Part shown: positions 1-64,000 of the stretch, one piece after another
Position numbering within the stretch: position 1 is the stretch's first letter
Layout: each line of letters opens with the position of its first letter
Origin: Planktothricoides raciborskii GIHE-MW2
Lineage (GTDB): Bacteria; Cyanobacteriota; Cyanobacteriia; Cyanobacteriales; Laspinemataceae
NCBI RefSeq assembly: GCF_040564635.1
Contig: NZ_CP159837.1
Coordinates: 1,429,001 to 1,493,000 of the forward strand
DNA length: 64,000 nt
Reading direction: 5' to 3'
Notes under the pieces: model-generated
What the model was told of the DNA's origin: nothing
Database searches by the model: none
What the model saw: only the letters and a program-made list of their open reading frames with translations
Made by a program: the position numbers and the translations under genes

Positions 1-1911
1 TTGTCCTTACTTTATAGTATTGGCCAAGCATTAGGGTTTGAATTAGACAGTGCTTGGAACCAGTTGACCGCTGAACAGCAAAAGGTGATTTTATTTGGCA
101 GCGATGAACCAATTTTGATCAAACAAAAGCGCGAAAGCTATGAGCATCAATATATCGGAGTATTGGCTATGCTTGACCGCTATTATGAGAACAGCGCCAG
201 CGAACTGCAAAAACAAAAACTGGAACCATATCGCATCGATCAACCCTGTGCAACTTGCCAAGGACAGCGCCTCAAACCAGAAGCGTTATCGGTCCGAGTG
301 GGACAATATCGGATTAATCAAATTACCAGTGTTTCTATTCGCGAAGCCTTAACCCGAATTAACCAGTTAGAATTAAGCGATCGCCAAGCAAAAATTGCCG
401 AATTAGTTCTCCGAGAAATTCGCGCCCGCTTGCAATTTTTACTTGATGTGGGCTTAGACTACCTCACCCTCGACCGTTCAGCAATGACGCTTTCAGGGGG
501 AGAAGCCCAGCGAATTCGGCTCGCCACCCAAATTGGTGCCGGATTAACCGGAGTGCTTTATGTATTAGATGAACCCAGCATTGGACTACACCAGCGAGAC
601 AACGGACGACTGTTAAAAACCTTAACCAAATTACGCAATTTGGGCAATACTTTAATTGTCGTTGAACATGACGAAGAAACCATTAGAAGCGCCGATCATT
701 TGGTGGATATTGGCCCAGGGGCAGGACTACATGGCGGAGAAATTGTCGTCCAAGGAACCTTAAGCGAACTATTAAATAGTCAGCGTTCTCTGACCGGGGC
801 TTATTTATCGGGAAGAATAGCCATTGAAACCCCCGCAAACCGACGGGAAGGCAACGGCAAATCTCTTTATGTGAAAAACGCCAAACAGAATAATCTCAAA
901 AATCTAGATATTGAGATTCCTTTAGGCAAATTAGTCTGTATTACTGGGGTGTCCGGTTCGGGGAAATCTACCCTGGTTAATGAGTTATTATATCCGGCGT
1001 TGGAACATTATTTGACTCGGAAAGTCTCTCTACCCAAAGGTATCGATCGCCTAGAAACTGTGGAACAGCTATCCGCGAACAAAAATCAGGCGATTGACCT
1101 CAAAGCAGCGATCGATAAAGTGATTATTATTGACCAATCACCTATTGGCCGAACTCCTCGGTCAAACCCGGCAACTTATACCGGAGTTTTTGATATTATT
1201 CGGGGTTTATTTGCCGAAACCATTGAAGCTAAAGCCAGGGGATATCAACCGGGACGATTTTCTTTTAATGTCAAAGGAGGACGCTGTGAAGCTTGTAGCG
1301 GTCAAGGGGTTAATGTCATTTCCATGAACTTTTTGCCCGATGTCTATGTGCAATGTGAAATTTGCAAAGGGGCGCGATATAACCGAGAAACTTTGCAAGT
1401 GAAATATAAGGATAAATCCATTGCCGAAGTGTTAAATATGACCGTGGAAGAAGCTTGTTCAATGTTTACAAATATTCCCCGCGCCGCCACTCGGCTGAAA
1501 ACCTTAGTGGATGTAGGATTAGGATATATTACCCTGGGACAACCAGCGCCAACTCTTTCCGGTGGTGAAGCCCAACGGGTAAAGTTAGCCACGGAATTAT
1601 CCCGTCGGGCCACAGGAAAAACCCTTTATTTAATTGATGAACCGACCACCGGCTTATCTTTTTATGATGTGCATCAGTTGTTGAATGTGTTACAACGGTT
1701 AGTAGATAAAGGCAATTCAATTTTAGTGATTGAACATAATTTAGACGTGATTCGTTGTGCAGACTGGGTGATTGATTTAGGCCCTGAAGGAGGCGATCGC
1801 GGTGGGGAAATTGTCGCCGTAGGCACCCCCGAACAAGTGTCAGAAAATTCTCACTCTTATACTGGGCAATATTTAAAACAAGTCTTACAACAACATCCGC
1901 CCAAACCATAA
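1..1911 (+). CDS. uvrA: UvrA, excinuclease ABC subunit A (5'-truncated by window edge)
   Basis: Damage-recognition ATPase of nucleotide excision repair; works as a dimer with UvrB in the cytoplasm. The 636 codons cover about the last two thirds of a family that is usually 940-970 residues, and the frame is open at base 1, so the TTG there is not a true start. Visible in order: zinc-binding CATC near residue 83, ABC signature [11 protein letters not shown] near 163, Walker [13 protein letters not shown] near 187, second Walker [10 protein letters not shown] near 316, second zinc module CEAC...CEIC near 427-455, signature [11 protein letters not shown] near 519, Walker [12 protein letters not shown] near 541. 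The second ABC half looks intact. It stops at TAA 1909-1911, followed by a C-rich/G-rich inverted repeat. Confidence 0.97.
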
Positions 1912-1928
1912 CTTTTGACTCTAAAAAT

Positions 1929-1972
1929 CCCCCCTTTTTTAAGGCAATGCCCTGAGCTTGTCGAAAGGGGGG
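1929..1972 (+). terminator. Putative terminator/repeat hairpin after uvrA
   Basis: CCCCCCTTT (1929-1937) pairs with AAAGGGGGG (1964-1972), a 9-bp stem 18 nt after the uvrA stop. The loop contains CCTGAGCTTGTCGAAAGG, a motif that recurs near 12090-12107 as CCTGAGTTTATCGAAGG. It may therefore be a mobile repeat that also works as a terminator. The T-run lies on the 5' side of the loop, so it is not a textbook intrinsic terminator. Confidence 0.4.
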
Positions 1973-2075
1973 TTGGGGGGATCGACGCCGGTATTTTCCC
2001 AGAATCGTCTATTGGTTATGCGTGATTGGTTAAGGGCGCAAGCATTGCGCCCCTACATGAAATAACGATTTTTAT

Positions 2076-2120
2076 TACAACCAATAACCAACAACCAACA
2101 ACTAACAACCAACAACCCAA
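2076..2120. repeat. AACAACC-type heptad repeat
   Basis: Degenerate tandem 7-mers (AACCAAC, AACAACC, AACTAAC) directly upstream of the collagen-like gene. The same family fills many spacers of this window, for example 18990-19040, 31724-31882, 50430-50525 and 59960-60000. Confidence 0.8.
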
Positions 2121-2126
2121 AAAAAT

Positions 2127-3527
2127 ATGAAACTACATTTTTTAGCCAAACTTTCAGCAATTCTTTTTTTAGTAGGCAGTGGTGTAATTTTTCTGCCCAT
2201 TGCCGATAGTTTTTTCTGTCCTCGGTTGGTATTCAGTCGAGAAATCAACGACTTTGGTGACGAGGGCAGTGATGGGAGTAATGGTCGCAGTGGTGCAGAT
2301 GGTCGCAATGGTGAAAATCGCACGATTTTTGTGGATGGTTCGGAATTATATCTGAACCTGTCTGGGGAAGATGGAGGAGATGGGGAGGATGGGGATGATG
2401 GGGATGATGCCCGGTCTTGCCGCCAACCGAACCGAGCCGATCGCGACCAAGAAGGGGCCGATGGTGGGGACGGAGGTGACGGAGGACGCGGTGGCAATGG
2501 CGGCAATGGCGGGGCTTTGACGGTGTATTACACCAACCTTGAAGACCTGAAAAAAATCTATGTCCTGGCTAAAGGGGGCAGTGGTGGCAGTGGGGGAGAA
2601 CGGGGATATGGTGGCGATGGTTGCGAATGTCGCGATCGCCGCTGGAATGAAGAAGTTTGTACCGGGACTCCGGGAAATCCCGACTACCGTTGTGAAACCC
2701 GTTCTTTTGTTTGTAGCGATGGCGATGATGGGGATGATGGCAGTTCTGGGAGTTCTGGGAGTGATGGCAAATTGGGCACTTTAAGGCTAATTCAAGGGAC
2801 AGAACCTTTGCCCCAGGAACAACCGGCGATCGCCCGTTCTTTAGCGGAATTTAGCAACCAAATTTTTGTCTTATCTAAACATATCTGGGAAACGCGCCGT
2901 GGGGCAAAGAATTTATTAGGCAGTAACTCAATTATTGCCGATGAATATCGTCAGTTTATCAAGCGCATTGAAAAGCCGGTACAACTGGTCTGGAATGCGG
3001 AGCGATCGCCCAGAAATTTTGCCAACACCAGAGTCACATTTCAGCTAAAAGATGACCAAACCTTAGAAATGTCTGTTCCCGAAGAACTTTGGCTACAAAC
3101 CAGCCAAATTGAAACCGATAACCAGACTCAATTCGTCATTTCTCAAGCAATGTTAGCCAGTGAAGCCACCCAACTTAGGCTAGTGGATGTCGCCAACAAT
3201 GGCAAAAATTTGCAACTAACCTTAATTGACGTAGCCAGACAATCACATATTTTAGACACGGAATTAGAAATAGTCTATCAAACCACTCCTGCTGCCCCAA
3301 GAGGACGATTTGATGATAATTATACCACCCGCTATCAAGGCAAAATACCCCCTGAATTAGTCTCATTTACTTCAGATCGCTTTACCGTCAATATCGGTCA
3401 ATTACCCATTGCCGAACAATATTTACGCAGCGGCTTAAATATCAAAATTGAATTACGGATTATTCGCTTTTTAGGTGAACGGTCAGCGGAACAAAAAATC
3501 GAATGGCGCGGGGCAATTAGAAGGTAA
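2127..3527 (+). CDS. Secreted glycine/aspartate-rich collagen-like protein
   Basis: Unnamed family, 466 residues. Residues 1-32 are a hydrophobic signal-like segment (lysine, then AILFLVGSGVIFLP), so export is likely. Residues about 45-205 are low-complexity G-x-x repeats dominated by Gly, Asp, Asn and Ser, interrupted by a short TVYYTNLEDLKKIYVL strand and a Cys-rich patch with six cysteines (CEC, VC, RC, VC) that could form disulphides. Residues 210-466 are an ordinary mixed-composition domain that I do not recognise. The gene is monocistronic, with no obvious partner. The composition suggests an extracellular or sheath-associated structural protein, which is inference. The antisense frame full of PPSPPSP is an artefact of the repeat codons. 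Confidence 0.75.
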   Translation: MKLHFLAKLSAILFLVGSGVIFLPIADSFFCPRLVFSREINDFGDEGSDGSNGRSGADGRNGENRTIFVDGSELYLNLSGEDGGDGEDGDDGDDARSCRQPNRADRDQEGADGGDGGDGGRGGNGGNGGALTVYYTNLEDLKKIYVLAKGGSGGSGGERGYGGDGCECRDRRWNEEVCTGTPGNPDYRCETRSFVCSDGDDGDDGSSGSSGSDGKLGTLRLIQGTEPLPQEQPAIARSLAEFSNQIFVLSKHIWETRRGAKNLLGSNSIIADEYRQFIKRIEKPVQLVWNAERSPRNFANTRVTFQLKDDQTLEMSVPEELWLQTSQIETDNQTQFVISQAMLASEATQLRLVDVANNGKNLQLTLIDVARQSHILDTELEIVYQTTPAAPRGRFDDNYTTRYQGKIPPELVSFTSDRFTVNIGQLPIAEQYLRSGLNIKIELRIIRFLGERSAEQKIEWRGAIRR

Positions 3528-3555
3528 AAAATTGGCCTGGGGCAGAGAAACGAGA

Positions 3556-3792
3556 TATGAGAAACCGGGTTTATTGGTTAGTTATCAAAGGTGGAAGAAG
3601 CGATCGCGCTTTTCTTGGGATATGAGAAACCGGGTTTCTTCTCGGAATTCACCAAAAATTTTGGCTGAAAAAATAAGAAACCCGGTTTCTTTGTTGGGCG
3701 ATCGCGCTTTTCCTGGGACATGAGAAACCGGGTTTCTTCTCGGAATTTACCAAAAATTTGGGCAAGAAACATCAGAAACCCGGTTTCTTGGT
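3556..3792. repeat. Double-palindrome repeat cluster A (two full units plus a solo arm)
   Basis: Two units of a dispersed repeat. Each has a left arm containing AGAAACCGGGTTTCT, a middle with GGAATTyACCAAAAATTTGGGC, and a right arm with the reverse complement AGAAACCCGGTTTCT. HIP1 (GCGATCGC) sits between units. Units are at about 3623-3691 and 3722-3790; a decayed single arm is at 3559-3573. Arms can pair with each other and each is itself nearly palindromic. Open frames here (KKPGF, RNPVS) are translations of the repeat. Confidence 0.9.
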
Positions 3793-3844
3793 TGCTTCAC
3801 CTCATCGGATAAGCTATAATTACTATAAGTGTTTGGATTTTGAT

Positions 3845-4069
3845 ATGGAAACAAGTTTAAATCTTGAATATATTACTAACCAAGATGGAGAAATAAGCGC
3901 TGTAGTGATTCCAATTGATCTATGGCGAAAAATTATACCTAATCAAGAGGTTTCTACCGAGCAACTTGCGGACGCGATAGAAGATTATTGCATGAACAAA
4001 GCAATGGATGAAGCAGTTAACACTCCTTTGTTAGATCGTTCTGAAGCTTTAGCGTATCTTGAGGAATAA
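3845..4069 (+). CDS. Antitoxin of a RelB/Phd type pair
   Basis: 74 residues, immediately upstream of a RelE-type toxin with a 5-nt gap, the standard antitoxin-first order. It is acidic (LADAIEDYCMNKAMDEAV, ending LAYLEE), with an N-terminal strand region SLNLEYITNQDGEISAVVIP typical of small beta-rich Phd/RelB-like antitoxins. I chose ATG 3845; an in-frame upstream ATG at 3758 would translate the flanking repeat (HQKPGF), so it is rejected. Expected to bind and neutralise the product of the next gene and to repress the operon (family knowledge). The exact antitoxin family cannot be told by eye. Confidence 0.75.
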   Translation: METSLNLEYITNQDGEISAVVIPIDLWRKIIPNQEVSTEQLADAIEDYCMNKAMDEAVNTPLLDRSEALAYLEE

Positions 4070-4074
4070 TTACT

Positions 4075-4344
4075 GTGGAAGTTCAATACCGTCAAGCTTT
4101 CCTAAAAGACTTGAAACAACTAAAGAGTTCCCCTTCATACCAAAGCATCTACGATTTAGCATTTACCACTCTACCATCAATCAACACATTACAGGATATT
4201 TCTGACATTAAAGCAATGAAAGGTTACGCAGGGCGTTATCGGATTCGCATCGGCGATTATCGGATTGGCATAGAAGTTAATGAAAATGTTATAGAAATAA
4301 TGCGAGTGCTCCATCGTCGGGAATTTTATCGTTATTTTCCCTAG
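4075..4344 (+). CDS. RelE/ParE-family toxin
   Basis: 89 residues, GTG start at 4075, 5 nt after the antitoxin stop. Shows the RelE-fold pattern: N-terminal YRQAFLKDLKQLK helix, then the core AMKGYAGRYRIRIGDYRIGIE and the C-terminal strand IEIMRVLHRREFYRYFP with the basic/aromatic residues (R, H, R, Y) expected in the mRNA-cleaving site of RelE-type toxins. Ribosome-dependent mRNA interferase activity is the family expectation; a ParE-like gyrase target cannot be excluded. Full length for the family and no frame disruption, so the module is probably functional. The 3' side runs into the double-palindrome repeat. Confidence 0.85.
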   Translation: MEVQYRQAFLKDLKQLKSSPSYQSIYDLAFTTLPSINTLQDISDIKAMKGYAGRYRIRIGDYRIGIEVNENVIEIMRVLHRREFYRYFP

Positions 4345-4349
4345 CAGAA

Positions 4350-4483
4350 GTCAGAAAACCCGTTTCTTTGTTGGTTATGAAAGATGGAAATGAGCGATCG
4401 CATCTTGGGGCATGAGAAACCGGGTTTCTTCTCGGAATTAACCAAAAATTTCGGCAAGAAACATGAGAAACCCGGTTTCTTGT
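4350..4483. repeat. Double-palindrome repeat, one unit plus a degenerate arm
   Basis: A full unit lies at about 4413-4481, with the AGAAACCGGGTTTCT and AGAAACCCGGTTTCT arms around CCAAAAATTTCGGC. A decayed arm (AGAAAACCCGTTTCT) lies just after the relE stop. Bases 4484-4642 between this repeat and the next gene hold two HIP1 sites and no recognisable gene. Confidence 0.85.
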
Positions 4484-4642
4484 TTGGTTATGAAAGTTTG
4501 AGGGCGCGATCGCTTTTTGCAATGAGCGATCGCTGCTAAACTATTAGCGTCGATTATTCTGTCACGCGATAAACATTAATCTTGTTTTTATAATCGCTCT
4601 ATTAATCACGATACTTGTATTTATTTGGTTGTTAAAATAACA

Positions 4643-4941
4643 ATGAATTCAGCCGCGCAGATACTTGCTAATCTCACGGGGAAAACCCGATTGGAAGCAG
4701 TAAACATCCTAGCAGCCCAAGGGTTTCAATTCAAAAGTCAGACAATAGGTGGATACGAAAAGAGCATCCTGATGGTAGTATAATTCATATTAGGCCAACC
4801 GGAGAAATTGTCAGAACGGGGCCAAAGATTCGCGGGACAAACGGAAAATATTACCGTCGCCGATATAATCAATATGGAGAGCAAATAAAATTTATCCCAG
4901 GCGACAACACTCACAATACTGGAGAAAACTTAAGTTTATGA
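4643..4941 (+). pseudogene. Small toxin-like protein, frameshifted in an A-run
   Basis: ATG 4643 opens a frame of 46 codons (MNSAAQILANLTGK...) that stops at 4781. The frame starting at 4741+3k continues as HPDGSIIHIRPTGEIVRT, then YYRRRYNQYGEQI and PGDNTHNTGE. Adding a single A to the run at 4758-4761 joins the two into one 99-residue protein reading ...GYEKEHPDGS.... The basic, His/Arg/Tyr-rich C-terminal part ending in THNTGE resembles the nuclease-type tails of polymorphic toxins, which is pattern recognition and not a family assignment. Its TGA overlaps the ATG of the next gene (ATGA at 4938-4941), typical of toxin-immunity coupling. Genuine decay, slippage, or a homopolymer sequencing error are all possible. 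Confidence 0.6.
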
Positions 4942-5351
4942 CGGCAACGATTACCCAAAACCTAACAACTTTTTTAGAAGATTTAAAAAGCGCTGATTTA
5001 GTTGGTATATCTTTACTGCCCAACTATCTCGGATTACGTCTTGATTTTACTTTTGGGCCAGAATTTGGTGATGCGGCGATCGAACTCGATCGCCTGGTTC
5101 ACCTGGTGCTTTCTCAACCCATCAATCCAGGTGATGAAAATTGCTGCTTTTGGGTGGGAGAAGTAGAACTGAGAAAACTTGAGTCAGGTTTCGGGAGTCA
5201 AATATTATCTGATTTATCCTATTCTTTCAAAAATAACAACGAAAACCTTCAGGCAAGTTCAGATTCATTGATTTATTTTCGCTTGCAGGGAGATATCTAC
5301 ATTGAGGTTGTTTGCGGCAGTTATAAAATATTTCAAGAATTTCTCAAGTAA
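4938..5351 (+). CDS. Putative immunity protein for the upstream toxin-like gene
   Basis: 137 residues, ATG overlapping the TGA of the upstream frame by ATGA, so translation is probably coupled. Acidic and soluble, no signal peptide or membrane segment; mixed alpha/beta pattern with strands LGLRLDFTFG, CCFWVGEVEL and IYIEVVCGSYKIF. I do not recognise the family. The immunity role is inferred only from the overlap with a toxin-like frame and from the small acidic character. Downstream lies one full double-palindrome unit at 5392-5462. Confidence 0.55.
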   Translation: MTATITQNLTTFLEDLKSADLVGISLLPNYLGLRLDFTFGPEFGDAAIELDRLVHLVLSQPINPGDENCCFWVGEVELRKLESGFGSQILSDLSYSFKNNNENLQASSDSLIYFRLQGDIYIEVVCGSYKIFQEFLK

Positions 5352-5389
5352 AGGGAATTGGGTGGTAAGCGATCGCGCTTTTCCTGGGA

Positions 5390-5464
5390 CATGAGAAACC
5401 GGGTTTCTTCTCGGAATTAACCAAAAATTTGGGCAAGAAACATCAGAAACCCGGTTTCTTGGTT
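5390..5464. repeat. Double-palindrome repeat, one unit
   Basis: Left arm AGAAACCGGGTTTCT, middle GGAATTAACCAAAAATTTGGGC, right arm AGAAACCCGGTTTCT. It sits exactly between the toxin/immunity pair (+) and the convergent VapC-like remnant (-), where it could act as a bidirectional terminator. Confidence 0.9.
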
Positions 5465-5494
5465 GGGCGATAAAATGAAAGAGGGTCGCGATCG

Positions 5495-5913
5495 CTACAG
5501 CGTCCAATCTTCAATTTTTAGTCCAGGAACCTGACCAAAATCTCGTTGATTCCTGGTGACAACAGTAGCACCAATAGATAAAGCGATCGCCGCAATTCGC
5601 ATATCTTTTTGCAGGCGATTTTTCCGCAAAGGCGGATGATATTTTAAAAGTTGCTTGAGACAATTATCCGCCTCTGGTGTAAAATTTAAGACCTCAATAG
5701 ATTGGAGATATTGTACAGTTGTCCTTTTGAATAAAGTTCCGGGAGGTTATGCACCTGGGATGGATCGTTAATCCTGCCAACCCAGCCATTAAAAAGTTCT
5801 TGAACCGTGATAATTGTGATGGCAAACTGATGCTGTCCTGCCTTAGCAGTCAGTTGAGGATGATTGTAGAGAATCAGTGAAATACAATCAGTATCCAAAA
5901 TATATTGACACAC
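5495..5913 (-). pseudogene. VapC-like PIN-domain toxin, frameshifted
   Basis: The GTG start at 5913 gives CQYILDTDCISLIL, the PIN N-terminus with its first acidic residue, followed by TIITVQELFNGW. The frame then runs off into a stop near 5686. In another frame the rest of a PIN domain continues to the TAG at 5495-5497: QYLQSIEVLNF, KDMRIAAIALSIGATVVTRN, and the terminal DFGQVPGLKIEDW. Adding one base to the four-A run (TTTT at 5725-5728 on +) restores a single frame of about 139 codons. An AGGTGG ribosome site precedes the GTG, 12 nt after the antitoxin stop. PIN toxins are RNases; this copy is inactive unless the indel is a read error or is bypassed by slippage. Confidence 0.8.
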
Positions 5914-5925
5914 CCTTAGCCACCT

Positions 5926-6282
5926 CTACAGATAATAGGAAGGATCGACTTCCGAATCATCGTCTGAGTTTCTTTCAGCATGAATTGATTCTATAATGGC
6001 CGCAAAATCAGCATCGTCTTTAAAGACCCCAGCAAATTTTATCCAAGTAGGTTCTTTTTCTGGAATCGGCACATTCCATGAAATCGCTTCTATGTTTTTT
6101 AGTCGTTCTAAAAAATTCGCTTGAATTTGTGCGATCGCCTCTTCTCGTGTTGCTGCTTTCACTCGACAGTCGGGAAACTCTCTAATCGATGCCGCAACTT
6201 GCCCAGATGTTACGGGTTCTATCAGTAACGTGACTTTGAGGTTGCTTAATGGATGGGACTGGGATAACTCTAATTTCATCAT
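5926..6282 (-). CDS. Antitoxin partner of the PIN-domain gene
   Basis: 118 residues, directly upstream of the VapC-like gene on the same strand with a 12-nt gap. The N-terminal part (VTLLIEPVTSGQVAASIREF, then PDCRVKAATREEAIAQIQAN) has the beta-beta-alpha pattern of HicB-like partial RNase H folds used by some antitoxins. The C-terminus is acidic (FKDDADFAAIIESIHAER, then SDDDSEVDPSYYL), as expected for a toxin-binding tail. ATG at 6282 or the adjacent one at 6279 could start it. The antitoxin is intact while its toxin frame is broken, so it may persist as an orphan or a decoy. Confidence 0.75.
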   Translation of the reverse strand: MMKLELSQSHPLSNLKVTLLIEPVTSGQVAASIREFPDCRVKAATREEAIAQIQANFLERLKNIEAISWNVPIPEKEPTWIKFAGVFKDDADFAAIIESIHAERNSDDDSEVDPSYYL

Positions 6283-6329
6283 CTTAAGTTCAATTTTGAC
6301 AAGAGTAATTTCATTTTAGCGCAGACATT

Positions 6330-6730
6330 GAAGCGATCGCGCTTTTCTTAGGACATGAGAAACCGGGTTTCTTCTCGCAATCCGCCAAAAATTTGGGCAA
6401 CAAACATGAGAAACCCGGTTTCTTGGTTGCGCGATCGCATCTTGGGATATGAGAAACCGGGTTTCTTCTCGGAATTCACCAAAAATTTGGGCTGAAAAGA
6501 TCAGAAACCCGGTTTCTTGGTTGGGCGATCGCATCTTAGGGTATGAGAAACCGGGTTTCTTCTCTGAATCCGCCAAAAATTTGGGCAACAAACATGAGAA
6601 ACCCGGTTTCTTGTTTGGTTATGAAAGTTTGGAGGCGCGATCGCATCTTGGGGCATGAGAAACCGGGTTTCTTCTCGGAATCCGCCAAAAATTTGGGCAG
6701 AAAAGATCAGAAACCCGGTTTCTTGGTTGG
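6330..6730. repeat. Double-palindrome repeat array, four tandem units
   Basis: Four head-to-tail units with left arms starting near 6357, 6451, 6545 and 6657 (period about 94 bp, the last interval 112). Each carries AGAAACCGGGTTTCT, CCAAAAATTTGGGC and AGAAACCCGGTTTCT, separated by HIP1 plus an ATCTTGGG linker. Middle segments alternate between AATTCACC/AATCCGCC and GGCAACAAACATGAG/GGCTGAAAAGATCAG variants, implying duplication of different sub-types. All six-frame ORFs here are repeat translations. Confidence 0.95.
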
Positions 6731-6748
6731 CTATTAATTCTTTCTTTA

Positions 6749-7144
6749 TCAAGGAATAAAAACCCTTCTTGCCCCCATGTAGTTGCCAATATAAATCGCA
6801 ATCTCAAGCAGGCGATCGACGCACCGTTCTCGATAAATTGAATCGTTCAAAACTCGATCTGCATTACCAATTGTCACCACAGGGAATGAATTTGGGGTAT
6901 TTTCTTCACGCATAACTTGTTCGAGTGATTCTTCATCTTTCATGCTGCGATTGGCTGTGAGCAAAATCATTTTGTTTTCCTGTGCCAACCTCCAGACTAC
7001 GCGATCGGGGCTATCAATTGATAATCCTACTTCTTCAAATGTAACAAACCGAATTGGAATCGAATCAAGCCAACCTTGACTAGCAATGCTGCCCAGGAGA
7101 ATTCGCCCATGTCCCTTCAGGTTATGATCGACTAAAAAAATCAT
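6749..7144 (-). CDS. DUF5615-like PIN-like toxin candidate
   Basis: 131 residues starting MIFLVDHNLKGHGR, with the D-x-N/D-L opening and a central KMILLTANRSMKDEESLE strand-turn that match the PIN-like DUF5615/Mut7-C type. Acidic residues D6 and D90 region could form the metal site (inference). Encoded 2 nt after a DUF433-type protein, the usual order for such pairs in cyanobacteria, so a toxin of an antitoxin-first operon is likely. Full length, no disruption. Family members are predicted RNases without much experimental support. Confidence 0.75.
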   Translation of the reverse strand: MIFLVDHNLKGHGRILLGSIASQGWLDSIPIRFVTFEEVGLSIDSPDRVVWRLAQENKMILLTANRSMKDEESLEQVMREENTPNSFPVVTIGNADRVLNDSIYRERCVDRLLEIAIYIGNYMGARRVFIP

Positions 7145-7146
7145 AA

Positions 7147-7539
7147 TTAGGTCTGATACCGTGCCTTTGCTGCTTGAAGTTTTGCCCAGGCTTTTTCTAA
7201 ACCTGGTGGAGGCGGCATGGTGGCAATTTGGGCGACTCGATCGCGATTTTGTTCTTCATAGTAATGCCGGAGTTCTTCCGCTTCCTTGAGAACAACTTGA
7301 TATTCGGTTTCTACTTGCTCCCGATGAGTTTTGATGTATGATAGAGCAACGTTAATTTGTTCTTCGGTCAAGTCAAACAGGGAACCAATAAACTTAGGTG
7401 GATACCGATCTCTCAGATAATCCATAATGTCATAAAGAGTGATTCGTGTACCTGAGATCGTTAATCCCCGCTCTGTCCTGATAATAGCTGTCTGCCCATT
7501 AGAGACTAAAGTCATATCGATCGGATGATTAGAAGTCAT
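7147..7539 (-). CDS. DUF433-family protein, antitoxin candidate
   Basis: 130 residues. The core is a DUF433-type segment: GLTISGTRITLYDIMDYLRD, then FDLTEEQINVALSYIKTHRE. This predicts a winged helix or HTH-like unit as in VapB45-type antitoxins. The C-terminal third is a charged helix (EELRHYYEEQNRDRV) ending in a proline turn and a second helix. It precedes the PIN-like gene by 2 nt, which indicates cotranscription and translational coupling. Probable roles are autorepression and neutralisation of the PIN-like protein. Confidence 0.75.
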   Translation of the reverse strand: MTSNHPIDMTLVSNGQTAIIRTERGLTISGTRITLYDIMDYLRDRYPPKFIGSLFDLTEEQINVALSYIKTHREQVETEYQVVLKEAEELRHYYEEQNRDRVAQIATMPPPPGLEKAWAKLQAAKARYQT

Positions 7540-7639
7540 TTTTATGATATCTCATCGATCGCCCGGATGGGGGAATGCCAACCCTACCATCTCAGATCGA
7601 AAATTACGATCGCGTTTCTCACCATTTGAGCAGTAGGTC

Positions 7640-8042
7640 TTTTGGGCGATCGCATCTTGGGACATGAGAAACCGGGTTTCTTCTCGTAATTAACCAAAAA
7701 TTTGGGCTGAAAACACCAGAAACCCGGTTTCTTGTTTGGTTATGAAAGTTTGAGGGCGCGATCGCATCTTGGGATATGAGAAACCGGGTTTCTTCTCGGA
7801 ATTCACCAAAAATTTGGGCTGAAAAGATCAGAAACCCGGTTTCTTGGTTGAGCGATCGCGCTTTTCTTGGGGCATGAGAAACCGGGTTTCTTCTCGGAAT
7901 TAGCCAAAAATTTGGGCAAGAAACATGAGAAACCCGGTTTCTTGGTTGAGCGATCGCATCCTGGGGGCATGAGAAACCGGGTTTCTTCTCGGAATTCACC
8001 AAAAAATTGGGCTAAAAACATGAGAAACCCGGTTTCTGGTTT
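7640..8042. repeat. Double-palindrome repeat array, four tandem units
   Basis: Four units, left arms near 7665, 7775, 7874 and 7971, with the same arms and HIP1 linkers as the array at 6330-6730. It separates the DUF433 module from the membrane coiled-coil gene. The two arrays flank the DUF433/DUF5615 pair like bookends. Confidence 0.95.
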
Positions 8043-8069
8043 GCCGAATAATTAATATGCTAACCATCT

Positions 8070-8924
8070 TTATGAAGCTGAAGCTGTAGATTGCCAAATT
8101 TCATCAAGGATCGGAAGTTCCAGTTCCAGCAGAGCAGAGTCATAAGCTGATAGTCTAGGATTGTCATGCAAATGACGAGAAGATATTTCTGAGAGAATTC
8201 CCTCTCTCACTAACTTAAGAGTAGCTTCTAGAGACTTAAGTTCACTCTCAACTAAGTGCAGATTTTTCTCGACACCTTTTTGTTTTTTCAGCCTCATCTG
8301 ATGAGTTTTAATTGCTGTAGAAATGCTTTTTCTTTGAATGTCATCTTCAGCTTCTTCATACTCTTTCTCTGCTTGGCTTAACTCTTGCATAATTTCATTA
8401 CACAAAAGTTGATTATTGACATGAGTTGATCTGTAATAAAGACTCACTAAAGCTTGATCGGCAAATCCTATTATGGCTGTAGTTTGCTGCTTAGATAGTA
8501 AAGTGCCAGCCACACGATCTCTTTCTTCTAATACCCTTATAGCTTTCCAGGATGACTCCAATATATTCTGCCACTGAGATGCGTCTGTGCTGTTTAGCTT
8601 AGATATAAAACGCATACGCCACTCAGCGTGTTCTATCTCTTTACGGAACAGATTCTCTAAGAATGAATCTCGCTCCCATTTAACAGAAATAAGTTTGCAG
8701 TTGCCATCATATCCTTCAACTTCTGTTTGGCCATAATATCGATTTAGTGTGACTTTAACTCGCCCTTTAAAAGGATCAATTGACTGAAGAGATAGCTGTC
8801 GTTTTCTCTTATCTTGACTTGAACTTACTGCCTCACCAATACTTTTTATAGGTAAAATAACTAACAGGTAAAAAATCCAGCCAATAATTGCCAAAAAAAT
8901 ACCCAATATAATTAAGATTTCCAT
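8070..8924 (-). CDS. Membrane-anchored coiled-coil protein of unknown function
   Basis: 284 residues. Residues 3-26 form one strong transmembrane helix (LIILGIFLAIIGWIFYLLVI), followed by a basic KRKRQ patch, so the bulk probably faces the cytoplasm. Residues about 50-80 are a small beta segment (RVKVTLNRYYGQTEVEGYDG). Residues about 90-260 are helical and charged with heptad-like stretches (SQAEKEYEEAEDDIQRK, HLVESELKSLEATLKLV), a probable coiled coil. I do not recognise the family. It is divergent from the STAND NTPase gene with a shared 223-nt region full of repeated boxes, so the two may be co-regulated; that is inference. Confidence 0.7.
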   Translation of the reverse strand: MEILIILGIFLAIIGWIFYLLVILPIKSIGEAVSSSQDKRKRQLSLQSIDPFKGRVKVTLNRYYGQTEVEGYDGNCKLISVKWERDSFLENLFRKEIEHAEWRMRFISKLNSTDASQWQNILESSWKAIRVLEERDRVAGTLLSKQQTTAIIGFADQALVSLYYRSTHVNNQLLCNEIMQELSQAEKEYEEAEDDIQRKSISTAIKTHQMRLKKQKGVEKNLHLVESELKSLEATLKLVREGILSEISSRHLHDNPRLSAYDSALLELELPILDEIWQSTASAS

Positions 8925-9006
8925 GGTTTTATTATTTATGTTAAAATTTAATAATTTGCTACGATATTTTTTCTAATTATTCCTGATGGATTAAATCTGT
9001 GTCCAC

Positions 9007-9120
9007 CACAAAAATGTGTAATTTTGTGATAAAATTGTTCCATATTTTACGGATTTGTATATAATTTTGTGCCAAAATGTAGAAAAATGTATCAACCTGT
9101 GCGAAAATGTAAGCTATAAT
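9007..9120 (+). promoter_or_regulatory. Promoter with repeated operator-like boxes upstream of the STAND gene
   Basis: TGTGCCAAAATGTA at 9068-9081 and TGTGCGAAAATGTA at 9098-9111 are near-identical direct repeats exactly 30 bp apart. A third related box, TGTGATAAAATTGT, lies at 9025-9038, and a palindrome CACAAAAATGTG at 9007-9018. TATAAT at 9115-9120 is a good -10 element, 28 nt before the chosen ATG. The spacing places boxes on the same DNA face every ~3 turns, suggesting cooperative binding of a regulator, perhaps the HTH of the encoded protein itself. Confidence 0.6.
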
Positions 9121-9147
9121 ACAAAAAAACTGCATCTCCCTAACCCC

Positions 9148-10614
9148 ATGAATATTAAGGAAATGTTAAATCTTGCAGATCAGATAGTCTTTGACAAAAC
9201 CGGCCAGCACCTCGACGACTTACAAGAAGCGATACTCCGAGGAACTCTACAACGGGAGACATACAAAGAAATCGCTAAAAACCTGGACTGTTCACAAAGT
9301 AATCTGAGAAAAGCCGGTTCGGAACTATGGCAAATCCTTTCAGAAGAATTGGGTCAAGATGTCAGTAAATCCAATTTACAATCGACAATGGGCAGGCTGA
9401 TTTCTTCAAATGTATCGATTTTTGAAAAAGAAGCTGTAGCCATCGGTATTTTTGAAAAAGAAGTTGTAGCTATCGGTAGTTTTGAAAAAGATGTTGGAGC
9501 AGTCGGTAGTTTTGAAAAAGATGTTGTAGCAATTGGTAGTTTTAACATTTGTGGAGAAACTAGACACTCCCCAGATATCGCAAAGTCAGTTAATCACAAA
9601 ACATCTAACTCAAAACCCTCTCAAACCCCACATCAAGACTTAAGCGAAATGCCAGAGTTAGGGGCTTTTTATAATCGCACTCCCGAACTGGAAACCCTGA
9701 AAACCTGGATTTTACAACAACGTTGTCACCTGGCGACAATTACGGGTATCAGCGGCATTGGCAAAACTACTTTAGCGGTGCAACTGGTTCACCAAATCAA
9801 AGATGAATTTGAGTATGTTTTATGGTACAGCTTAGAACCATCCCCGACTTTTGCTGAATTTCAAGATAACTTAATTCAGTTTTTCTCCCAGTCAGAACAA
9901 CTAGATACCCCTCTCAATTACCCTCTGAATAACGGCAAAAGCTTATCGCTGATTAAGTATTTACAAAAATATCGCTGCTTGGTGGTCTTAGATGACTTTC
10001 ACCACCTTTTCAGCAGCGGTGAATTTGCCGGAAAATATCAACCCGGTTATGAAGAATATCGCTCATTTTTTAAACAAATCGAACAACTATCCCATCAAAG
10101 TTGCTTATTGTTAATCGGTTGGGAACCCGCAGTGGCACTCCCGAAAGTCCCTCAGCCAAAAAATGCCATTTTTTCCTTACAACTCACTGGCTTAGATATT
10201 GCGGGTACACAAGAAATCCTGAGAGATTACGGATTACCAGAAATCGATAAATATTCCGCCCTAATTTCCCATTATCAGGGCAATCCTTTATGGTTACAAA
10301 GTATCGCCCTACAGATTCAGGAGTTGGGGGAATCCGTCACCGATTTATTGCCCGATAATACTATCTTATTGCCGGAAGATTTAAAAGAGATATTAGATCA
10401 ACAATTTAATCGCCTATCGACAATCGAAAAACAAGCGTTATTTTTGCTGGCAAAGGAAAAAGAAGCAGTTAATTTGGCAAGTTTGTTGGAAAAGTCCACC
10501 TTAGAAGGGTTAGATTTATTGAATGCCCTGCAATCTCTATTGCGACGTTGTTTAATTGAAAAAATAGATAATTTTTATACTTTGTCCCCGGTGTTCAGGC
10601 AGTATATAACCTAA
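9148..10614 (+). CDS. STAND/NB-ARC NTPase with vMAP-type N-terminal HTH
   Basis: 488 residues from ATG 9148; the upstream in-frame ATG at 9055 would translate the operator repeats and is rejected. Residues 1-85 match the N-terminal domain of cyanobacterial vMAP-type proteins (VFDKTGQHLDDLQEAILRG, then YKEIAKNLDCSQSNLRKAGS), an HTH-like unit. Residues about 92-131 are four 10-residue repeats. From about 175: conserved F-x-R-x-x-E-L entry, Walker A GISGIGKTT, Walker B CLVVLDDF, a GNPLWL motif, then a winged-helix region. The protein ends right after it (VFRQYIT) with no WD40, TPR or other sensor repeats, so either it is a short regulatory form or its C-terminus was lost. STAND proteins act as switchable sensors; several serve in phage defence. 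Its role here is unproven. Confidence 0.8.
   Translation: MNIKEMLNLADQIVFDKTGQHLDDLQEAILRGTLQRETYKEIAKNLDCSQSNLRKAGSELWQILSEELGQDVSKSNLQSTMGRLISSNVSIFEKEAVAIGIFEKEVVAIGSFEKDVGAVGSFEKDVVAIGSFNICGETRHSPDIAKSVNHKTSNSKPSQTPHQDLSEMPELGAFYNRTPELETLKTWILQQRCHLATITGISGIGKTTLAVQLVHQIKDEFEYVLWYSLEPSPTFAEFQDNLIQFFSQSEQLDTPLNYPLNNGKSLSLIKYLQKYRCLVVLDDFHHLFSSGEFAGKYQPGYEEYRSFFKQIEQLSHQSCLLLIGWEPAVALPKVPQPKNAIFSLQLTGLDIAGTQEILRDYGLPEIDKYSALISHYQGNPLWLQSIALQIQELGESVTDLLPDNTILLPEDLKEILDQQFNRLSTIEKQALFLLAKEKEAVNLASLLEKSTLEGLDLLNALQSLLRRCLIEKIDNFYTLSPVFRQYIT
9421..9540 (+). repeat. In-frame 30-bp tandem repeat, four copies
   Basis: Four exact-length units (9421-9450, 9451-9480, 9481-9510, 9511-9540), each starting TTTGAAAAAG and encoding FEK-(E/D)-x-V-x-A-(I/V)-G-x. 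They lie in the linker between HTH and NB-ARC and drift by a few bases each, so the array is not brand-new. Confidence 0.95.
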
Positions 10615-10804
10615 AAATTTGGTTTATAGGAGAAACAGGTTTTTTCGGTATTTAAATCCTAATCAGCCAAATTAATCCTATGCTTATAGCACCCCCGTCC
10701 CCCGTCCCCCGTCTGCACGGGGGCAGGCTGCATGGGGGCAGGCTTCGCGCTGGCGTTGCTACAAATACTCAAATACTGCATCTACAGCCTTATGGAGATT
10801 AAAA
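10615..10804. other. Spacer between STAND gene and IS630 remnant
   Basis: Contains a GC-rich patch (10683-10750) of repeated CCCCCGTC and GGGGGCAGGCT motifs. These recur in inverted form near 12045-12070. No gene is seen. Confidence 0.5.
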
Positions 10805-11765
10805 TCATACTGGCAGACGTTGCTCTTTTTTGATAGCGTTCTTGATTTTTTGCCACCCATGCTCAATTGGATTTAAGTCAGGAGAATATTGGGGAACGGG
10901 GTTCGGAGGAGAGGGGAGAGACAAGAGAGAAGAGAGAGTTTTCCTCTTTCATAATTCACCTCTTTCATTAGCATCCTGTTGTCTGTAGCAGTAGTTGCCT
11001 GTTGCCTGTTCCCTTTGGTAAAAATAATAATTCACAACCCGCATTCTCAATTAATTCTCTGATTCTTTTTCCTTGATGAAACCGGGCATTATCCATGCCG
11101 GATGACTTGACCTTTTTTGAGATTGGGTAATAACTTTTTTCTAGCCTTTGTCTCAATTACCTGAGATGTAATCTTCAGTACCATTGGTGCCAAAAACTCT
11201 TTTTGACATAAAGCCCCAATTATGATCTACCGCTGACCGCTTACCGGGCTTTTTGCTATAATATCTTGAGCCTTTTTCATCCCATCCATATTCATAACCT
11301 TCATTCCGCATCAATTCCGCTTTCATCCATGTAAATCAATTGTTCTGGTTCTTCGCGATTTTTTCCAGAAATGCCTTTCTCTCTAATTCATCTCTTTCTT
11401 GATAACCATAAGTTTTTTTCCGCGTATATCCCAATTTTTTTAGTCCCCTACTAATTGTATGGTGACTGACTCCTCCCCACGGGCTAATTATTTTTGGGTT
11501 TTATCTTCCTGGATCATCGATAAACTTTTTAAATTTATCCCAGTCTGTAATTTTTGAGGGGTGGGGCGGTGGCAGGGCGCCAGCCGAAGCGCCCCTAATC
11601 GGTTGCGTTGACCCAGTTAATTCCCACTGTTTTTTCCATCGATAGTCCAACGGCTAATCGATAACACCAGAATACTTGACTGACTGAGTAGCCTTGTTCT
11701 AATAAATTTAAGGCTCTAATTCGTAAATCTTGAATCTTGACTTAATGGTGTTGCCATTTTTTCGC
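10805..11765 (-). pseudogene. IS630-family transposase remnant
   Basis: Read on the minus strand, the C-terminal IS630 signature is clear: MDNARFHQGKRIRELIENAG with CELLFLP, then after a gap QYSPDLNPIEHGWQKIKNAI, ending RLPV at 10805. Fragments of the N-terminal half (LRIRALNLLEQGYSVSQVF) appear in shifting frames up to about 11765. Many stops and frameshifts plus an inserted ~125-bp purine/pyrimidine element (about 10895-11018) between LLFLP and YSPDLNP make it inactive. The DDE acidic residues are partly retained (D of MDNARF, E of NPIEH). The ends of the element could not be fixed. Confidence 0.8.
10895..11018. repeat. Purine/pyrimidine inverted element inserted in IS630
   Basis: A purine-rich arm (GGAGAGGGGAGAGACAAGAGAGAAGAGAG) of about 29 bp turns, via a short T-rich loop, into CCTCTTTCATAATTCACCTCTTTC, then GCAACAGGCAACAGG-type heptads read on the minus strand. 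It splits the conserved LLFLP-YSPDLNP junction. A very similar element sits at about 15196-15314 inside tnpB. Confidence 0.65.
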
Positions 11766-12000
11766 TTGACTTCGTTTCTTTATGTTACTGGATGTGATTG
11801 ATACACTTGATGTCCTGAAGGCTTGTATGTCACTATACCATCGCGAATATAATTGTCATTTTAAGTAGTATTAATTTCAGCGCGATCGTTGTCAATGATT
11901 TTAATTTCATCCACACCTAAGTAAAGCTCATAAAAAAGCTCATAAAAAAACACTTAGATTCAAATAGATTCAAAAGCCACTGCGGTCTTGGGGCTTGTCA

Positions 12001-12135
12001 CGCCAGTTGCTCTAGCGCCTACGGAGACCCCAAGTCTGTCCCCATGCAGCCTGCCCCCGTGAAGACGGGGGGCGGCGAACCGGACTGGCTCCTGAGTTTA
12101 TCGAAGGGTCTCCGTAGGCGCTAGAGCAACTGGCG
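12001..12135. repeat. Perfect 30-bp inverted repeat with 75-bp GC-rich centre
   Basis: 12001-12030 (starting CGCCAGTTGCTCTAGCGCCT) is the exact reverse complement of 12106-12135. The centre holds CCCCGTGAAGACGGGG, another hairpin. Sequence relatives (CGCCACTTGCTCTA...GGAGACCCCAAG) occur at 28221-28250. It has the appearance of a miniature palindromic mobile element. Confidence 0.85.
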
Positions 12136-12264
12136 TACTGACAAAGTGTTATTTTTCTGTTTATTTTTATATTTCTTTTTATGTTTCTTTTTCTGTGCCT
12201 CTGTGGTGAATCTATGAAGAAACCCGGTTTCTTCAAGAAACCGGGTTTCTAAGTTTCTAATTCA
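12136..12264. repeat. Compact hairpin form of the double-palindrome arms
   Basis: At 12213-12250 AAGAAACCCGGTTTCTT is followed after 1-2 nt by AAGAAACCGGGTTTCT. These are the two arms of the 3.5-8 kb repeat without its middle part, abutting the end of ilvB, where it could serve as its terminator. Confidence 0.75.
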
Positions 12265-14145
12265 TTACATCTTAGCGCCACATTCGGGGCAGAAATTATT
12301 AGTCGAAACGTTTTTCGCGCCGCAATTAGTGCAATAAACTAACTCAGCCGCTTTTTCCAAAGATTTATTTTCTGGTAAACCGAGCATTTGGGCATTACTC
12401 TTACCAGGGGCAACCATTGGATAGCAGTTTTCATCTTTTGTCACTTGGACATCAATCACCACCGGGCCATTGTGGGCTAACATATCCGCGATCGCCTGCT
12501 TCATTTCCTCGCGGGTTTTCACCACAACGCCTTTAATCCCATAAGCTTGACAAAGTAGGGGAATATCCGGCATTCCGGCTTCCATATTAGAAGCCACATA
12601 ACGCTCACCATAGAAGGTCTGCTGCCATTGCCGCACCATTCCTTGCCAGCCATTATTTAAAATGACGGTTTTCACATTGATGCCGTAATGCTTCAGAGTG
12701 CCCAACTCCTGAAGATTCATTTGGAAACTGGCATCCCCACTAATACAGATCGTTTCCTCTTCCGGTAAGGCAACTTTGGCGCCCATTGCCGCTGGTACAC
12801 CATAGCCCATTGTCCCCAAACCAGCACTGGAAATCCATTTGCGCGGGCCAAATTTCAAGAATTGCGCCGCCCACATTTGGTGCTGACCCACGTCCGTGGT
12901 GTAATAAGCGTTGGGCGCTTGTTTGCCCAATTCCACCACCACCTCTTGAGGGGAAATGCCGTCTTCCGGATGGGGAACCACTAAGGGATAATCTTGACGC
13001 CAGCGATCGATCCGATCCAACCATGCCTTAGTCCGGGATGGATCCACGGGATCGCCGGTTTCCCGACAACGACGGAGTAAATCAATCAGCACTTGCCGCA
13101 CGTCGCCCACAATGGGTACTTCTGGGGCGCGGTTTTTGCCCACTTCTGCCGGGTCAATATCAATATGAATTACTTTAGCGCGAGAGGCAAACTCATCCAA
13201 TTTGCCGGTTACGCGGTCATCAAACCGCGCCCCGATCGCAATTAATAGGTCGCATTCGCTGACGGCAAAGTTAGCATAAGCCGTCCCGTGCATCCCCAGC
13301 ATATTCAGGGACAGGGGATGATGTTCGTCAAAAGCCCCTAAACCCATTAAAGTAGTAGTGACCGGGATGTGGAAATGTTCGGCGAGTTCTTGAATTTCCG
13401 CATGGGCTCCAGAGGCGATCGCGCCCCCACCCACATACATCAAAGGCTGCTTACTCTTGCGAATCAGTTGCAATGCTTGATTAATTTGCCGGGGGTTGCC
13501 CTTCACCGTGGGACGATACCCAGGCAACTTAACGCTACCCGGTTCCACGGGCACATAGTCAAATTCTTCTAAACCCACATCTTTGGGCACATCAATCAAC
13601 ACCGGCCCAGGTCTGCCACTGCTGGCAACATGGAAAGCCTCCGCCACAATTCGGGCCATATCCCGGGGGTCGCGCACCACATAAGAATGCTTGACAATCG
13701 GTAGGGTAATCCCGTATATATCAGTTTCTTGGAAAGCATCAGTGCCAATAGCCGGACGACCCACCTGACCCGTCACGATCACCATTGGGATCGAGTCCAT
13801 TTGGGCTGTGGCAATGCCGGTGACTAAATTAGTCGCCCCAGGGCCGGAAGTGGCAAAACAAACCCCCACTTTCCCGGTGGCACGAGCATAGCCATCCGCT
13901 GCGTGAGAAGCCCCTTGTTCGTGCCGGACTAGGATATGTTGGATGCCTCCAGCGGCTTCGGCTCGATATAATTCATCATAAATTGGTAAAATTGCGCCAC
14001 CGGGATAACCAAAAATATGTTGGACACCGTGACGTCTTAAGCTATCAATCAGGGCATAAGCGCCAGTTTGACGACTGGGCACCCCGATGTTGGTATAATG
14101 GGACGCGGTTTGCGTTGTGATTGGAGATTGGCTTTGGGATAGCAC
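12265..14145 (-). CDS. ilvB: Acetolactate synthase large subunit with C-terminal zinc ribbon
   Basis: ThDP enzyme condensing pyruvate with pyruvate or 2-oxobutyrate at the start of branched-chain amino acid synthesis. 626 residues, GTG start at 14145 preceded by AGAGG. Visible: [14 protein letters not shown], catalytic-site glutamate in [21 protein letters not shown]-region motifs, and the ThDP-binding [15 protein letters not shown]...[12 protein letters not shown]. The usual end ([16 protein letters not shown]) is followed by about 38 extra residues ending CTNCGAKN...CPECGAKM, a two-CxxC zinc ribbon. Related tails may exist in other cyanobacterial IlvB proteins, but I cannot check. No small subunit gene (ilvH) is in the window. 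Monocistronic. Confidence 0.95.
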
Positions 14146-14738
14146 TCCGATTACCTCTTTTCAGTAACTTGGGCTACTCTTTTAATCATGCCTTAATCAG
14201 AAAAAATTTTTTGTTTTATTTTCAGATATTTTCAGAATTTAAAGATTCTTAATTTTGATGCTGAGTCTTGGTGGCGCTGATGGTTGCGTTGCCGGTGTAG
14301 GGTGTGGGGCCGCCATCGGTGTAGGGTGTAGGGTGTGGGGTGTGGGGCCGCCATCGGCCGCCATCGGGAAGAGAGGGAAGAGAGGGAAGAGAGGGAAGAG
14401 AGGGAAGAGAGGGAAGTGTGGGAAGAGAGGAGCAGAGGAGCAGAAGAGCAGAGGAGCAGAGGATAATTGATAATTAATAATTATCAATTGTTAATTGTCA
14501 ATTGTTAATTTTTTCCCCCCGCTCCTCTGCTCCCCCGCAATTTTGCCCACCGGACATATCTAGCCCATCAACAGGGGTTAACGACAGAAGCGGAAAACTT
14601 ACCCAATCTTACCCAAACTTACTCAAATCGTCAGAAATTTCCAGAGCATCGAGCAAGATTTTTAGAAACTGAATGGTCAATGTGGTCATTAGTTGTGGTA
14701 AGATTGGATCTGGTTCAGCGCGTCGGAATTATGACTCC
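14146..14738. repeat. Tandem-repeat-rich spacer upstream of ilvB and tnpB
   Basis: 14297-14346 carries GTGTAGG/GTGTGGG heptads with three GGCCGCCATCGG copies; 14367-14430 carries about seven GGGAAGAGA 9-mers; 14429-14461 GGAGCAGA 8-mers; 14462-14512 TAATTGATAATTAATAATTATCAATTGTTAATTG-like inverted repeats. No credible gene; the long poly-basic frame KRGKRGKRG and its antisense are repeat translations. Confidence 0.85.
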
Positions 14739-16021
14739 ATGTTATTAGGGTTTAAAACACAACTTAAATTGAATCAAACCCAACGGCAACAACTTGCTCG
14801 CCATGCAGGAGTCGCACGTCATGCCTACAATTGGGGTCATGGTTTGTGTTTAGGGATTTTATCTCATAATACTCATTGTAGCCCCGAAGAAAAAATCAAA
14901 TTTCCTACAGCCATTGACTTACATAAATGGTTAAATAAGCTGGTAAAACCAGAAAGTCCCTGGTACTATGAAGTTTCCAAATGTGCTCCTCAGTACGCTT
15001 TACGACATCTTGCCCAAGGGTGGCAAGATTGCTTTAAAAAAAAGAAAGCTCGACCAAAATTTAAGAAAAAAGGCAGACAGGACAGCTTTACCTTGGATGG
15101 GACAATTAAAATCTTATCATCAAATAAACTGAAAGTACCAGTTATCGGCTGTCTAAAAACTTATGAAAAGCTGCCGGTCGTTCCCGACCCCAAAAATGAA
15201 GGAGAGAGAAGAGAGGAGAGAGGAGAGAGAATATTTTTCATGGTTCACCTCTTTACTCTTTACTCTTTCATGGTTCACCTCTTTCATGGTTCACCTCTTT
15301 CCTCTTTTCTCTAGATGTTCCCGTTGCCCCCACAGATAAAATAGTCGATGTGGTTGGGATAGATTTGGGGATCAAAGCCCTGGCTACCCTATCAACCGGA
15401 GCCAGCATAAAAGGAGATGCATCATATAGAAACCAGTCTAAGAAACTGGCACTACTCCAAAGAAAAGTTAGTCGAAAAGTATCGGGGTCAGCCAATCGAT
15501 ATAAAGCTCAAGTAAAAGTCCAGAGACTTCATAGAAAAATCGCTAATCTCAGAAAAGATACGTTACATAAGTTGACATCACAATTATGCAAGAACCACGC
15601 AATTAATGTGATAGAAGACCTAAATGTATCAGGGATGTTAGCGAATCATAAATTGGCGAAATCAATCGCCGATATGGGGTTTTATGAGTTGCGGCGACAG
15701 ATGGAATATAAGAGTGAACTTTATGGGTCACAACTCATAATTGTTGACAGGTTTTATCCTTCTAGTAAAACCTGTTCAAACTGTGGGGCAATTAAAGACT
15801 CATTACCGTTGTCAGAAAGAGTATTTTACTGTGAGCATTGTCATTTAAAAATAGACCGAGACTTAAATGCCGCAAGAAATCTCGAAAAAATAGGTCGAGC
15901 TACGGCCAAATCTACGCCTGTGGACAATTTGGAGCCGACTCCGTTGGTAGAAGCAGGAAGTAAAACCAACTCAAACGTAGTAAAAATCAAGCTTTCAGAC
16001 TTGATGAGTAAGTTTGGGTAA
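14739..16021 (+). pseudogene. tnpB: TnpB (IS200/IS605-type), interrupted
   Basis: RNA-guided RuvC-type nuclease of IS200/IS605 elements. The N-terminal part from ATG 14739 (MLLGFKTQLKLNQTQRQQLA) runs to about YEKLPVV near 15180. The frame then enters a purine/pyrimidine insert and stops at 15314. The catalytic half resumes in another frame: DVPVAPTDKIVDVVGIDLG (first Asp), VIEDLNVSGM (Glu), zinc ribbon CSNC...CEHC, and DRDLNAARNL (last Asp). Compared with relatives, roughly 20-25 residues of the beta segment before the first Asp are missing, so the insert replaced sequence. All three RuvC residues survive but no single polypeptide can be made. No tnpA neighbour. Confidence 0.88.
15196..15314. 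repeat. Purine/pyrimidine inverted element inside tnpB
   Basis: A purine arm of GAGAGAAGAGAGGAGAGAGG type is followed by ATATTTTTC, three copies of a 16-mer TTTCATGGTTCACCTC-type unit and a pyrimidine arm CTCTTTCCTCTTTTCTCT. The outer arms can pair imperfectly. It is the same architecture as the element at 10895-11018, again inside a transposase gene. Confidence 0.75.
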
Positions 16022-16054
16022 GTTTTATCTAGCGGATAATCGAGTTATTCTATC

Positions 16055-17587
16055 TTGACAATTGCCCTTCCCATGAATGCCTACCAACTGAAATTTTGGC
16101 AGCCGGTTAAACCAGATCCAGATATCGCGGCTAAAAATCGCGATTCCCGCAAGGGATCCGCTGCGCGGCATCGCGATACGCATCTTTCCTCATTTGCGGC
16201 GGTGGTGAGACAAGACCCGACTTGTCCGCAATTTTATCGCGATCCGCATCATTTTTTTAATGCTACTTATTTGACCGCTGAACTGAAGCAGTTATTTAAA
16301 GGGGTACTCGGTGGTTTATGTGGGGAGGGGCAGCGGATTTTTTCCCTAGAAAGATCGGGGGATATTTCTCAGACCTTTCTTGCTTTATATCATCTGGTGA
16401 AATATCGCCCAGAACTTCGACAAGTTACCCAATTTTTGACTCTGCCCAATCCTAAGTTAGTCCAGGTTGCGGGTTTAACTAATTTTGACTTAGAGATTAA
16501 ATCCGGGATGGAAATTAAACCCGGTTTGCGGATTTTTACCCCCTGGGGTTATTTAGCATGGCAACTAGGGGGAAGTTTTGCTTATTCTTTGGTGAAAATT
16601 CACGATGAACAACGGGTTGCCCCTAGTCAATATTTGTTGCGGCAATTGCTGGGCGTTCGTCCCACTTTGCTATTGGTTGAGGATTTTCTCGATTATGTGC
16701 AAAATGCGATCGCAATTTTGGGAATTGACGATCCATTTATCCCAGAAATTCTGATATTTATTGAAAATCTGATTGCCGTTGTCGAAAAATCACCCTATAC
16801 GGTTTTAGTTTATTCCTTACCTGCCACTGAAACCAATCTATTAACTGCGGTGAAAAATCTGCTAAATCCCAATTTAATAGTAAATCGTAGGGGCGAAGCA
16901 TTCGGGCAAGAATCTATGGGCAAAACCCAACAATTTTCGCCCCGAATGCTTCGCCCTCATACTAATAAGATAGCTAAAAACCGACAATTTTCACTCCGAA
17001 TGGTTCGCCGATGGGAAAAAGCCAGGAAAAATCAAGCAAAATATACATCAGAAACATCAGAAATAAAGGAGAAAAAACAGGCGATCGCTGTTTTCAGCTT
17101 AGATGAGCATACCTATTATTATCCTTCAGTTTTACGGTCAAAACCTCGCCAAAAAACCCCAGCAAAAATCTGGAGACTCAAAAGCGATCGCTGCCCAAGA
17201 ATATGGCTTTCATATTCGCCTGTGAAAAAACGCAATAAGTTTATCATAGAAAATCAGCCATATCTAAATTTTGTTAGCATATTAAGACAATTAAATTATA
17301 TAAATAAACCGTTGTATCAATTAATAAGTAAGCATTGGGATGGTAAATTATCGGTCTTTATGCCTAAATCCTTTGTCCGAATTTTTCGCCCATACATCAG
17401 CGGAATATTGGGAAGCGATCGCTCAAACCGTTCCATAAATAAGCCCCTAGAACGGTGCCATAAACTATCAGAAATTGATGTAGCATTCAAAGAAGTTATC
17501 GCGCGATCGCCCCCGAAATATTATCCTTATGGGGTTATCCCTGGGGGTAGAGAAACCGGGACCAAAGCTGTGGATATCAGGAGTTAA
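16055..17587 (+). CDS. Degenerate DUF499-like ATPase remnant
   Basis: 510 residues in the open frame. Residues about 45-285 follow the DUF499 AAA pattern: SFAAVVRQDPT...YRDPHHFFNATYLTAELKQL, ALYHLVKYRPE, LRIFTPWGYLAWQLGG, a Walker B-like LLRQLLGVRPTLLLVEDFLDY and VLVYSLPATE. The Walker A segment, normally GGGKTH, reads ERSGDISQTF, so ATP binding is doubtful. After residue 285 the DUF499 match ends. A 16-bp inverted repeat (16891-16906/16941-16956) is embedded in frame, and the last 15 codons run through a decayed double-palindrome arm (GRETGTK). I read it as a domesticated or decaying fragment, not a working DUF499 protein (those pair with DUF1156 methyltransferases, absent here). Confidence 0.55.
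   Translation: MTIALPMNAYQLKFWQPVKPDPDIAAKNRDSRKGSAARHRDTHLSSFAAVVRQDPTCPQFYRDPHHFFNATYLTAELKQLFKGVLGGLCGEGQRIFSLERSGDISQTFLALYHLVKYRPELRQVTQFLTLPNPKLVQVAGLTNFDLEIKSGMEIKPGLRIFTPWGYLAWQLGGSFAYSLVKIHDEQRVAPSQYLLRQLLGVRPTLLLVEDFLDYVQNAIAILGIDDPFIPEILIFIENLIAVVEKSPYTVLVYSLPATETNLLTAVKNLLNPNLIVNRRGEAFGQESMGKTQQFSPRMLRPHTNKIAKNRQFSLRMVRRWEKARKNQAKYTSETSEIKEKKQAIAVFSLDEHTYYYPSVLRSKPRQKTPAKIWRLKSDRCPRIWLSYSPVKKRNKFIIENQPYLNFVSILRQLNYINKPLYQLISKHWDGKLSVFMPKSFVRIFRPYISGILGSDRSNRSINKPLERCHKLSEIDVAFKEVIARSPPKYYPYGVIPGGRETGTKAVDIRS
16891..16956. repeat. 16-bp perfect inverted repeat inside a coding frame
   Basis: GGGCGAAGCATTCGGG (16891-16906) and its exact reverse complement (16941-16956) enclose 34 bp. 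The insertion keeps the frame open. The related GCATTCGCG and GCGAATGCTTCGCC words are found at 57771-57855. Confidence 0.9.
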
Positions 17588-17752
17588 CTTTGGGATGCAA
17601 CAAAGAAACCCGGTTTCCGCAACCTTTTGTTTATTACCCAAACATATCCCTGGAGAGGCAAAACACAAGCAGGATATTCCCCCTAACCTCCCTTAAAAAA
17701 GGGGGAATCGGATCTTATTTGGAGAGAATTAAAGAAGGTGCGATCGCCTACC
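17588..17752. repeat. Repeat-bearing spacer
   Basis: Right arm of a decayed double-palindrome unit (AGAAACCCGGTTTCC near 17604-17618), then CCCCCTAACCTCCCTTAAAAAAGGGGGAAT (about 17680-17709), a CCCCC...GGGGG hairpin similar to the one after uvrA. No gene seen. Confidence 0.6.
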
Positions 17753-17899
17753 TTAAAGTAGATCGTAATCTTCAGGTTCTACATCAGGAACCTTGGTTAA
17801 AACTTGTTGAAATTTCTCCCACGAACCCCGTTTAGCTTTGTCCGCTAAATAGTCTTTAGTCAGCCAAGCGGGGACTTGTGCTGATAATGCGATCGCCAT
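17753..17899 (-). CDS. Short conserved-looking protein, possible antitoxin-like
   Basis: 48 residues from ATG 17899 (MAIALSAQVPAWLTKDYLAD...QVLTKVPDVEPEDYDLL). The amphipathic helix plus acidic PDVEPEDYDLL tail looks like small cyanobacterial hypothetical proteins that follow the form KVPDVEPEEYD; this is recollection of a pattern, not a search. No toxin gene adjoins it. It could be an orphan antitoxin or a truncated end of a longer gene, as the frame is open a few codons upstream. Confidence 0.45.
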   Translation of the reverse strand: MAIALSAQVPAWLTKDYLADKAKRGSWEKFQQVLTKVPDVEPEDYDLL

Positions 17900-18014
17900 T
17901 GCGGCATTGAGCGAAAAAAAAGGTGAGCCGAAGCCCACCCTAATTTGTTCTACATTTTTCTACGTTTTTCCTAATCACGAGAAAAATTAGCCCTTAGCCC
18001 AATTTTAAACTAAT

Positions 18015-18950
18015 TTAAACTAATTTCAAATTGGGATATTGAGCCAAAATATCATCGGTGGTCAGGGTATCGCCACTGGCTTGAGGTGCCCAGAGAATTT
18101 CTATGGCTAATAGGCGATCGCTCGCTAATCCCCCAAACTGACCCAAAGCTTGACGCAAATCGCCACTATCGTTAATCTTGGGTAGTTGTAATTTTCCTTC
18201 GGTTGCTAACAGAATGGTGACGACAATATATTCCCCTGGATCGGCGGCAGCCCCATGATTTTCTTCCCCCGGTAAAGCCGCTTGACGCTCCGCTTCTCGG
18301 AGTTGATTATTCACATTAGAAAGGGTTTCCCGTTCAACTTTAGAACGTTCCGTCAGGGACAACTGATTAAACTTAGCTTCTGCCGCATTTAACTTAGTTT
18401 GTTCTGTGGTAGTAGCGCCATAAACCCAATATTCGGGATGACGTAATAAAGCGAGGCTGACTTCTTGGAGGACTTCAGCCCGACCAGCCTCGGAACCTGT
18501 ATCGGCACTTTCGGCAATTTGGTTGAGTTCCGTTTGTAAACTACGAGCTCCGGCTAACAGTCCAACTTGTACTTGGGCAATGGATACAGTGGGATTACTG
18601 TTATATTCTTCGATCGCTTCTTCCCCGCCATTATTAAAACTGCGGATTAAAAAGTTGGCTACGGCAAAGACAATTAACAGGGTAAACAAACCCCCGCCAC
18701 CGAACCCAAAGAAGGGAAAAATAAAGGGAAAACCAATCCCCCCGCCATATCCACCCCCGGGATAAGCGCGGGTGGGTGGGGCATAAGTGCGAGTGGGGGC
18801 GCGGAAAGAACCGCCGCCAATTCTGCCACCAGTCCTTGCCGCCAAAGCGCTTTGGGCATTGCCAAATACCAGGGCAATGACCAGGGCGATCGCCAAGCAG
18901 GATTTGAAAAAGGATTTGATGTTTGATTTTTGATACATAAACCAACTCAT
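18015..18950 (-). CDS. DUF1517-family membrane protein
   Basis: 311 residues from ATG 18950 (MSWFMYQKS); ATG 18938 (MYQKS) is equally plausible. Signal-like helix KSCLAIALVIALVFGNAQSALAA, then a glycine/proline-rich region (RTGGRIGGGSFRAPTRTYAPP), a GGYGGG stretch, a second hydrophobic segment (FTLLIVFAVANFLI) and a soluble domain with SIAQVQVGLLAGARSLQTEL and the conserved-looking end LTTDDILAQYPNLKLV. This layout fits DUF1517, proteins of thylakoid or plasma membranes in cyanobacteria and chloroplasts with unknown function. Upstream are TCATCAG 7-mer repeats. Confidence 0.85.
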   Translation of the reverse strand: MSWFMYQKSNIKSFFKSCLAIALVIALVFGNAQSALAARTGGRIGGGSFRAPTRTYAPPTRAYPGGGYGGGIGFPFIFPFFGFGGGGLFTLLIVFAVANFLIRSFNNGGEEAIEEYNSNPTVSIAQVQVGLLAGARSLQTELNQIAESADTGSEAGRAEVLQEVSLALLRHPEYWVYGATTTEQTKLNAAEAKFNQLSLTERSKVERETLSNVNNQLREAERQAALPGEENHGAAADPGEYIVVTILLATEGKLQLPKINDSGDLRQALGQFGGLASDRLLAIEILWAPQASGDTLTTDDILAQYPNLKLV

Positions 18951-18970
18951 TGTTATTCGTTGACGGTTCT

Positions 18971-19044
18971 TAGTCATCAGTCATCAGTCATCAGTCATCA
19001 GTCATAACTAACAACCAACAACCAACAACCAACAACTAAGGACT
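18971..19044. repeat. TCATCAG and AACAACC heptad repeats
   Basis: Five AGTCATC heptads followed by five AACAACC-type heptads, between the DUF1517 gene and thiS. Two different 7-mer families are directly fused. Confidence 0.9.
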
Positions 19045-19166
19045 AAGAAGTCAACGGTCATTGATCTAATGTATCGCTTGTGACAGTAGGCAGGGTAGTC
19101 GATTCGGCAAGATACTGCGGGGGTTCTCCGGTCAATCATTGACCAGATATCCGAACCTATATCGGT

Positions 19167-19388
19167 TTAACCACCGCCGACAATGGTGACAATTTCCAGG
19201 CGATCGCCTGTTTGCATTTCGGTCGTCTCCCAAAATTGTCGGTGTAAAATTTCGCCGTTATACTCCACTGCCACCAACCGGGGATTTAACCCAAGTTGTT
19301 CCAGGAATGCGGGCAGGGAGGTATGGGGCGGACAAGTTTTCGCTTCACCATTCACTTGCAGAGAAATGGGCATCATTGGACTAGACAT
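19167..19388 (-). CDS. thiS: ThiS, sulphur carrier protein
   Basis: 73 residues with a ubiquitin-like pattern (ISLQVNGEAKTC, LPAFLEQLGLN, VAVEYNGEIL) and the diagnostic C-terminal GlyGly (IVTIVGGG) that is thiocarboxylated to deliver sulphur for the thiazole ring of thiamine. The start ATG at 19388 lies 4 nt after the thiE stop, so the two are cotranscribed. There is one extra Gly at the terminus (GGG), as in many ThiS proteins. Confidence 0.93.
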   Translation of the reverse strand: MSSPMMPISLQVNGEAKTCPPHTSLPAFLEQLGLNPRLVAVEYNGEILHRQFWETTEMQTGDRLEIVTIVGGG

Positions 19389-19392
19389 GGCA

Positions 19393-20502
19393 CTAGATAT
19401 AAGGTTGAATCTTGTTTTCGCGATCTCTTAGGTTTTGAATGCGGGTCAATTGAGAAATAAAATATTGACTCAATAACGTAGGTTGTTCGGCTTCCATAAG
19501 GGCTCGCACCACGGCGACCCGTTCTGCACCGGCATCAAGCACATCATTCAGGTTATTCATGTCAATGCCGCCAATAGCAAACCAAGGAATTGTGGCATTC
19601 TCAGCGGCGTAGCGGACATATTCCAGACCCGCTGCGGTTTTCCCCACTTTGGTGGGAGTTTCATACACCGGGCCAACACCAATATAATCAGCCCCTTCCG
19701 CGATCGCCCGTTCCATTTCGTCTGGGTTAGTCGTGGAACGACCCACAATGCGACCAGGGCCTAACAATTGTCGGGCTACGGCGATCGGTAAATCGTCTTG
19801 ACCCAAATGAACCCCGTCCGCATCCACAGCTACGGCAATATCCACTCGGTCATTGATCAAAAATAACGCACCATAATCATGGCAAATCTCCCGCAGTTTT
19901 TTAGCGATCCGGATCCGATCGCTATCGGGTGAATACTTATCACGATACTGCACTAAAGTTAGTCCACCGAGTAAAGCGGCTTCCACAATAGAAAATATCT
20001 TTTCTGTTGGGGAAGTGACTAAATAAAGGTGCGATCGCACTAACTTGAGATAGCGCCGATACGCCAGCAAATTAGTTTCCAGGGTATAAACCCGATAACG
20101 CATTTGCTTAAAAGTCCCGCCCATCTCTGGGTGATACAGCTTACCGTATTCTTCCAGCACTCTGAGGGCTTCTTGAACTCGACCAAAGTTCACCTGTAAC
20201 AGTTGCTCAATTCCCTGGCGCTGTTCCTCCCCTGGGTGACTCAAAGTAGTGCCTGGATCTTCTAGGGTATTTCTGGCCGCACGGATATCGGCGCTATGCC
20301 ATTTGCCAAGTTCCTGACGTAAGTGCTTGCACTCACTAGCCATCTGAACATGGTTCACCCCAAAGCGACACCATTCCTCAATGATTCTCAAGCCTTCACG
20401 GGCTCGATCCAAGTTCGCATCTAAAATTCTACAGAGTGCTGATTGCGCCATTAACGGACTGACATTTGGCGATCTATCAAGTTGACTGGTTTGATTAACC
20501 AT
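19393..20502 (-). CDS. thiE: Thiamine-phosphate synthase (two-part cyanobacterial ThiE)
   Basis: Joins HMP-PP and thiazole phosphate to give thiamine phosphate. 369 residues. Residues 1-150 are the helical N-terminal extension characteristic of cyanobacterial ThiE (ILDANLDRAREGLRIIEEWCRF, GRVQEALRVLEEYGK). The catalytic TIM-barrel follows: LYLVTSP, TLVQYRDKYSPD, FLINDRVDIAVAVDADGVHL GQDDLP, GVGPVYETPTK, WFAIGGID, AVVRALMEA. ATG at 20502 chosen; the same frame stays open upstream through a 12-bp tandem repeat but contains no ATG, GTG or TTG there. No TPP riboswitch (CTGAGA...GATCCGG) is visible upstream. Confidence 0.94.
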   Translation of the reverse strand: MVNQTSQLDRSPNVSPLMAQSALCRILDANLDRAREGLRIIEEWCRFGVNHVQMASECKHLRQELGKWHSADIRAARNTLEDPGTTLSHPGEEQRQGIEQLLQVNFGRVQEALRVLEEYGKLYHPEMGGTFKQMRYRVYTLETNLLAYRRYLKLVRSHLYLVTSPTEKIFSIVEAALLGGLTLVQYRDKYSPDSDRIRIAKKLREICHDYGALFLINDRVDIAVAVDADGVHLGQDDLPIAVARQLLGPGRIVGRSTTNPDEMERAIAEGADYIGVGPVYETPTKVGKTAAGLEYVRYAAENATIPWFAIGGIDMNNLNDVLDAGAERVAVVRALMEAEQPTLLSQYFISQLTRIQNLRDRENKIQPYI

Positions 20503-20961
20503 CGGAACCCCCCCATGATTTTGTGATTCTTTTAAGTCAGTGTTTACACTCTCGTCAAAGCCTACATCAATGCCTACATCAATGCTTACATCAATGCCTA
20601 CATCAGTGGGCGATACAATCTCTGTAGGCCGAGCGATCGCCCCTGTTTGAGATGCTTTAATTATTTTCTCTGGTCAAACGATTATTGCGCTAAAAAAAAA
20701 TGCAATGTTTTAGCACCAATTCACCAGATTGTAAAGCTTTGTAAAAAAAACTCATTAAAATATCAAAAGGATGAATCTTGGTTGGTGATTTTGAATCATT
20801 ATTGGGTGCGGCAGTATATCATATTTTTCAAGGTTTTTTTGGTTTTGACTCAAATAAATCAGGATCGTGCTGGGGGATCGGTGTTTCAGACTTATCGGAG
20901 GAGGTTATTCAACAGTGTCAGTTTTGTTAACAGATGCTCATGTATGCTAAAGTTTAAGAGA
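20503..20961. repeat. 12-bp tandem repeat and left flank of the IS607-type element
   Basis: About five TGCCTACATCAA 12-mers at 20557-20608 directly upstream of thiE, in frame with it when read on the minus strand (V-G-I-D repeats). From 20640 to 20961 there is A/T-rich sequence with no gene that I accept; a GGAGGAGG patch at 20898 precedes the recombinase remnant. Confidence 0.75.
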
Positions 20962-21520
20962 TGGCATACATACCACTCAGGAAAGCGGTCGAATTTCTGG
21001 GTGTACATCCCAACACTGGAGCGAAAATACGCTGATGAAAAGAAGATCAAAAACATCAAAAACACCGCCTACCAAAGACTCTATGATGTCGAATCATCGG
21101 TGCGGGATACAGTTGGAGCTACCACGGCTTGCTACTGCCGAGTTAGTTCAACAAAACAACGATCTCACCTCGACAGACAAGTTGCCTATATGTAATCAAT
21201 CTATGCAGACGCAGAAATTATCCGAGATATCGGCTTTAGATCGGGGCTTAATTTCAAACGCAAAGGGTTGCTTTGGTTACTGGTCAGACTTATGCGAGGC
21301 GATTAGCTCACAGTTATTGTTGCCTGTCGTGACAGATTGTGCTGAAAAGGATTTGAATTATTCGAGTTTATGGCACAACAAAACGGTGGAGGCATCGTGG
21401 TTTAAGAAAACTCTGTACAATGTCCAGAAGCCGAACTCAAAGCCGATATTCTCTCCATCCCTCACGTCTTTTCTTGTCGGATACACGGATTCAGAAGCTA
21501 CAGTAAGAAAATCAAGGAAG
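20962..21520 (+). pseudogene. tnpA: IS607-family serine recombinase (TnpA) remnant
   Basis: ATG 20962 gives MAYIPLRKAVEFLGVHPNT, the MerR-like DNA-binding N-terminus of IS607 TnpA. Shortly after, one base is missing and the reading shifts: KYADEKKIKNIKNTAYQRLYDVESSVRD, then the serine recombinase core GATTACYCRVSSTKQRSHLDRQVAYM (catalytic Ser in RVSS), a stop at 21193-21195, and further pieces SIYADAEIIRDIGFRSGLNFKRKG in the same frame. Later parts (CRDRL, FSCRIHGFRSYSKKIKEAP) are broken by more stops. At least three lesions, so dead. The family moves by serine recombination together with tnpB. Confidence 0.85.
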
Positions 21521-22624
21521 CTCCGAATCTATCTAAACCCAGAACAAAAAAAATTGCTTAAACAATGGTTCGGAGTTAGTAGATTTGTCTACAACGAAAC
21601 CATTAAATATTTGCAGCAGCCCGATACAAAAGCTAACTGGATGGCGATTAAAACAGGAATATTGAATGGATTACCTGAATGGGCTAAACCTGTTCCTTAT
21701 CAAATTAAATCAATCGCCATCAAAGATGCTTGTTTAGCCGTTAAAGCCGCGAAAAGGGGGTATTGTAAGGATGGAAAAATTAGGAAATGTCGGTTTCGCA
21801 GCCGTAAGGATACAAAGCAATCAATCTTTGTGCCTAAGTCGGCAATAAAAGATTGTGGAATCTACTATACAATTCTGGGCAGATGTTTATTCAAGGAGGC
21901 ACTGCCAAAAGACTTCAGCGATGGTCGATTAACACTAACTTACGGTGAGTATTACTTGACTATCTCGACAGAAGTGCAACAACTAAATTCCGAGAATCAA
22001 GGGAGAGTTGTTGCCTTAGATCCTGGTGTCCGCACGTTTATGACATTTTTTTCGGAAACATCTTTTGGTTGGCTAGGCAAAGATTCTAACTTACACATTC
22101 AGAAATTGTGTTTCAAATTAGACAAATTAGTGTCTCGACTATCAAAAGCCAAATGTAAACAGAGAAGAAATATCAAAAAAGCCGGGAGTAGACTTCGTTG
22201 TAAAATCAAGAACTTAGTCAAGGAATTGCATTATAAGACAGCTAGATTTTTAGTAGAAAACTTTGATGTGATTTTCCTCCCAACATTTGAAACATCACAG
22301 ATGGTTTCTAAGTCAAGACGTAAACTTAGAAACAAATCTGTCAGGCTTATGCTAACTCTAAGTCATTATGAGTTTAAGCAATTTCTGAAATGGAAGGCTT
22401 GGGAAAACAATAAAGTTGTGATTGATTGCAACGAAGCCTACACTTCTAAAACGGTGTCATGGACTGGTGAAATTATCAATAATTTGGGTGGGGCAAAAAC
22501 GATTAAATCGAATTCCACCCAATTAAAGATGGACAGGGATTTAAATGGTGCGCGAGGGATCTTTCTTCGTGCATTGGTTGATACGCCTTGGTTGAGAGAG
22601 TATCTCAACTTATGTGTTTGTTAG
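21488..22624 (+). CDS. tnpB: TnpB of the IS607-type element
   Basis: RuvC-like nuclease, about 375 residues in its recognisable part: RKLRIYLNPEQKKLLKQWFG, SRFVYNETIKYLQ, GRVVALDPGVRTFMTFF (first Asp), FDVIFLPTFETSQM (Glu), the SHYEFKQFLKWKA core, and MDRDLNGARGIFLRALVDTP (last Asp). The stretch EAYTSKTVSWTGEIINNLGG retains the linker, but the CxxC pairs of the usual zinc ribbon are absent or lost. The open frame extends far upstream to 21035, but that part is out-of-frame recombinase sequence; no good start exists near 21488, so expression is uncertain. It could be a TnpB surviving after loss of its mobilising recombinase. Confidence 0.8.
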   Translation, partial: DSEATVRKSRKLRIYLNPEQKKLLKQWFGVSRFVYNETIKYLQQPDTKANWMAIKTGILNGLPEWAKPVPYQIKSIAIKDACLAVKAAKRGYCKDGKIRKCRFRSRKDTKQSIFVPKSAIKDCGIYYTILGRCLFKEALPKDFSDGRLTLTYGEYYLTISTEVQQLNSENQGRVVALDPGVRTFMTFFSETSFGWLGKDSNLHIQKLCFKLDKLVSRLSKAKCKQRRNIKKAGSRLRCKIKNLVKELHYKTARFLVENFDVIFLPTFETSQMVSKSRRKLRNKSVRLMLTLSHYEFKQFLKWKAWENNKVVIDCNEAYTSKTVSWTGEIINNLGGAKTIKSNSTQLKMDRDLNGARGIFLRALVDTPWLREYLNLCVC

Positions 22625-22655
22625 CAAATGTTAGCAAAAAAGTATCGGTAAAATT

Positions 22656-24419
22656 GTGAGTTCAGTAAACAAAACTAAAAAGTCAACGCGACTGACTGAG
22701 ACGTTGATATGTGGTGCGACTCGCTACCACTATGGGATTCCCGGTGCGATCGCGAAGGGAATCGGCCATCTATTACTGGCAACTGGTGTTTGCTTCGCTT
22801 TATCCCCTGAGCCAACTATGGCTCAAACCCCAAACGCACCAGAAGCCATGTCCAATATACTGGCTCAAGCGCCGTCAACCGCCAACCAGTTATATGTCAA
22901 TCCTGATCGGGGAAGCGATCGCGAAGGCCAGGGAAGCCTTCAGTCACCCTATAAAACCATTACCCATGCCCTGCGGGTAGCCCAAGCCAACACCACCATT
23001 ATTTTAGCCCCAGGCACCTACAGTGCCGAAACCGGGGAAACATTTCCCTTAGAACTCAAGCGAAACGTCACCCTATCGGGACTCCCAGAACGCAACGGCA
23101 ACGGCGTAGTCATCCAGGGGGGTGGCTCCTACATTAGTCGGACCGTCGCCGCGCAAAATGTCACCGCGATCGCCGCAGAAAAAGCCACCCTAACGGGAGT
23201 CACCATCACCAATCCGAATCGGCGGGGTTATGGCCTCTGGATTGAATCCACCAGTCCCACCATCACCAACAACACTTTTACCGGCAACACCCAAGACGGA
23301 ATATTTGTCGCCGGTAACGCTGCCCCCGTGATTCGTGAGAATAACTTCGTCCAAAATGGCGCCAACGGGATGACCATCCACGGCACCGCCAAACCAGAAG
23401 TCCGGGAAAACTCCTTTGAAAGAACCGGATTCGGCATTAACGTAGTTGAACAAGCCGCGCCCGTATTGGTGGGCAATCGCATCCGGTTTAACAAAGATGG
23501 CTTGGTCGTCCAAGGATCCGCTCGACCTGTGTTGCGGAATAACATCATTGAAGGCAATGAACGGGATGGCATTGTGGCCATTTCTAATGCCTTACCTGAC
23601 CTGGGTTCTTCCGGGCAACCGGGGGGAAATATTTTCCGCAATAATCGCCAATATGACATTAATGGGGAAGCGGCTAAAGAAATTATTTCTGCTTTTGGCA
23701 ATGAGATGACCGGGAATCGGACAGCCGGACGGATCGATCTCGCGGGGGTGGTCAATCCCGCCAATTCTCCAAGACCAGTGGCGCAAACTCCTCGACCAAC
23801 CCAAACTCGACCGACCCCAACGCGACCGACCCCGGCCCCATTGCCCAATCGGCCCACCTCTGGTCAAACTTCCGGCGCCGATTCATTTCCGCGTCCCACT
23901 CAAACACCGGGACAAAATCCTCGACCCACAGGATCTTCCGCCCCATCGACACAAACCCCGATTCCTGTCCCCACTTCTGAGCAACCGATTAATATTCCGG
24001 TGCCGCCTCCGAGAACCAGTAATGTACCTCCAGCCCCTTCCGGTTCTATTCCCAGTCCGGGAAATCGGGGTGACAGTTTGCCCGTGTTATTGCCGGTGCC
24101 CAATGGCAACGCGCCGATTGGCAATGCTGGATCGGCGTCACAACCTGTGGCGTCTAACGTGAATCCCCCTGGTGAAGGTCCACCAGTTCCAGCAAATCGC
24201 ATTCAAATATTAGGTTTACGGTATCGGGTGACTGTTGATGCGCCCACTGCCAGAGAACAAAACCGGGTGCGATCGGTGGTTCCTGAAGCATTTCGTACCA
24301 TCTTGAATGGTCGAACTGTGATGCAGGTTGGTGTGTTTAACAGTGCCGAAAATGCTAATCAAATAGTTGATACTCTCAATCGCAATGGCATTCAAGCGGT
24401 GATTCAGGAACTCGAATAA
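22656..24419 (+). CDS. Secreted DUF1565/parallel beta-helix protein with SPOR-like end
   Basis: 587 residues, GTG start at 22656. Residues about 30-57 are a signal segment (GIGHLLLATGVCFALS ending MAQ). Residues about 75-365: DUF1565-like QLYVNPDRGSDREGQGS and YKTITHALRVAQANTTIIL, followed by repeated beta-helix rungs (PTITNNTFTGN, PVIRENNFVQNG, PEVRENSFERTG, PVLRNNIIEGN). Residues 366-515 are a long Pro/Thr/Asn-rich linker. Residues about 518-587 resemble a SPOR domain (YRVTVDAPTAREQNRV...MQVGVFNSAENANQIVDTLN). This suggests an envelope protein that could bind denuded peptidoglycan (inference). A palindromic terminator follows. Confidence 0.88.
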   Translation: MSSVNKTKKSTRLTETLICGATRYHYGIPGAIAKGIGHLLLATGVCFALSPEPTMAQTPNAPEAMSNILAQAPSTANQLYVNPDRGSDREGQGSLQSPYKTITHALRVAQANTTIILAPGTYSAETGETFPLELKRNVTLSGLPERNGNGVVIQGGGSYISRTVAAQNVTAIAAEKATLTGVTITNPNRRGYGLWIESTSPTITNNTFTGNTQDGIFVAGNAAPVIRENNFVQNGANGMTIHGTAKPEVRENSFERTGFGINVVEQAAPVLVGNRIRFNKDGLVVQGSARPVLRNNIIEGNERDGIVAISNALPDLGSSGQPGGNIFRNNRQYDINGEAAKEIISAFGNEMTGNRTAGRIDLAGVVNPANSPRPVAQTPRPTQTRPTPTRPTPAPLPNRPTSGQTSGADSFPRPTQTPGQNPRPTGSSAPSTQTPIPVPTSEQPINIPVPPPRTSNVPPAPSGSIPSPGNRGDSLPVLLPVPNGNAPIGNAGSASQPVASNVNPPGEGPPVPANRIQILGLRYRVTVDAPTAREQNRVRSVVPEAFRTILNGRTVMQVGVFNSAENANQIVDTLNRNGIQAVIQELE

Positions 24420-24429
24420 GCAAATTCGT

Positions 24430-24451
24430 AGGGGGGCAATTGCCCCCCTAA
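24430..24451. terminator. Palindromic bidirectional terminator
   Basis: TAGGGGGGCAATTGCCCCCCTA is a perfect 22-bp palindrome followed by ATCATTTTTT. It lies between the convergent beta-helix (+) and Uma2 (-) genes. Confidence 0.75.
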
Positions 24452-24492
24452 TCATTTTTTACGGTGAGATTTACGGTGAGATTTTTTATTAT

Positions 24493-25110
24493 TTAATCGG
24501 CTACGGCAAAAATTTCTTGAGCGGTTAACTTTAATTCAGGAAATGCGGCGGAAATAATCGGCTGTTCCCCGCGAAATTGTTGGACTTGATATTCCCCATC
24601 GATTAATTGATACACGGACAAAGTAGGCTGTTTGGGGTCGCCAATATATCGTTTGCCCCCTAATGCTAAATAATCCACAATCCAATATTCGGGTATTTCT
24701 AGGGCTTCATAATCAATTAATTTATATCCATAATCATCCCGCCAATTGGTACTGACTACTTCTATAATCAGTTTGATGGTTTTCCCCTGAGTAATGGTGG
24801 AGCGTTTTTTCCAGAGGTTTTCATCGGCTAAAGCGGTTTGATCTAGGACGATCACATCGGGATTATACCCGGATTTATCTGTGTCTACGGGTTTCACGAT
24901 CGCCTGTCGAGGAATGATATAAGGCAGTTCTAGGCGATCGATTTGTACGCCTAGCTTCAGTGCGAGAAAACCGGCAACTTGTTCATGGGTTCCTGTAGGC
25001 TGCATTTCAAAAATTTCTCCATTGCGTAATTCATAACGACCGTATCCGTCTGGATATTGTTCAAAAAATTCTTCCAATGTGATTAATTTTGGGAGAGTTT
25101 CTGCCAGCAT
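24493..25110 (-). CDS. Uma2-family (DUF820) restriction-endonuclease-fold protein
   Basis: 205 residues. Typical Uma2 layout: LITLEEFFEQYPDGYGRYELRNGEIFEM, GTHEQVAGFLALKL, YNPDVIVLDQTAL (PD), KLIIEVVSTNWRDDY (E-x-V-S), EYWIVDYLA. These give the PD...E-x-V variant of the PD-(D/E)XK site. Uma2 proteins are very abundant in cyanobacteria; function is unknown and many copies may be non-mobile solo nucleases. Single gene, no partner. Confidence 0.92.
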   Translation of the reverse strand: MLAETLPKLITLEEFFEQYPDGYGRYELRNGEIFEMQPTGTHEQVAGFLALKLGVQIDRLELPYIIPRQAIVKPVDTDKSGYNPDVIVLDQTALADENLWKKRSTITQGKTIKLIIEVVSTNWRDDYGYKLIDYEALEIPEYWIVDYLALGGKRYIGDPKQPTLSVYQLIDGEYQVQQFRGEQPIISAAFPELKLTAQEIFAVAD

Positions 25111-25565
25111 ATTGACCTCCGCTTAGGGGTTGACTGATGTTCTTAGTATTTTGTTGGTATTTGGTGATTTGTTATTTCATTTGTCTGAAATTCGTATCTA
25201 TGGTTTAATTATATTGTATCACAAGTTTAATCAATGGGTTGATGAATAAGAAATTATCAATTATAAAAATTAGACAAAGGAACCTTTTAAAGGGTTTTTA
25301 TTTTTTGTGGTGAATGCTCACCCTAATTATTCTATAAGTCTTCTATAAATTATTAATTTTTTTGTATGTCTATAATTTAGCGATCGCGCAGGTAATTGAG
25401 AGATATTTTTTCCAACGATTAAGCGAAAATTATTCAAGTAAAAGAAAAGCATGACAATTTTGATTCAATAATTTTATAGATATAATCAAGTCCATTGAAG
25501 CAACCCTGACGCCAAATTAAAAGCAAGTCATTCGGCTTTTCTCTTACTTAAATAATGATGCAGAA
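25111..25565. other. AT-rich spacer without recognisable gene
   Basis: 455 bp, A/T-rich, with a single HIP1 at 25381. No ORF with credible coding character, no hairpin of note. It separates two minus-strand nuclease-like genes, so promoter elements for the Uma2 gene are expected near 25130-25250. Confidence 0.6.
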
Positions 25566-26708
25566 TTAGGCAGATTTAATTTCCTGAATCACCCATTCAA
25601 AGGTTTCATAAATCCGCTGTAAAGCTGTTTCATCTTGCAACGTAGACAAGCGAAAATTGGGTAAGCGGGTTTCGGTGGCATTCATGGGCAGGGCTAAACC
25701 GATCGCACTCATGCGCGATCGCAACTCTAACCAGGTTTCCGGCTCGTCAAACGGGGTTTGAGCGGCATAACTGCTAGAAGAAATTAAAAATTCTCCCGAA
25801 ATTCCCACCGTAAATAAGGGGGTAGATTTTCGCCCTTTTGGGGCAAATTTGGCGGCAAATCCGCCATAAGCACCACCGCGTCCCCAGTGAATTTCCACTT
25901 CGGGTTTTTGGCGAATCCAATCATAAAGTTTTTTGGCTAATTCCGCCTCTTCTCGGCCTTGTCTTGCCTTAAATTCTTTAAAGAAAGAACTCTCATCCCA
26001 CTGTCTTCTTTCCCGCGTGGTACTGGATTTTTTCTGTTGGGCACCGGCAGTTTGACCAATTAATCGGGGGACTAACGTTCTCTGGCCATCTTCGCTGAGA
26101 TACTGCTTAATTTCCAACCCCAAAACTTCCGTAGGATCCATTTGTTCGTTCAGGAATTCTACCACTCGTCGCAGTTCCCCAGGAATTTCATCGGCAACAA
26201 AAACTAAGCGAAATTTGCCCGCTTGGAGATTGGTTTTTACCTGACTCCAAAACCCTTCTTCGTTGGCATCTTCACCGAGAAACTCTTCAAAGACTTGTTC
26301 TGGATCTCGACCGACTTCGCGGCAGTTGACTTCAAACTGGGTCACAATGGACTCAAAAGGCCAGTAAATTAAAGCATTGGCCGCATAGTCAATCATTTGA
26401 CCCAGCATTTTTTGCCGCATTTCTGCATCGCGACTGCGCTTCACTTCAACCAGTGTGGGAATGCCGTCTTGATCGATAAATAAATGATCCAAGTTCCACC
26501 GATCTACCCCATCTTCTTCTGGGGCAATGGCTGATTCCCGATTAATCGATAACCAGCGTCTCGGAGTCGCCCGATCGATTTGATCTCCAGCTAAAATATT
26601 GGGATATTTTTCCAATAATTCTTGAAGTTGATCTTCCGAGTCATAAGCTTTTTCTGTCATTTCCACTAGGCGATCGTCGTCGTCGATCAGATAAATGCCT
26701 CCACCCAT
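25566..26708 (-). CDS. PD-(D/E)XK nuclease-like protein of unknown role
   Basis: 380 residues. Residues 10-100: EDQLQELLEKYPNILAGDQI, then RWNLDHLFIDQDGIPTLVEVKRSRD, a D-x(12)-E-V-K arrangement typical of the PD-(D/E)XK (NucS/DUF91-like) nuclease core, and QKMLGQMIDYAANALIY after it. Residues about 150-215 look like a second conserved domain (FRLVFVADEIPGELRRVVEFLN, EIKQYL). The C-terminal part includes WGRGGAYGGFAAKF and ends with a helix. It might be a DNA-processing or defence protein; no methyltransferase or helicase adjoins it. Confidence 0.7.
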   Translation of the reverse strand: MGGGIYLIDDDDRLVEMTEKAYDSEDQLQELLEKYPNILAGDQIDRATPRRWLSINRESAIAPEEDGVDRWNLDHLFIDQDGIPTLVEVKRSRDAEMRQKMLGQMIDYAANALIYWPFESIVTQFEVNCREVGRDPEQVFEEFLGEDANEEGFWSQVKTNLQAGKFRLVFVADEIPGELRRVVEFLNEQMDPTEVLGLEIKQYLSEDGQRTLVPRLIGQTAGAQQKKSSTTRERRQWDESSFFKEFKARQGREEAELAKKLYDWIRQKPEVEIHWGRGGAYGGFAAKFAPKGRKSTPLFTVGISGEFLISSSSYAAQTPFDEPETWLELRSRMSAIGLALPMNATETRLPNFRLSTLQDETALQRIYETFEWVIQEIKSA

Positions 26709-26856
26709 GAAAATTTCCTCTTGTTGATTAGTTTAATTGGGATTACCTGATTGATTTCATGGTGCCAGCCCATCAATCATCATTAAAGATAATGATCGGT
26801 GGGTCAGCATCTTCAACACTTAACATGATTATGTAATTTGGTGTAACTAGCTCTGG

Positions 26857-27702
26857 TTAAGAGAGTTTGCCAGTAAACACCCTTTGTGCTGGCCCGGTCA
26901 TGTAAATTCTTTCGTTAGATTCTGACCATTCAATGACTAATGAGCCACCGGGCAATTCAATGGTCGCCTTTCTCTCACACCGACCTATAATGAATCCGGC
27001 CACCAGGGCGGCACAAGCCCCAGTCCCACAGGCGAGAGTAATTCCCGCCCCCCGTTCCCAGACGCGCATTTTCAGGTAATCAGGTGCGACCACTTGAACA
27101 AACTCGACGTTGGTGCGCTGGGGAAAGATGGGGTGATGCTCAAATTGTGGGCCGATGCTTTCTAGGGCAATTTCCGCTACATTATTCACAAAGGTAATAC
27201 AGTGAGGATTGCCCATGTTGACGCAAGTCACCTTCCAAGTTTGACCGGCGACTTCCAAGGGTTGAATGATCACCCGACAGTCTTCTTCCATCAAGGTGGT
27301 GGGAATTTCTGCGGCGGTTAACCGGGGAACTCCCATGTCAACGGTGACTTGGCCATCGGCTTGGATTTGCGGGGTAATCATCCCGGCCAGAGTTTCAATA
27401 TGATAGGTCTGTGGGGTACGGCTTGGGGCTTGTAAATCCGCCAAAAACCGAGCTAAACAGCGGATGCCATTGCCGCACATTTCCGGTTCCGAACCATCGG
27501 AGTTGAAAATCCGCATTTTGTAGTCGGCATCTGGGGATGTGGCCGGTAGTGCAAAAATTACCCCATCAGCCCCAATCCCAAAATGGCGATCGCACAGTTG
27601 TACCGCTTGAACGTCCGTCAAAATGGGTTCACTTGATTGGCGATTATCAATCAAAATGAAGTCATTTCCTAACCCGTGGTATTTAGTAAACTCAATAGTC
27701 AT
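26857..27702 (-). CDS. dapF: Diaminopimelate epimerase
   Basis: Interconverts LL- and meso-diaminopimelate for lysine and peptidoglycan synthesis, using two cysteines. 281 residues, normal length. [15 protein letters not shown] start, first catalytic Cys in [13 protein letters not shown] (about residue 75), [10 protein letters not shown], second catalytic Cys in [16 protein letters not shown]. It is divergent from hfq, an arrangement known from other cyanobacteria. Confidence 0.97.
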
Positions 27703-27835
27703 AGCCTTGTTTATTCACAATATTGCTGATTGCCATGTCAATGGCTAGTTTAAACAGGGAATCAAGGAGGGTTAACCACCCTGAATACACCACAATCGAT
27801 CGCAAATAGTACACATTCATTGGATCAATTTGATT

Positions 27836-28048
27836 ATGCCTGACTTTGATACCAGTCTCCCTAGCATTCGCCAAATCCAATCGTTAATCACCGATAAAAA
27901 AGAGGTAGAACTCAAATTGGTGACGGACGATCTCTTGGTGGGCAAGATTTTTTGGCAAGATATGGAGTGCATCTGCATTCTGGATCACTACGATCAAAAA
28001 ACCATTGTTTGGCGACAAGCAATTGTTTATATGAAGCCGAAACCCTAA
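27836..28048 (+). CDS. hfq: Hfq, cyanobacterial type
   Basis: 70 residues from ATG 27836; the earlier TTG at 27830 adds two residues and is less likely. It matches cyanobacterial Hfq: LPSIRQIQSLITDKKEVELK, LVTDDLLVGKIFWQDM, and Sm2-like IVWRQAIVYMKP. Cyanobacterial Hfq lacks the canonical KH motif and acts in type IV pilus function by binding PilB more than as a general sRNA chaperone (family knowledge). Followed by tandem repeats. Confidence 0.93.
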   Translation: MPDFDTSLPSIRQIQSLITDKKEVELKLVTDDLLVGKIFWQDMECICILDHYDQKTIVWRQAIVYMKPKP

Positions 28049-28129
28049 ACCCGGATGGCGGTACAGGGTTATGGACTAATGGGGTTCCAGCTTATTCTTC
28101 TGCTGAATGTTCGATCCCAGATGTCTCCC

Positions 28130-28232
28130 CAGATTCATACGCCACTTGGCGCCAGTTGACGCCAGTTGACGCCAGTTGACGCCAGTTGACGCCAGTTGAC
28201 GCCACTTGACGCCACTTGGCGCCACTTGCTCT
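28130..28232. repeat. 10-bp tandem repeat (GACGCCAGTT)
   Basis: Nine contiguous 10-mers from 28141 to 28230, central five identical (GCCAGTTGAC), outer copies GCCACTTGAC/GCCACTTGGC. All frames across it are repeat translations (ASTGVNWRQL). Confidence 0.95.
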
Positions 28233-28390
28233 ACTTGGGGAGACCCCAAGACCCGTTCATGGTTCGCCAGTTGTTCATGGGGGAAACCCCCAAGACCACA
28301 CTGGCTCACCGCACTGGCTTCTCTACCTGGGGAGACCCCAAACCTGTCCCCGGGAAGGCGGGGAACCGCAGTGGCTTTAGATTCGTTCTT
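28233..28390. repeat. Chain of GGGG/CCCC mini-hairpins
   Basis: CTTGGGG-AGA-CCCCAAG at 28234-28250, TGGGGGAAACCCCCA near 28277-28291, CTGGGGAGACCCCAAA near 28330-28346 and CCCCGGGAAGGCGGGG near 28350-28366, each separated by CACTGGC- or CGCCAGTT-like words. It is a relative of the 12001-12135 element. Confidence 0.8.
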
Positions 28391-28440
28391 CAATGATTGA
28401 CTGACTGCTGTCACCATCACTAAAGGATTTTCAGTGGCTA

Positions 28441-30741
28441 TCAATACCGGGACAATAGTGAAAGCTGAATTTGCTTCAGATCGGCTAATCGTCCACGCAG
28501 AAATAGCAGATCCCCTGCTTGAATTGTCATATCGCCGTGAGGAAATTGGATGAAATGCCCCTCGCGGCGAATGGCAAATACTTGGATCTGGTATTTTCGC
28601 CGCAGATCCAGATTGGCTAGAGTTTCCCCTGCCATCGGACTGCCTAGTGGCACTCTTAACCATTGGCAACACCGGCTTTCGCTCTCGACGGCAATTTCTC
28701 CCGATGCCAGTTGACTAAAGGTACTGATTTCTGCCGGTGTTCCGATTAATAAGAGGCGATCGCCCTCTAACAGAAGCGTCTCCCCATTGGGATAGTCGAT
28801 TTCTTCCCTCGATGACCGCCGAATGGCCATCAAACTGACTCCAGTCAGGCGGCGCAAATCCACCTCTGTCAAAGTCATCCCGACTAATGGCGACGCTTCC
28901 GGCAAATCCAGCCATTTGGGATTCATGTCTTGGGTGGCAGCTTTAAGCTGTCGGGAAACTTCCGAGGCAGTTAGGGATGAGCGTAAGCCTTCGTAATGAT
29001 GGCTGCGAATTTTGCCGATTTCTCGTTGAATGCCACTGAGAGAAAATCCCACGGTCAGCAATAAATGGGTGGATAATTCCAGGCTGACTTCAAATTCTGA
29101 CTGGACAACCTCACGGGCACCGAGTTGATAGAGGAGTTCGATATCTTCTTCTTGGTTGGCTTGGACGACGATATCCAAGTCGGGGGATAATTCTAGGGAA
29201 CGCTTCAGACATAGCCTGGTACTCATGGAATCCGGCAGGGCGATCGCCATTGCCTTAGCATGACGGACTCCCGCTGACTCCAGCACGTGCAAACTCGCGG
29301 CATTGCCATAAATATAAGGAATGCGATCGCGAAGCGGTGCGGATGCACTATCGCTCTCGCGGTGCGGTGTACTATCGCTGCGTAACTCTTGAATCGCCGC
29401 TTCCGACAAATCAATCACCACCACGGGATAATTGTGGGCTTGCAACAACTGCACCACCTTACGACCCACGCGCCCATAGCCACAAACCACCACGTGATTT
29501 TCTCCGGGCAGATCCTCCGATCGCCCCAAAATTGTCCCGGTTTGGTCAAAATAGGGCATGAACCAGGGGACTGTTTCGGCCCAGTCCAGGAGTTTGGGCA
29601 TTAACTTTAACAACAAAGGCGTCACCATCAAGGTGACAGCGGTTGTCCCTAAAATAAACAAATACACCGGACGGGAAACCAGCCCCAACCCCAAAGCCCG
29701 CGCTGTCAGCACAAAAGAAAATTCCCCAATTTGGGCTAATCCCAAACCCACTAACAACGCCGTTCTCAGGGAATAACCAAATATCATCACTAACGGGGTG
29801 GTAATCAAAAATTTACCCACCAACACCAAAGCCACCAATCCTAAAATCAATTCCAGATGGTTCCACAGGAAGATCGGATCGATCAGCATTCCCACGGAGA
29901 CAAAGAAGAGGGCGGCAAAAATATCTCGCAGGGGTTCAACATAAGTTAGGGTTTGATCCGCGTATTCCACCTCGGAAATCATCAACCCAGCCACAAAAGC
30001 CCCCATTTCGATGGAAAATCCCAGATGTTCCGTCAACAGGGCAATGCCCAAACACAAAACCACCACACCGAGCAAAAATAATTCGCGACTTTCGGTTTTA
30101 GCCAGTAAGCGCAACAAACGGGGCACCACAAAAATGCCCGCCAGTACCGCCCCCCCCGCAAACAGGGCAATTCTCAGTAAAGCGTTAAGCAGCGCCATAC
30201 CAATGGCTTCTGCCGGTTCGTCCAAAGCCGGTAATACCGCCAACATGAAACCCAAGGCAAGGTCTTGGACGACTAAAATCCCCAGCATGACTTGACCGTG
30301 GGGGGTTTCCGTCTCATTGCGTTCGATCAAGCACTTGAGTACCACCGCTGTGGAAGACAGGGACAGAATGGCTCCCAGGAATACCCCCTGGGCTGGTTCG
30401 AGTACCCAGCCTAAGCTCAAGGAAATCAAAGTGGTGACGGCAATGGTTAAGCCAATTTGTAAGCTACCTCCACCGAGGGCGATCGCTTTTACCTTCCGCA
30501 GTTCGGCAAAGGAAAACTCAACTCCCAAAGCAAACAGTAGCAACGCCACACCAAATTGAGCCAAGGTTTCCACTTGAATAAATTCTTTAATCCATCCCAG
30601 ACTTGCCGGCCCAACGATCATCCCCCCTAGGAGATATCCTAATAATGGTGGTTGACGCAGCGCAGACGCCAACAGTCCCCCGGCAGCGGCCACCGCTAAA
30701 ACGGTTACAAGGTCAATAATGAGTCTAAAGTTTTCTGGCAC
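28441..30741 (-). CDS. KefB/KefC-type cation:proton antiporter with RCK domains
   Basis: 766 residues. Residues 1-385: about 12 transmembrane helices of the CPA2 family (GYLLGGMIVGPASLGWI, GVALLLFALGVEFSF, LSSTAVVLKCLIE). Residues about 413-560: RCK/TrkA-N Rossmann fold (HVVVCGYGRVGRKVVQLL, VVVIDLSE). Residues about 610-765: two TrkA-C domains (SPLVGMTLTEVDLRRLTG, SPMAGETLANLDLRRKYQ). It likely exchanges K+ or Na+ for H+ at the plasma membrane, gated by a nucleotide or ligand at the RCK part. The two C-terminal domains are an internal duplication. Confidence 0.93.
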   Translation of the reverse strand: MPENFRLIIDLVTVLAVAAAGGLLASALRQPPLLGYLLGGMIVGPASLGWIKEFIQVETLAQFGVALLLFALGVEFSFAELRKVKAIALGGGSLQIGLTIAVTTLISLSLGWVLEPAQGVFLGAILSLSSTAVVLKCLIERNETETPHGQVMLGILVVQDLALGFMLAVLPALDEPAEAIGMALLNALLRIALFAGGAVLAGIFVVPRLLRLLAKTESRELFLLGVVVLCLGIALLTEHLGFSIEMGAFVAGLMISEVEYADQTLTYVEPLRDIFAALFFVSVGMLIDPIFLWNHLELILGLVALVLVGKFLITTPLVMIFGYSLRTALLVGLGLAQIGEFSFVLTARALGLGLVSRPVYLFILGTTAVTLMVTPLLLKLMPKLLDWAETVPWFMPYFDQTGTILGRSEDLPGENHVVVCGYGRVGRKVVQLLQAHNYPVVVIDLSEAAIQELRSDSTPHRESDSASAPLRDRIPYIYGNAASLHVLESAGVRHAKAMAIALPDSMSTRLCLKRSLELSPDLDIVVQANQEEDIELLYQLGAREVVQSEFEVSLELSTHLLLTVGFSLSGIQREIGKIRSHHYEGLRSSLTASEVSRQLKAATQDMNPKWLDLPEASPLVGMTLTEVDLRRLTGVSLMAIRRSSREEIDYPNGETLLLEGDRLLLIGTPAEISTFSQLASGEIAVESESRCCQWLRVPLGSPMAGETLANLDLRRKYQIQVFAIRREGHFIQFPHGDMTIQAGDLLFLRGRLADLKQIQLSLLSRY

Positions 30742-31192
30742 AGAATTGGGAGAAATAATCTAGAAACTATTGTAAATTATTAAATATTATATCAGAATAT
30801 TCTCATAACTCGTCAAATGCTAATTCGGTTCTAGATGTAGTTCTAGATGTAGGGTGGGCATTGCCCACCAATTTACCCGATTAAACCCAGAAAATGACAA
30901 GATTCCTAAGTGATGTAATTATATATCATTTGCTAATTTTTACTATTCAATTAATTTATTCCTAACCCAAATGAACTAACCAAATTATCCGAACATTCCT
31001 TAAACCATATAAAGGTAATTTCGTTAATTTCTCTCCTGTGGCCATAAAGCCTTTTCCCTAGCTGGCATTAATTCAGCATTGTGTATTATTTCTTGGGCTA
31101 TCGCCGGTTGTCGGTTGCCGGTTGCCGGTTGTCGGTTGCCTAAATTACTCAGTAAATCTTATTCCCTTGATCAATCTTTTTATTTTCTCATT
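30742..31192. other. Spacer with short hairpin and CGGTTGC heptads
   Basis: GGTGGGCATTGCCCACC (about 30852-30869) is a near-perfect hairpin; TTCTAGATGTAG is duplicated just before it. At 31103-31140 there are five CGGTTGC/CGGTTGT heptads. No gene; the in-frame extension of the next gene across the heptads (CRLPVAGCRLP) is an artefact. Confidence 0.7.
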
Positions 31193-31723
31193 ATGCCATT
31201 ACCCGTCGGATTTCCCCCACCCACAGAGGTTCAGGTGATTTCAGTTAAACAATATCCTGAATATCGCGCTGTCACCTATACTCACACTGGTGCGGTTCAA
31301 CAAGCCAGTCAAGTGGCTTTTAATCCCTTATATCAGCATATCAGTAGTAACAATATTGCTATGACTACTCCGGTGGAAGTGCGTTACTATGGTGATTCAG
31401 GGATACAAATTGACGCCTACAGTGATTCCCACAGTCATGCGGAAGTTTCATTTCTTTATGCAGATCCAACGATTACCCCAAGGGCGATCGCGCCCAATGT
31501 GAAAGTCACCGATTACCCCGCGATGACCGTAGTCAGCATTGGCATTGCCGGGGCTTATACTTGGGAGAGTTACCAAACTCATTTACAAGCATTACTCGAT
31601 TGGTTAAGTCAACATTCTGAGTATAAAATTGTGGGAGAACCCCGACGCTTTCTTTATAATTCGCCGATGACTCCCGAAGCTTTGAAGCGGAGTGAAGTGC
31701 AAATCCCCATTGAATTGCATTAA
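31193..31723 (+). CDS. SOUL-family heme-binding protein
   Basis: 176 residues from ATG 31193 (MPLPVGFPPPTEVQVISVK). SOUL pattern: EYRAVTYTHTG, FNPLYQHISSNNIAMTTPVEVRYY, the domain's second half VSFLYADPTITP, VKVTDYPAMTVVSIGIAGAYTWESYQ, EYKIVGEPRRFLYNSPM. Related proteins bind heme or tetrapyrroles in plants and animals; the bacterial role is unclear. No signal peptide, so cytoplasmic. Confidence 0.9.
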   Translation: MPLPVGFPPPTEVQVISVKQYPEYRAVTYTHTGAVQQASQVAFNPLYQHISSNNIAMTTPVEVRYYGDSGIQIDAYSDSHSHAEVSFLYADPTITPRAIAPNVKVTDYPAMTVVSIGIAGAYTWESYQTHLQALLDWLSQHSEYKIVGEPRRFLYNSPMTPEALKRSEVQIPIELH

Positions 31724-31882
31724 TTGTTGTTTGTTGTTTGTTGGTTGTTGTTTGTTATTTGTTATTTGTTGCTTCTTGCTTGTTGCTTGTTATTTGTTGC
31801 TTGTTATTTGGTGGAGGAGATATAATCCTAATAACAAACAACCAACAACGAACAACAAGCAACAACCAACGAACAAAGAATT
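31724..31882. repeat. Inverted heptad-repeat hairpin
   Basis: A T-rich arm of TTGTTGTTTGTTATTTG-type heptads (31724-31812), a 25-bp centre (GGTGGAGGAGATATAATCCT), and an A-rich arm AATAACAAACAACCAACAACGAACAAC (31832-31882). Arms are complementary over about 50 bp, so a long imperfect hairpin can form between the SOUL and band-7 genes. Confidence 0.85.
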
Positions 31883-31905
31883 CGCTAAATAGGAGCACAA
31901 ATATC

Positions 31906-32865
31906 GTGAACACTTTTCTGATTTTATTTGTTCCTTTTGCCTTGGTATTACTAGGCGCTTATATTGCCACGTCGATTAAAGTCGTCAATGAAGGCAACGA
32001 AGCTTTAGTAGAACGGTTTGGCCGATTTAATCGCAAGTTAAAACCAGGGATCAATTTTATTGTCCCTTTATTAGACTCTGTGGTGCTAGAGGATACTCTC
32101 CGAGAACAAGTTTTGGATGTGGCAGCACAAAAAGCAATTACCAAAGATAGTGTTTCCATTGAAGTGGATGCGATTGTTTATTGGCGGATTTTTGATTTAG
32201 AAAAAGCTTACTATGCCATTAATAATCTAGAGTTAGCGATCGAAAATCTCGTAAATACGACATTGCGATCGGAGGTAGGAAAAATGAAGCTAGAGCAAAC
32301 ATTTTCCGCCACCACTGATTTAAATAGAACTCTATTACCAACCTTGGATCAGGTGACCTCTAATTGGGGAGTTAAAATTCTCCGCGTCGAGGTACAACAC
32401 CTCAATTTACCCCAAAGATTAATCGAGTCAATGGAGTTAGAACGCGCCGCCGAAATTAGAAAACGCGCCAGTATTGCGGAAGCCGAAGGATTGGCGGAAT
32501 CCATGAATTTAATCATTCAAACTTTACAGAGTCAAGGGAAAACTCCCCCCAATATGAACGAGATTCTAAAGTTTTTAATTGCTCAAAAATATGTCCAAGC
32601 TTCTCAAGAAATTAGTAAAAGTCCCAATAGTAAAATTATTTTTATGGATCCCAAAGCTTTAACCGAAAGCATCAATCGATTGATGGAATCAGACACTATG
32701 CAGTTATTAAATCCTGACTTGCCGATTCCTGGGACACCGGGAACCATGAATGGGGGGATACAGGGGGGCGGCAGTACGTCCTCAAATCCGACATCTTATG
32801 CTTCGTCAAACTCTAATTCTCCTACAATCAATTCACCGTTACCGGGAAATCAAACAAGTTCCTAA
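31906..32865 (+). CDS. SPFH/band 7 (stomatin-like) protein
   Basis: 319 residues from GTG 31906, with AGGAG 10 nt upstream; upstream frame extension across the repeat hairpin is rejected. An N-terminal hydrophobic anchor (FLILFVPFALVLLGAYIA) is followed by the stomatin core VVNEGNEALVERFGRFNRKL, PGINFIVPLLDSVV, REQVLDVAAQKAITKDSVSIE, VDAIVYWRIFD, LRSEVGKMKLEQTFS and the coiled-coil ERAAEIRKRASIAEAEGLAE. The C-terminal 60 residues are Ser/Asn/Pro-rich. Likely membrane microdomain scaffold. No NfeD protease partner nearby. Confidence 0.93.
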   Translation: MNTFLILFVPFALVLLGAYIATSIKVVNEGNEALVERFGRFNRKLKPGINFIVPLLDSVVLEDTLREQVLDVAAQKAITKDSVSIEVDAIVYWRIFDLEKAYYAINNLELAIENLVNTTLRSEVGKMKLEQTFSATTDLNRTLLPTLDQVTSNWGVKILRVEVQHLNLPQRLIESMELERAAEIRKRASIAEAEGLAESMNLIIQTLQSQGKTPPNMNEILKFLIAQKYVQASQEISKSPNSKIIFMDPKALTESINRLMESDTMQLLNPDLPIPGTPGTMNGGIQGGGSTSSNPTSYASSNSNSPTINSPLPGNQTSS

Positions 32866-33061
32866 AATATTCTGGATCATTCTATCTACCGCGATCGATT
32901 CAAAATTCCCAGGGATTTTGATTGGTAGAAGTAGCAGTGATTTTTTTCGTAAAATATGTCAAAAATATTAACAAAAATTTTATATTTTGACCCCATTTTA
33001 CCATCTATAGTTAATTTTCGTTTATTTTCATCATATCCTAGAGCGGAGAGGTCAATTATAT
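32866..33061 (+). promoter_or_regulatory. AT-rich leader of the FkbM gene
   Basis: 196-bp A/T-rich spacer. GGAGAGG at about 33046-33052 serves as the ribosome site for ATG 33062. No hairpin terminator is seen after the band-7 gene. Confidence 0.4.
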
Positions 33062-33970
33062 ATGAAATTTGTCACCTATTTTAAAAATTTAGTTTATCAA
33101 AAATTTCCCCGATTTATTTTTCGGTGTTTAACCAACGAAGAACGAGTAATCTATAAATTAAATAAATATAATTTTTCCATGCTTCTCAGTTTAGGAGACA
33201 ATGCCATTAGTCGGCCAATATTAGTCAAGGGAGAATATGAACAATCAGTGACTAAAGTATTGATTAAATATTTTAAGCCAGACCTGCATTTTTTAGATAT
33301 TGGGGCTAACTTAGGATATTATAGTTTGTTGGTAGCCAGTCAGTGTCCTCATGCTAAAATATATAGTTTTGAACCAGATGAAAAAAACTTTCATTTATTC
33401 ACCACCAGCATTCTTTATAATCAGTTTCAGAATCAGATTCAATCTTATGGTTTAGCTGTCAGTGACCAAAATAAAAATATCGTGATTTCAGACTTAGGAA
33501 ACGGGGCAAATTATGGGGCTAGGTTCACCGGCAATAACGCCCAAGAGTTACGGGCTTATGTTCATGGAGAGAATCCTTATTATGAAGAAATACCAGCAGT
33601 TAGTTTAGATGATTTTTTACCAGATATTCAAATAGATATTGTCAAAATTGATATTGAAGGGTATGAACCCTTTGCCCTCAAGGGAATGGTCAACCTATTA
33701 AAAAAGAATCGACCGATTATTTTTGCTGAATTTGCCCCGTCTAACTTAAAATTTTTCGGCAAAATTGAACCGCCAGAATTTCTAGAATTTTTTACCAATC
33801 TTGACTATACCATCAATTTAATCGATCGCCAAGGCCAGGTAATTGCTTACGAGCAAAATATAGACCAGTTAATTCAAGATTTTGGCACTTATCAAACACA
33901 TCATCTCGATCTGATTTTCTTGCCCCTTTTGTTGCCCCTTGGGGAAAAGAGTGAGTCAAACCCTGTCTGA
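33062..33970 (+). CDS. FkbM-family SAM-dependent methyltransferase
   Basis: 302 residues. FkbM core: FLDIGANLGYYSLLVASQ (SAM-binding motif I), KIYSFEPDEKNFHLFTTSI, AVSDQNKNIVISD, VSLDDFLPDIQIDIVKIDIEGYEPFALKGM, PIIFAEFAPSNLKFFG. This family O-methylates sugars, lipids and natural products. Monocistronic and AT-richer than upstream genes, with no glycosyltransferases nearby, so the substrate cannot be inferred; possible horizontal acquisition. Confidence 0.92.
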   Translation: MKFVTYFKNLVYQKFPRFIFRCLTNEERVIYKLNKYNFSMLLSLGDNAISRPILVKGEYEQSVTKVLIKYFKPDLHFLDIGANLGYYSLLVASQCPHAKIYSFEPDEKNFHLFTTSILYNQFQNQIQSYGLAVSDQNKNIVISDLGNGANYGARFTGNNAQELRAYVHGENPYYEEIPAVSLDDFLPDIQIDIVKIDIEGYEPFALKGMVNLLKKNRPIIFAEFAPSNLKFFGKIEPPEFLEFFTNLDYTINLIDRQGQVIAYEQNIDQLIQDFGTYQTHHLDLIFLPLLLPLGEKSESNPV

Positions 33971-34693
33971 TAATTTCTCAGATATAGGGAACTTCTCAGA
34001 TAGTGAATTGATGAGTTTATTGGGGCGCGATTCCGCTTTGATTGAATCCAGAGGCGATCGCCTCTTTCACTGCTACCAGTTTGCTGATAGATTGTTGATT
34101 GTTGTTTGTTGACGGTTGACCGTTGTTGGTTGACCGTTAACAGACGGATCAGATTGCCGAGAAAATATCGGGAGGTGGTGAGGCGATCTGATTGCTAACG
34201 GTAGAGTGAGAGTTTTAGACGGTTGTCCCTCAACTGTGCGGACTATTGAAGAAAGGGGGCGGTGGGGGCTGTGAAGCCCCCACCGCCCATTCAGAACGGA
34301 GCGTGCTACTTTCACAGCAATCTGCTCCTAGCTGCGCTAGTTATTCCCAGACTCCTACTGGGGAGCTTTTTAGGAGTGGAAAACCCTTGGGAACTCGAGG
34401 TTCCGTTTCAAGTGACCTTTTCAGGTCGCGCCCGCGTAATCGAATCGCACTATAGATATTTACATTGACTGTAAGTCAAAGAACCAATATGATGGTACAA
34501 TGATCCTTGTAACAACATGGTCATACTTGTTGCCAAAGTGAGATGCTACCTCAAAATATCTATGCCCAGTATTCAAGCGAAGTAATCGATTTAGCTAGAT
34601 CGCCTAGCTTCCGCTTTCGCAGTTACATTAAAAATGTAGCATTTTCACCGTCAATACAGTGGATCCTTGATCGGTCATTATGAAAAAAATATT
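33971..34693. other. Non-coding accessory-region spacer with a perfect GC hairpin
   Basis: 34083-34140 has TTGTTGA/GTTGACC heptads. GGGCGGTGGGGGCT (34257-34270), loop GTGA, AGCCCCCACCGCCC (34275-34288): 14-bp perfect stem. Downstream to about 34470 are further small stem-loops (GCTCC...GGGGAGC, TGACCTTTTCAGGTC). The tract from 34289 to 34660 resembles a decayed mobile-element end or structured RNA but I cannot name it. No credible ORF. Confidence 0.6.
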
Positions 34694-35074
34694 ATGACTA
34701 AAAAAGAAGCAATTGAATTGGCTCGCCAAACAGGATGGACAAAAGCTGACGCAGAAAGAGCTTTTAGTAATTTTACAGGAGATATCAGTAAAAAGGATTT
34801 TTATATTGCTTTAACAGAGTTTGCTGGTTCTGAATTAAAACAGCGTCAACGTCTTCAAGCAAGTCAGAAAAGTGAAGTCACAAAAAAGAATAAGCAAATC
34901 AAGAAAATCGAATTAGATCATGCCGCTAAGATAGAAGATTATCAGAATGATCTTAGCAAAGAGAGAGAATTTTGGAGAAAACTGCTTTCAGGTGTTTATA
35001 GTAAAGCTAAAGAAGAATGGGGCTTTAGTAATCCTCTGATTGAAAAGATATTGAGTGAAGATAATGCAGCCTAA
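34694..35074 (+). CDS. HNH cassette gene A, small helical protein
   Basis: 126 residues from ATG 34694 (MTKKEAIELARQTGWTKADAERAF); the upstream frame start at 34667 is weaker. The N-terminus resembles a small HU-like or HTH-like helical unit (KKEAIELARQTGWTKADAE, then FTGDISKKDFYIALTEF). Residues 50-95 are a highly charged coiled coil (KKNKQIKKIELDHAAKIEDY). No family recognised. First of three overlapping or closely packed genes ending in an HNH nuclease. AT-rich compared with flanking core genes. Confidence 0.65.
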   Translation: MTKKEAIELARQTGWTKADAERAFSNFTGDISKKDFYIALTEFAGSELKQRQRLQASQKSEVTKKNKQIKKIELDHAAKIEDYQNDLSKEREFWRKLLSGVYSKAKEEWGFSNPLIEKILSEDNAA

Positions 35075-35471
35075 GCATCAAAAATCTGATTGGAACTTAA
35101 CTCGTAAGCAATTAACCGCCTATGGATTATCAGAATATCATGCTATAATTCTGACTAAAGAACTAGAACCCATAGAAAAGAGTGGAAATGCTAATGTTTA
35201 TTCGTGTCGGGAAATAATTGCATCAGCATATAACTACATTAAAAAACCTAATCTTAAGGCAGATAGTCAGGAATCTATCAAGAAATTGATCGAAACTTTA
35301 CAACAAATGTTAGGTAATAAAGTGGAGATTCATTTTGAAGAATCGTCTAATAAAGATATCCAGAAAGCAGCAGCAAAATTAATTAATGCCATGTCTGAAA
35401 CAGATAAATCATTAGCCAGATTAAAAGCAGATCGTTTAGAAATACTTCATAAATATAACCAGGAGATATAA
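35055..35471 (+). CDS. HNH cassette gene B, unknown protein with C-terminal coiled coil
   Basis: 138 residues from GTG 35055, or 135 from ATG 35064; both overlap the end of gene A by 11-20 nt, so translation is coupled. Residues 13-80 form a compact unit (WNLTRKQLTAYGLSEYHAII, VYSCREIIASAYNYIKKPNL) that may bind nucleic acid. The C-terminal end AKLINAMSETDKSLARLKAD, then RLEILHKYN, is closely similar to the N-terminus of gene C. An AGGAG inside its last codons is the ribosome site of gene C, 3 nt after its stop. Confidence 0.65.
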   Translation: MKIMQPKHQKSDWNLTRKQLTAYGLSEYHAIILTKELEPIEKSGNANVYSCREIIASAYNYIKKPNLKADSQESIKKLIETLQQMLGNKVEIHFEESSNKDIQKAAAKLINAMSETDKSLARLKADRLEILHKYNQEI

Positions 35472-35473
35472 TC

Positions 35474-35842
35474 ATGGATGATTTAAACTTTATAATTGCC
35501 AATTTACAGGATGCGATAGAAAAAACAGATAAATCTTTGCAAAGTCTAAAAAATGATCAAAAAATTATAGAATCAAAGTATGAACCAGTTACAGATGCTA
35601 GACGAAATTTTAACAATTGGAGAGATAGTGATGAAGGAAAGAAAACAAAAATTGAATTATATGAAAATCAAAGACATATATGTGCTAATCCAGACTGTGG
35701 ATTGAAAAATGAATTACCTATTGAATATTTTGAAATAGATCATAAGTTACCTATTACTAAATTTCCAGAACTTGCTTTAGATAAAAGTAATATGCAATTA
35801 TTATGTACACCTTGTAATAGAAAGAAAAACTCGAAAATATAA
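35474..35842 (+). CDS. HNH cassette gene C, HNH endonuclease
   Basis: 122 residues. N-terminal 45 residues form a coiled coil (LQDAIEKTDKSLQSLKNDQK) matching the C-terminus of gene B. The HNH domain follows: RHICANPDCGLKNELPIEYF, EIDHKLPITKFPELALDKSN, MQLLCTPCNRKK, with two CxxC-type pairs for zinc, the central catalytic His in EIDH, Asn in DKSNMQLLC and a final basic segment. Complete and apparently active. Expected to nick or cut DNA; the partner genes may control its target or activity. Confidence 0.85.
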   Translation: MDDLNFIIANLQDAIEKTDKSLQSLKNDQKIIESKYEPVTDARRNFNNWRDSDEGKKTKIELYENQRHICANPDCGLKNELPIEYFEIDHKLPITKFPELALDKSNMQLLCTPCNRKKNSKI

Positions 35843-35882
35843 AATATAAAAATTGATTTTCAATATTATTTGAGTAAAACGC

Positions 35883-36293
35883 TTACCTCATTAATGCTTG
35901 AAAGCCAGCCTGAACAAAATGTTTATCAAATGTTAATGCTTGTGTTACTTGACTGTGTTTCATTACCACGAAAGAAACACAGTCAACTAAACCCCAAGAT
36001 TTATCTTGATGTTTTTTGTATAAAGTTAATGATTGTTCCAATAAATCAGGAGTTAGCCGGACAACTTCCACATCATCAGACGCTAAAAATTTTTCCATTA
36101 ATTCAACCGCTTCATTTTTATAGTTACTTGATAAAGTATTACCAACTTCTAAAAAAATTACATCAGTTGTAATCAAAGGATAACTTTCAAGTTGTTTAGC
36201 AAACGCTAAGGCCGCTTGGTGATATTGATCTCGTTTATTAATTAAAGCAACAATAAACAGCGTATCAACAAAAATTTTAGTCTTCACTGACAT
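35883..36293 (-). CDS. PIN-domain (VapC-type) toxin
   Basis: 136 residues. KIFVDTLFIVALINKRDQYH (first Asp), PLITTDVIFLEVGNTLSS (Glu), SWGLVDCVSFVVMKHSQ with the conserved W-G-L-V-D-C-x-S-F (third acidic), ALTFDKHFVQAGFQAL (last Asp region). This is the typical cyanobacterial PIN layout with all acidic positions present. Metal-dependent RNase expected. Its ATG overlaps the last 17 nt of a damaged antitoxin frame, so the toxin seems intact while the antitoxin is not. Convergent with the HNH cassette. Confidence 0.9.
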   Translation of the reverse strand: MSVKTKIFVDTLFIVALINKRDQYHQAALAFAKQLESYPLITTDVIFLEVGNTLSSNYKNEAVELMEKFLASDDVEVVRLTPDLLEQSLTLYKKHQDKSWGLVDCVSFVVMKHSQVTQALTFDKHFVQAGFQALMR

Positions 36294-36478
36294 CTCTCCC
36301 TAATTTCATCGCCACTTGAACCGAGAAATCTTCAGGAGCATCAATGGAAATTTTTTGTAATTCAGACATTAAACTAGGCTGTTTAAACGGATATTCTCGA
36401 ATCCTTGATTTTTTAGATAGAGTATCCCCTTAAATTGAGCTTTTTGTTAAATTTTCTATCTTTTCGTTTTGGAATCAT
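36277..36478 (-). pseudogene. Antitoxin remnant upstream of the PIN gene
   Basis: The frame ending at 36277 reads MSELQKISIDAPEDFSVQVA, then MKLGRDVSED, overlapping the PIN start: a typical acidic antitoxin C-terminus. Upstream, ATG 36478 opens MIPKRKDRKFNKKLNLRGY and stops shortly after; KSRIREYPFKQPSL continues in the other frame. A lesion near the A6 run at 36409-36423 separates the pieces. Either a 30-residue antitoxin from ATG 36369 suffices, or the module is decaying. Confidence 0.5.
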
Positions 36479-36522
36479 TTTTTTTGCCATAATAACCTAA
36501 TTATTTTAAATATAGACAATAT

Positions 36523-36711
36523 TTAAAATAGTAAGTTTTGTTTAGTCATCTCTAATCTTTTTAATTTCTGTTCTCTAACTTCTTTTTCCATTTGAGCTAA
36601 TAATTCTTCTAATTGAAATCCGAATTCTTGTAGTTCTACCCGATTTTTCCTTAAATTACTGACTAATCTTTTTCTAGTTTCTTCATTAGGAATAGATTTT
36701 TTTTCGCTCAT
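36523..36711 (-). CDS. Unknown small helical protein (second gene of overlapping pair)
   Basis: 62 residues from ATG 36711 (MSEKKSIPNEETRKRLVSNL), whose ATG overlaps the TGA of the upstream gene as ATGA. Entirely helical and charged (LRKNRVELQEFGFQLEELLA, EKEVREQKLKRLEM). Not recognised. The tight coupling with the next gene and the position among toxin-type modules suggest a small regulatory or TA-like pair, which is inference. Confidence 0.6.
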   Translation of the reverse strand: MSEKKSIPNEETRKRLVSNLRKNRVELQEFGFQLEELLAQMEKEVREQKLKRLEMTKQNLLF

Positions 36712-37052
36712 AATAAACTCCACTCGATTTTAATTTCTTCAATACTACGTTCCAGCGCCGGAATTTTCAGTTGATTTTGAGTAATAGTCTTTTCTAGCAA
36801 GTTTAGCATATCGTTTGATAAACCAGGTTGAGCCTCGGCTATCCTGAGTCTTAATGTAGAAAGTTGAGCGTAGCGAGAACTCGCATCTAAAGCCACACCT
36901 TTCAATTCATCTAAAGAATTAATTGTTTCATCGGTTTCTCCGAAACGTTCAAACAGTAAATATTCTGTAGCTGTAGCCTCATCAACCAGTTTTGACAATT
37001 GTTTTAGCAGATCAAAGATTATTTCTAAAATATGATTAGGTAATTTTGCCAT
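36708..37052 (-). CDS. Unknown small helical protein (first gene of overlapping pair)
   Basis: 114 residues, ATG 37052 (MAKLPNHILEIIFDLLKQLS). Predicted all-helical, with a four-helix-bundle-like periodicity (VDEATATEYLLFERFGETDE, ALDASSRYAQLSTLRLRI, LLEKTITQNQLKIPALERSI). Overlaps the next gene by 4 nt (ATGA). No family recognised. AT-rich. Confidence 0.6.
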   Translation of the reverse strand: MAKLPNHILEIIFDLLKQLSKLVDEATATEYLLFERFGETDETINSLDELKGVALDASSRYAQLSTLRLRIAEAQPGLSNDMLNLLEKTITQNQLKIPALERSIEEIKIEWSLL

Positions 37053-37350
37053 ATTTCATGGATATATTGTTATTTGTAAATAATATTTTATCATGGTTTT
37101 ATTCCATTTACCAGTAATGTACCTAGCATTCTGCTTCTTATATAATAGCATAAATAATATCCAATCGGAGAAGAAAGTAACATATTTTTAACGAATAATG
37201 TCAGCACAGATAATAGCAAAATTGATCGTTTACCTCGACACCTAAATACCCAGCATTGCTATTAGCTAAAGCATTAGCCAATCGATTATTGATTATTGAT
37301 TGCTAGTGAATTTACCAAACAACCAATAACCAATAACCAATAACTAATAA
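37053..37350. repeat. AT-rich spacer ending in AACCAAT heptads
   Basis: No gene seen. 37317-37346 carries AACCAAT/AACTAAT 7-mers, and TGATTATTGATTGCTAG lies at 37287-37302. This boundary separates the AT-rich accessory patch from core genes. Confidence 0.7.
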
Positions 37351-37659
37351 TTACATTTGCCGCTGAAATTCTTCGAGAATATTCATCAAATCCGTTTCAC
37401 ATTGCCGGGGCAATAAATCAATTAACGGCAGTTCCCGCCGTCCCCCACCTAACTTAATGGAAATACCGGCCAGAATGTCTCGCACGCGGGCTTCGGTGAG
37501 AGTATTTTCCGTCAGCAGGGGATAAAGCTGTTCCGCCAGAGTTTTGTGCAAATGGGCATCATCTAAACGCAAATGCCATTTAGCAATGTCCATATAGATG
37601 TTTTGACCAATTTCTGCGGCTAGTTCTTCGATTTCTTGGGTGTGACTGATATTAGCCAT
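37351..37659 (-). CDS. DUF3181-family protein
   Basis: 102 residues: EEIGQNIYMDIAKWHLRLDDAHLH-like opening, AEQLYPLLTE, ISIKLGGGRRELPLIDLLP, and NILEEFQRQM. The pattern LGGGRRELPLIDLLP is what I associate with cyanobacterial DUF3181. Function unknown; soluble. Followed 39 nt upstream on the same strand by a 2TM gene, a probable small operon. Confidence 0.85.
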   Translation of the reverse strand: MANISHTQEIEELAAEIGQNIYMDIAKWHLRLDDAHLHKTLAEQLYPLLTENTLTEARVRDILAGISIKLGGGRRELPLIDLLPRQCETDLMNILEEFQRQM

Positions 37660-37698
37660 AAGCTGATTCCTATCTGTTAGTATTTGGCGGCTGAGAAT

Positions 37699-37959
37699 CT
37701 ATCTTTGGGTGAATTCATTCTCGGAATAATCAGCGATCGCAAAAATATAAAGGGCATGGGCTAAGATAATCAATAGCCATAAGCCGGTGAACCAAACAGT
37801 CCAAGAAAACTGTAAGCGTTGTAAGTTGAGGAAAAACCATAAACCAGAATTACTGGCAGCAAATATTCCCACATGGACGGCAAAGTTCATCCGGTCATCT
37901 AAGCGACGGTATTCTGGGTCGTTTTTTCGGTCTGGTTTGCGAGGCCAACGCGGTGGCAT
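37699..37959 (-). CDS. 2TM-domain membrane protein
   Basis: 86 residues. N-terminal basic proline segment (MPPRWPRKPDRKNDPEYRRL), then two transmembrane helices (MNFAVHVGIFAASNSGLWFF and TVWFTGLWLLIILAHALYIF). Matches the 2TM-domain type common in cyanobacteria. Role unknown. Likely cotranscribed with the DUF3181 gene. Confidence 0.85.
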   Translation of the reverse strand: MPPRWPRKPDRKNDPEYRRLDDRMNFAVHVGIFAASNSGLWFFLNLQRLQFSWTVWFTGLWLLIILAHALYIFAIADYSENEFTQR

Positions 37960-38231
37960 AGTTTACCTTCATCAAAATTCTTTCAGACTTATTGTACCGT
38001 TTTATTTCCCTGATGATTTTTCGAGAATCTGAGTTTTGCATGGGAATTTAATCCCAACCGGAGAACCTCTGTCCACAACCCCAGTCACGATAGATCGCCG
38101 ATCGCTTTGGCGATCGCTTTGGTTAAAGGAAGATAAAAACTGGCAAATAATCTAGACAAGAGCGTTAGAATGCAAAAAGATACTTAAAATTCCCCAATGC
38201 CCTAAAAACTTTTCCCTAAACAATATTGAAC

Positions 38232-38762
38232 ATGACCGCCCTGCGATTTTTAAGAAAAGCAAGTTCTAAACGCAACTCCTGTTTAGCGATCGTTGCGCTT
38301 CCTGACGAAGCTTCCGCCTTCGGAGCTTATCGACTTCTACAATATCATGGCATTTCCCCAGAACATTTGGCGATCGTTGGCCAAGGTTATAGCAGTCCTG
38401 ACAGTGTGGGACTGGTCGAACCGATGCAAATTGCCCGGCGTTGCGCTCGTCGGTTCGGCGCGATCGCCTCTGTGGTCGGGACAGTGATCGGTTTCGTCCT
38501 CTTCCTGATCTGCTATTTGTCTTTAGGCTGGCCCTTGGATGCCACCTTAATCCTAATAATTCCGGCAACAATGATCGCCACTGGTTTCCTAGGCGCTGTC
38601 CTGGGCGCTTTGTTAGCCTTCTTTGGTGAAGGTGCAAGCGCAGGAATCTATCGTCATCATCTGCGAAAAGGTCATTATTTATTAATGATCGAGGGAACTG
38701 AAAAATTAGTCCGCAATGCCCAAGCGGTTTTAAATCAATATTCAGCCCCCCAAACCCGTTAA
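38232..38762 (+). CDS. Membrane protein with general-stress-protein-17M-like N-terminus
   Basis: 176 residues from ATG 38232. LAIVALPDEASAFGAYRLLQ and GISPEHLAIVGQGY resemble the soluble part of general stress protein 17M-like domains. Two transmembrane helices follow (IASVVGTVIGFVLFLICYLS and LILIIPATMIATGFLGAVLG), then FFGEGASAGIYRHHLRKGHY and a return of the soluble fold (YLLMIEGTEKLVRNAQAVL). Monocistronic. Function unknown; the fold suggests stress-related membrane association. Confidence 0.75.
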   Translation: MTALRFLRKASSKRNSCLAIVALPDEASAFGAYRLLQYHGISPEHLAIVGQGYSSPDSVGLVEPMQIARRCARRFGAIASVVGTVIGFVLFLICYLSLGWPLDATLILIIPATMIATGFLGAVLGALLAFFGEGASAGIYRHHLRKGHYLLMIEGTEKLVRNAQAVLNQYSAPQTR

Positions 38763-38782
38763 TGCTGATGTTTGATCCAGGC

Positions 38783-39394
38783 TCACTCTGGCATCCGCTG
38801 ATAATCCCCAGATTTGCCTCCGCTTTTACTCAGGAGGCGAATTGCTTCAATCTGCATTGATTTATCCAAGGCTTTGGCCATATCGTACAGGGTCAGCGCC
38901 GCCACCGTAACACTGGTGAGAGCTTCCATTTCTACGCCAGTTTCCGCTTTGGTTTTCACCGCAGCCCGAATTTGATAGCCGGGAAGGTCGGGGTCAGGAT
39001 TAATCTGCACCTCTATTTTTTTTAAGGGTAAGGGATGACAAAGAGGGATTAAATTGGCGGTCTGTTTGGCAGCCATAATTCCGGCCAACTTTGCTGTACC
39101 CAAAACATCCCCTTTTGGGGCGTTTCCCGCTTCAATAGCCGCAAAGGTCGATGGCAACATCCGCACTTGTCCAGCCGCGATCGCCTGTCGTTCTGTGGGG
39201 GCTTTCCCCGACACATCAACCATAAAGGCGGCGCCACTGGCATCGAGATGGGTCAGTTGACTGGGTGATGCCTCCTTGGTGGTGGGGTTGGAGGCGGGGG
39301 AGTAGGGCTGTGTGGCGCGATCGCTTGTCACCGCAGGTGTTTCAGCGTCCTCATGGGGGGAATTGAAAAAAAAGTTTTCGGAATTGTTTGACAT
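38783..39394 (-). CDS. moaC: MoaC, cyclic pyranopterin monophosphate synthase
   Basis: Second step of molybdenum cofactor synthesis. 203 residues. The conserved domain starts at about residue 45 ([20 protein letters not shown]) and includes [45 protein letters not shown] and [26 protein letters not shown]. The first 44 residues are a low-complexity Ser/Thr/Pro extension absent from most MoaC proteins; a start at a later codon is possible but no later ATG occurs before the domain. The tRNA-Arg gene is divergent, 34 nt away. Confidence 0.95.
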
Positions 39395-39428
39395 TTCTCT
39401 GATTTATGTTAATATAAATTTCGGTTAA

Positions 39429-39502
39429 GGGCTTGTAGCTCAGTGGACTAGAGCACGTGGCTACGGACCACGGTGTCGGGGGTTCGAATCCCTCCTAGCC
39501 CG
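39429..39502 (+). tRNA. tRNA-Arg (anticodon ACG)
   Basis: Complete cloverleaf: acceptor GGGCTTG/CTAGCCC with one wobble, D arm AGCTC...GAGC, anticodon stem CGTGG/CCACG with loop CTACGGA (anticodon ACG), T arm GGGGG-TTCGAAT-CCCTC. Discriminator G. No encoded CCA. Followed by a clear intrinsic terminator. Confidence 0.95.
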
Positions 39503-39570
39503 TTGGTGATTGACTCCTATAAATTAATACTTATAGGGCTTTAGTCAACACATAAAATATAAGTTTAAGA

Positions 39571-39626
39571 AATCTTTACTCAGTTAGCACTCTACCATAA
39601 GGGTGAATTGAGTAAAGATTTTTTTT
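39571..39626 (+). terminator. Intrinsic terminator downstream of tRNA-Arg
   Basis: AATCTTTACTCA (39571-39582) pairs with TTGAGTAAAGATT (39608-39620), 11-12 bp stem, followed by TTTTTT. Classic rho-independent form. Confidence 0.85.
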
Positions 39627-39883
39627 AGGCTACCTAATATATCACAATTCTAGCAGTTACATAAGGCAGAATTTTCTCTCAATATTCTCAAACCTGGTGA
39701 TTACTTAAACCCCTAAGACGGATGGCGCGATCGCTCATACAAAAACAAATCAAACCAATTGGTGTGCCTAACTTGGCCTAGGCAAAAAATCCGGGCGGTG
39801 GATTTTTGAAGATCCCTCAATTTGAATAATTTTAGTACCAAGTTCCGCCATTTATCAACTTTCTTTAAACAGGATTTAGGAAA
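39627..39883. other. Spacer upstream of the NADAR gene
   Basis: No gene or strong hairpin seen. One HIP1 at 39727. The minus-strand frame 39713-39949 lacks credible coding character and overlaps the next gene. Confidence 0.5.
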
Positions 39884-40327
39884 ATGCCGATTTACTTTTA
39901 CAGCACTCGTGACCCTAATTATGGTTGTTTTTCCAACTTTTCCCGACATGGGTTTGAGTTAGATGACTTGTGGTGGCCAACCAGTGAGCATTATTTCCAA
40001 GCACAGAAGTTCGTAGAAAGCGATCGCCCTTGGTTTGAAAAAATAAATCAAGCAAAAACTCCCAGTATTGCCGCTACAATGGGGCGTGATCGCTCTCATC
40101 CTTTACGGACTGATTGGGAACAAGTCAAAGATGACATTATGCAGCGGGCAGTGCTAAAAAAATTTACAACTCATGCCAAACTTCGGGAAATTCTCCTCGC
40201 TACTGGCGATCAGTTAATTGTAGAAAATGCCCCAAAAGATTACTACTGGGGCTGTGGTGCTGACGGCACTGGCAAAAATCAACTGGGACAAATTTTAATG
40301 GCGGTGCGAGAAATCTTACGTCAATAG
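39884..40327 (+). CDS. NADAR-family protein (YbiA/DUF1768)
   Basis: 147 residues: YFYSTRDPNYGCFSNFSRHG, WWPTSEHYFQAQKF (conserved E-H-Y-x-Q), ATMGRDRSHPLRTDWE, AVLKKFTTHAKLREILLATG, YYWGCGADGTGKNQLGQILM (W-G-x-G-x-x-G-x-G-x-N-x-L-G). Family members hydrolyse N-glycosidic bonds in riboflavin-pathway intermediates or remove ADP-ribose from nucleic acid or protein; the latter is linked to toxin or phage counter-defence. It lies directly upstream of the tRNA-like cluster with a 33-nt gap, which may be coincidental. Confidence 0.93.
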   Translation: MPIYFYSTRDPNYGCFSNFSRHGFELDDLWWPTSEHYFQAQKFVESDRPWFEKINQAKTPSIAATMGRDRSHPLRTDWEQVKDDIMQRAVLKKFTTHAKLREILLATGDQLIVENAPKDYYWGCGADGTGKNQLGQILMAVREILRQ

Positions 40328-40360
40328 TAAATTAACCAGTCAATATTCATTAATCAATAT

Positions 40361-40428
40361 GAGTCTGTAGATCAATGGGCGATCGCCTCTCACACAGGAG
40401 GCGGTGGGTTCAACCCCCACCAGATCCA
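40361..40428 (+). tRNA. tRNA-like gene, best read as Val (anticodon CAC)
   Basis: Acceptor GAGTCTG/CAGATCC (one A-C mismatch, one wobble), D arm GATC-AATGGGC-GATC perfect, T arm GTGGG-TTCAACC-CCCAC perfect with canonical TTCAANC. The anticodon arm CGCCT-CTCACAC-AGGAG has one mismatch and puts CAC in the anticodon. The variable loop is only 3 nt. It is 68 nt long, so atypical; a decayed relative occurs at 41325-41400. Confidence 0.6.
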
Positions 40429-40438
40429 TCTATCTTAT

Positions 40439-40514
40439 GGTGCCTGAAATCGAAATGGTGGAGACACTACCCTGTGAAGCTAGTCATTAGCCGGTTAGAC
40501 TCCCGTCAGACACC
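40439..40514 (+). tRNA. tRNA-His-like gene (anticodon GTG, with G-1:C73)
   Basis: Acceptor GTGCCTG/CAGACAC with one C-A mismatch. The preceding G (40439) and following C (40514) form the extra G-1:C73 pair that defines tRNA-His. The anticodon arm CTACC-CTGTGAA-GCTAG (one mismatch) gives GTG. Variable loop TCATTA. T arm GCCGG-TTAGACT-CCCGT is imperfect and lacks the canonical TTC. The D arm is weak. Two independent His features agree, but several mismatches suggest a divergent or decaying tRNA. Confidence 0.6.
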
Positions 40515-40581
40515 CGGAAGTTTGATTTCTTCATCAACCACCGGAGGCAGAAAAGCGAGGGATTGTTATGATGGAAATCAT

Positions 40582-40839
40582 GGGGAGGTGGCCTAAATTG
40601 GCAAGGCACCGTAAAAACTTGAGAAGCGGCTCCTAAAAAGACGATCGGGTTTATTGAGTAAGGTCAAAAGTTGCTTGGCGACGTTCCCTGAAACCGTAAA
40701 CGGGCAACAGGTTGCGGAGGCACTGAAAGGAATTAATAGTCCGAGGTGGGGGCAGTTCCCATCTGCCTACGGGTAGTAAGGAAGCGCGTTTCCTGAAAGT
40801 TGTCGGCGATCGATGCGGGTTCGACTCCCGTCCTCTCCA
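40582..40839 (+). ncRNA. Split class-II tRNA-like gene with about 154-nt insert in the anticodon loop region
   Basis: The 5' part GGGGAGG-TG-GCC...GGC-A (40582-40608) and the 3' end CCTCTCC-A (40832-40839) make a 7-bp acceptor stem with one wobble. The D stem is GCC/GGC, Ser/Leu-like, and the T arm GCGGG-TTCGACT-CCCGT is canonical. CCGTA (40609-40613) pairs with TACGG (40768-40772) as a 5-bp anticodon stem. AGGAA...TTCCT forms a long variable arm. Between the anticodon stem halves lie 154 nt with their own stems (GTTGC/GCAAC, CCGTAAACGG, GGCAG/CTGCC). I could not fit a group I or group II intron. An alternative is two overlapping tRNA remnants: AACCGTA at 40691 with TACGGGT at 40768 also pair 6 of 7. 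Confidence 0.5.
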
Positions 40840-40861
40840 TTATTATATTTTTTTCCCTCTG

Positions 40862-40966
40862 AAGCCGGGATTTAGCACTGACGCTACGAACGTCGGATGC
40901 GGTGGTACTCTGCGAGAAGCCGCGAAAGCGTCTACGATTCCTGTTATTCCCACTGGTTTGATTCAT
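40862..40966 (+). ncRNA. tRNA-like remnant with an Arg (ACG) anticodon arm
   Basis: TGACG-CTACGAA-CGTCG near 40879-40895 is a good anticodon arm with ACG, preceded by a possible half D arm (GAAGCCGGGATTTAGCA). No convincing acceptor or T arm can be assigned, although CTGGTTTGATTC near 40953-40964 resembles a T arm. A remnant or a highly divergent gene. Confidence 0.35.
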
Positions 40967-41047
40967 GGAAGATGCTGCTGAATGGTCGGCAACCTGTCTT
41001 GAAAACAGGAGTATGGGAAACTGTAGGGGTTCGATTTCTCCATCTTC
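40967..41047 (+). tRNA. tRNA-Ser-like gene (anticodon TGA)
   Basis: Acceptor GGAAGAT/ATCTTCT (7 pairs, one wobble), D stem GCTG/CGGC, anticodon arm CCTGT-CTTGAAA-ACAGG perfect, with anticodon TGA, and a long variable arm (AGTATGGGAAACTGT) as expected for serine. The T arm AGGGG-TTCGATT-TCTCC keeps the TTCGATT loop but has two wobbles and one mismatch. Linkers are each one base longer than canonical. It is the best-preserved member of the cluster. Confidence 0.7.
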
Positions 41048-41071
41048 TTTTCAAATGTATTCAATTGTGAG

Positions 41072-41110
41072 TAGGGTGGGAAAAATTTTGCCCACCCTAT
41101 TTATTTTTGA
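41072..41110 (+). terminator. Terminator of the tRNA-like cluster
   Basis: TAGGGTGGG and CCCACCCTA form a 9-bp stem around AAAAATTTTG, followed by TTTATTTTT, 25 nt after the tRNA-Ser-like gene. It suggests that the cluster is one transcript. Confidence 0.8.
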
Positions 41111-42195
41111 GAATTAATCTAGATTTTAATGTCCCCAAAAATTTGTTTTCTGCTAATGAGTCGATGCCCGACGATCGCACATTTAACCAAAGCACATTTA
41201 ACCAAACTCTGCTTCAATCGCATCAATTTCTGTAAGCCATTAACATGAACCCAGCCAACATAACCAAAATTTAAGGAACGATGGACAGATCCGGGGTTAC
41301 AAGTAAATTAACCAATCAATAAATCTGGGTTTGTAGATTAATTGCGCGATCGCCTCTCTTTTACACAGGTATCTTGTACATAGGAGCCAGATCGAATCGA
41401 CCTGAAAATATAAACTATTAATTATCTGTTGTCAGCAACCTATTGTTAGCTATTTATTGCTGGCTATTTATGGTCTTTTGTAAAATAACAGTTATATGTT
41501 ATATGTTATTTTTGTATTGGTTATTTTTTGGTTTTGGTCTGTACGGGGTTGTCATCGATGCGCGATCGATTTTCAGGGATTACTGACAATCAGGAACATC
41601 AACCGAGAAAAAACCCTCAGCCATATATAGCAAATAACAAGTAACATATAACCAATAATTAAGTTTTAAGAAAGAATAGCAAATAACAAATAACATATAA
41701 CTGGTAAAATATAAATATAAAAAGTTAAAAAAAGGACTTATGACCAAGAACCTTACGACCGGCTATCAGCTATCAGCTATAAGCTATCAGCTTTTGTAAA
41801 GTTTTATCAGGGCGTGCATATTTTTCCCCCCTACTGACCAACAACCAAAGAATCCCTACCCAAAGAATCCCTACCCAAAGAATCCCTACCCAACAACCAA
41901 GGACTAAATTAGATTAATTTTTTTAAGCCCGGTAAAGGAGCGAAGGTTATCTTTACTTTCTTTTTCCCAGGGGTACTTCCCTGGGGAATGTCATGGAACA
42001 GAAAGGGTTCCAGTTACAGTCATTGATGGGATTTAGGGGTTAAAGATTCTATTTATACCGATTACTTGTGCCATTCAAGGTCGTTACCAAGGGCGATCTT
42101 TGACCTTAATCAAGAAAATTTTCAAAAAAAATATACGAATTAAACAAATCAATGTTAGACTTTTTATCAGCTTAATCATCTAAGGATATTGATTC
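41111..42195. other. 1.1-kb non-coding region with decayed tRNA-like copy and tandem repeats
   Basis: 41306-41400 is a decayed duplicate of 40328-40428 (both start AGTAAATTAACCARTCAATA, then TTTGTAGATTAATTGCGCGATCGCCTCTC). 41500-41520 has TTATATG repeats; 41760-41795 has five AGCTATC heptads; 41847-41900 has three CAAAGAATCCCTACC 15-mers. 41970-42000 holds CCCAGGGGTACTTCCCTGGGG, a hairpin. The last 150 bp should contain the cyAbrB promoter. No protein-coding gene seen. Confidence 0.7.
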
Positions 42196-42585
42196 ATGAG
42201 TGCAGATCAACAAGCAACTCCTTTAACTGGCAAAGCACTGGTCGAGCAAGTTAAAAAGCTGGCCAACATGAGCAAAGAAGAAAAGGCCAAGGCTTGTGGT
42301 TACTACACAGTCACCAAAAACGGACTCGAAAGAGTCAATATGATGAAGTTCCTGAACGCATTAATCGATGCAGAAGGCATCAATATTGACAGTCAGCAAT
42401 CAGAAAATGGTCGAGGTGGACGGAAAGCCAGCTATCGTATTACTGTTCAGTCAAACGGTAACTTGCTGATTGGCTCTGCTTACACCAAACAAATGGGTCT
42501 AAAACCCGGTGATGTGTTTGAAATTACTGTGGGACGTAAGCATATTCACTTGAAACAAGTAGAAGACCTAGAAGAAATTGCTTAG
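42196..42585 (+). CDS. cyAbrB-type transcription regulator (cyAbrB2-like)
   Basis: 129 residues: LTGKALVEQVKKLANMSKEE, KACGYYTVTKNGLERVNMMK FLNAL, GRGGRKASYRITVQSNGNLLIG, YTKQMGLKPGDVFEI and RKHIHLKQVEDLEE. Cyanobacterial AbrB homologues carry the AbrB-like DNA-binding fold at the C-terminus and regulate nitrogen, carbon and hydrogenase genes. The MSKEEKAKACGYY and NMMKFLNALIDAEGI wording fits the cyAbrB2 branch better than cyAbrB1. The preceding AAGGA is the ribosome site. An unusually long leader precedes it. Confidence 0.93.
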   Translation: MSADQQATPLTGKALVEQVKKLANMSKEEKAKACGYYTVTKNGLERVNMMKFLNALIDAEGINIDSQQSENGRGGRKASYRITVQSNGNLLIGSAYTKQMGLKPGDVFEITVGRKHIHLKQVEDLEEIA

Positions 42586-42881
42586 AGCTTAATTTTTCCA
42601 AGGGTTTTCACCACTGCTGGTCTTGACAGAAGCTTTGGGATTCAGCGAATTTTATAGGAACTTTTGCGGAAAAAACCGATCGCTCAACCAAAGCTTACCT
42701 TAACCTGAGAGGCTCATCGCTGAGATTTGAATTCTGACACGATCGCCCCCTGAACATGGGCATCGCCCCTGATTTGATTCCCACCTGTTGGATCGGTCAG
42801 AATTCACCATTGTTCCCTCAGCCATGATCGCTCAGGTATTTTATTTTCAGAAGCCAAAGTCGGAAAAATGGCGAAATGAAC
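42586..42881. other. Spacer between convergent cyAbrB and cheB genes
   Basis: Nearly 300 bp without a gene. GATCGC-like words and a CTGAACATGGGCATCGCC segment, but no clear terminator hairpin. Confidence 0.5.
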
Positions 42882-44150
42882 TTAGAAGTAATTAAAAAAT
42901 AAGCGATTCACCAACAGGGGGGAAATGTCTTTCACGGGTAAAATATGGGTGGCGGCACCGAGAGCGATCGCCTCCTTTGGCATCCCAAAGACCACACAAC
43001 TTTCCTCATTTTGGGCAATGGTCAACCCACCGGCTTGGGCGATCGTCAGCATTCCATCCGCCCCATCTCGACCCATTCCGGTTAACAAAACCCCTACCGT
43101 AGAACGACCATAATATTTAGCAAAGGAGTTAAACGTCACCGTCACCGAAGGACGATGACCAGAATAAGGTTCCGTTGAAGAATAAATAAATCGACCACAT
43201 TGATCCAATTCCAAATGTTTGCCTTCTGGGGAAAAATAAATATGTCCCGGTTGGGGAACTTCTCCAAAAGGAGCAATTTTGACCGGCAGATGACATTCTC
43301 TTCCTAACCAATCAACTAATCCCTGTAAAAAACCTTGACTAATATGCTGAACACAAACCACGGGCACGGGAAATTTCGCGGGCAACTGACCGAGGATCGT
43401 TTGTAACGCCTGCGGCCCCCCCGTAGAAGCACCAATCGTCACAATCCGGTAACGTTGGGTGAGAAATGTAGACCGATCGTCTTTTGACGATGGAGTGACA
43501 GAGATTTGTTTTGGTCTGGTCGGGGTGGCAGTGGGGGTGACGGTCGGGGTGACGGTCGGGGTGACAGTCGGGGTGACAGTCGGGGTGACAGTCGGGTTGA
43601 CAGTTGTGATTAACTTTGGCAGGAAAGATTTATTTTCGGGAGAAAAAGATTTATTCTCGGTAGAAATTGGCACAGGTTTGACTGGAGTCGCGGGGGTTTG
43701 AATGGGACTAATATTGCGCTTGCGACGTAAAGTAAAAACTGACACCCCAGACAAAACTCGGACTTTAGTAATTAACTCTTGTTTGATGGATTCATAATCG
43801 GCATTAATGCCAGCGCGAGGCTTGGGAAATACATCGATCGCACCCGCCGCCAGCAATTCAAAAACATTTTCTTTATTTTCCGGTTGGACTGAAGCACTAA
43901 TCACCAGAATTGGTTTAGGACAATTGGACATCACTTGTTCGGTGAATTCCAACCCATTCATCTGGGGCATATGCAAGTCGGTGCAAATCACGTGGGGTTG
44001 AACCAAGGGAATCATTTTTAATCCCTCAACGCCGGTTCGAGCAGTTCCTACCACCTCGATATCTGGAGAGGAATTTAAAATACGTTTGAGGATAATGATG
44101 GCGACGGGTGAGTCCTCTACCAGCAGAACTCGAATCGGCTTTTTGTTCAT
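42882..44150 (-). CDS. cheB: CheB, chemotaxis protein-glutamate methylesterase/deamidase
   Basis: 422 residues. Receiver domain 1-120: VLLVEDSPVAIIILKRIL, phosphorylated Asp in CTDLHMPQMNGLEF, LVISASVQPEN, FPKPRAG. Linker about 165-225 contains the tetrapeptide repeat TVTP, six to seven times. Methylesterase domain from about 235: TIGASTGGPQALQTIL (catalytic Ser), VCVQHISQGFLQGLVDWLGR (His), VGVLLTGMGRDGADGML (Asp). It removes methyl groups from chemoreceptors when phosphorylated. No other che gene is in the window, so its signalling partner is elsewhere; phototaxis control is plausible. Confidence 0.96.
   Translation of the reverse strand: MNKKPIRVLLVEDSPVAIIILKRILNSSPDIEVVGTARTGVEGLKMIPLVQPHVICTDLHMPQMNGLEFTEQVMSNCPKPILVISASVQPENKENVFELLAAGAIDVFPKPRAGINADYESIKQELITKVRVLSGVSVFTLRRKRNISPIQTPATPVKPVPISTENKSFSPENKSFLPKLITTVNPTVTPTVTPTVTPTVTPTVTPTATPTRPKQISVTPSSKDDRSTFLTQRYRIVTIGASTGGPQALQTILGQLPAKFPVPVVCVQHISQGFLQGLVDWLGRECHLPVKIAPFGEVPQPGHIYFSPEGKHLELDQCGRFIYSSTEPYSGHRPSVTVTFNSFAKYYGRSTVGVLLTGMGRDGADGMLTIAQAGGLTIAQNEESCVVFGMPKEAIALGAATHILPVKDISPLLVNRLFFNYF
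43522..43605. repeat. 12-bp tandem repeat in the cheB linker
   Basis: About seven units of GGGGTGACAGTC/GGGGTGACGGTC on the plus strand, encoding TVTP in cheB on the minus strand. Copies differ only at one base, so the array is young or homogenised. Confidence 0.95.
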
Positions 44151-44624
44151 GGTCTTCTTGCGTCCATTGAGGCTGATTTTTTACTTTTTTACTTAAAAAT
44201 TTTTGTTAAACAGCATCTTCATAAAATTATAAAACGAAATTTGAGTTTTTCTCGATGAGTCATCGGCTTTTTCGCCGATCGCGCAATAGAGTGGTCAGGG
44301 AGAAAATTTTCCTGGTTAATTCCCATTGTTAAAGGGGGGTTGATGGGAGCGCAGCGATTATTTTTGACAAATAGGCTGATTTTTTGGGCAAAACTGTTCC
44401 CGTAATTGTGCTTTTTCCCAGCCACCTTATGAGGTTGATGGCTAAAACTTGCCAAATTCCCGACCAAGGCTAAACCCTAAACTTAGCCCGTGGTATCCTG
44501 GAAAAATCTGGGAAAATTCACCGATCTTATAATAGCGAAGACGGCAAACAGGACGGATCGATCCCCCTAAACCGGCGATCGACCGCGAACGGCTTTGCAC
44601 GAATGAAAGCCTTGCATGGTCTAA
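44151..44624. other. Spacer upstream of cheB
   Basis: 474 bp. Contains TTGTTAAAGGGGGGTTGATGGGAG near 44324-44347, a G-run word shared with other spacers. No credible gene; the minus-strand frame 44219-44467 lacks coding features. Confidence 0.5.
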
Positions 44625-45914
44625 TTAATCCAACAAAATACTCCCCGGCCCTCCAGACGGTTCATCTCGCAGCATCGATTCTAGGGTAAAAGAATAAAGT
44701 TTATAGACATCTTCCACCACATCTTGGGGATCCGCAAACGCATCTTGTCCGGGATCAAATTCCAAGATGCCACTACTCTGGGCAATTTGCTCTAGAGGAG
44801 TTATTCCCGTTTGAATCATTTTCTCCGAGGGCAACTCTTGTTTAAAGGGTAAATTTAAGCCAGATTGCGCCATTAAATTGAGAAAAAAATTAATATTTTG
44901 GCCACTACTAAACTGCTGAATTAGTTGATTAAATTGCTGGAAATTTCCCTGAGACGGCGAATTATTTTCCGACTCCAATGGAGAACCGGAATTTGGAGCA
45001 GACTCAATATTGGGACTGCCCCCACATCTTTCTTTGAGTAAGCTGCCTTGTCCGTGACTGCCAATGACTCGGCCTTGGCGATCGAACACTGGCCCGCCAC
45101 TCATTCCCACCCTAGTATTATCGAGGTAAAAGATACTATATCCTAAATTTGTGGGATCGGGATTGACTTTGCCGGTGACTGGCCCCCAAGCTAACCGCCG
45201 TTGTCGCCTTGCCTGCCGACCCCGACATTGATTTGTGGCGGGATCTCGTTCTTTTTCGGGATCGGGCCAACCAGAAATATAGACAGTATCCCCTGAGTTG
45301 ATTTGACTGGCATCTCCTAATGTGGCAACGGGATAATCGCGATCGCTTTCAAAAACAATCAGGGCAATATCAATGCCTTTGACTTGATCTGCTCCTAAAG
45401 TGCGATCGACCATATCTGTCCCCGGAATAAAGCGATCGCGACAACCAAATCTAATTAAAATATGTTGCCGATCCGGTTGTCCTTGGAGGGGACAATTTCT
45501 GCCATCATTCACTTCCTGCACCACGTGGACTTGTCCATCCCAAGTGCGGATGCCGTAGTAGGGTTTTCCCTGAGAATCTTGCCAATATTTTGCCGTATCT
45601 AAATGTCTTTGAAAAAAATTATGGGCGACCGTTAAAACATAGTATTTTTTCCCTTCTTTGGCGATAATCACCCCAGACCCAGGATTCCAAAAACCTTCTT
45701 TATTTAAAGGATTATTGCGATTATTTTCTAAATCTTCCCGTAAGGTTGGGGTGAGTGCTGGGGCAATCAGTACGGTAGTTTGTCGGGCAATAGAATTAAT
45801 TTCTTCTAGGGAAAATTCTGCCCGGATTGGCGTAGCCAATACACTGTTTAAAAAGACGCTAATAATAACGCTAATAATAGACGGAAAGCATATATGTTTG
45901 CTCCACATAGGCAC
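44625..45914 (-). CDS. Secreted trypsin-like serine protease, paralogue 1
   Basis: 429 residues. N-terminal signal (CFPSIISVIISVFLNSVLAT). Conserved opening LEEINSIARQTTVLIAPALT. Catalytic triad of the S1/DegP type: His in YYVLTVAHNFF, Asp in VKGIDIALIVFES, Ser in TRVGMSGGPVFDRQGRVIGSHGQG. C-terminal 130 residues carry a Gln/Ser/Asn-rich linker and end in RDEPSGGPGSILLD, nearly repeated in paralogue 2. No PDZ domain. Extracytoplasmic proteolysis or regulated cleavage is expected; substrate unknown. Confidence 0.88.
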   Translation of the reverse strand: MPMWSKHICFPSIISVIISVFLNSVLATPIRAEFSLEEINSIARQTTVLIAPALTPTLREDLENNRNNPLNKEGFWNPGSGVIIAKEGKKYYVLTVAHNFFQRHLDTAKYWQDSQGKPYYGIRTWDGQVHVVQEVNDGRNCPLQGQPDRQHILIRFGCRDRFIPGTDMVDRTLGADQVKGIDIALIVFESDRDYPVATLGDASQINSGDTVYISGWPDPEKERDPATNQCRGRQARRQRRLAWGPVTGKVNPDPTNLGYSIFYLDNTRVGMSGGPVFDRQGRVIGSHGQGSLLKERCGGSPNIESAPNSGSPLESENNSPSQGNFQQFNQLIQQFSSGQNINFFLNLMAQSGLNLPFKQELPSEKMIQTGITPLEQIAQSSGILEFDPGQDAFADPQDVVEDVYKLYSFTLESMLRDEPSGGPGSILLD

Positions 45915-45993
45915 TTATCGGTAATATTTTAATGAATTTCTGGGCTATTTTTGATTTTAATTAATCAAAAAAATATGCTTAAGTATGATCGAA

Positions 45994-47388
45994 TTAGTCC
46001 AGTAAAATTCCGCCGCCATCTGAGGGCTTGTCTCTCAGCATATTTTGAATATCAAAGGAGAAAGTTTTGTAAATATTAGAAATCACATCATTGGGATCTT
46101 CAAAACTGCCCTCACTTTCTAGAGTGCTACGATTAAGGGGAATTTCGCTAATCCCAGCCTGAATTAACTCCACAGAAGGGGATGCTAAATTCAAAGAAAG
46201 CCTGACTCCAGCTTGGACGATCAACTGACGAGCATAGTCTATGTTTTGTGCGCTACTATAGAAGGCTTGGAGATTATTAGAGTTAGCCGGATTTGTGGGC
46301 GGGTTAGACTGCTGAGATGATGGTCGATCGCCCTGATTATTTGGGGTAGAATTTTGTTGATTGGCATCCGGGGAACCATTATTTTCTGAGTTGTCTGGGT
46401 TGGGGTTATCCCAATTCCCATCGGGATCAAAAATTCCATCATTTTTACTCATCCCAGAGTTTGACCTTTGCTTAGTCGGTGGTTGATAAACTTGACCGCA
46501 TACGAGTTTATTTTCTGAACCCCGTCCATGAATCCCCACTACTTGACCAAACTCGTTAAAAACAGGGCCACCACTCATTCCCGGTCGAGTGCGATCGATA
46601 TAATAAAGACTATAGCCATTTTGGGCTGACGAAGCTGATATTAAAGCTTGCAAAGGACTCCAGGTAAGTTGTCTTTGTCGTCGGGGTGAAGGGTCTTGAC
46701 AAATAATTCGCCCTTGGGCATCTAATTGGGGACTGCCATCATTATTTAATTTCGCTTCTACTTCAATATTTGGCCAACCGGAAACATACAATAATTCTCC
46801 AGTGGTGAGTTCTTTGGTTGCCCCAATGGGTGCGATCGCATAGTTTAGCGAACTTTCAAAAGTAACAATGGCTAAATCATACCCATTCACTTTTCGTTTG
46901 CTTTGATAACAACCAAATCTTAACAGCGCTGTGGTTCCTAATCGATTATCCACCTGAAAATTATTCGTGCAATTCTGTCCATCGTTAATTGACTGCACCA
47001 CATGAACTTGGCGATCGCTCGTCAAAATGCCATAAGGCAAATTTTTTTCTACCTGTTCTTGGGCAAAATTATGGGCTACGGTCAAAACATAATAAGTTTG
47101 CCCTTCTTTCGCCACAATCACTCCCGATCCAAAAGTCCAAGTTTTCCCCGGTTTTTTGGCTAATAAATCTTCTAATTCTTGGGGTTGAAGCTGTGGGGCA
47201 ATTAAAACGGTGGTTTGCTTGGCTAAAGAATTAATTTCCGCCTGATTGAGTTTTTTGGGCATCGCATCCGCCCCCAAACTCCCCAAAGTAAGTATCACGA
47301 GAGAAATAGTGCCAAGTTTTTGCAGCCACTTGATTTTATCTATTTCTCTTTTGTCTGCATGAGTCATAAAACCTCCTTTTTTTCTCAT
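45994..47388 (-). CDS. Secreted trypsin-like serine protease, paralogue 2
   Basis: 464 residues; start could be the later ATG of MTHADKREID at 47367. Hydrophobic segment LGTISLVILTLGSLGADAMP. Opening LNQAEINSLAKQTTVLIAP parallels paralogue 1. Triad: YYVLTVAHNFA (His), NGYDLAIVTFESS (Asp), RTRPGMSGGPVFNEFGQVVG (Ser). An Asn/Gln/Ser/Pro linker of about 60 residues (NPNPDNSENNGSPDANQQNS) precedes a C-terminal piece ending RDKPSDGGGILLD. Same strand as paralogue 1, 79 nt apart, so the genes arose by tandem duplication and may be cotranscribed. Confidence 0.88.
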   Translation of the reverse strand: MRKKGGFMTHADKREIDKIKWLQKLGTISLVILTLGSLGADAMPKKLNQAEINSLAKQTTVLIAPQLQPQELEDLLAKKPGKTWTFGSGVIVAKEGQTYYVLTVAHNFAQEQVEKNLPYGILTSDRQVHVVQSINDGQNCTNNFQVDNRLGTTALLRFGCYQSKRKVNGYDLAIVTFESSLNYAIAPIGATKELTTGELLYVSGWPNIEVEAKLNNDGSPQLDAQGRIICQDPSPRRQRQLTWSPLQALISASSAQNGYSLYYIDRTRPGMSGGPVFNEFGQVVGIHGRGSENKLVCGQVYQPPTKQRSNSGMSKNDGIFDPDGNWDNPNPDNSENNGSPDANQQNSTPNNQGDRPSSQQSNPPTNPANSNNLQAFYSSAQNIDYARQLIVQAGVRLSLNLASPSVELIQAGISEIPLNRSTLESEGSFEDPNDVISNIYKTFSFDIQNMLRDKPSDGGGILLD

Positions 47389-47399
47389 AAAATCTGATG

Positions 47400-47715
47400 G
47401 TCGGAAGAGCCAATAAGCAATAACAACAGGGTGTAGGGTGTAGGGTGTAGGGTGTAGGGAGCGGCGGTTCGGCCCTTCGGCTGCGCTCAGGACAGGCTTC
47501 GCTCACCGACCGAGGAGCACAGGAGCAGAGGAGAGAGTGAATAGTGAATAGTGAATAGTGAATAGTGAATAGTGAATAGTGATACTTATGCATAACTTTT
47601 AACTTGTACGGGCGAATGGCCATTCGCCCCTACGACTTTTCACTTTCCCAACCAACAACCAAAGAATCCCTACCCAACAACCAACAACCAACAAGCAACA
47701 AGCAACAACTAACAA
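47400..47715. repeat. Composite tandem-repeat spacer
   Basis: GGGTGTA 7-mers (47430-47459), GGCCCTTCGGCTGCGCTCAGGACAGGCTTCGCTCACCG (47476-47512, an inverted CTTCG/CGAAG-like stretch), GTGAATA 7-mers (47538-47580), CAAAGAATCCCTACC and AACAACC heptads (47645-47720). Four repeat families abut one another. Confidence 0.9.
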
Positions 47716-48492
47716 CTAAATTTTTTTAATCGGAATTGCCCAACTTGCCGATCGCATTTGTTCAAAAAGTCTTGGAGATGGTTTACTGCCATCAGCAAAT
47801 CGATAAGCATCAACCCCTCCAAAGGCATATTTAGTCCTACCAATAATCCCCATTAGTTTCCCTTCTTGATTAAAAACTGGCCCGCCACTCATGCCGATAT
47901 AAACTTCATTGGTGATGCCTATTTGATATCCTTGTTCTAGGGGTTGATTCAGTAGTAATGAAATTACTCCACTGCTGATAAAATAAGGCTGAATTCCTAA
48001 GTCTAGGGTACTTTCTAATTTATCTAAGTTTTGTTGGGAATTGGGAAAACCAGCCACATAAATCGGCTCCATTAAGGATAAGTTTTGGTCAGGAGAAAGA
48101 GTGGCGACGGGATAGGGTCGATCGCTGGTAAATTCAACCACGGCTAAATCTAAATCCCCAAAATAAAAGCGATCGCTTCTCACTGCTGAATACCCTGCCC
48201 CATCGGAGGTTAGCACTTGAAAAACTGCCCTGGGATCTAAGGCAATCACATGATCGCAGGTTAAAACCTGATAGGTTGAACCCTGATGACCAATAATCAC
48301 CCCAGAACCCGCTGCATAATCGCCGATCAATCGCACGGTTAATTGATGCGCGATCGCACTGACGATGGCTGGGTTCCGCTCCGGGGAGGACAGGTTTTCT
48401 CTAGCAATAGAAAAATGCCGCATATCCGCTAGGAAAATTAAGCAAAGCATCAAGCTAATTCCCAGGGCGATGGTTTTAATTCGTCTGTTCAT
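47716..48492 (-). CDS. Secreted trypsin-like serine protease, paralogue 3 (short)
   Basis: 258 residues, without the C-terminal linker of paralogues 1 and 2. Signal anchor LGISLMLCLIFLADM. Triad: YQVLTCDHVIAL (His in CDH rather than VAH), GDLDLAVVEFTSDRPYPV (Asp), EVYIGMSGGPVFNQEGKLMG (Ser). Same strand and same fold as the two neighbours; more diverged. Upstream there are 12-bp repeats. Confidence 0.88.
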   Translation of the reverse strand: MNRRIKTIALGISLMLCLIFLADMRHFSIARENLSSPERNPAIVSAIAHQLTVRLIGDYAAGSGVIIGHQGSTYQVLTCDHVIALDPRAVFQVLTSDGAGYSAVRSDRFYFGDLDLAVVEFTSDRPYPVATLSPDQNLSLMEPIYVAGFPNSQQNLDKLESTLDLGIQPYFISSGVISLLLNQPLEQGYQIGITNEVYIGMSGGPVFNQEGKLMGIIGRTKYAFGGVDAYRFADGSKPSPRLFEQMRSASWAIPIKKI

Positions 48493-48494
48493 AT

Positions 48495-48660
48495 TTCATC
48501 GGGGAATTTATCGGGGAATTTATCGGGGAATCGTTCGGGGAATCGTTCGGGGAATTAATCAGGAAAGTCATCAGGGAAACCAGCGGAGACAATTTTTCTA
48601 TCTGTTTCTATTCCTGCGGTAATTCCTGCGGTAATTCCTGCTGTAATTATTTTAGCTGAT
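48495..48660. repeat. 12-bp repeat families upstream of the proteases
   Basis: Five GGGGAATTTATC/GGGGAATCGTTC 12-mers (48503-48562) and three AATTCCTGCGGT 12-mers (48612-48650). The plus-strand frame RGIYRGIVRGI is their translation. Confidence 0.9.
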
Positions 48661-48849
48661 TTCTTCTCTTCTGGGGATTACATCCCGGAAAAATTATAGA
48701 ATTTTTTAATAAACCTGTAATATGGCAATTCACTGGTAAAATAATGAAAATCAAAAATCCGGGCTATATTGTCAGAGCCGGATTGTCAAAAAATTATCTC
48801 GGCGGTGATGTGAAAAAAACCGCTGCTGTGGGAGGAGGGAATACAGGGA

Positions 48850-50292
48850 ATGCTCGAAGAACAAAACAGCTATCATATGAGTCCAGAAGAGTTCCGCCGT
48901 TGGGGATATGCGGTGGTAGATGCGATCGCGGAATATCAGCAAAACATTGAGAAATTCCCGGTATTATCTCAAGTTTCTCCCGGTGAAATTCGCGCCCAAC
49001 TGCCGCCCCACCCCCCAGAAACCGGGGAATCTTTCGCGCAAATTTTGCAGGATGTGCAGGAAATCCTCATCCCCGGACTAACTCACTGGCAGTCCCCCAA
49101 CTTTTTCGCCTTTTTCCCATCCAACAACTCCGCCCCGTCAATTTTGGCAGAACTATTGTCCGCTGGACTAGGGGTGCAGGGAATGCTGTGGGCAACCAGT
49201 CCCGCTTGCACCGAATTGGAAACCCTGATCCTTGACTGGTTGGTAGAAATGCTGGATTTGCCGCCACAATTTAAATCCTCAAGTAGCGGTGGCGGAGTCA
49301 TTCAAGACACTGCCTCCAGTGCGACTTTATGTGCATTATTGGCCGCACGAGAACGGGCGACAGATTTTGATAGTAACCGCCAAGGTTTAGAGCAAAATTC
49401 AGCACATAAACTGATTGCCTATACTTCAACTCAAGCCCATTCATCCGTAGAGAAAGCGGTGAAAATTGCCGGGTTAGGAGTAGAAAATTTACGCTTGATT
49501 TCCGTGGCCGAAAATTATGCCATGCAAGCGGATATTTTAGCCGAACAAATCGAAGCCGATATTCAAGCCGGACTAACCCCTTGTTTTGTCACAGCCACTA
49601 TTGGCACAACTTCTTCCCAGGCGATCGATCCGGTGCGGAAAATCGGAGAAATTTGCCAAAAATATCGGCTGTGGCTGCATATCGATGCGGCCATGAGTGG
49701 CACCGCCGCCCTCTGTCCAGAATATCGATTTATCCATGATGGTTTAGAGTTGGCCGATAGCTATTGTTTTAATCCCCATAAATGGATGTTGGTTAACTTT
49801 GATTGCGACTGTTTTTATGTGGCAGATCGGAGTATTTTGATCCGCTCCTTGAGCGTATTACCGGAATATCTAAAAAATCAGGCTACGGCATCTGGGGCGG
49901 TGTTTGATTATCGGGATTGGCATATTCCTTTAGGTCGCCGATTTCGCTCCCTGAAACTTTGGTTTGTGATTCGGCATTATGGCATCGAAGGATTGCAATT
50001 TTATGTCCGCAAACATATCGGACTTGCCCAAGAATTTGCCCAGTGGGTACAGGATGATTCCCGGTTTGAATTAGCGGCGCCGGTGCCCTTGAATTTGGTT
50101 TGTTTTCGTCATCAAGGGGGCGATGCGGTGAATCAGAAGATTCTGGAAAAACTGAATCAATCGGGGGAAATTTATCTCAGTCATACCAAGTTAGACGATC
50201 GATTTACTTTGCGAATGTCCATTGGTCAGGCGCAAACTAATAGAAACCATGTGCAGAAAGCTTGGCAGTTGATTCAGGCAGCGGCAGAGTAG
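48850..50292 (+). CDS. Group II PLP-dependent decarboxylase (aromatic-L-amino-acid decarboxylase-like)
   Basis: 480 residues, ATG 48850 after GGAGGAGGGAA. Family pattern: MSPEEFRRWGYAVVDAIAEY, GLTHWQSPNFFAFFPSNNSA, QGMLWATSPACTELETLILD, GGGVIQDTASSATLCALLAA, HSSVEKAVKIAG, TIGTTSSQAIDPV, WLHIDAAMSGTAALCPEYR, and the PLP lysine in FNPHKWMLVNFDCD. It decarboxylates an aromatic amino acid (Phe, Tyr, Trp or DOPA type); the substrate cannot be read from sequence. Monocistronic. Complete length for the family. Confidence 0.94.
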   Translation: MLEEQNSYHMSPEEFRRWGYAVVDAIAEYQQNIEKFPVLSQVSPGEIRAQLPPHPPETGESFAQILQDVQEILIPGLTHWQSPNFFAFFPSNNSAPSILAELLSAGLGVQGMLWATSPACTELETLILDWLVEMLDLPPQFKSSSSGGGVIQDTASSATLCALLAARERATDFDSNRQGLEQNSAHKLIAYTSTQAHSSVEKAVKIAGLGVENLRLISVAENYAMQADILAEQIEADIQAGLTPCFVTATIGTTSSQAIDPVRKIGEICQKYRLWLHIDAAMSGTAALCPEYRFIHDGLELADSYCFNPHKWMLVNFDCDCFYVADRSILIRSLSVLPEYLKNQATASGAVFDYRDWHIPLGRRFRSLKLWFVIRHYGIEGLQFYVRKHIGLAQEFAQWVQDDSRFELAAPVPLNLVCFRHQGGDAVNQKILEKLNQSGEIYLSHTKLDDRFTLRMSIGQAQTNRNHVQKAWQLIQAAAE

Positions 50293-50602
50293 TTATTAGT
50301 TATTTGTTATTAATCATTTGTTGTTATTTATTACTTATTTCTTATTAGTTATTGGGTAGGGATTCTTTGCTCCCCTTGGAAGGGGATTTGGGGGGATTGT
50401 TGGTGATTTAGCGATCGCATCAAGCAACCAACAAAAGAATCCCTACCCAACAACAAATAACCAACAACAAATAACCAACAACAAATAACCAACAACAAAT
50501 AACCAACAACAAATAACCAACAATATTAAATTTAAGAATTTAGCTAATTGCTTCCCGGCTATGTCACCATTGAGAATTGAGATATCAATATTTGAGATAT
50601 CA
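50293..50602. repeat. Tandem-repeat spacer
   Basis: TTATTAG/TTATTTG heptads (50293-50350), GGGTAGGGATTCTTTG, the CCCCTTGGAAGGGGATTTGGGGGG hairpin-like word (50372-50396), then five AACAACAAATAACC 14-mers (50452-50522). The first part is the inverse complement of the second, forming a large imperfect inverted repeat. Confidence 0.85.
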
Positions 50603-50629
50603 ATGACGTTCATACCCTGGGAAATTGAA

Positions 50630-51037
50630 ATGACTGCTGTTGAATCAAAGCAAAACCAAACGATTTCTTATCCTGTTCAGACCATAGAACGGGCGGAACG
50701 GGCGATCCGTTGTTCCCCGTTTCAACTGAAGTTGCTGGCAACCATGCAAACCACTAGGGTGGAGTTAAAAGCGATCGCTGATGAAGTTGGGGTAAAAAAT
50801 GGATATACACAGTCGCCCATTTCTGAAATCATTGCGGAAAATCATCTACTATGGCTAATCCAAGTGGGTTTACTCCGCCGTGAAGTCGATGGTCAGGGAA
50901 TCACCGATAGTTTTCGCTTAACTCCCTTGGGGCGTCAACTGGTGGAAAAATGGCAGCCAGCGGGTAGTTTACCCCCAGCGACCGGGTGCGATCGCGTGAA
51001 AAATGCCGTAAATCGGTGGTTGACACTGCCGGTATAA
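50630..51037 (+). CDS. Conserved cyanobacterial protein (Npun_F0494-like)
   Basis: 135 residues from ATG 50630 (MTAVESKQNQ); ATGs at 50603 and 50561 are also in frame. Core TIERAERAIRCSPFQLKLLA, VGVKNGYTQSPISEIIAENH, LLWLIQVGLLRREVDGQGIT and SFRLTPLGRQLVEKW resembles a winged-helix regulator-like family I remember as Npun_F0494. No experimental role known. C-terminal tail contains a HIP1-encoded GCDRVKN. Confidence 0.7.
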   Translation: MTAVESKQNQTISYPVQTIERAERAIRCSPFQLKLLATMQTTRVELKAIADEVGVKNGYTQSPISEIIAENHLLWLIQVGLLRREVDGQGITDSFRLTPLGRQLVEKWQPAGSLPPATGCDRVKNAVNRWLTLPV

Positions 51038-51108
51038 CCCTGATCGGTAAGTCCTCAAGCATTGCCTGAATTGGCGCCTAGTTATTTTTTAGACTCGATC
51101 GAGTATCA

Positions 51109-52596
51109 ATGAAAGCAATCTTAGTAGTCGGAACCACTTCCCACGCGGGAAAATCCATGCTTGCCACGGGGCTTTGTCGGGCTTTTTCCCGACGGGGTTG
51201 GCGAGTCAGTCCGTTTAAAGGGCAAAACATGGCCCTCAACTCTTATGTCACTCCCACTGGGGGCGAAATTGGTTATGCCCAAGCGGTACAAGCGTGGGCA
51301 GCGGGAGTCACCCCAGCGGTACAAATGAACCCAATTTTATTAAAGCCCCAGGGTGACATGACCTCTCAGGTGATTCTTAATGGCAAAGCCGTTGGCACCG
51401 TTGGAGCCAGCGAATATTATGAAAAATTTTTTAATCCAGGGTGGGAAGCGATCAAAGACTCCCTCAAAGTCTTGGGCAACAACTTTGATGTTTTAGTCTG
51501 TGAAGGGGCTGGCAGTCCGGCGGAGATTAACCTCAAACACCGCGATTTAACTAATATGCGGATTGCCACTTATTTAAATGCCCCCACAATTTTGGTGGTT
51601 GACATCGATCGCGGCGGGTCGTTTGCCCATGTAGTCGGGACGTTGCAACTCCTGGAACCGGAAGAACGGGCTTTAATTAAAGGGGTAGTGATTAATAAAT
51701 TTCGCGGACAGCTATCCCTGTTACAATCTGGAATTGACTGGCTAGAAGAATACACGGGAATTCCCGTTTTAGGGGTGATTCCTTGGCTAAATCAATTATT
51801 CCCTGCGGAAGACTCTTTAAGTTTATTAGAACGCCGCAACGAAAAAAACCATACCGACCTAACGATTGCGGTGATTTTGCTGCCGAGAATTTCTAACTTT
51901 ACCGATTTTGACCCCTTAGAAGCGGAACCTACAGTTAAAGTTAAATATATTCAGCCCGGTCAACCTTTAGGTCATCCAGATGCGGTGATTATTCCCGGTT
52001 CAAAAACCACCATTCCCGATTTATTAACATTACAAAAAAGCGGCATGGCGGAAGAAATCCAAAACTATGTAGCCACAGGAGGCACCGTCTTGGGAATTTG
52101 TGGCGGATTTCAAATGCTGGGAGAATTAGTCGCCGACCCGGAAGGCATTGAAGGACAAGCAGGCCGATTTGACGGTCTAAACTTATTACCGTTAAAGACA
52201 TTTCTCACCTACCATAAAGTTTCCCGCCAACGCCAAGTCGTTTCTAATTATCCGCAAATGGGTTTGCCAATTATGGGATATGAAATTCATCATGGTCGGA
52301 GTAAAATTACCAATAATGAAGATATCTATCAGCTTTTTGACGATCCCAGTTTAGGGGTGACGAATTTGGAGCAATCGGTCTGGGGAACCTATCTGCACGG
52401 CATTTTTGACAATAGTCCTTGGCGTCGGGCTTGGTTAAATCGGCTGCGCTATCCTAGAGGTTTGCAAACTTTACCCACGGGAATTCCCAATTATCGAGAA
52501 CAACGAGAAACTTTGTTTAATAATTTGGCCGATATAATTGAGTCAAATCTAAATATGACCCCGATTTTAGATTTGCTGGAATCGCGATCGCTCTAA
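51109..52596 (+). CDS. cobQ: Cobyric acid synthase
   Basis: 495 residues. Amidates corrin-ring side chains b, d, e and g in cobalamin synthesis using glutamine and ATP. N-terminal P-loop-like VVGTTSHAGKSMLATGLC, GQNMALNSYVTPTGGEIGYAQ, LKPQGDMTSQVIL, LVCEGAGSPAEINL, ANMRIAT-like TNMRIATYLN, and VDIDRGGSFAHVVGT. The C-terminal glutamine amidotransferase-like domain has the nucleophile Cys in VLGICGGFQMLG and IMGYEIHHGRS. No cobalamin riboswitch is visible in the 70-bp leader. Confidence 0.96.
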   Translation: MKAILVVGTTSHAGKSMLATGLCRAFSRRGWRVSPFKGQNMALNSYVTPTGGEIGYAQAVQAWAAGVTPAVQMNPILLKPQGDMTSQVILNGKAVGTVGASEYYEKFFNPGWEAIKDSLKVLGNNFDVLVCEGAGSPAEINLKHRDLTNMRIATYLNAPTILVVDIDRGGSFAHVVGTLQLLEPEERALIKGVVINKFRGQLSLLQSGIDWLEEYTGIPVLGVIPWLNQLFPAEDSLSLLERRNEKNHTDLTIAVILLPRISNFTDFDPLEAEPTVKVKYIQPGQPLGHPDAVIIPGSKTTIPDLLTLQKSGMAEEIQNYVATGGTVLGICGGFQMLGELVADPEGIEGQAGRFDGLNLLPLKTFLTYHKVSRQRQVVSNYPQMGLPIMGYEIHHGRSKITNNEDIYQLFDDPSLGVTNLEQSVWGTYLHGIFDNSPWRRAWLNRLRYPRGLQTLPTGIPNYREQRETLFNNLADIIESNLNMTPILDLLESRSL

Positions 52597-52609
52597 ACCA
52601 AATCTCTGG

Positions 52610-52853
52610 TTTATCTTTGACTTTGACTTTGACTTTGACTTTGACTTTGACTTTTATCTTAGGTTACCTTCAGATTAATTCCTGAAGATTATTTTTTTCC
52701 ATGACTGATAACCGCCAGCAAATGGAATGATGTAAATTTTGGCCATTGACTAGGTTGGCTCAATTACTTTGGCGTTACTTTGGCCTTACTTTGGCGTTAG
52801 ATTGATTTTATTCTATTTCTTGTCTAATTAAACCTACTTTGTTATTAACAATT
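52610..52853. repeat. Hexamer and 12-mer tandem repeats
   Basis: Seven TTGACT 6-mers at 52612-52652 and three TTACTTTGGCGT-type 12-mers at 52760-52800, between cobQ and the ferredoxin gene. No hairpin terminator. Confidence 0.9.
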
Positions 52854-53093
52854 ATGACTGTAAAAGTTAACTTTTTACCCGATGATGTCACCGTGAACGC
52901 GGAAGTGGGCGAACCCTTGCTGGAGGTAGCGAAAAGGGCTGGGGTAGACATTCCGACCGGCTGTTTGATGGGTTCTTGTCATGCGTGTGAAGTGGAACTC
53001 GATGACGGTGAGACGATTTGTGCTTGTATTAGTGCAGTAACTCCCGGAAAAGAAACCGTGACTATTAATCTTTATGTGGATTCAGCCTGGTGA
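52854..53093 (+). CDS. Small [2Fe-2S] ferredoxin-like protein
   Basis: 79 residues from ATG 52854; the upstream ATG at 52839 adds five residues. Motif C-x4-C-x2-C in TGCLMGSCHACEVEL and a fourth Cys in ETICACISAV, only about 13 residues later where plant-type ferredoxins have about 29, so this is the compact variant. EVGEPLLEVAKRAGVDIP and TINLYVDSAW complete the fold. Electron carrier for an unknown partner; its place after cobQ might mean a reductase or cobalamin link, which is inference. Confidence 0.9.
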   Translation: MTVKVNFLPDDVTVNAEVGEPLLEVAKRAGVDIPTGCLMGSCHACEVELDDGETICACISAVTPGKETVTINLYVDSAW

Positions 53094-53196
53094 GAGATAA
53101 ATTATGTAAATTTATGTAAATTTATGTAAATTTATGTAATTTATGAAAAAATAACTAGAAATCACATTCACTATCACATTCACTAACTGAACAACC
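53094..53196. repeat. ATGTAAATTT 11-mer repeat
   Basis: Four ATTTATGTAAA units at 53100-53145 followed by CACATTCACTA twice. Short spacer. Confidence 0.85.
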
Positions 53197-53874
53197 GTGG
53201 ATACTCAAGAACCAACTGTAATTTTTTTGGCGGGGGCTTCTCGCGGAGTAGGTCGAGAAGTCGCTCAATGCCTGAGCAAAGAACAAAAACCTGTGGTGGC
53301 GCTGCTGCGATCGCCTGATACCCAAGCAGAATTAGAAGCAATGGGCATTCAAGTAGCCATCGGGGATGCCTTGGATCCCGCTTCCCTGGCATCAGCCATG
53401 CAAGGAAAAGCTTTCGCCGCCGTAATTAGTACCATTGGGGGGTTGCCCCAGCAAGGGGAAAGACCCGATTATCTGGGCAATAAAAATTTAATTGATGCAG
53501 CGGTGAACGCTGGGATCAAGAAATTTATTTTGGTGTCTTCCATTGGTACAGGAAATAGCAAAGGAGCGTTATCGCCCCAAGCGTTAGCCACCCTGGAAAA
53601 AGTTTTAATTGAAAAAGAAAAAGCTGAGGAATATTTAATCAATAGTGGCCTAACTTATACTATTATTCGTCCCGGTGGGTTAAAATCTGAACCGGCAACA
53701 GGAAACGCCGTTTTAACTGAAAATCCTCAAGTTTGTGGGATGATTCACCGCGCCGATGTCGCTCAGTTGGTTTGTGCCTGCTTGAATTCTGAAACGGCGA
53801 ATAATAAAGTGTTGTCAGCTATTGACCAAAATATGCAGTTTGTCCCCCAAGAATTTGAGGTATTTAATGTCTAA
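53197..53874 (+). CDS. NAD(P)-binding atypical SDR / NmrA-like protein
   Basis: 225 residues, GTG start. Rossmann opening TVIFLAGASRGVGREVAQCL, VVALLRSPDTQAELEAMGIQ, GDALDPASLASAMQG, ISTIGGLPQQG, DAAVNAGIKKFILVSSIGTG, EYLINSGLTYTIIRPGGLKS, IHRADVAQLVCACLN. Matches NAD(P)H-binding atypical SDRs (Ycf39/SDR_a5-like). No catalytic Tyr-x-x-x-Lys, so redox activity is uncertain; such proteins often act as assembly or regulatory factors. Confidence 0.88.
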   Translation: MDTQEPTVIFLAGASRGVGREVAQCLSKEQKPVVALLRSPDTQAELEAMGIQVAIGDALDPASLASAMQGKAFAAVISTIGGLPQQGERPDYLGNKNLIDAAVNAGIKKFILVSSIGTGNSKGALSPQALATLEKVLIEKEKAEEYLINSGLTYTIIRPGGLKSEPATGNAVLTENPQVCGMIHRADVAQLVCACLNSETANNKVLSAIDQNMQFVPQEFEVFNV

Positions 53875-53920
53875 AATTGTTTGGGCAGGTAATTTTGGCC
53901 GAGCAAAGTGAGAAAAAAAG

Positions 53921-54406
53921 TTATGAGTTAAAAGGTTTGACCCACTGGCGAGCGATCGCCCAATCTAAGACAATTCTAGCCGCCGCAAATAAGATTAAAC
54001 TTTCTAACCCTATGAGGGCAAATGGCCAAATTTCTGCCAAGTTAGGAATATGCCCAATTAGTTGGGAAATGGCGGGTTCTACTTGGGGGATCGCTCGCAC
54101 TAATCCAAACGCCAACACTGCCCCAGATTTTAAATGCGGATTGCGATCGTCTCGAATCACATAACGGTAGGTCATGCCAAAGAGAAAACCACTGATGGCA
54201 ACTCCTGCGGCAGAAGCGAGCGCCGCTTTCACTTGTGACAAATTCACCAATGGCAACGTCACCAAACTTGCTGATGGTTGAGCCAGAAGCCAATGATTTC
54301 CCCATGTGGCGATCGCAAATACGACCAGTAAGCATAACGCCGCGATCATGCCAGCTTTCACCGATTCTATCTTTTCCCGGTCATTAAACTTTAAATCCTG
54401 GTTCAC
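53921..54406 (-). CDS. Cyanobacterial integral membrane protein, unknown
   Basis: 161 residues. Four hydrophobic segments: AGMIAALCLLVVFAIATW, ALASAAGVAISGFLFGMTY, SGAVLAFGLVRAIPQVEPAI, and WPFALIGLESLILFAAARIV. Charged loop RYVIRDDRNPHLKSG between segments 2 and 3. Function unknown. The 3' end is convergent with the NAD(P)-binding gene. Confidence 0.75.
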   Translation of the reverse strand: MNQDLKFNDREKIESVKAGMIAALCLLVVFAIATWGNHWLLAQPSASLVTLPLVNLSQVKAALASAAGVAISGFLFGMTYRYVIRDDRNPHLKSGAVLAFGLVRAIPQVEPAISQLIGHIPNLAEIWPFALIGLESLILFAAARIVLDWAIARQWVKPFNS

Positions 54407-54724
54407 GCTCTGTTTTACCTAACTCACTCCATGATGAACAGTCCTTATTATTACCCATGAGGCGATCGCCTGTCATCTCGGATTGCGTAAAATTTTGTTG
54501 AGTCTGGCAATTTCCCTTTTTCGTAAAATGCTTTTCTCGGTTTTCTCCCAGGTCATATCCCCAACAGAAATAATTTTTCTCCACTCTTGAACAAAATTTA
54601 AAAAGCATCAAAATAGGTTATTTTGTCATATTAATTAAACCATAAAAATGACAAAATAACCAAAAATATCAGCTTATTTTTCCAAAAATACTAATAGCTG
54701 AATCAGAAAAGTTAAAGATAAAAA
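54407..54724. other. AT-rich spacer without recognisable gene
   Basis: 318 bp, A/T-rich, AAAATGACAAAATAACCAAAAAT words near 54646-54668. No gene or hairpin of note. Confidence 0.5.
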
Positions 54725-55189
54725 TTACAGCACTTGATGGGTATAAGCGTGTTGTTTCACATTATCTTCAGTGCTGACAATATTTTCCGCATTCAGCACT
54801 CGTTTCCGTTCCAGAGAATAGTTAAATTTCTGATAAGTGCTGCCCACGGGAATGAAAGCAGTGGCTTCCGGTCGGCGGCGATAAGTCCGCACAGCCGCGA
54901 TCGCTCGTGTGGTGAAATCCTCACTAATTTGGGTATCCGGCGGAAAATCAGCGGGCATTTTCACCACTTCCCCATCTAATAAGTTGCCCAAGGTGGTGGC
55001 ACAAGCCATCAAATATGAGGTGGGAACTCCCTTCATAATCGCTTCTAATGCCGCTGAAGGAATTGGTTCAATCACTTTCACTTCAATGATTTCGCCATCA
55101 TTTCTCACAAAACAAGTCGCCAAACCGACCACAAGATAGTCCTCAGCGGAAACATCAGGAGCATTGGGATAATTCTGGGGAATAGTCAT
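54725..55189 (-). CDS. Conserved-looking cytoplasmic protein, family not recognised
   Basis: 154 residues from ATG 55189 (MTIPQNYPNAPDVSAEDYLV). The frame is open upstream to 55372 but there encodes a common repeat (SFPRRRESL), so it is excluded. Core VVGLATCFVRNDGEIIEVKV, IPSAALEAIMKGVPTSYLMA, ATTLGNLLDGEVVKMPADFP, and TTRAIAAVRTYRRRPEATAF. No membrane segment or catalytic motif stands out. Monocistronic. Confidence 0.7.
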   Translation of the reverse strand: MTIPQNYPNAPDVSAEDYLVVGLATCFVRNDGEIIEVKVIEPIPSAALEAIMKGVPTSYLMACATTLGNLLDGEVVKMPADFPPDTQISEDFTTRAIAAVRTYRRRPEATAFIPVGSTYQKFNYSLERKRVLNAENIVSTEDNVKQHAYTHQVL

Positions 55190-55289
55190 ATAATTATTCT
55201 TGAATTTTGGTGGGTGACTGTTGACTAATATTAGTTGCATTTTATCAACACGCCGGACATTTATAGCGGTTTTTATTGGATGAAGTACA

Positions 55290-55345
55290 GAGTTTTTCAA
55301 AGATTCCCGCCTGCGCGGGAATGACAGGTTTTTTTTGTACTTCAT
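55290..55345. repeat. GCGCGGGAAT hairpin repeat upstream
   Basis: GATTCCCGCCTGCGCGGGAATGACA near 55302-55325 is the widespread short palindrome ATTCCCGC-n-GCGGGAAT, flanked by GAAGTACA...TGTACTTC (about 55277-55344) as outer inverted repeat, so the element is about 65 bp and hairpin-shaped. Confidence 0.75.
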
Positions 55346-55377
55346 AACTCCGCAAAGTGCTATAATCGTCAACGGTC

Positions 55378-55475
55378 AAGAGTTATTCGTTATTTATTAT
55401 TCGTTATTGGGTGAAAACAACCAAAGAATCCCTACCCAACAACAAATAATAAATAACAAATAACAAATAACAGAT
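55378..55475. repeat. TTATTAT / AATAACA heptads with CAAAGAATCCCTACC
   Basis: T-rich heptads, the AAAGAATCCCTACCC word, then A-rich heptads: the same inverted composite as at 50293-50525. Confidence 0.85.
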
Positions 55476-55477
55476 AG

Positions 55478-56161
55478 TTACAGCATCGGGGACACCGCTG
55501 ATAAGGCAGTGATATCTAGACGGGATAAGCGATCGCCTGCTCGATCAATCGTCCCTTGTCCTCGGAGAAATCCCGTATTCGCACCGGGACATAAATAAGT
55601 TAACCGATCTGAGGTAAATCGTTGTTGCAGATTTTGAAGCGATCGCAGTTGACGCTGCCAATGAAAAGTCTTGAAAACTCGCAACGGCATCGGTTCCCCT
55701 TGTTGGTTGGGCAGGAGATGACGGCCTGTAAACAGCACCCCACCGTGAGCCGCATAATAGACACAAGTGGAACCCGGACAATGGCCAGGAGTCCAGATCA
55801 AGGTCAAAGTAGGTGCGATTTCGCCCAGGGAATCGCCTACCGGAATCGTCAACTCCTCAGCAAAGCAAGTCAGGGATAAATTTGGCAACAAATAAGCAAT
55901 TTGTTCGTGAATCACAATCTCGCACTGAGTAAATTCCTGAATTTCTTTAGCTTTGCCAATAGCCTCGCGATGGGTGATCAGCAAAGACTTTACGCCCCCT
56001 GATGCTTGGATAAATTCTTGGGTGACTTCATTCCAGAGCGGACAATCGATTAAGAAATTAGCATTTTTTCCTACAATAAAGTAGGCTGTGCCGCCTAAAG
56101 TCTCCCGATTTGGCGGAAAGGCAAAAATGGCATCGAGCACAGCCCGTGGTTCTTTAGGCAT
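55478..56161 (-). CDS. MBL-fold hydrolase-like protein lacking the HxHxDH motif
   Basis: 227 residues. Metallo-beta-lactamase fold pattern: GGTAYFIVGKNANFLIDCPL, KSLLITHREAIGKAKEIQEF, TLIWTPGHCPGSTCVYY (second metal His), LFTGRHLLP, and CPGANTGFLRG. The normal THxHxDH reads THREAIGKA, so several metal ligands are missing. This could be a non-metal-binding or one-metal form; related cyanobacterial copies with THR-x-x-IG may exist. Divergent from the site-2 protease with only 3 bp between starts. Confidence 0.85.
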   Translation of the reverse strand: MPKEPRAVLDAIFAFPPNRETLGGTAYFIVGKNANFLIDCPLWNEVTQEFIQASGGVKSLLITHREAIGKAKEIQEFTQCEIVIHEQIAYLLPNLSLTCFAEELTIPVGDSLGEIAPTLTLIWTPGHCPGSTCVYYAAHGGVLFTGRHLLPNQQGEPMPLRVFKTFHWQRQLRSLQNLQQRFTSDRLTYLCPGANTGFLRGQGTIDRAGDRLSRLDITALSAVSPML

Positions 56162-56164
56162 AGC

Positions 56165-57718
56165 ATGGTTTCCTGGTTACTAATACTAATACTTGGGTTA
56201 ATCACCTATATCATTTTGCGGCAGCGAGTTACGACATTAACCCGCACCCCTGTGTGGATTTTATGGCTGGTGCTGATGACGCCCGCTTTTGTGTGGATCG
56301 CCTGGTATGCGTTCCACGATCAAAATCAGTCAATGCCACCGACCTTGGTGTTTGGCCCGTTTGTGGTTTGCTTCTTTCTCTACTGGTTTTTGGTGCAATG
56401 GGGGCGGCAGGATGTGCCGTCACCGCCACCAAAATCTTCCGTGAACCCAGAAACAAACCTAGAAGTTTCTGATTCAAATAATCCTGAAACAGCGACAAAC
56501 CCTTCTGAGATCAGAGCCCTGACCCTGGAAGAAGAAAAAATGCTGCGGGATTGTTTTCCTTGGACGATGTATCCCTTGCATAAAATTGATTATCGTTTAC
56601 AAGCGGCGATCTGTCGAGGACAGTTGCGGGCTAAATCTGATGTGGCTTATGCAAAAATTAAGCAAAATATCGAGGCTAAATTTGGCGATCGCTTTTTGGT
56701 GATTTTCCAAGAAGATTTTAATGGCAAACCTTTATTTGTTCTGGTGCCAAATCCGCAAAGAATTTCCCCAAAAGCCCCGGCAAGCCAAACCAACAGCCAA
56801 ACCGACGATCCATCATTGCTAATGCCAAATTCTGGCGAACAACTCCAATCATTGAACAAACCCGGACTGGCGATCGCCTTAGCCCTCGTCACCCTCTTTA
56901 CCACCACTTTAGTTGGTGCGATTAAAATGGTTGGAATTGAGCAAACGAGCTTACAATCTAATCCCAACTTATTACTGGAAGGATTGCCCTATAGTCTAAC
57001 GCTGATGCTAATTATCGGCAGCCACGAATATGCTCATTTTCTCACAGCGACTTTTTATCAAATCCAGGTCACCCTCCCTTATTTTATTCCCTTCCCGGAA
57101 TTTATTGGCACCTTTGGGGCTTTCATGCAAATTCGCCAACCCATGCCCAACCGAAAAATCTTATTTGATGTCAGCATTGTTGGACCAATCTGTAGTTTTT
57201 TGGTGACAATACCGATTTTAATGTGGGGAATGGCTCATTCCACAGTCGTCCCCTTGCCCTCAGAAGCTACTCTATTATCTATTGATGCTTTAAATCCTAG
57301 CTTTTCCTTGTTGTTGACCATACTGAGTAAAATTAGCTTACCTTCTCCCCTGGGAGTGAATCAAGGAATTGATTTACATCCTGTCGCCGTCTCCGGTTAC
57401 ATTGGTTTAATTCTCACTGCCTTTAATTTGATGCCCGTAGGTTCTCTGGATGGGGGTCATATTGTCCATGCCATGTTTGGGCAAAAAATGGCCATCACCA
57501 TTGGACAAATTACTCGTTTTTTGTTTTTTATCCTGGCGATCGCCAAACCAGAATTATTAATTTGGGCAATATATTTATTCCTAATTCCGGTCATTGATAG
57601 TCCAGCCCTGAATGATGTCACAGAATTAGATAACAAACGAGATATCTTAGGCTTAATTGCCCTATTAATTTTAGTCATCATTATCATCCCCGCCCCGAAA
57701 ATTTTCTTGCCGATGTAG
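56165..57718 (+). CDS. Site-2 protease-family membrane metalloprotease
   Basis: 517 residues. Two N-terminal transmembrane helices (LLILILGLITYIILRQR, VWILWLVLMTPAFVWIAWYA), a cytoplasmic segment with EEEKMLRDCFPWTMYPLHKI and a domain near FLVIFQEDFNGKPLFVLVPN. The M50 core starts at about 230: zinc motif in IIGSHEYAHFLTATFY (H-E-x-x-H), FIPFPEFIGTFGAFMQIRQP, and NLMPVGSLDGGHIVHAMFGQ as third ligand region. Cleaves membrane proteins within the bilayer, typically anti-sigma factors. It has an extra regulatory region compared with minimal S2P proteins. Confidence 0.92.
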   Translation: MVSWLLILILGLITYIILRQRVTTLTRTPVWILWLVLMTPAFVWIAWYAFHDQNQSMPPTLVFGPFVVCFFLYWFLVQWGRQDVPSPPPKSSVNPETNLEVSDSNNPETATNPSEIRALTLEEEKMLRDCFPWTMYPLHKIDYRLQAAICRGQLRAKSDVAYAKIKQNIEAKFGDRFLVIFQEDFNGKPLFVLVPNPQRISPKAPASQTNSQTDDPSLLMPNSGEQLQSLNKPGLAIALALVTLFTTTLVGAIKMVGIEQTSLQSNPNLLLEGLPYSLTLMLIIGSHEYAHFLTATFYQIQVTLPYFIPFPEFIGTFGAFMQIRQPMPNRKILFDVSIVGPICSFLVTIPILMWGMAHSTVVPLPSEATLLSIDALNPSFSLLLTILSKISLPSPLGVNQGIDLHPVAVSGYIGLILTAFNLMPVGSLDGGHIVHAMFGQKMAITIGQITRFLFFILAIAKPELLIWAIYLFLIPVIDSPALNDVTELDNKRDILGLIALLILVIIIIPAPKIFLPM

Positions 57719-57981
57719 TGATTAGTCCAAATAGGGGCCTGTAGGGGCGATTCTCGAATCGCCCGGACGACAGCATTCGCGGCGTAGGGGCGACAGCATT
57801 CGCGTAAGTAACTCTTAGCTAAAAACCAACAACCCATGACGCGAATGCTTCGCCAGACAAGGGTTGCGCCCTGCCCCTCCGCTCGATTGGCGGCCCTTTG
57901 CTCCCTACCGCTCAATTTGGCATTCAACGCTAAGATAAGTGGGGAGTAAATATCAATCTGTGCAATAACCAAAAAACCGAG
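57719..57981. repeat. Palindromic element cluster after the site-2 protease gene
   Basis: GGGCGATTC-TC-GAATCGCCC (57745-57764) is a perfect hairpin that may terminate the protease gene. Then GACAGCATTCGCG occurs twice, with the reverse complement CGCGAATGCTTCGCC at 57840-57854, related to the inverted repeat inside the DUF499-like gene. Confidence 0.8.
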
Positions 57982-57996
57982 GTGAGATCCTTTGCT

Positions 57997-59895
57997 ATGT
58001 CTTACGCCCTACCCTTAACCAACTTTTTAACAGTCTTTCGTCAGCCGACAGGGGTAGCCCTGGTCGCCTCTGTGGGGATCCACGGACTTTTTGGCGTCGG
58101 TTTGGAGTATGTGCCAATCCTGTCAAAACAAAAAGAAATTTCCCCAGTGCAACTGGTGGAACTCACCCCGGAACAACTGGGTATTTTGCCAGAGTTTTCT
58201 CAACCAGATATGGCGGCGATGAAATTCGATACCTTGGTGCCGCCCTCTCCTGGCGCCCCTCTTTCTGGTTTGCCAGCGTTACCCCCTCTGAAAGAACCGC
58301 TGCAACCTTGGACATTGCCCGAAGGTTCTTCTCTTTATAATGGTGAATCTGTGGCGACTATACCCAATTTGGAAAACTGGCCGCCGACACCTCCGGCGAT
58401 CGCTTCTGAACCGCCAAAGAAAAATAGTTCCTCACCGTTAAAGAATAATCGGGGCTTAAACCAGACCCCTGCCACTCAAGAGCGAGTTGCGGTGCGATCG
58501 CCCTTGGAAGAGTTACTCAGTCAATTACCCCCACCGCCCCCAGTGGCACCGTACAATAATCAGTCTGATTTATTCAGTCAAGTTCCCCAGCAGGTTTATA
58601 CCATTCCGGCGTTGCCAGATGCTCCCCCGGAACTGCCTCCAGCCCCACAGTTTGCCCCACAGTTTGAAGGGTTTAATCCCAGTTTCCCCCCCACTCAAGT
58701 GATTCCCCCCCAGGGTCAAAACCTGGCACCTCCCTTGATCGATCCTCAAGAACTGGTGATGAATTCGCCGAATCCGCAAAATTCTCCTTTACCCGCTGGG
58801 CTAACCCCTGGTCTACAAGTGGGCGGATCCCAACCTTTGTTGGATACTCAACAGCCAGTTAATCCCAACTTGGTACTACCACCCAGAGAACAAACCAGTC
58901 AAAACCCAGGGCAGGAGCCTTCACCGGCTGAAAATGCCGCAGTTTTAGCCTATAAGGAAAAACTCCGGCAAGCCTTCCGAGATGGTCAATCCGCTGCAAT
59001 AACCGCCAATGCACAGCCCGAGTCGCCAAAACCTGAATCCGCTCAACCCACTCCACCGCAGCCGTTGACTCATCATCAGCAACAGATGTTGGCATATCAC
59101 CAACAGCTAAAGGAACAACAGCGCCTTCAGCAACAAGGAGGGTCTTTGTCCGCTATGGAAGAAGCGATGTTAGCGGGTGGGGAAGAGTTTTATACCTGGT
59201 TTATGCAATTACGCCAGGAGTTGCCGGATGTGGCGGCCAAAACTCCGAGCGCGATCGCCGATAATTATCCCTTAGCGGCTTGTGGTCAGAAGTTGGAAGG
59301 CAGGGCGGTGGTCGGGACTGTGGTGAATCCTGACGGTGACATTATTAAGTCACCGAAAATTTTGCATAGCAGTGGCTCGGATATTTTGGATGATGCGGCT
59401 TTACAGTATGTGGAGTCCAATGATTTTCCTGCCCAGGATCACCCTACCGCTTATCAATATCCTTTTGAGTTTAGCTACAGTGCGGAAACTTGCGCGATCG
59501 CCCAACCAGAGAAACCAGAGGGTGATGCAGCCAATCAGCCCCAAAGTCCTCAAACGGTCAACCCAGAAGCCGAACCTGCAGAAAATAGTAATCCTGCTGT
59601 CACCAGCGGCGCCACAACGGATCAAGGTGCAACTCAGTCTCCACCGACTGAGGCATTACAGCCCCAAGAGGAGCGATCGCCCACTCCGGCAACCTCCTCT
59701 CCACAAGCCACCGGAAATGCCACCGGAAATGCCACCGGAAATGCCACCGGAAATGCCACCGGAAATGCCACCGGAAATGCCACCGGAAATGCCACCCCTC
59801 AATCTCCGGCTTCTTTAACCTTGGAAACCGAACCCCGTAATGGGAATTTACAGGAGTTCTATGCTCCAGTGCCAGTGCCGACGATTGACAATTAA
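57997..59895 (+). CDS. TonB-like/AgmX-type protein with long proline-rich linker
   Basis: 632 residues from ATG 57997, with GAGGTGAG 13 nt upstream; the GTG at 57982 overlaps that site and is less likely. N-terminal helix ALVASVGIHGLFGVGLEYVP is a TonB-type anchor. Residues 70-380 are proline-, glutamine- and leucine-rich, suited to span the periplasm. Residues about 385-500 form the TonB-like C-terminal domain (GRAVVGTVVNPDGDIIKSPK, SGSDILDDAALQYVESNDFP, YQYPFEFSYSAETC). A disordered tail with the tandem repeat TGNA follows. It may transduce energy to outer-membrane transporters, but no exbBD or receptor is nearby. Confidence 0.82.
   Translation: MSYALPLTNFLTVFRQPTGVALVASVGIHGLFGVGLEYVPILSKQKEISPVQLVELTPEQLGILPEFSQPDMAAMKFDTLVPPSPGAPLSGLPALPPLKEPLQPWTLPEGSSLYNGESVATIPNLENWPPTPPAIASEPPKKNSSSPLKNNRGLNQTPATQERVAVRSPLEELLSQLPPPPPVAPYNNQSDLFSQVPQQVYTIPALPDAPPELPPAPQFAPQFEGFNPSFPPTQVIPPQGQNLAPPLIDPQELVMNSPNPQNSPLPAGLTPGLQVGGSQPLLDTQQPVNPNLVLPPREQTSQNPGQEPSPAENAAVLAYKEKLRQAFRDGQSAAITANAQPESPKPESAQPTPPQPLTHHQQQMLAYHQQLKEQQRLQQQGGSLSAMEEAMLAGGEEFYTWFMQLRQELPDVAAKTPSAIADNYPLAACGQKLEGRAVVGTVVNPDGDIIKSPKILHSSGSDILDDAALQYVESNDFPAQDHPTAYQYPFEFSYSAETCAIAQPEKPEGDAANQPQSPQTVNPEAEPAENSNPAVTSGATTDQGATQSPPTEALQPQEERSPTPATSSPQATGNATGNATGNATGNATGNATGNATGNATPQSPASLTLETEPRNGNLQEFYAPVPVPTIDN
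59708..59796 (+). repeat. 12-bp coding tandem repeat GCCACCGGAAAT
   Basis: Seven identical 12-mers plus a partial, encoding TGNA repeats in the tail of the TonB-like protein. Copies are identical at base level, so the array is recent or copy-number variable. Confidence 0.97.
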
Positions 59896-60290
59896 TCATT
59901 ATTAGTTGTTGGGTAGGGATTCTTTGGGTAGGGATTCTTTGCCCCCCCTTTGAAGGGGGGTTATTGGTTATTGGTTATTGGTTATTGGTTATTGGTTGTT
60001 GGGAGGCCGGACAGGGCAGAGGGAACAGGGAAAAAGAATTCCCCCTTAATCAGGGAGCAAGGGAGGAGCGACGGGGAGAGGGAACAGTCAACAAATAACA
60101 AATAAAGAATAGCAAATAACGAATAAAAAATAACAGTTATTACGGTAAAACCTTGATGAATGATACGTCAGTCCTGTTTACATTAAGATACAATGGAAAT
60201 TTGACTAAATTTTTAGCCATTCCGGGAAGATGATGTGATATAATCAACCTCTGTGTCTAATTATCTCCCGGTTGCGGATTATATAGAAAA
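59896..60290. repeat. Repeat spacer and leader of rpmG
   Basis: GGGTAGGGATTCTTT twice (59910-59945), CCCCCCTTTGAAGGGGGG hairpin (59942-59959), five GGTTATT heptads (59960-59998), then AATAACAAATAA words (60080-60135). The last 100 bp have TAAGATACAATGG near 60183-60195 as a possible -10 region for the ribosomal genes. Confidence 0.75.
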
Positions 60291-60479
60291 ATGGCTAAAG
60301 GTGTTCGTATTGTAGTGACGTTGGAATGTACAGAATGTCGCACGAATCCGACTAAGCGCTCTCCTGGAGTGTCTCGCTATACCACGCAAAAGAATCGTCG
60401 GAATAACTCGGCCCGGATGGAACTGAAAAAGTTCTGCCCTCACTGTAACAAACATACTGTTCACAAAGAAATCAAGTAA
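60291..60479 (+). CDS. rpmG: 50S ribosomal protein L33
   Basis: 62 residues. [20 protein letters not shown], CxxC near 14-17 and [15 protein letters not shown] give the zinc-binding C+ form of L33. First gene of a rpmG-rpsR-RNase R run that is conserved in cyanobacteria. Confidence 0.97.
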
Positions 60480-60610
60480 AGCTGGTTAGGACTCCCTGGG
60501 TTTTCCAAGGCTTTATGGTCTATCCGGCAGGTCATTACAGATGATTCCTCCGGGTAAAACCCATCTGGAGAAAGAGAAAAATTCATTGATCAATTAAAGA
60601 AAAGAAAACT

Positions 60611-60826
60611 ATGAGTTATTTTCGTCGCCGAGTTTCCCCCATTAATCCCAAAGACCCCATAGACTACAAAGATGTAGAACTGCTGCGGAAGTTTGTCACC
60701 GAACGAGGCAAAATCCTGCCCCGTCGGATTACTGGGCTGACGGCCAAACAACAAAAAGAACTGACTGTAGCAATTAAGCGAGCCAGAATCTTAGCTTTGT
60801 TACCTTTTGTTAATCAAGAAGGTTAA
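60611..60826 (+). CDS. rpsR: 30S ribosomal protein S18
   Basis: 71 residues: [60 protein letters not shown]. Binds 16S rRNA and S6 on the platform of the 30S subunit. 131 nt after rpmG. Confidence 0.97.
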
Positions 60827-60928
60827 GCTGAGAATGATGGTTGGCTGAGGGTCTGGGACTCCGTGCAGAAGCCTGCTCAACCAAGTTAGTCTGGAAAAAA
60901 AACACTTTGTGACGAAAGTTAGTGGATT

Positions 60929-62935
60929 GTGGAAAAGGGAACACTGATCGAATATCGCGTTCACGCAGAACGTAGACTCGCCGTCGCCGAACGTCCAGAT
61001 GGCAAAAAAAACTGGATTGTGATTGACGAATTCGGTCAATCCCAAAGTATCCGTCCTCAGCAAGTAAGTTATGAAATTGCTAAGGACGGCTATAAACCGT
61101 CTGATCTGGCTAACTTCCGAAAAGAGGTAGAACCACTAATCGATCCAGATAGTGTGGAAGTAGCATGGGAAATTTTGGTAGAAGATTCCGAGGCAGTTTC
61201 TCCCGCAGAAATGGCCTTACTTCTGTTTTCTGACCAGACTCCGGCTCAGTGTTATGCAGCTTATTCTTTGTTGTCTCAAGATAAGCTGTTTTTTAAGCAA
61301 AAAGGCGATCGCTATGAACCTCGTCCCGCTTCTCAGGTGGCTGAACTGAAACATCAAAAAGAGGTGGAAGAAACTCGACAGCGGGATTGGACAGAATTTT
61401 TGTCCCGAGTTTCTCAAAGTTTGGCCGGTGAGCCAGTGGAATGGTCTAATAGCGATCGCATTCGCATTGAGGCGATCGAAAAATACGCCGTCTTTGGCGA
61501 AGAAGCCAAAGAACGGATGAATGCGAAAGAAATCTTAGCGGTCTTGCAACGTCCTGAGACCCCGGAAGGGGCTTTTGATCTTTTAGTAGACTTAGGATTG
61601 TGGACTGAACATGAAAATTTATTTTTGCGACGAACTCAAATCCCCATAAATTTTTCTACCAAGGTGCTGGAAGTGGCGCATCGTTGTTTGATTTCTCCCC
61701 CGGCTGATCCTGACGAAAACAATCGCTTAGACCTGACCCAGATGAAGGTCTATACCATCGACGATGAAAGTACCCAAGAAATTGATGATGGCTTAAGTGT
61801 GGAATATCTGGAGGATGGTCGGGAACGTCTATGGGTGCATATTGCTGACCCGACGCGATTAATGTCTCCAGGAGATGAGTTGGATCTGGAGGCCAGACGA
61901 CGCAGCACCACGGTGTATTTGCCCACGGGAATGGTGCCGATGTTTCCGGCGGAGTTGGCGACGGGGCCGATGAGTTTGATCCAAGGCAAAATTTGTCCAG
62001 CCCTAAGTTTTGCGATTATTCTGGAACCCGATGGCGCGATCGCGGAATATACGATTCATCCCAGTCTCATCCAACCTACCTATCGCCTCACTTATGAAGA
62101 TGTGGATGAGATGCTGCATTTGGCTATCAGTGCGGAAGCAGAGTTAGCAACTTTGGCGAAATGGGCAAACATCCGACAAGCATGGCGAACTTCCCAAGGG
62201 GCAATCAGCATTTCTATGCCCGAAGCGGTGATTAAAGTTAAAGATGACCAGATTTATATCAATGTCTTAGAAGACTCGATGTCCCGCAAGTTGGTCTCGG
62301 AAATGATGATTCTGGCTGGGGAAGTTGGCGGAAGCTACGGTCAAACTAACAATATTCCCCTACCTTTCCGGGCGCAAATGCAGCCAGAACTGCCCCCGGA
62401 AGAAGAGTTAATTTTATTAGAACCGGGTCCGGTGCGTTCTTGTGCTATCCGTCGCTGTATGCCCCGCAGTGAAATGGGGACAAATCCCGCCCGTCATGCG
62501 AGTTTAGCTTTAGATGCTTACACCCAGGTGACATCACCGATTCGCCGCTATAGCGATTTGTTGGCTCATTTCCAGATTAAAGCCCATCTGCGCGGCGATA
62601 CGCTGCCTTTTTCAGCGCAAGAACTTCAGGAAATGCTGATGAGTGTCACCAGTACCGCCAAAGAAGCTAGTTTGGTGGAACGTCAGACTAATCGCTATTG
62701 GGCTTTGGAATATCTGCGGCGCAATTCCGGTGAGGTTTGGCAGGCTTTGGTGCTGCGTTGGTTGAAGGAAGAAGATAATTTGGGTTTGATTTTGTTGGAG
62801 GAGTTGGGCTTGGAGTTGGCATGGCGTTTCCCCCGTCCTTTTGAGTTGGGCGATCGCCTCGATGTGCAAGTCAGTTATTCTGACCCCCGACGAGATCAAA
62901 TTCATTTGCAAGAAAAGATTTATTCTACCATTTAG
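60929..62935 (+). CDS. Ribonuclease R/II-family 3'-5' exoribonuclease
   Basis: 668 residues from GTG 60929. N-terminal OB-like region (EKGTLIEYRVHAERRLAVAE), then the RNB domain: VYTIDDESTQEIDDGLSVEY with the catalytic aspartates, WVHIADPTRLMSPGDELDLE, ARRRSTTVYLPTGMVPMFPA, MILAGEVGGSYGQTNNIPL, ASLALDAYTQVTSPIRRYSD, and a C-terminal S1-like end (GDRLDVQVSYSDPRRDQIHL). Degrades structured RNA and matures rRNA. The length fits the shorter cyanobacterial RNase II/R type; which of rnb or rnr to name is not clear. Confidence 0.93.
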   Translation: MEKGTLIEYRVHAERRLAVAERPDGKKNWIVIDEFGQSQSIRPQQVSYEIAKDGYKPSDLANFRKEVEPLIDPDSVEVAWEILVEDSEAVSPAEMALLLFSDQTPAQCYAAYSLLSQDKLFFKQKGDRYEPRPASQVAELKHQKEVEETRQRDWTEFLSRVSQSLAGEPVEWSNSDRIRIEAIEKYAVFGEEAKERMNAKEILAVLQRPETPEGAFDLLVDLGLWTEHENLFLRRTQIPINFSTKVLEVAHRCLISPPADPDENNRLDLTQMKVYTIDDESTQEIDDGLSVEYLEDGRERLWVHIADPTRLMSPGDELDLEARRRSTTVYLPTGMVPMFPAELATGPMSLIQGKICPALSFAIILEPDGAIAEYTIHPSLIQPTYRLTYEDVDEMLHLAISAEAELATLAKWANIRQAWRTSQGAISISMPEAVIKVKDDQIYINVLEDSMSRKLVSEMMILAGEVGGSYGQTNNIPLPFRAQMQPELPPEEELILLEPGPVRSCAIRRCMPRSEMGTNPARHASLALDAYTQVTSPIRRYSDLLAHFQIKAHLRGDTLPFSAQELQEMLMSVTSTAKEASLVERQTNRYWALEYLRRNSGEVWQALVLRWLKEEDNLGLILLEELGLELAWRFPRPFELGDRLDVQVSYSDPRRDQIHLQEKIYSTI

Positions 62936-62947
62936 CTTGAATTAAAT

Positions 62948-63056
62948 GGTGGCTATTAGTCAAAGGTTATTGGTTATTGGTTATTGGTTATTGGTTATTG
63001 GTTGTCTGGAGTCCAATAAAGAATAACCAATAACTAATAACCACAATTATCCATGA
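62948..63056. repeat. GGTTATT and AACCAAT heptads
   Basis: Six GGTTATT heptads (62965-63003), a 15-bp centre, then AATAACCAATAACTAATAACC (63024-63044): an inverted heptad pair that can form a hairpin between the convergent RNase and DUF6464 genes. Confidence 0.85.
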
Positions 63057-63368
63057 TTAATAATTTAGATTTTGTAGGCTAAAATTTGCCGGTTCATAAT
63101 GACGGCAACCTTGACAAGGCCCTTGAGGATTAACGGCGCAACGAATGTAGGGAGAATTGGCATTAAATTGGCAGGTGCGATCGCCAATAATTTGCCACGG
63201 TTCTGGGGGCTGATTGGCCGGTGAATCATCAGGAACCCATCCGCTGCCAGCCCTGGCAATTGCTCGTTGCAATCGTTCATTGGCTGTCGCTTGGGCTTGC
63301 CGGAGTACCCAAACGGAAATTAATGAGGGAATGACGCCCACAGTCAAAATAAGCACGATAGAAATCAT
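63057..63368 (-). CDS. DUF6464-like small membrane-anchored protein
   Basis: 103 residues. N-terminal transmembrane helix (ISIVLILTVGVIPSLISVWV), a helical segment RQAQATANERLQRAIARAG, and a C-terminal Cys-rich end CQFNANSPYIRCAVNPQGP, CQGCRHYE. The pattern YIRCAVNPxGPCxxCxxYE is what I recall for cyanobacterial DUF6464. The four cysteines may bind zinc or an iron-sulphur cluster. Role unknown. Confidence 0.75.
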   Translation of the reverse strand: MISIVLILTVGVIPSLISVWVLRQAQATANERLQRAIARAGSGWVPDDSPANQPPEPWQIIGDRTCQFNANSPYIRCAVNPQGPCQGCRHYEPANFSLQNLNY

Positions 63369-63369
63369 T

Positions 63370-63504
63370 GTCTTGGTGCTAGTTATTTGTTATTGGTGTT
63401 ATTGGTGTTATTGGTTGTTGTTGGTTATTTATTGGGGGTTATTGCACTTAATCTTGTTATCCCCATAAAAAATATCTTTTGTCAAGTTCAAGTTAGAGAA
63501 AATC
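63370..63504. repeat. TTATTGGTG repeats
   Basis: TTATTGGTG 9-mers and GGTTGTT heptads at 63386-63435 between the DUF6464 gene and corA. The hydrophobic frame LLVLLVLLVVVG is the repeat translation. Confidence 0.8.
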
Positions 63505-64000
63505 TTAATCTTTGTCTACGGAGGAGAAATTCTCAAACCAGCCCCGACGCCAAAAGAAATAGACTAATGAGAGTGCGATCGCAATCATCACTCCCCAACA
63601 GCCGACATAGCCCCAATAGGAATTCAATTCTGGCATATTAAACGGCGAAGCGTCGGGATTAAAATTCATCCCGTACACCCCCACAATAAAAGTTAGGGGA
63701 ATAAAAATCGTGGAAATGATGGTAAGTAATTTCATCACATCATTCATCTTATTGCTGACAGCGGATAAATAGACATCCATTAACCCAGAGGTTAATTCTC
63801 GGTAAGTTTCTACTAAATCAATCACTTGGGTAACGTGATCGTAACAGTCCCGCAAATAAATTCGCACATCCTGACTAATCAGCTTACTATCATCTCTAAT
63901 TAACCGATTAATCGAGTGGCGCTGCGGCCAAATTGCCCGCCGTAAAGCGAGTAATTCTCGCCGCACTTCATAAATTTTTTCTAAGGTTTTTCGCGAGGGA
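63505..64000 (-). CDS. corA: CorA-type magnesium/cobalt transporter (5' part beyond window)
   Basis: The last 165 codons of a CorA protein; the frame stays open to base 64000 (the codons before GTG 63966 read ...LEKIYE), so the gene continues outside. Helical stalk RELLALRRAIWPQRHSINRL, IYLRDCYDHVTQVIDLVETY, YLSAVSNKMNDVMKLLTIIS, first transmembrane helix with the YGMNF signature, the MPELNSYWGYVG loop and second helix (VMIAIALSLVYFFWRRGWF). Pentameric Mg2+ channel of the plasma membrane. Confidence 0.95.
   Translation of the reverse strand, partial: PSRKTLEKIYEVRRELLALRRAIWPQRHSINRLIRDDSKLISQDVRIYLRDCYDHVTQVIDLVETYRELTSGLMDVYLSAVSNKMNDVMKLLTIISTIFIPLTFIVGVYGMNFNPDASPFNMPELNSYWGYVGCWGVMIAIALSLVYFFWRRGWFENFSSVDKD

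Follow-up and report, generated by a model that had tools for sequence, protein, structure and literature searches.

A candidate family of structured RNAs with tRNA-like ends associated with the trn arrays of filamentous cyanobacteria

How can the acceptor, D and T arms of one tRNA belong to a single gene when a long structured stretch separates them, and what would such a gene make? The question is raised by positions 40582–40839 of the window, the whole 64,000-nt stretch of Planktothricoides raciborskii GIHE-MW2 DNA analysed here. A sequence-only reading of the locus described a tRNA divided by an insert and left the choice between a degenerate intron in miniature, an insert of a novel type and a pair of overlapping tRNA remnants. 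Of these, the novel insert comes closest to what we find, and the other two fail. The element is very probably an RNA gene of filamentous cyanobacteria, about 258 nt long and unlisted until now; its sequence marks it as the member of a new family of structured RNAs whose ends resemble those of a tRNA, apparently tied to the cyanobacterial trn/TrcR stress system. The literature searched held no earlier description of it, and a mention in the trn-operon paper of NAR 2021 (PMC8421152) is possible.

The limits first assigned to the element proved exact: its homologs share both ends, GGGGAGG at 40582 and CCTCTCCA at 40839, and align without large gaps. The source genome is a single contig of 7.2 Mb, in which a genome search finds the element once. 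ARAGORN and Rfam make no call at the element, and its flanks give ordinary or degraded tRNAs. The central domain belongs to no Rfam family at E<=10 in the three homologs searched. Only short tRNA-tail pieces match the element in INPHARED, leaving a phage origin unsupported; PLSDB returned no match at all, and three patterns had zero exact matches to the element in IMG/VR.

Nineteen distinct intact homologs from several cyanobacterial families were aligned; they are 258–262 nt long and approximately 81–99% identical to the window copy. A DNA search of 148 relatives gave four full-length matches besides the window copy (258 nt each, 85–88% identity), and an exact 22-base core pattern occurs at 13 loci in GTDB-based contigs, among them Microcoleus, Argonema, Aliterella and Symploca. 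Planktothricoides sp. SR001 (L043; genome G148), listed under the same species in the whole-genome set, carries a near-identical element. The R1 model, built on sequence only from 14 copies, matches in 22 of 389 genomes of the order (~6%), in 13 of 62 genomes of the family with most copies, and in 3 of 386 genomes of a phylum-wide draw. In the homolog pairs L054/L055, L054/L057, L046/L045, L048/L052 and L046/L048, the element is 94.6–99.6% identical while identity in the 200 nt downstream is at the chance level of 40–46%; the window and Argonema copies are 88.4% identical, with 44.6% in the 200 nt downstream. Other pairs have conserved flanks as well. Conservation of the element where the downstream DNA is at chance level points to purifying selection acting on the element itself.

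Rearranged copies also occur. An inversion breaks the element in genome G322 (L064, L066), where both halves match approximately model positions 139–159, beside the most conserved block. In genome G348 (L065), palindromic GGCTGTCGCC-type repeats are inserted at two places, one of them in the region of hairpin 89–101, and the 3' end is lost. Genome G280 (L067) contains a partial 5' duplicate, covering about the first 87–130 positions, 2.4 kb upstream of an intact copy.

The secondary structure was taken from the RNAalifold consensus of 14 of the 19 aligned rows, with one hairpin picked by eye. Its parts are given below in window positions, which equal the element numbering (in brackets) plus 40581.

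40582..40839, + strand: whole tRNA-like RNA, 258 nt; A73 at 40839, CCA not encoded; same ends in the 19 intact homologs
40582..40588 (1–7), + strand: acceptor stem 5' strand GGGGAGG, with the G3 of G3.U70; 7/7 pairs with 40832–40838; G3.U70 in 19/19
40591..40607 (stem 10–12/24–26), + strand: D arm GCC/GGC with GG in the loop; invariant in 19/19
40609..40629 (stem 28–31/45–48; 40609–40612 with 40626–40629), + strand: short anticodon-arm-like hairpin CCGN/NCGG; last pair covaries
40642..40812, + strand: large variable-region domain; closing helix 40642–40647/40807–40812 (61–66/226–231) with 3 double-change pairs
40649..40701, + strand: first branch; outer helix 40649–40654/40696–40701 (68–73/115–120), 2 outer pairs with double changes
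40661–40663/40687–40689 (80–82/106–108) and hairpin 40670–40682 (89–93/97–101), + strand: inner parts of the first branch
40703..40804, + strand: second branch; outer helix 40703–40708/40799–40804 (122–127/218–223), 3 outer pairs with double changes
40709..40743, + strand: conserved, mostly unpaired block with GCACTGAAAGGAATTAAYAGTCC; near invariant across families, no covariation-supported pairing
40744–40764 (163–170/176–183), 40765–40774 (184–186/191–193) and 40779–40794 (198–202/209–213), + strand: hairpins of the second branch
40815..40831 (234–238/246–250), + strand: T arm GCGGG-TTCGANT-CCCGT; kept in all homologs, 4/5 pairs invariant
40832..40839 (stem 251–257), + strand: acceptor stem 3' strand CCTCTCC and discriminator A; A73 in 18/19, U in Aliterella

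The canonical parts, namely the 7-bp acceptor stem, the D arm and the T arm, were correctly recognized from the window sequence and are near invariant in the 19 distinct sequences. Across these sequences the 61-bp structure has 98.7% of cells paired, a figure biased towards the structure because the structure was derived from 14 of the same rows; the counts of double changes are stronger structural evidence. Changes on both sides affect 11 pairs, against a mean of 4.1 in shuffles, and none of 500 shuffles is as high; four of the five measures of the shuffle test in all gave this outcome. When the partners are slid out of register, no more than 5 pairs have double changes and no more than 54% of cells pair. 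Within the second branch, hairpins 9 and 10 contribute one double-change pair each, and one pair of the hairpin at 40779–40794 is broken in 4 sequences. Even the broken copy L065 has a compensatory change in its D stem (GTC/GAC), and the window copy keeps all 61 of 61 pairs intact. Thermodynamic folding of the element as a single sequence is no better than that of shuffles (z -0.32) and is thus uninformative, so that the structural case rests on conservation and covariation.

Two internal pairings had been proposed as signs of real structure, GTTGC/GCAAC and GGCAG/CTGCC. They can form in 94/95 and 93/95 cells but gain no supporting double change; GTTGC also pairs locally with GCGAC, and GCAAC pairs with 40799–40804, where compensatory changes are present. 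A P7-like pairing, GGcACTG/CAGTCC, found no support, being broken or mismatched in several homologs.

The main departure from the sequence-only reading concerns the place of the insert, which had been set at 40614–40767, splitting the anticodon stem. The stem that follows the D arm is an intact local hairpin whose last pair varies among U-G, U-A, C-G and G-C across homologs. No anticodon arm is therefore interrupted, and the insert lies in the variable region: the domain of ~185 nt sits between the hairpin arm and the T arm, where class II tRNAs carry a long variable arm. The absence of U33 was rightly noted, as the A-rich loop at the anticodon position spans 13–16 nt and includes neither U33 nor an anticodon-like 7-nt loop. 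The element consequently falls outside the four-arm fold of tRNA (RF00005), of which it has the acceptor, D and T arms and lacks the 7-nt anticodon loop with U33.

The same hairpin (40609–40629) and its covariation are at odds with a group I insertion in an anticodon loop, whose removal would restore the arm. The lack of a group I core was likewise borne out by Rfam, and with it the miniature degenerate intron falls, the group I covariance model (RF00028) having no match at E<=10 in three homologs. Elsewhere in the genome this model matches at G000:C1:2334103-2334310 and 4800236-4800577, with 99 and 38.5 bits, only the first exceeding the family cut-off. The intron mode of ARAGORN, run on the homologs, gave either nothing or inconsistent anticodons (Thr, Gly, Val, Ala). 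Two overlapping tRNA remnants do not fit either, the 19 distinct copies being collinear single units. The insert is thus real, structured and conserved, as part of these single units.

Where the flanking sequence is long enough, almost every copy lies inside an array of about 20–30 tRNAs, in which the element follows His, Ser(CGA), Ser(TGA) and Ile-like tRNAs. Such an array can still be traced around the element in the window.

40360..40430, + strand: degraded Val(CAC)-like array tRNA, 33.7 bits
40440..40514, + strand: remnant of a His(GTG)-type array tRNA, sub-threshold tRNA match of 17.9 bits; resembles array tRNA-His in L071/L073
40536..40576, + strand: remnant of an Ile(GAU)-like array tRNA, matched by eye to the 5' portion of the tRNA at this array position in L042/L071
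40855..40910, + strand: remnant of an Arg(ACG)-type array tRNA; a GACGCTACGAACGTC arm also lies 3' of the element in L066, and Aliterella has tRNA-Arg(ACG) there
40967..41049, + strand: array-type tRNA-Ser(TGA), ~78–82% identical to array tRNA-Ser at homologous loci

These neighbours are mostly remnants, and the pairs of the element are all kept. Directly upstream of the decayed array, 39884–40327 encodes a NADAR-domain protein (PF08719, E 9.5e-43). The Ile(GAU)-type array tRNA (L042 ~5883–5957; L071 ~3170–3243; the remnant at 40536–40576 in the window) is itself unusual: its T loop reads GGCAGTA and not TTCRANT, its D loop has no GG, and ARAGORN is silent on it, yet it is conserved from Nostoc to Microcoleus.

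An array is not a prerequisite for the element, as Symploca sp. SIO3C6 (L036/L149) has an intact solo copy with no tRNA called by ARAGORN in 19.9 kb; the gene downstream of this copy is a long ORF that we take to be secA. Conversely, the element is absent from the trn arrays inspected on Nostoc, Tolypothrix, Calothrix and Kovacikia plasmids and is therefore dispensable to the operon. In the element-free Nostoc relatives inspected, Ser(TGA) and the Ile-like tRNA are the last members of the array. No locus among the inspected arrays has an uninterrupted version of the element.

In Anabaena sp. PCC 7120 the trn operon comprises 26 tRNAs and is expressed only once translation is inhibited; TrcR, which represses it, binds at TGTAGTAT, a site overlapping the -10 box, and the gene of the RNA-repair ligase, rtcB, belongs to the TrcR regulon too (PMC10272220). 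In the element-bearing arrays of Microcoleus (L031, L034) and Aliterella (L038), an exact TGTAGTAT precedes the first tRNA by no more than 250 nt, and the same holds for element-free arrays of Nostoc and Calothrix. In Symploca, the sole TGTAGTAT in ~20 kb lies at -34 from the element and sits on a -10 sequence, TAGTAT, with TTGCAG 17 nt upstream (TTGCAG-17-TAGTAT). The exact operator is absent from the whole 64 kb of the window, and the 300 nt upstream of the L042 array contain none either, so that regulation differs between loci. Taken as a set, the copies are either embedded in a trn-type array or preceded by a TrcR operator, the window copy itself being of the former kind. Directly behind the exact published trcR operator in Symploca and Aliterella is a gene for a protein of ~110 aa, putatively TrcR, a name that rests on the operator. 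A TrcR-like gene is present in 14 of 14 genomes tested, that of the window included. Microcoleus copies L046, L048, L049 and L053 have a conserved TTTGCTATC block ~35 nt upstream of the element, in some copies as part of an imperfect palindrome, TTGCTATCCTATAGCAA; the block may be a separate promoter or operator.

The acceptor end carries the marks of alanine identity, for which G3.U70 is the main determinant read by AlaRS. All intact copies have this pair, and all have A73 except the Aliterella copy (U73); a U1.C72 mismatch occurs in two copies. Among the tRNAs of this genome, G3.U70 is confined to tRNA-Ala (two show it directly, and the third, Ala(TGC), after by-eye correction of a one-base register shift), and the tmRNA of the genome has it too (acceptor GGGGCTG / CAGCTCC, A73). 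The four tRNA-Ser acceptor stems read GGAGAGG/CCTCTCC with G73, and the element departs from them at just two positions, with G for A at base 3 and A for G at base 73. When the 5' 12 and 3' 25 nt are compared, tRNA-Ser is the best-matching isotype with 31/37 against 28/37 for the next, from which we infer that the element probably derives from tRNA-Ser; both acceptor changes are of the kind that should convert Ser identity to Ala. Long variable arms are read by SerRS, and as tRNA-Ser is the closest in acceptor and T-arm sequence, SerRS could be the charging enzyme instead of AlaRS.

The element thus has the appearance of a single-copy, free-standing structured noncoding RNA of ~258 nt with tRNA-like ends, in which the anticodon arm seems reduced to a hairpin without an anticodon and the variable arm expanded into a conserved, multi-branched domain of ~185 nt. 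Conservation, covariation, position in trn-type arrays, persistence after decay or loss of the array, upstream TrcR operators and alanine determinants can all be read from the sequences, and together they argue that it is very probably a functional structured RNA of the trn/TrcR system. The explanation that we favour overall, with a probability of roughly 0.58, is a tRNA-derived, probably alanylatable, anticodon-less stress RNA of this system. Under translational stress, the element would be transcribed along with the rest of the trn operon or, in Symploca, from a TrcR promoter of its own; the RNA would be excised by RNase P and the enzymes that process tRNA 3' ends, CCA would then be added, and AlaRS would charge it with alanine. 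For alanylation as such we see about even chances. The product might then take part in translation in a way broadly like that of tmRNA, as an alanyl tRNA-like adaptor that lacks an anticodon; such action on the ribosome is doubtful, as is the wider proposal of a second anticodon-less, alanine-charged tRNA-like RNA beside tmRNA, a former tRNA-Ser with its variable arm grown into a large functional domain and its identity switched to alanine, freed under translational stress for stalled or damaged ribosomes.

The main alternative is a role as a decoy, or one directed at AlaRS. The RNA, charged or uncharged, would titrate AlaRS (or SerRS), or absorb anticodon nucleases or other tRNA-attacking enzymes in stress, and would not enter the ribosome. 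The trn arrays do resemble a store of tRNAs kept for stress, TrcR also controls rtcB (PMC10272220), and the alanine identity set is kept without any anticodon; a mere decoy, however, would have no need of a ~185-nt domain with near-invariant unpaired blocks, and we consider this role unlikely. Very improbable is a tRNA gene whose anticodon or variable loop holds an intron that is spliced out to give a working tRNA. Canonical acceptor, D and T arms are present, cyanobacterial tRNAs are known to carry group I introns, and two sites in this genome match the group I model; yet without the insert there is still no 7-nt anticodon loop, the hairpin after the D arm is supported by covariation, Rfam matches no intron, ARAGORN in intron mode is inconsistent or empty, and the inspected arrays have no uninterrupted version.

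We give hardly any credence to a decaying tRNA pseudogene with an inserted mobile repeat, or to two merged tRNA remnants. The array neighbours in the window are indeed remnants, and broken copies exist in G322 (inversion), G348 (insertions) and G280 (partial duplicate), but the copies are collinear and ~81–99% identical in several families, with compensatory changes and unaligned flanks, and the element is single in its genome; covariation and flank comparison have already largely refuted this account. A DNA-level element such as a recombination or attachment site, conserved through protein-DNA binding and not as RNA, is scarcely plausible. While tRNA-like sequences are common attachment sites, and the G322 inversion breaks within the element at matching halves (~139–159), the compensatory changes affect RNA-type pairs, G-U included, the ORFs beside the Symploca solo copy include no obvious integrase, and a promoter-like TrcR site reads into that copy.

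Large silent tRNA arrays help cyanobacteria to survive translation inhibitors. As a stress RNA of the trn/TrcR system, a conserved, alanine-marked, tRNA-shaped RNA found in these arrays, and as a solo gene with the same operator type, would suggest a dedicated component beyond spare tRNAs. The element is a concrete candidate for such a component, and an example of how a tRNA can, by way of its variable arm, give rise to a structured RNA of a new kind.

Among known systems, tmRNA (SsrA, RF00023) shares with the element a tRNA-like acceptor and T arm, no anticodon, a long structured insert with a closing helix beside the T arm, and the alanine determinants G3.U70 (19/19) and A73 (18/19). Unlike tmRNA, the element has a true D stem and a separate hairpin at the anticodon position, and it has no resume codon or conserved tag frame; a short in-frame stretch after the hairpin, considered as a tag, is not conserved as protein on inspection of the alignment. 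The tmRNA covariance model gives 13.7 bits in the window and 7.2 in Aliterella against a cut-off of 47, the match covering the T arm and acceptor only, and the tmRNA mode of ARAGORN makes zero calls and finds zero tags in the 19 homologs. The element is ruled out as the tmRNA of its genome, which encodes an ordinary one elsewhere (131 bits, tag ANNIVPFARKAATVAA). The group I introns of cyanobacterial tRNA-Leu(UAA) and tRNA-fMet (RF00028) are also structured inserts of a few hundred nucleotides inside tRNA genes, but the insert of the element is at the wrong position, matches no model and leaves no reconstituted anticodon arm. Class II tRNAs, tRNA-Ser in particular, have nearly the same acceptor stem, and the variable region is the part expanded, to ~185 nt in place of about 15–20, in an element without an anticodon loop. 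The closest setting is the trn operon of Anabaena sp. PCC 7120, with the same kind of array and operator; that operon is described as 26 tRNA genes (PMC10272220).
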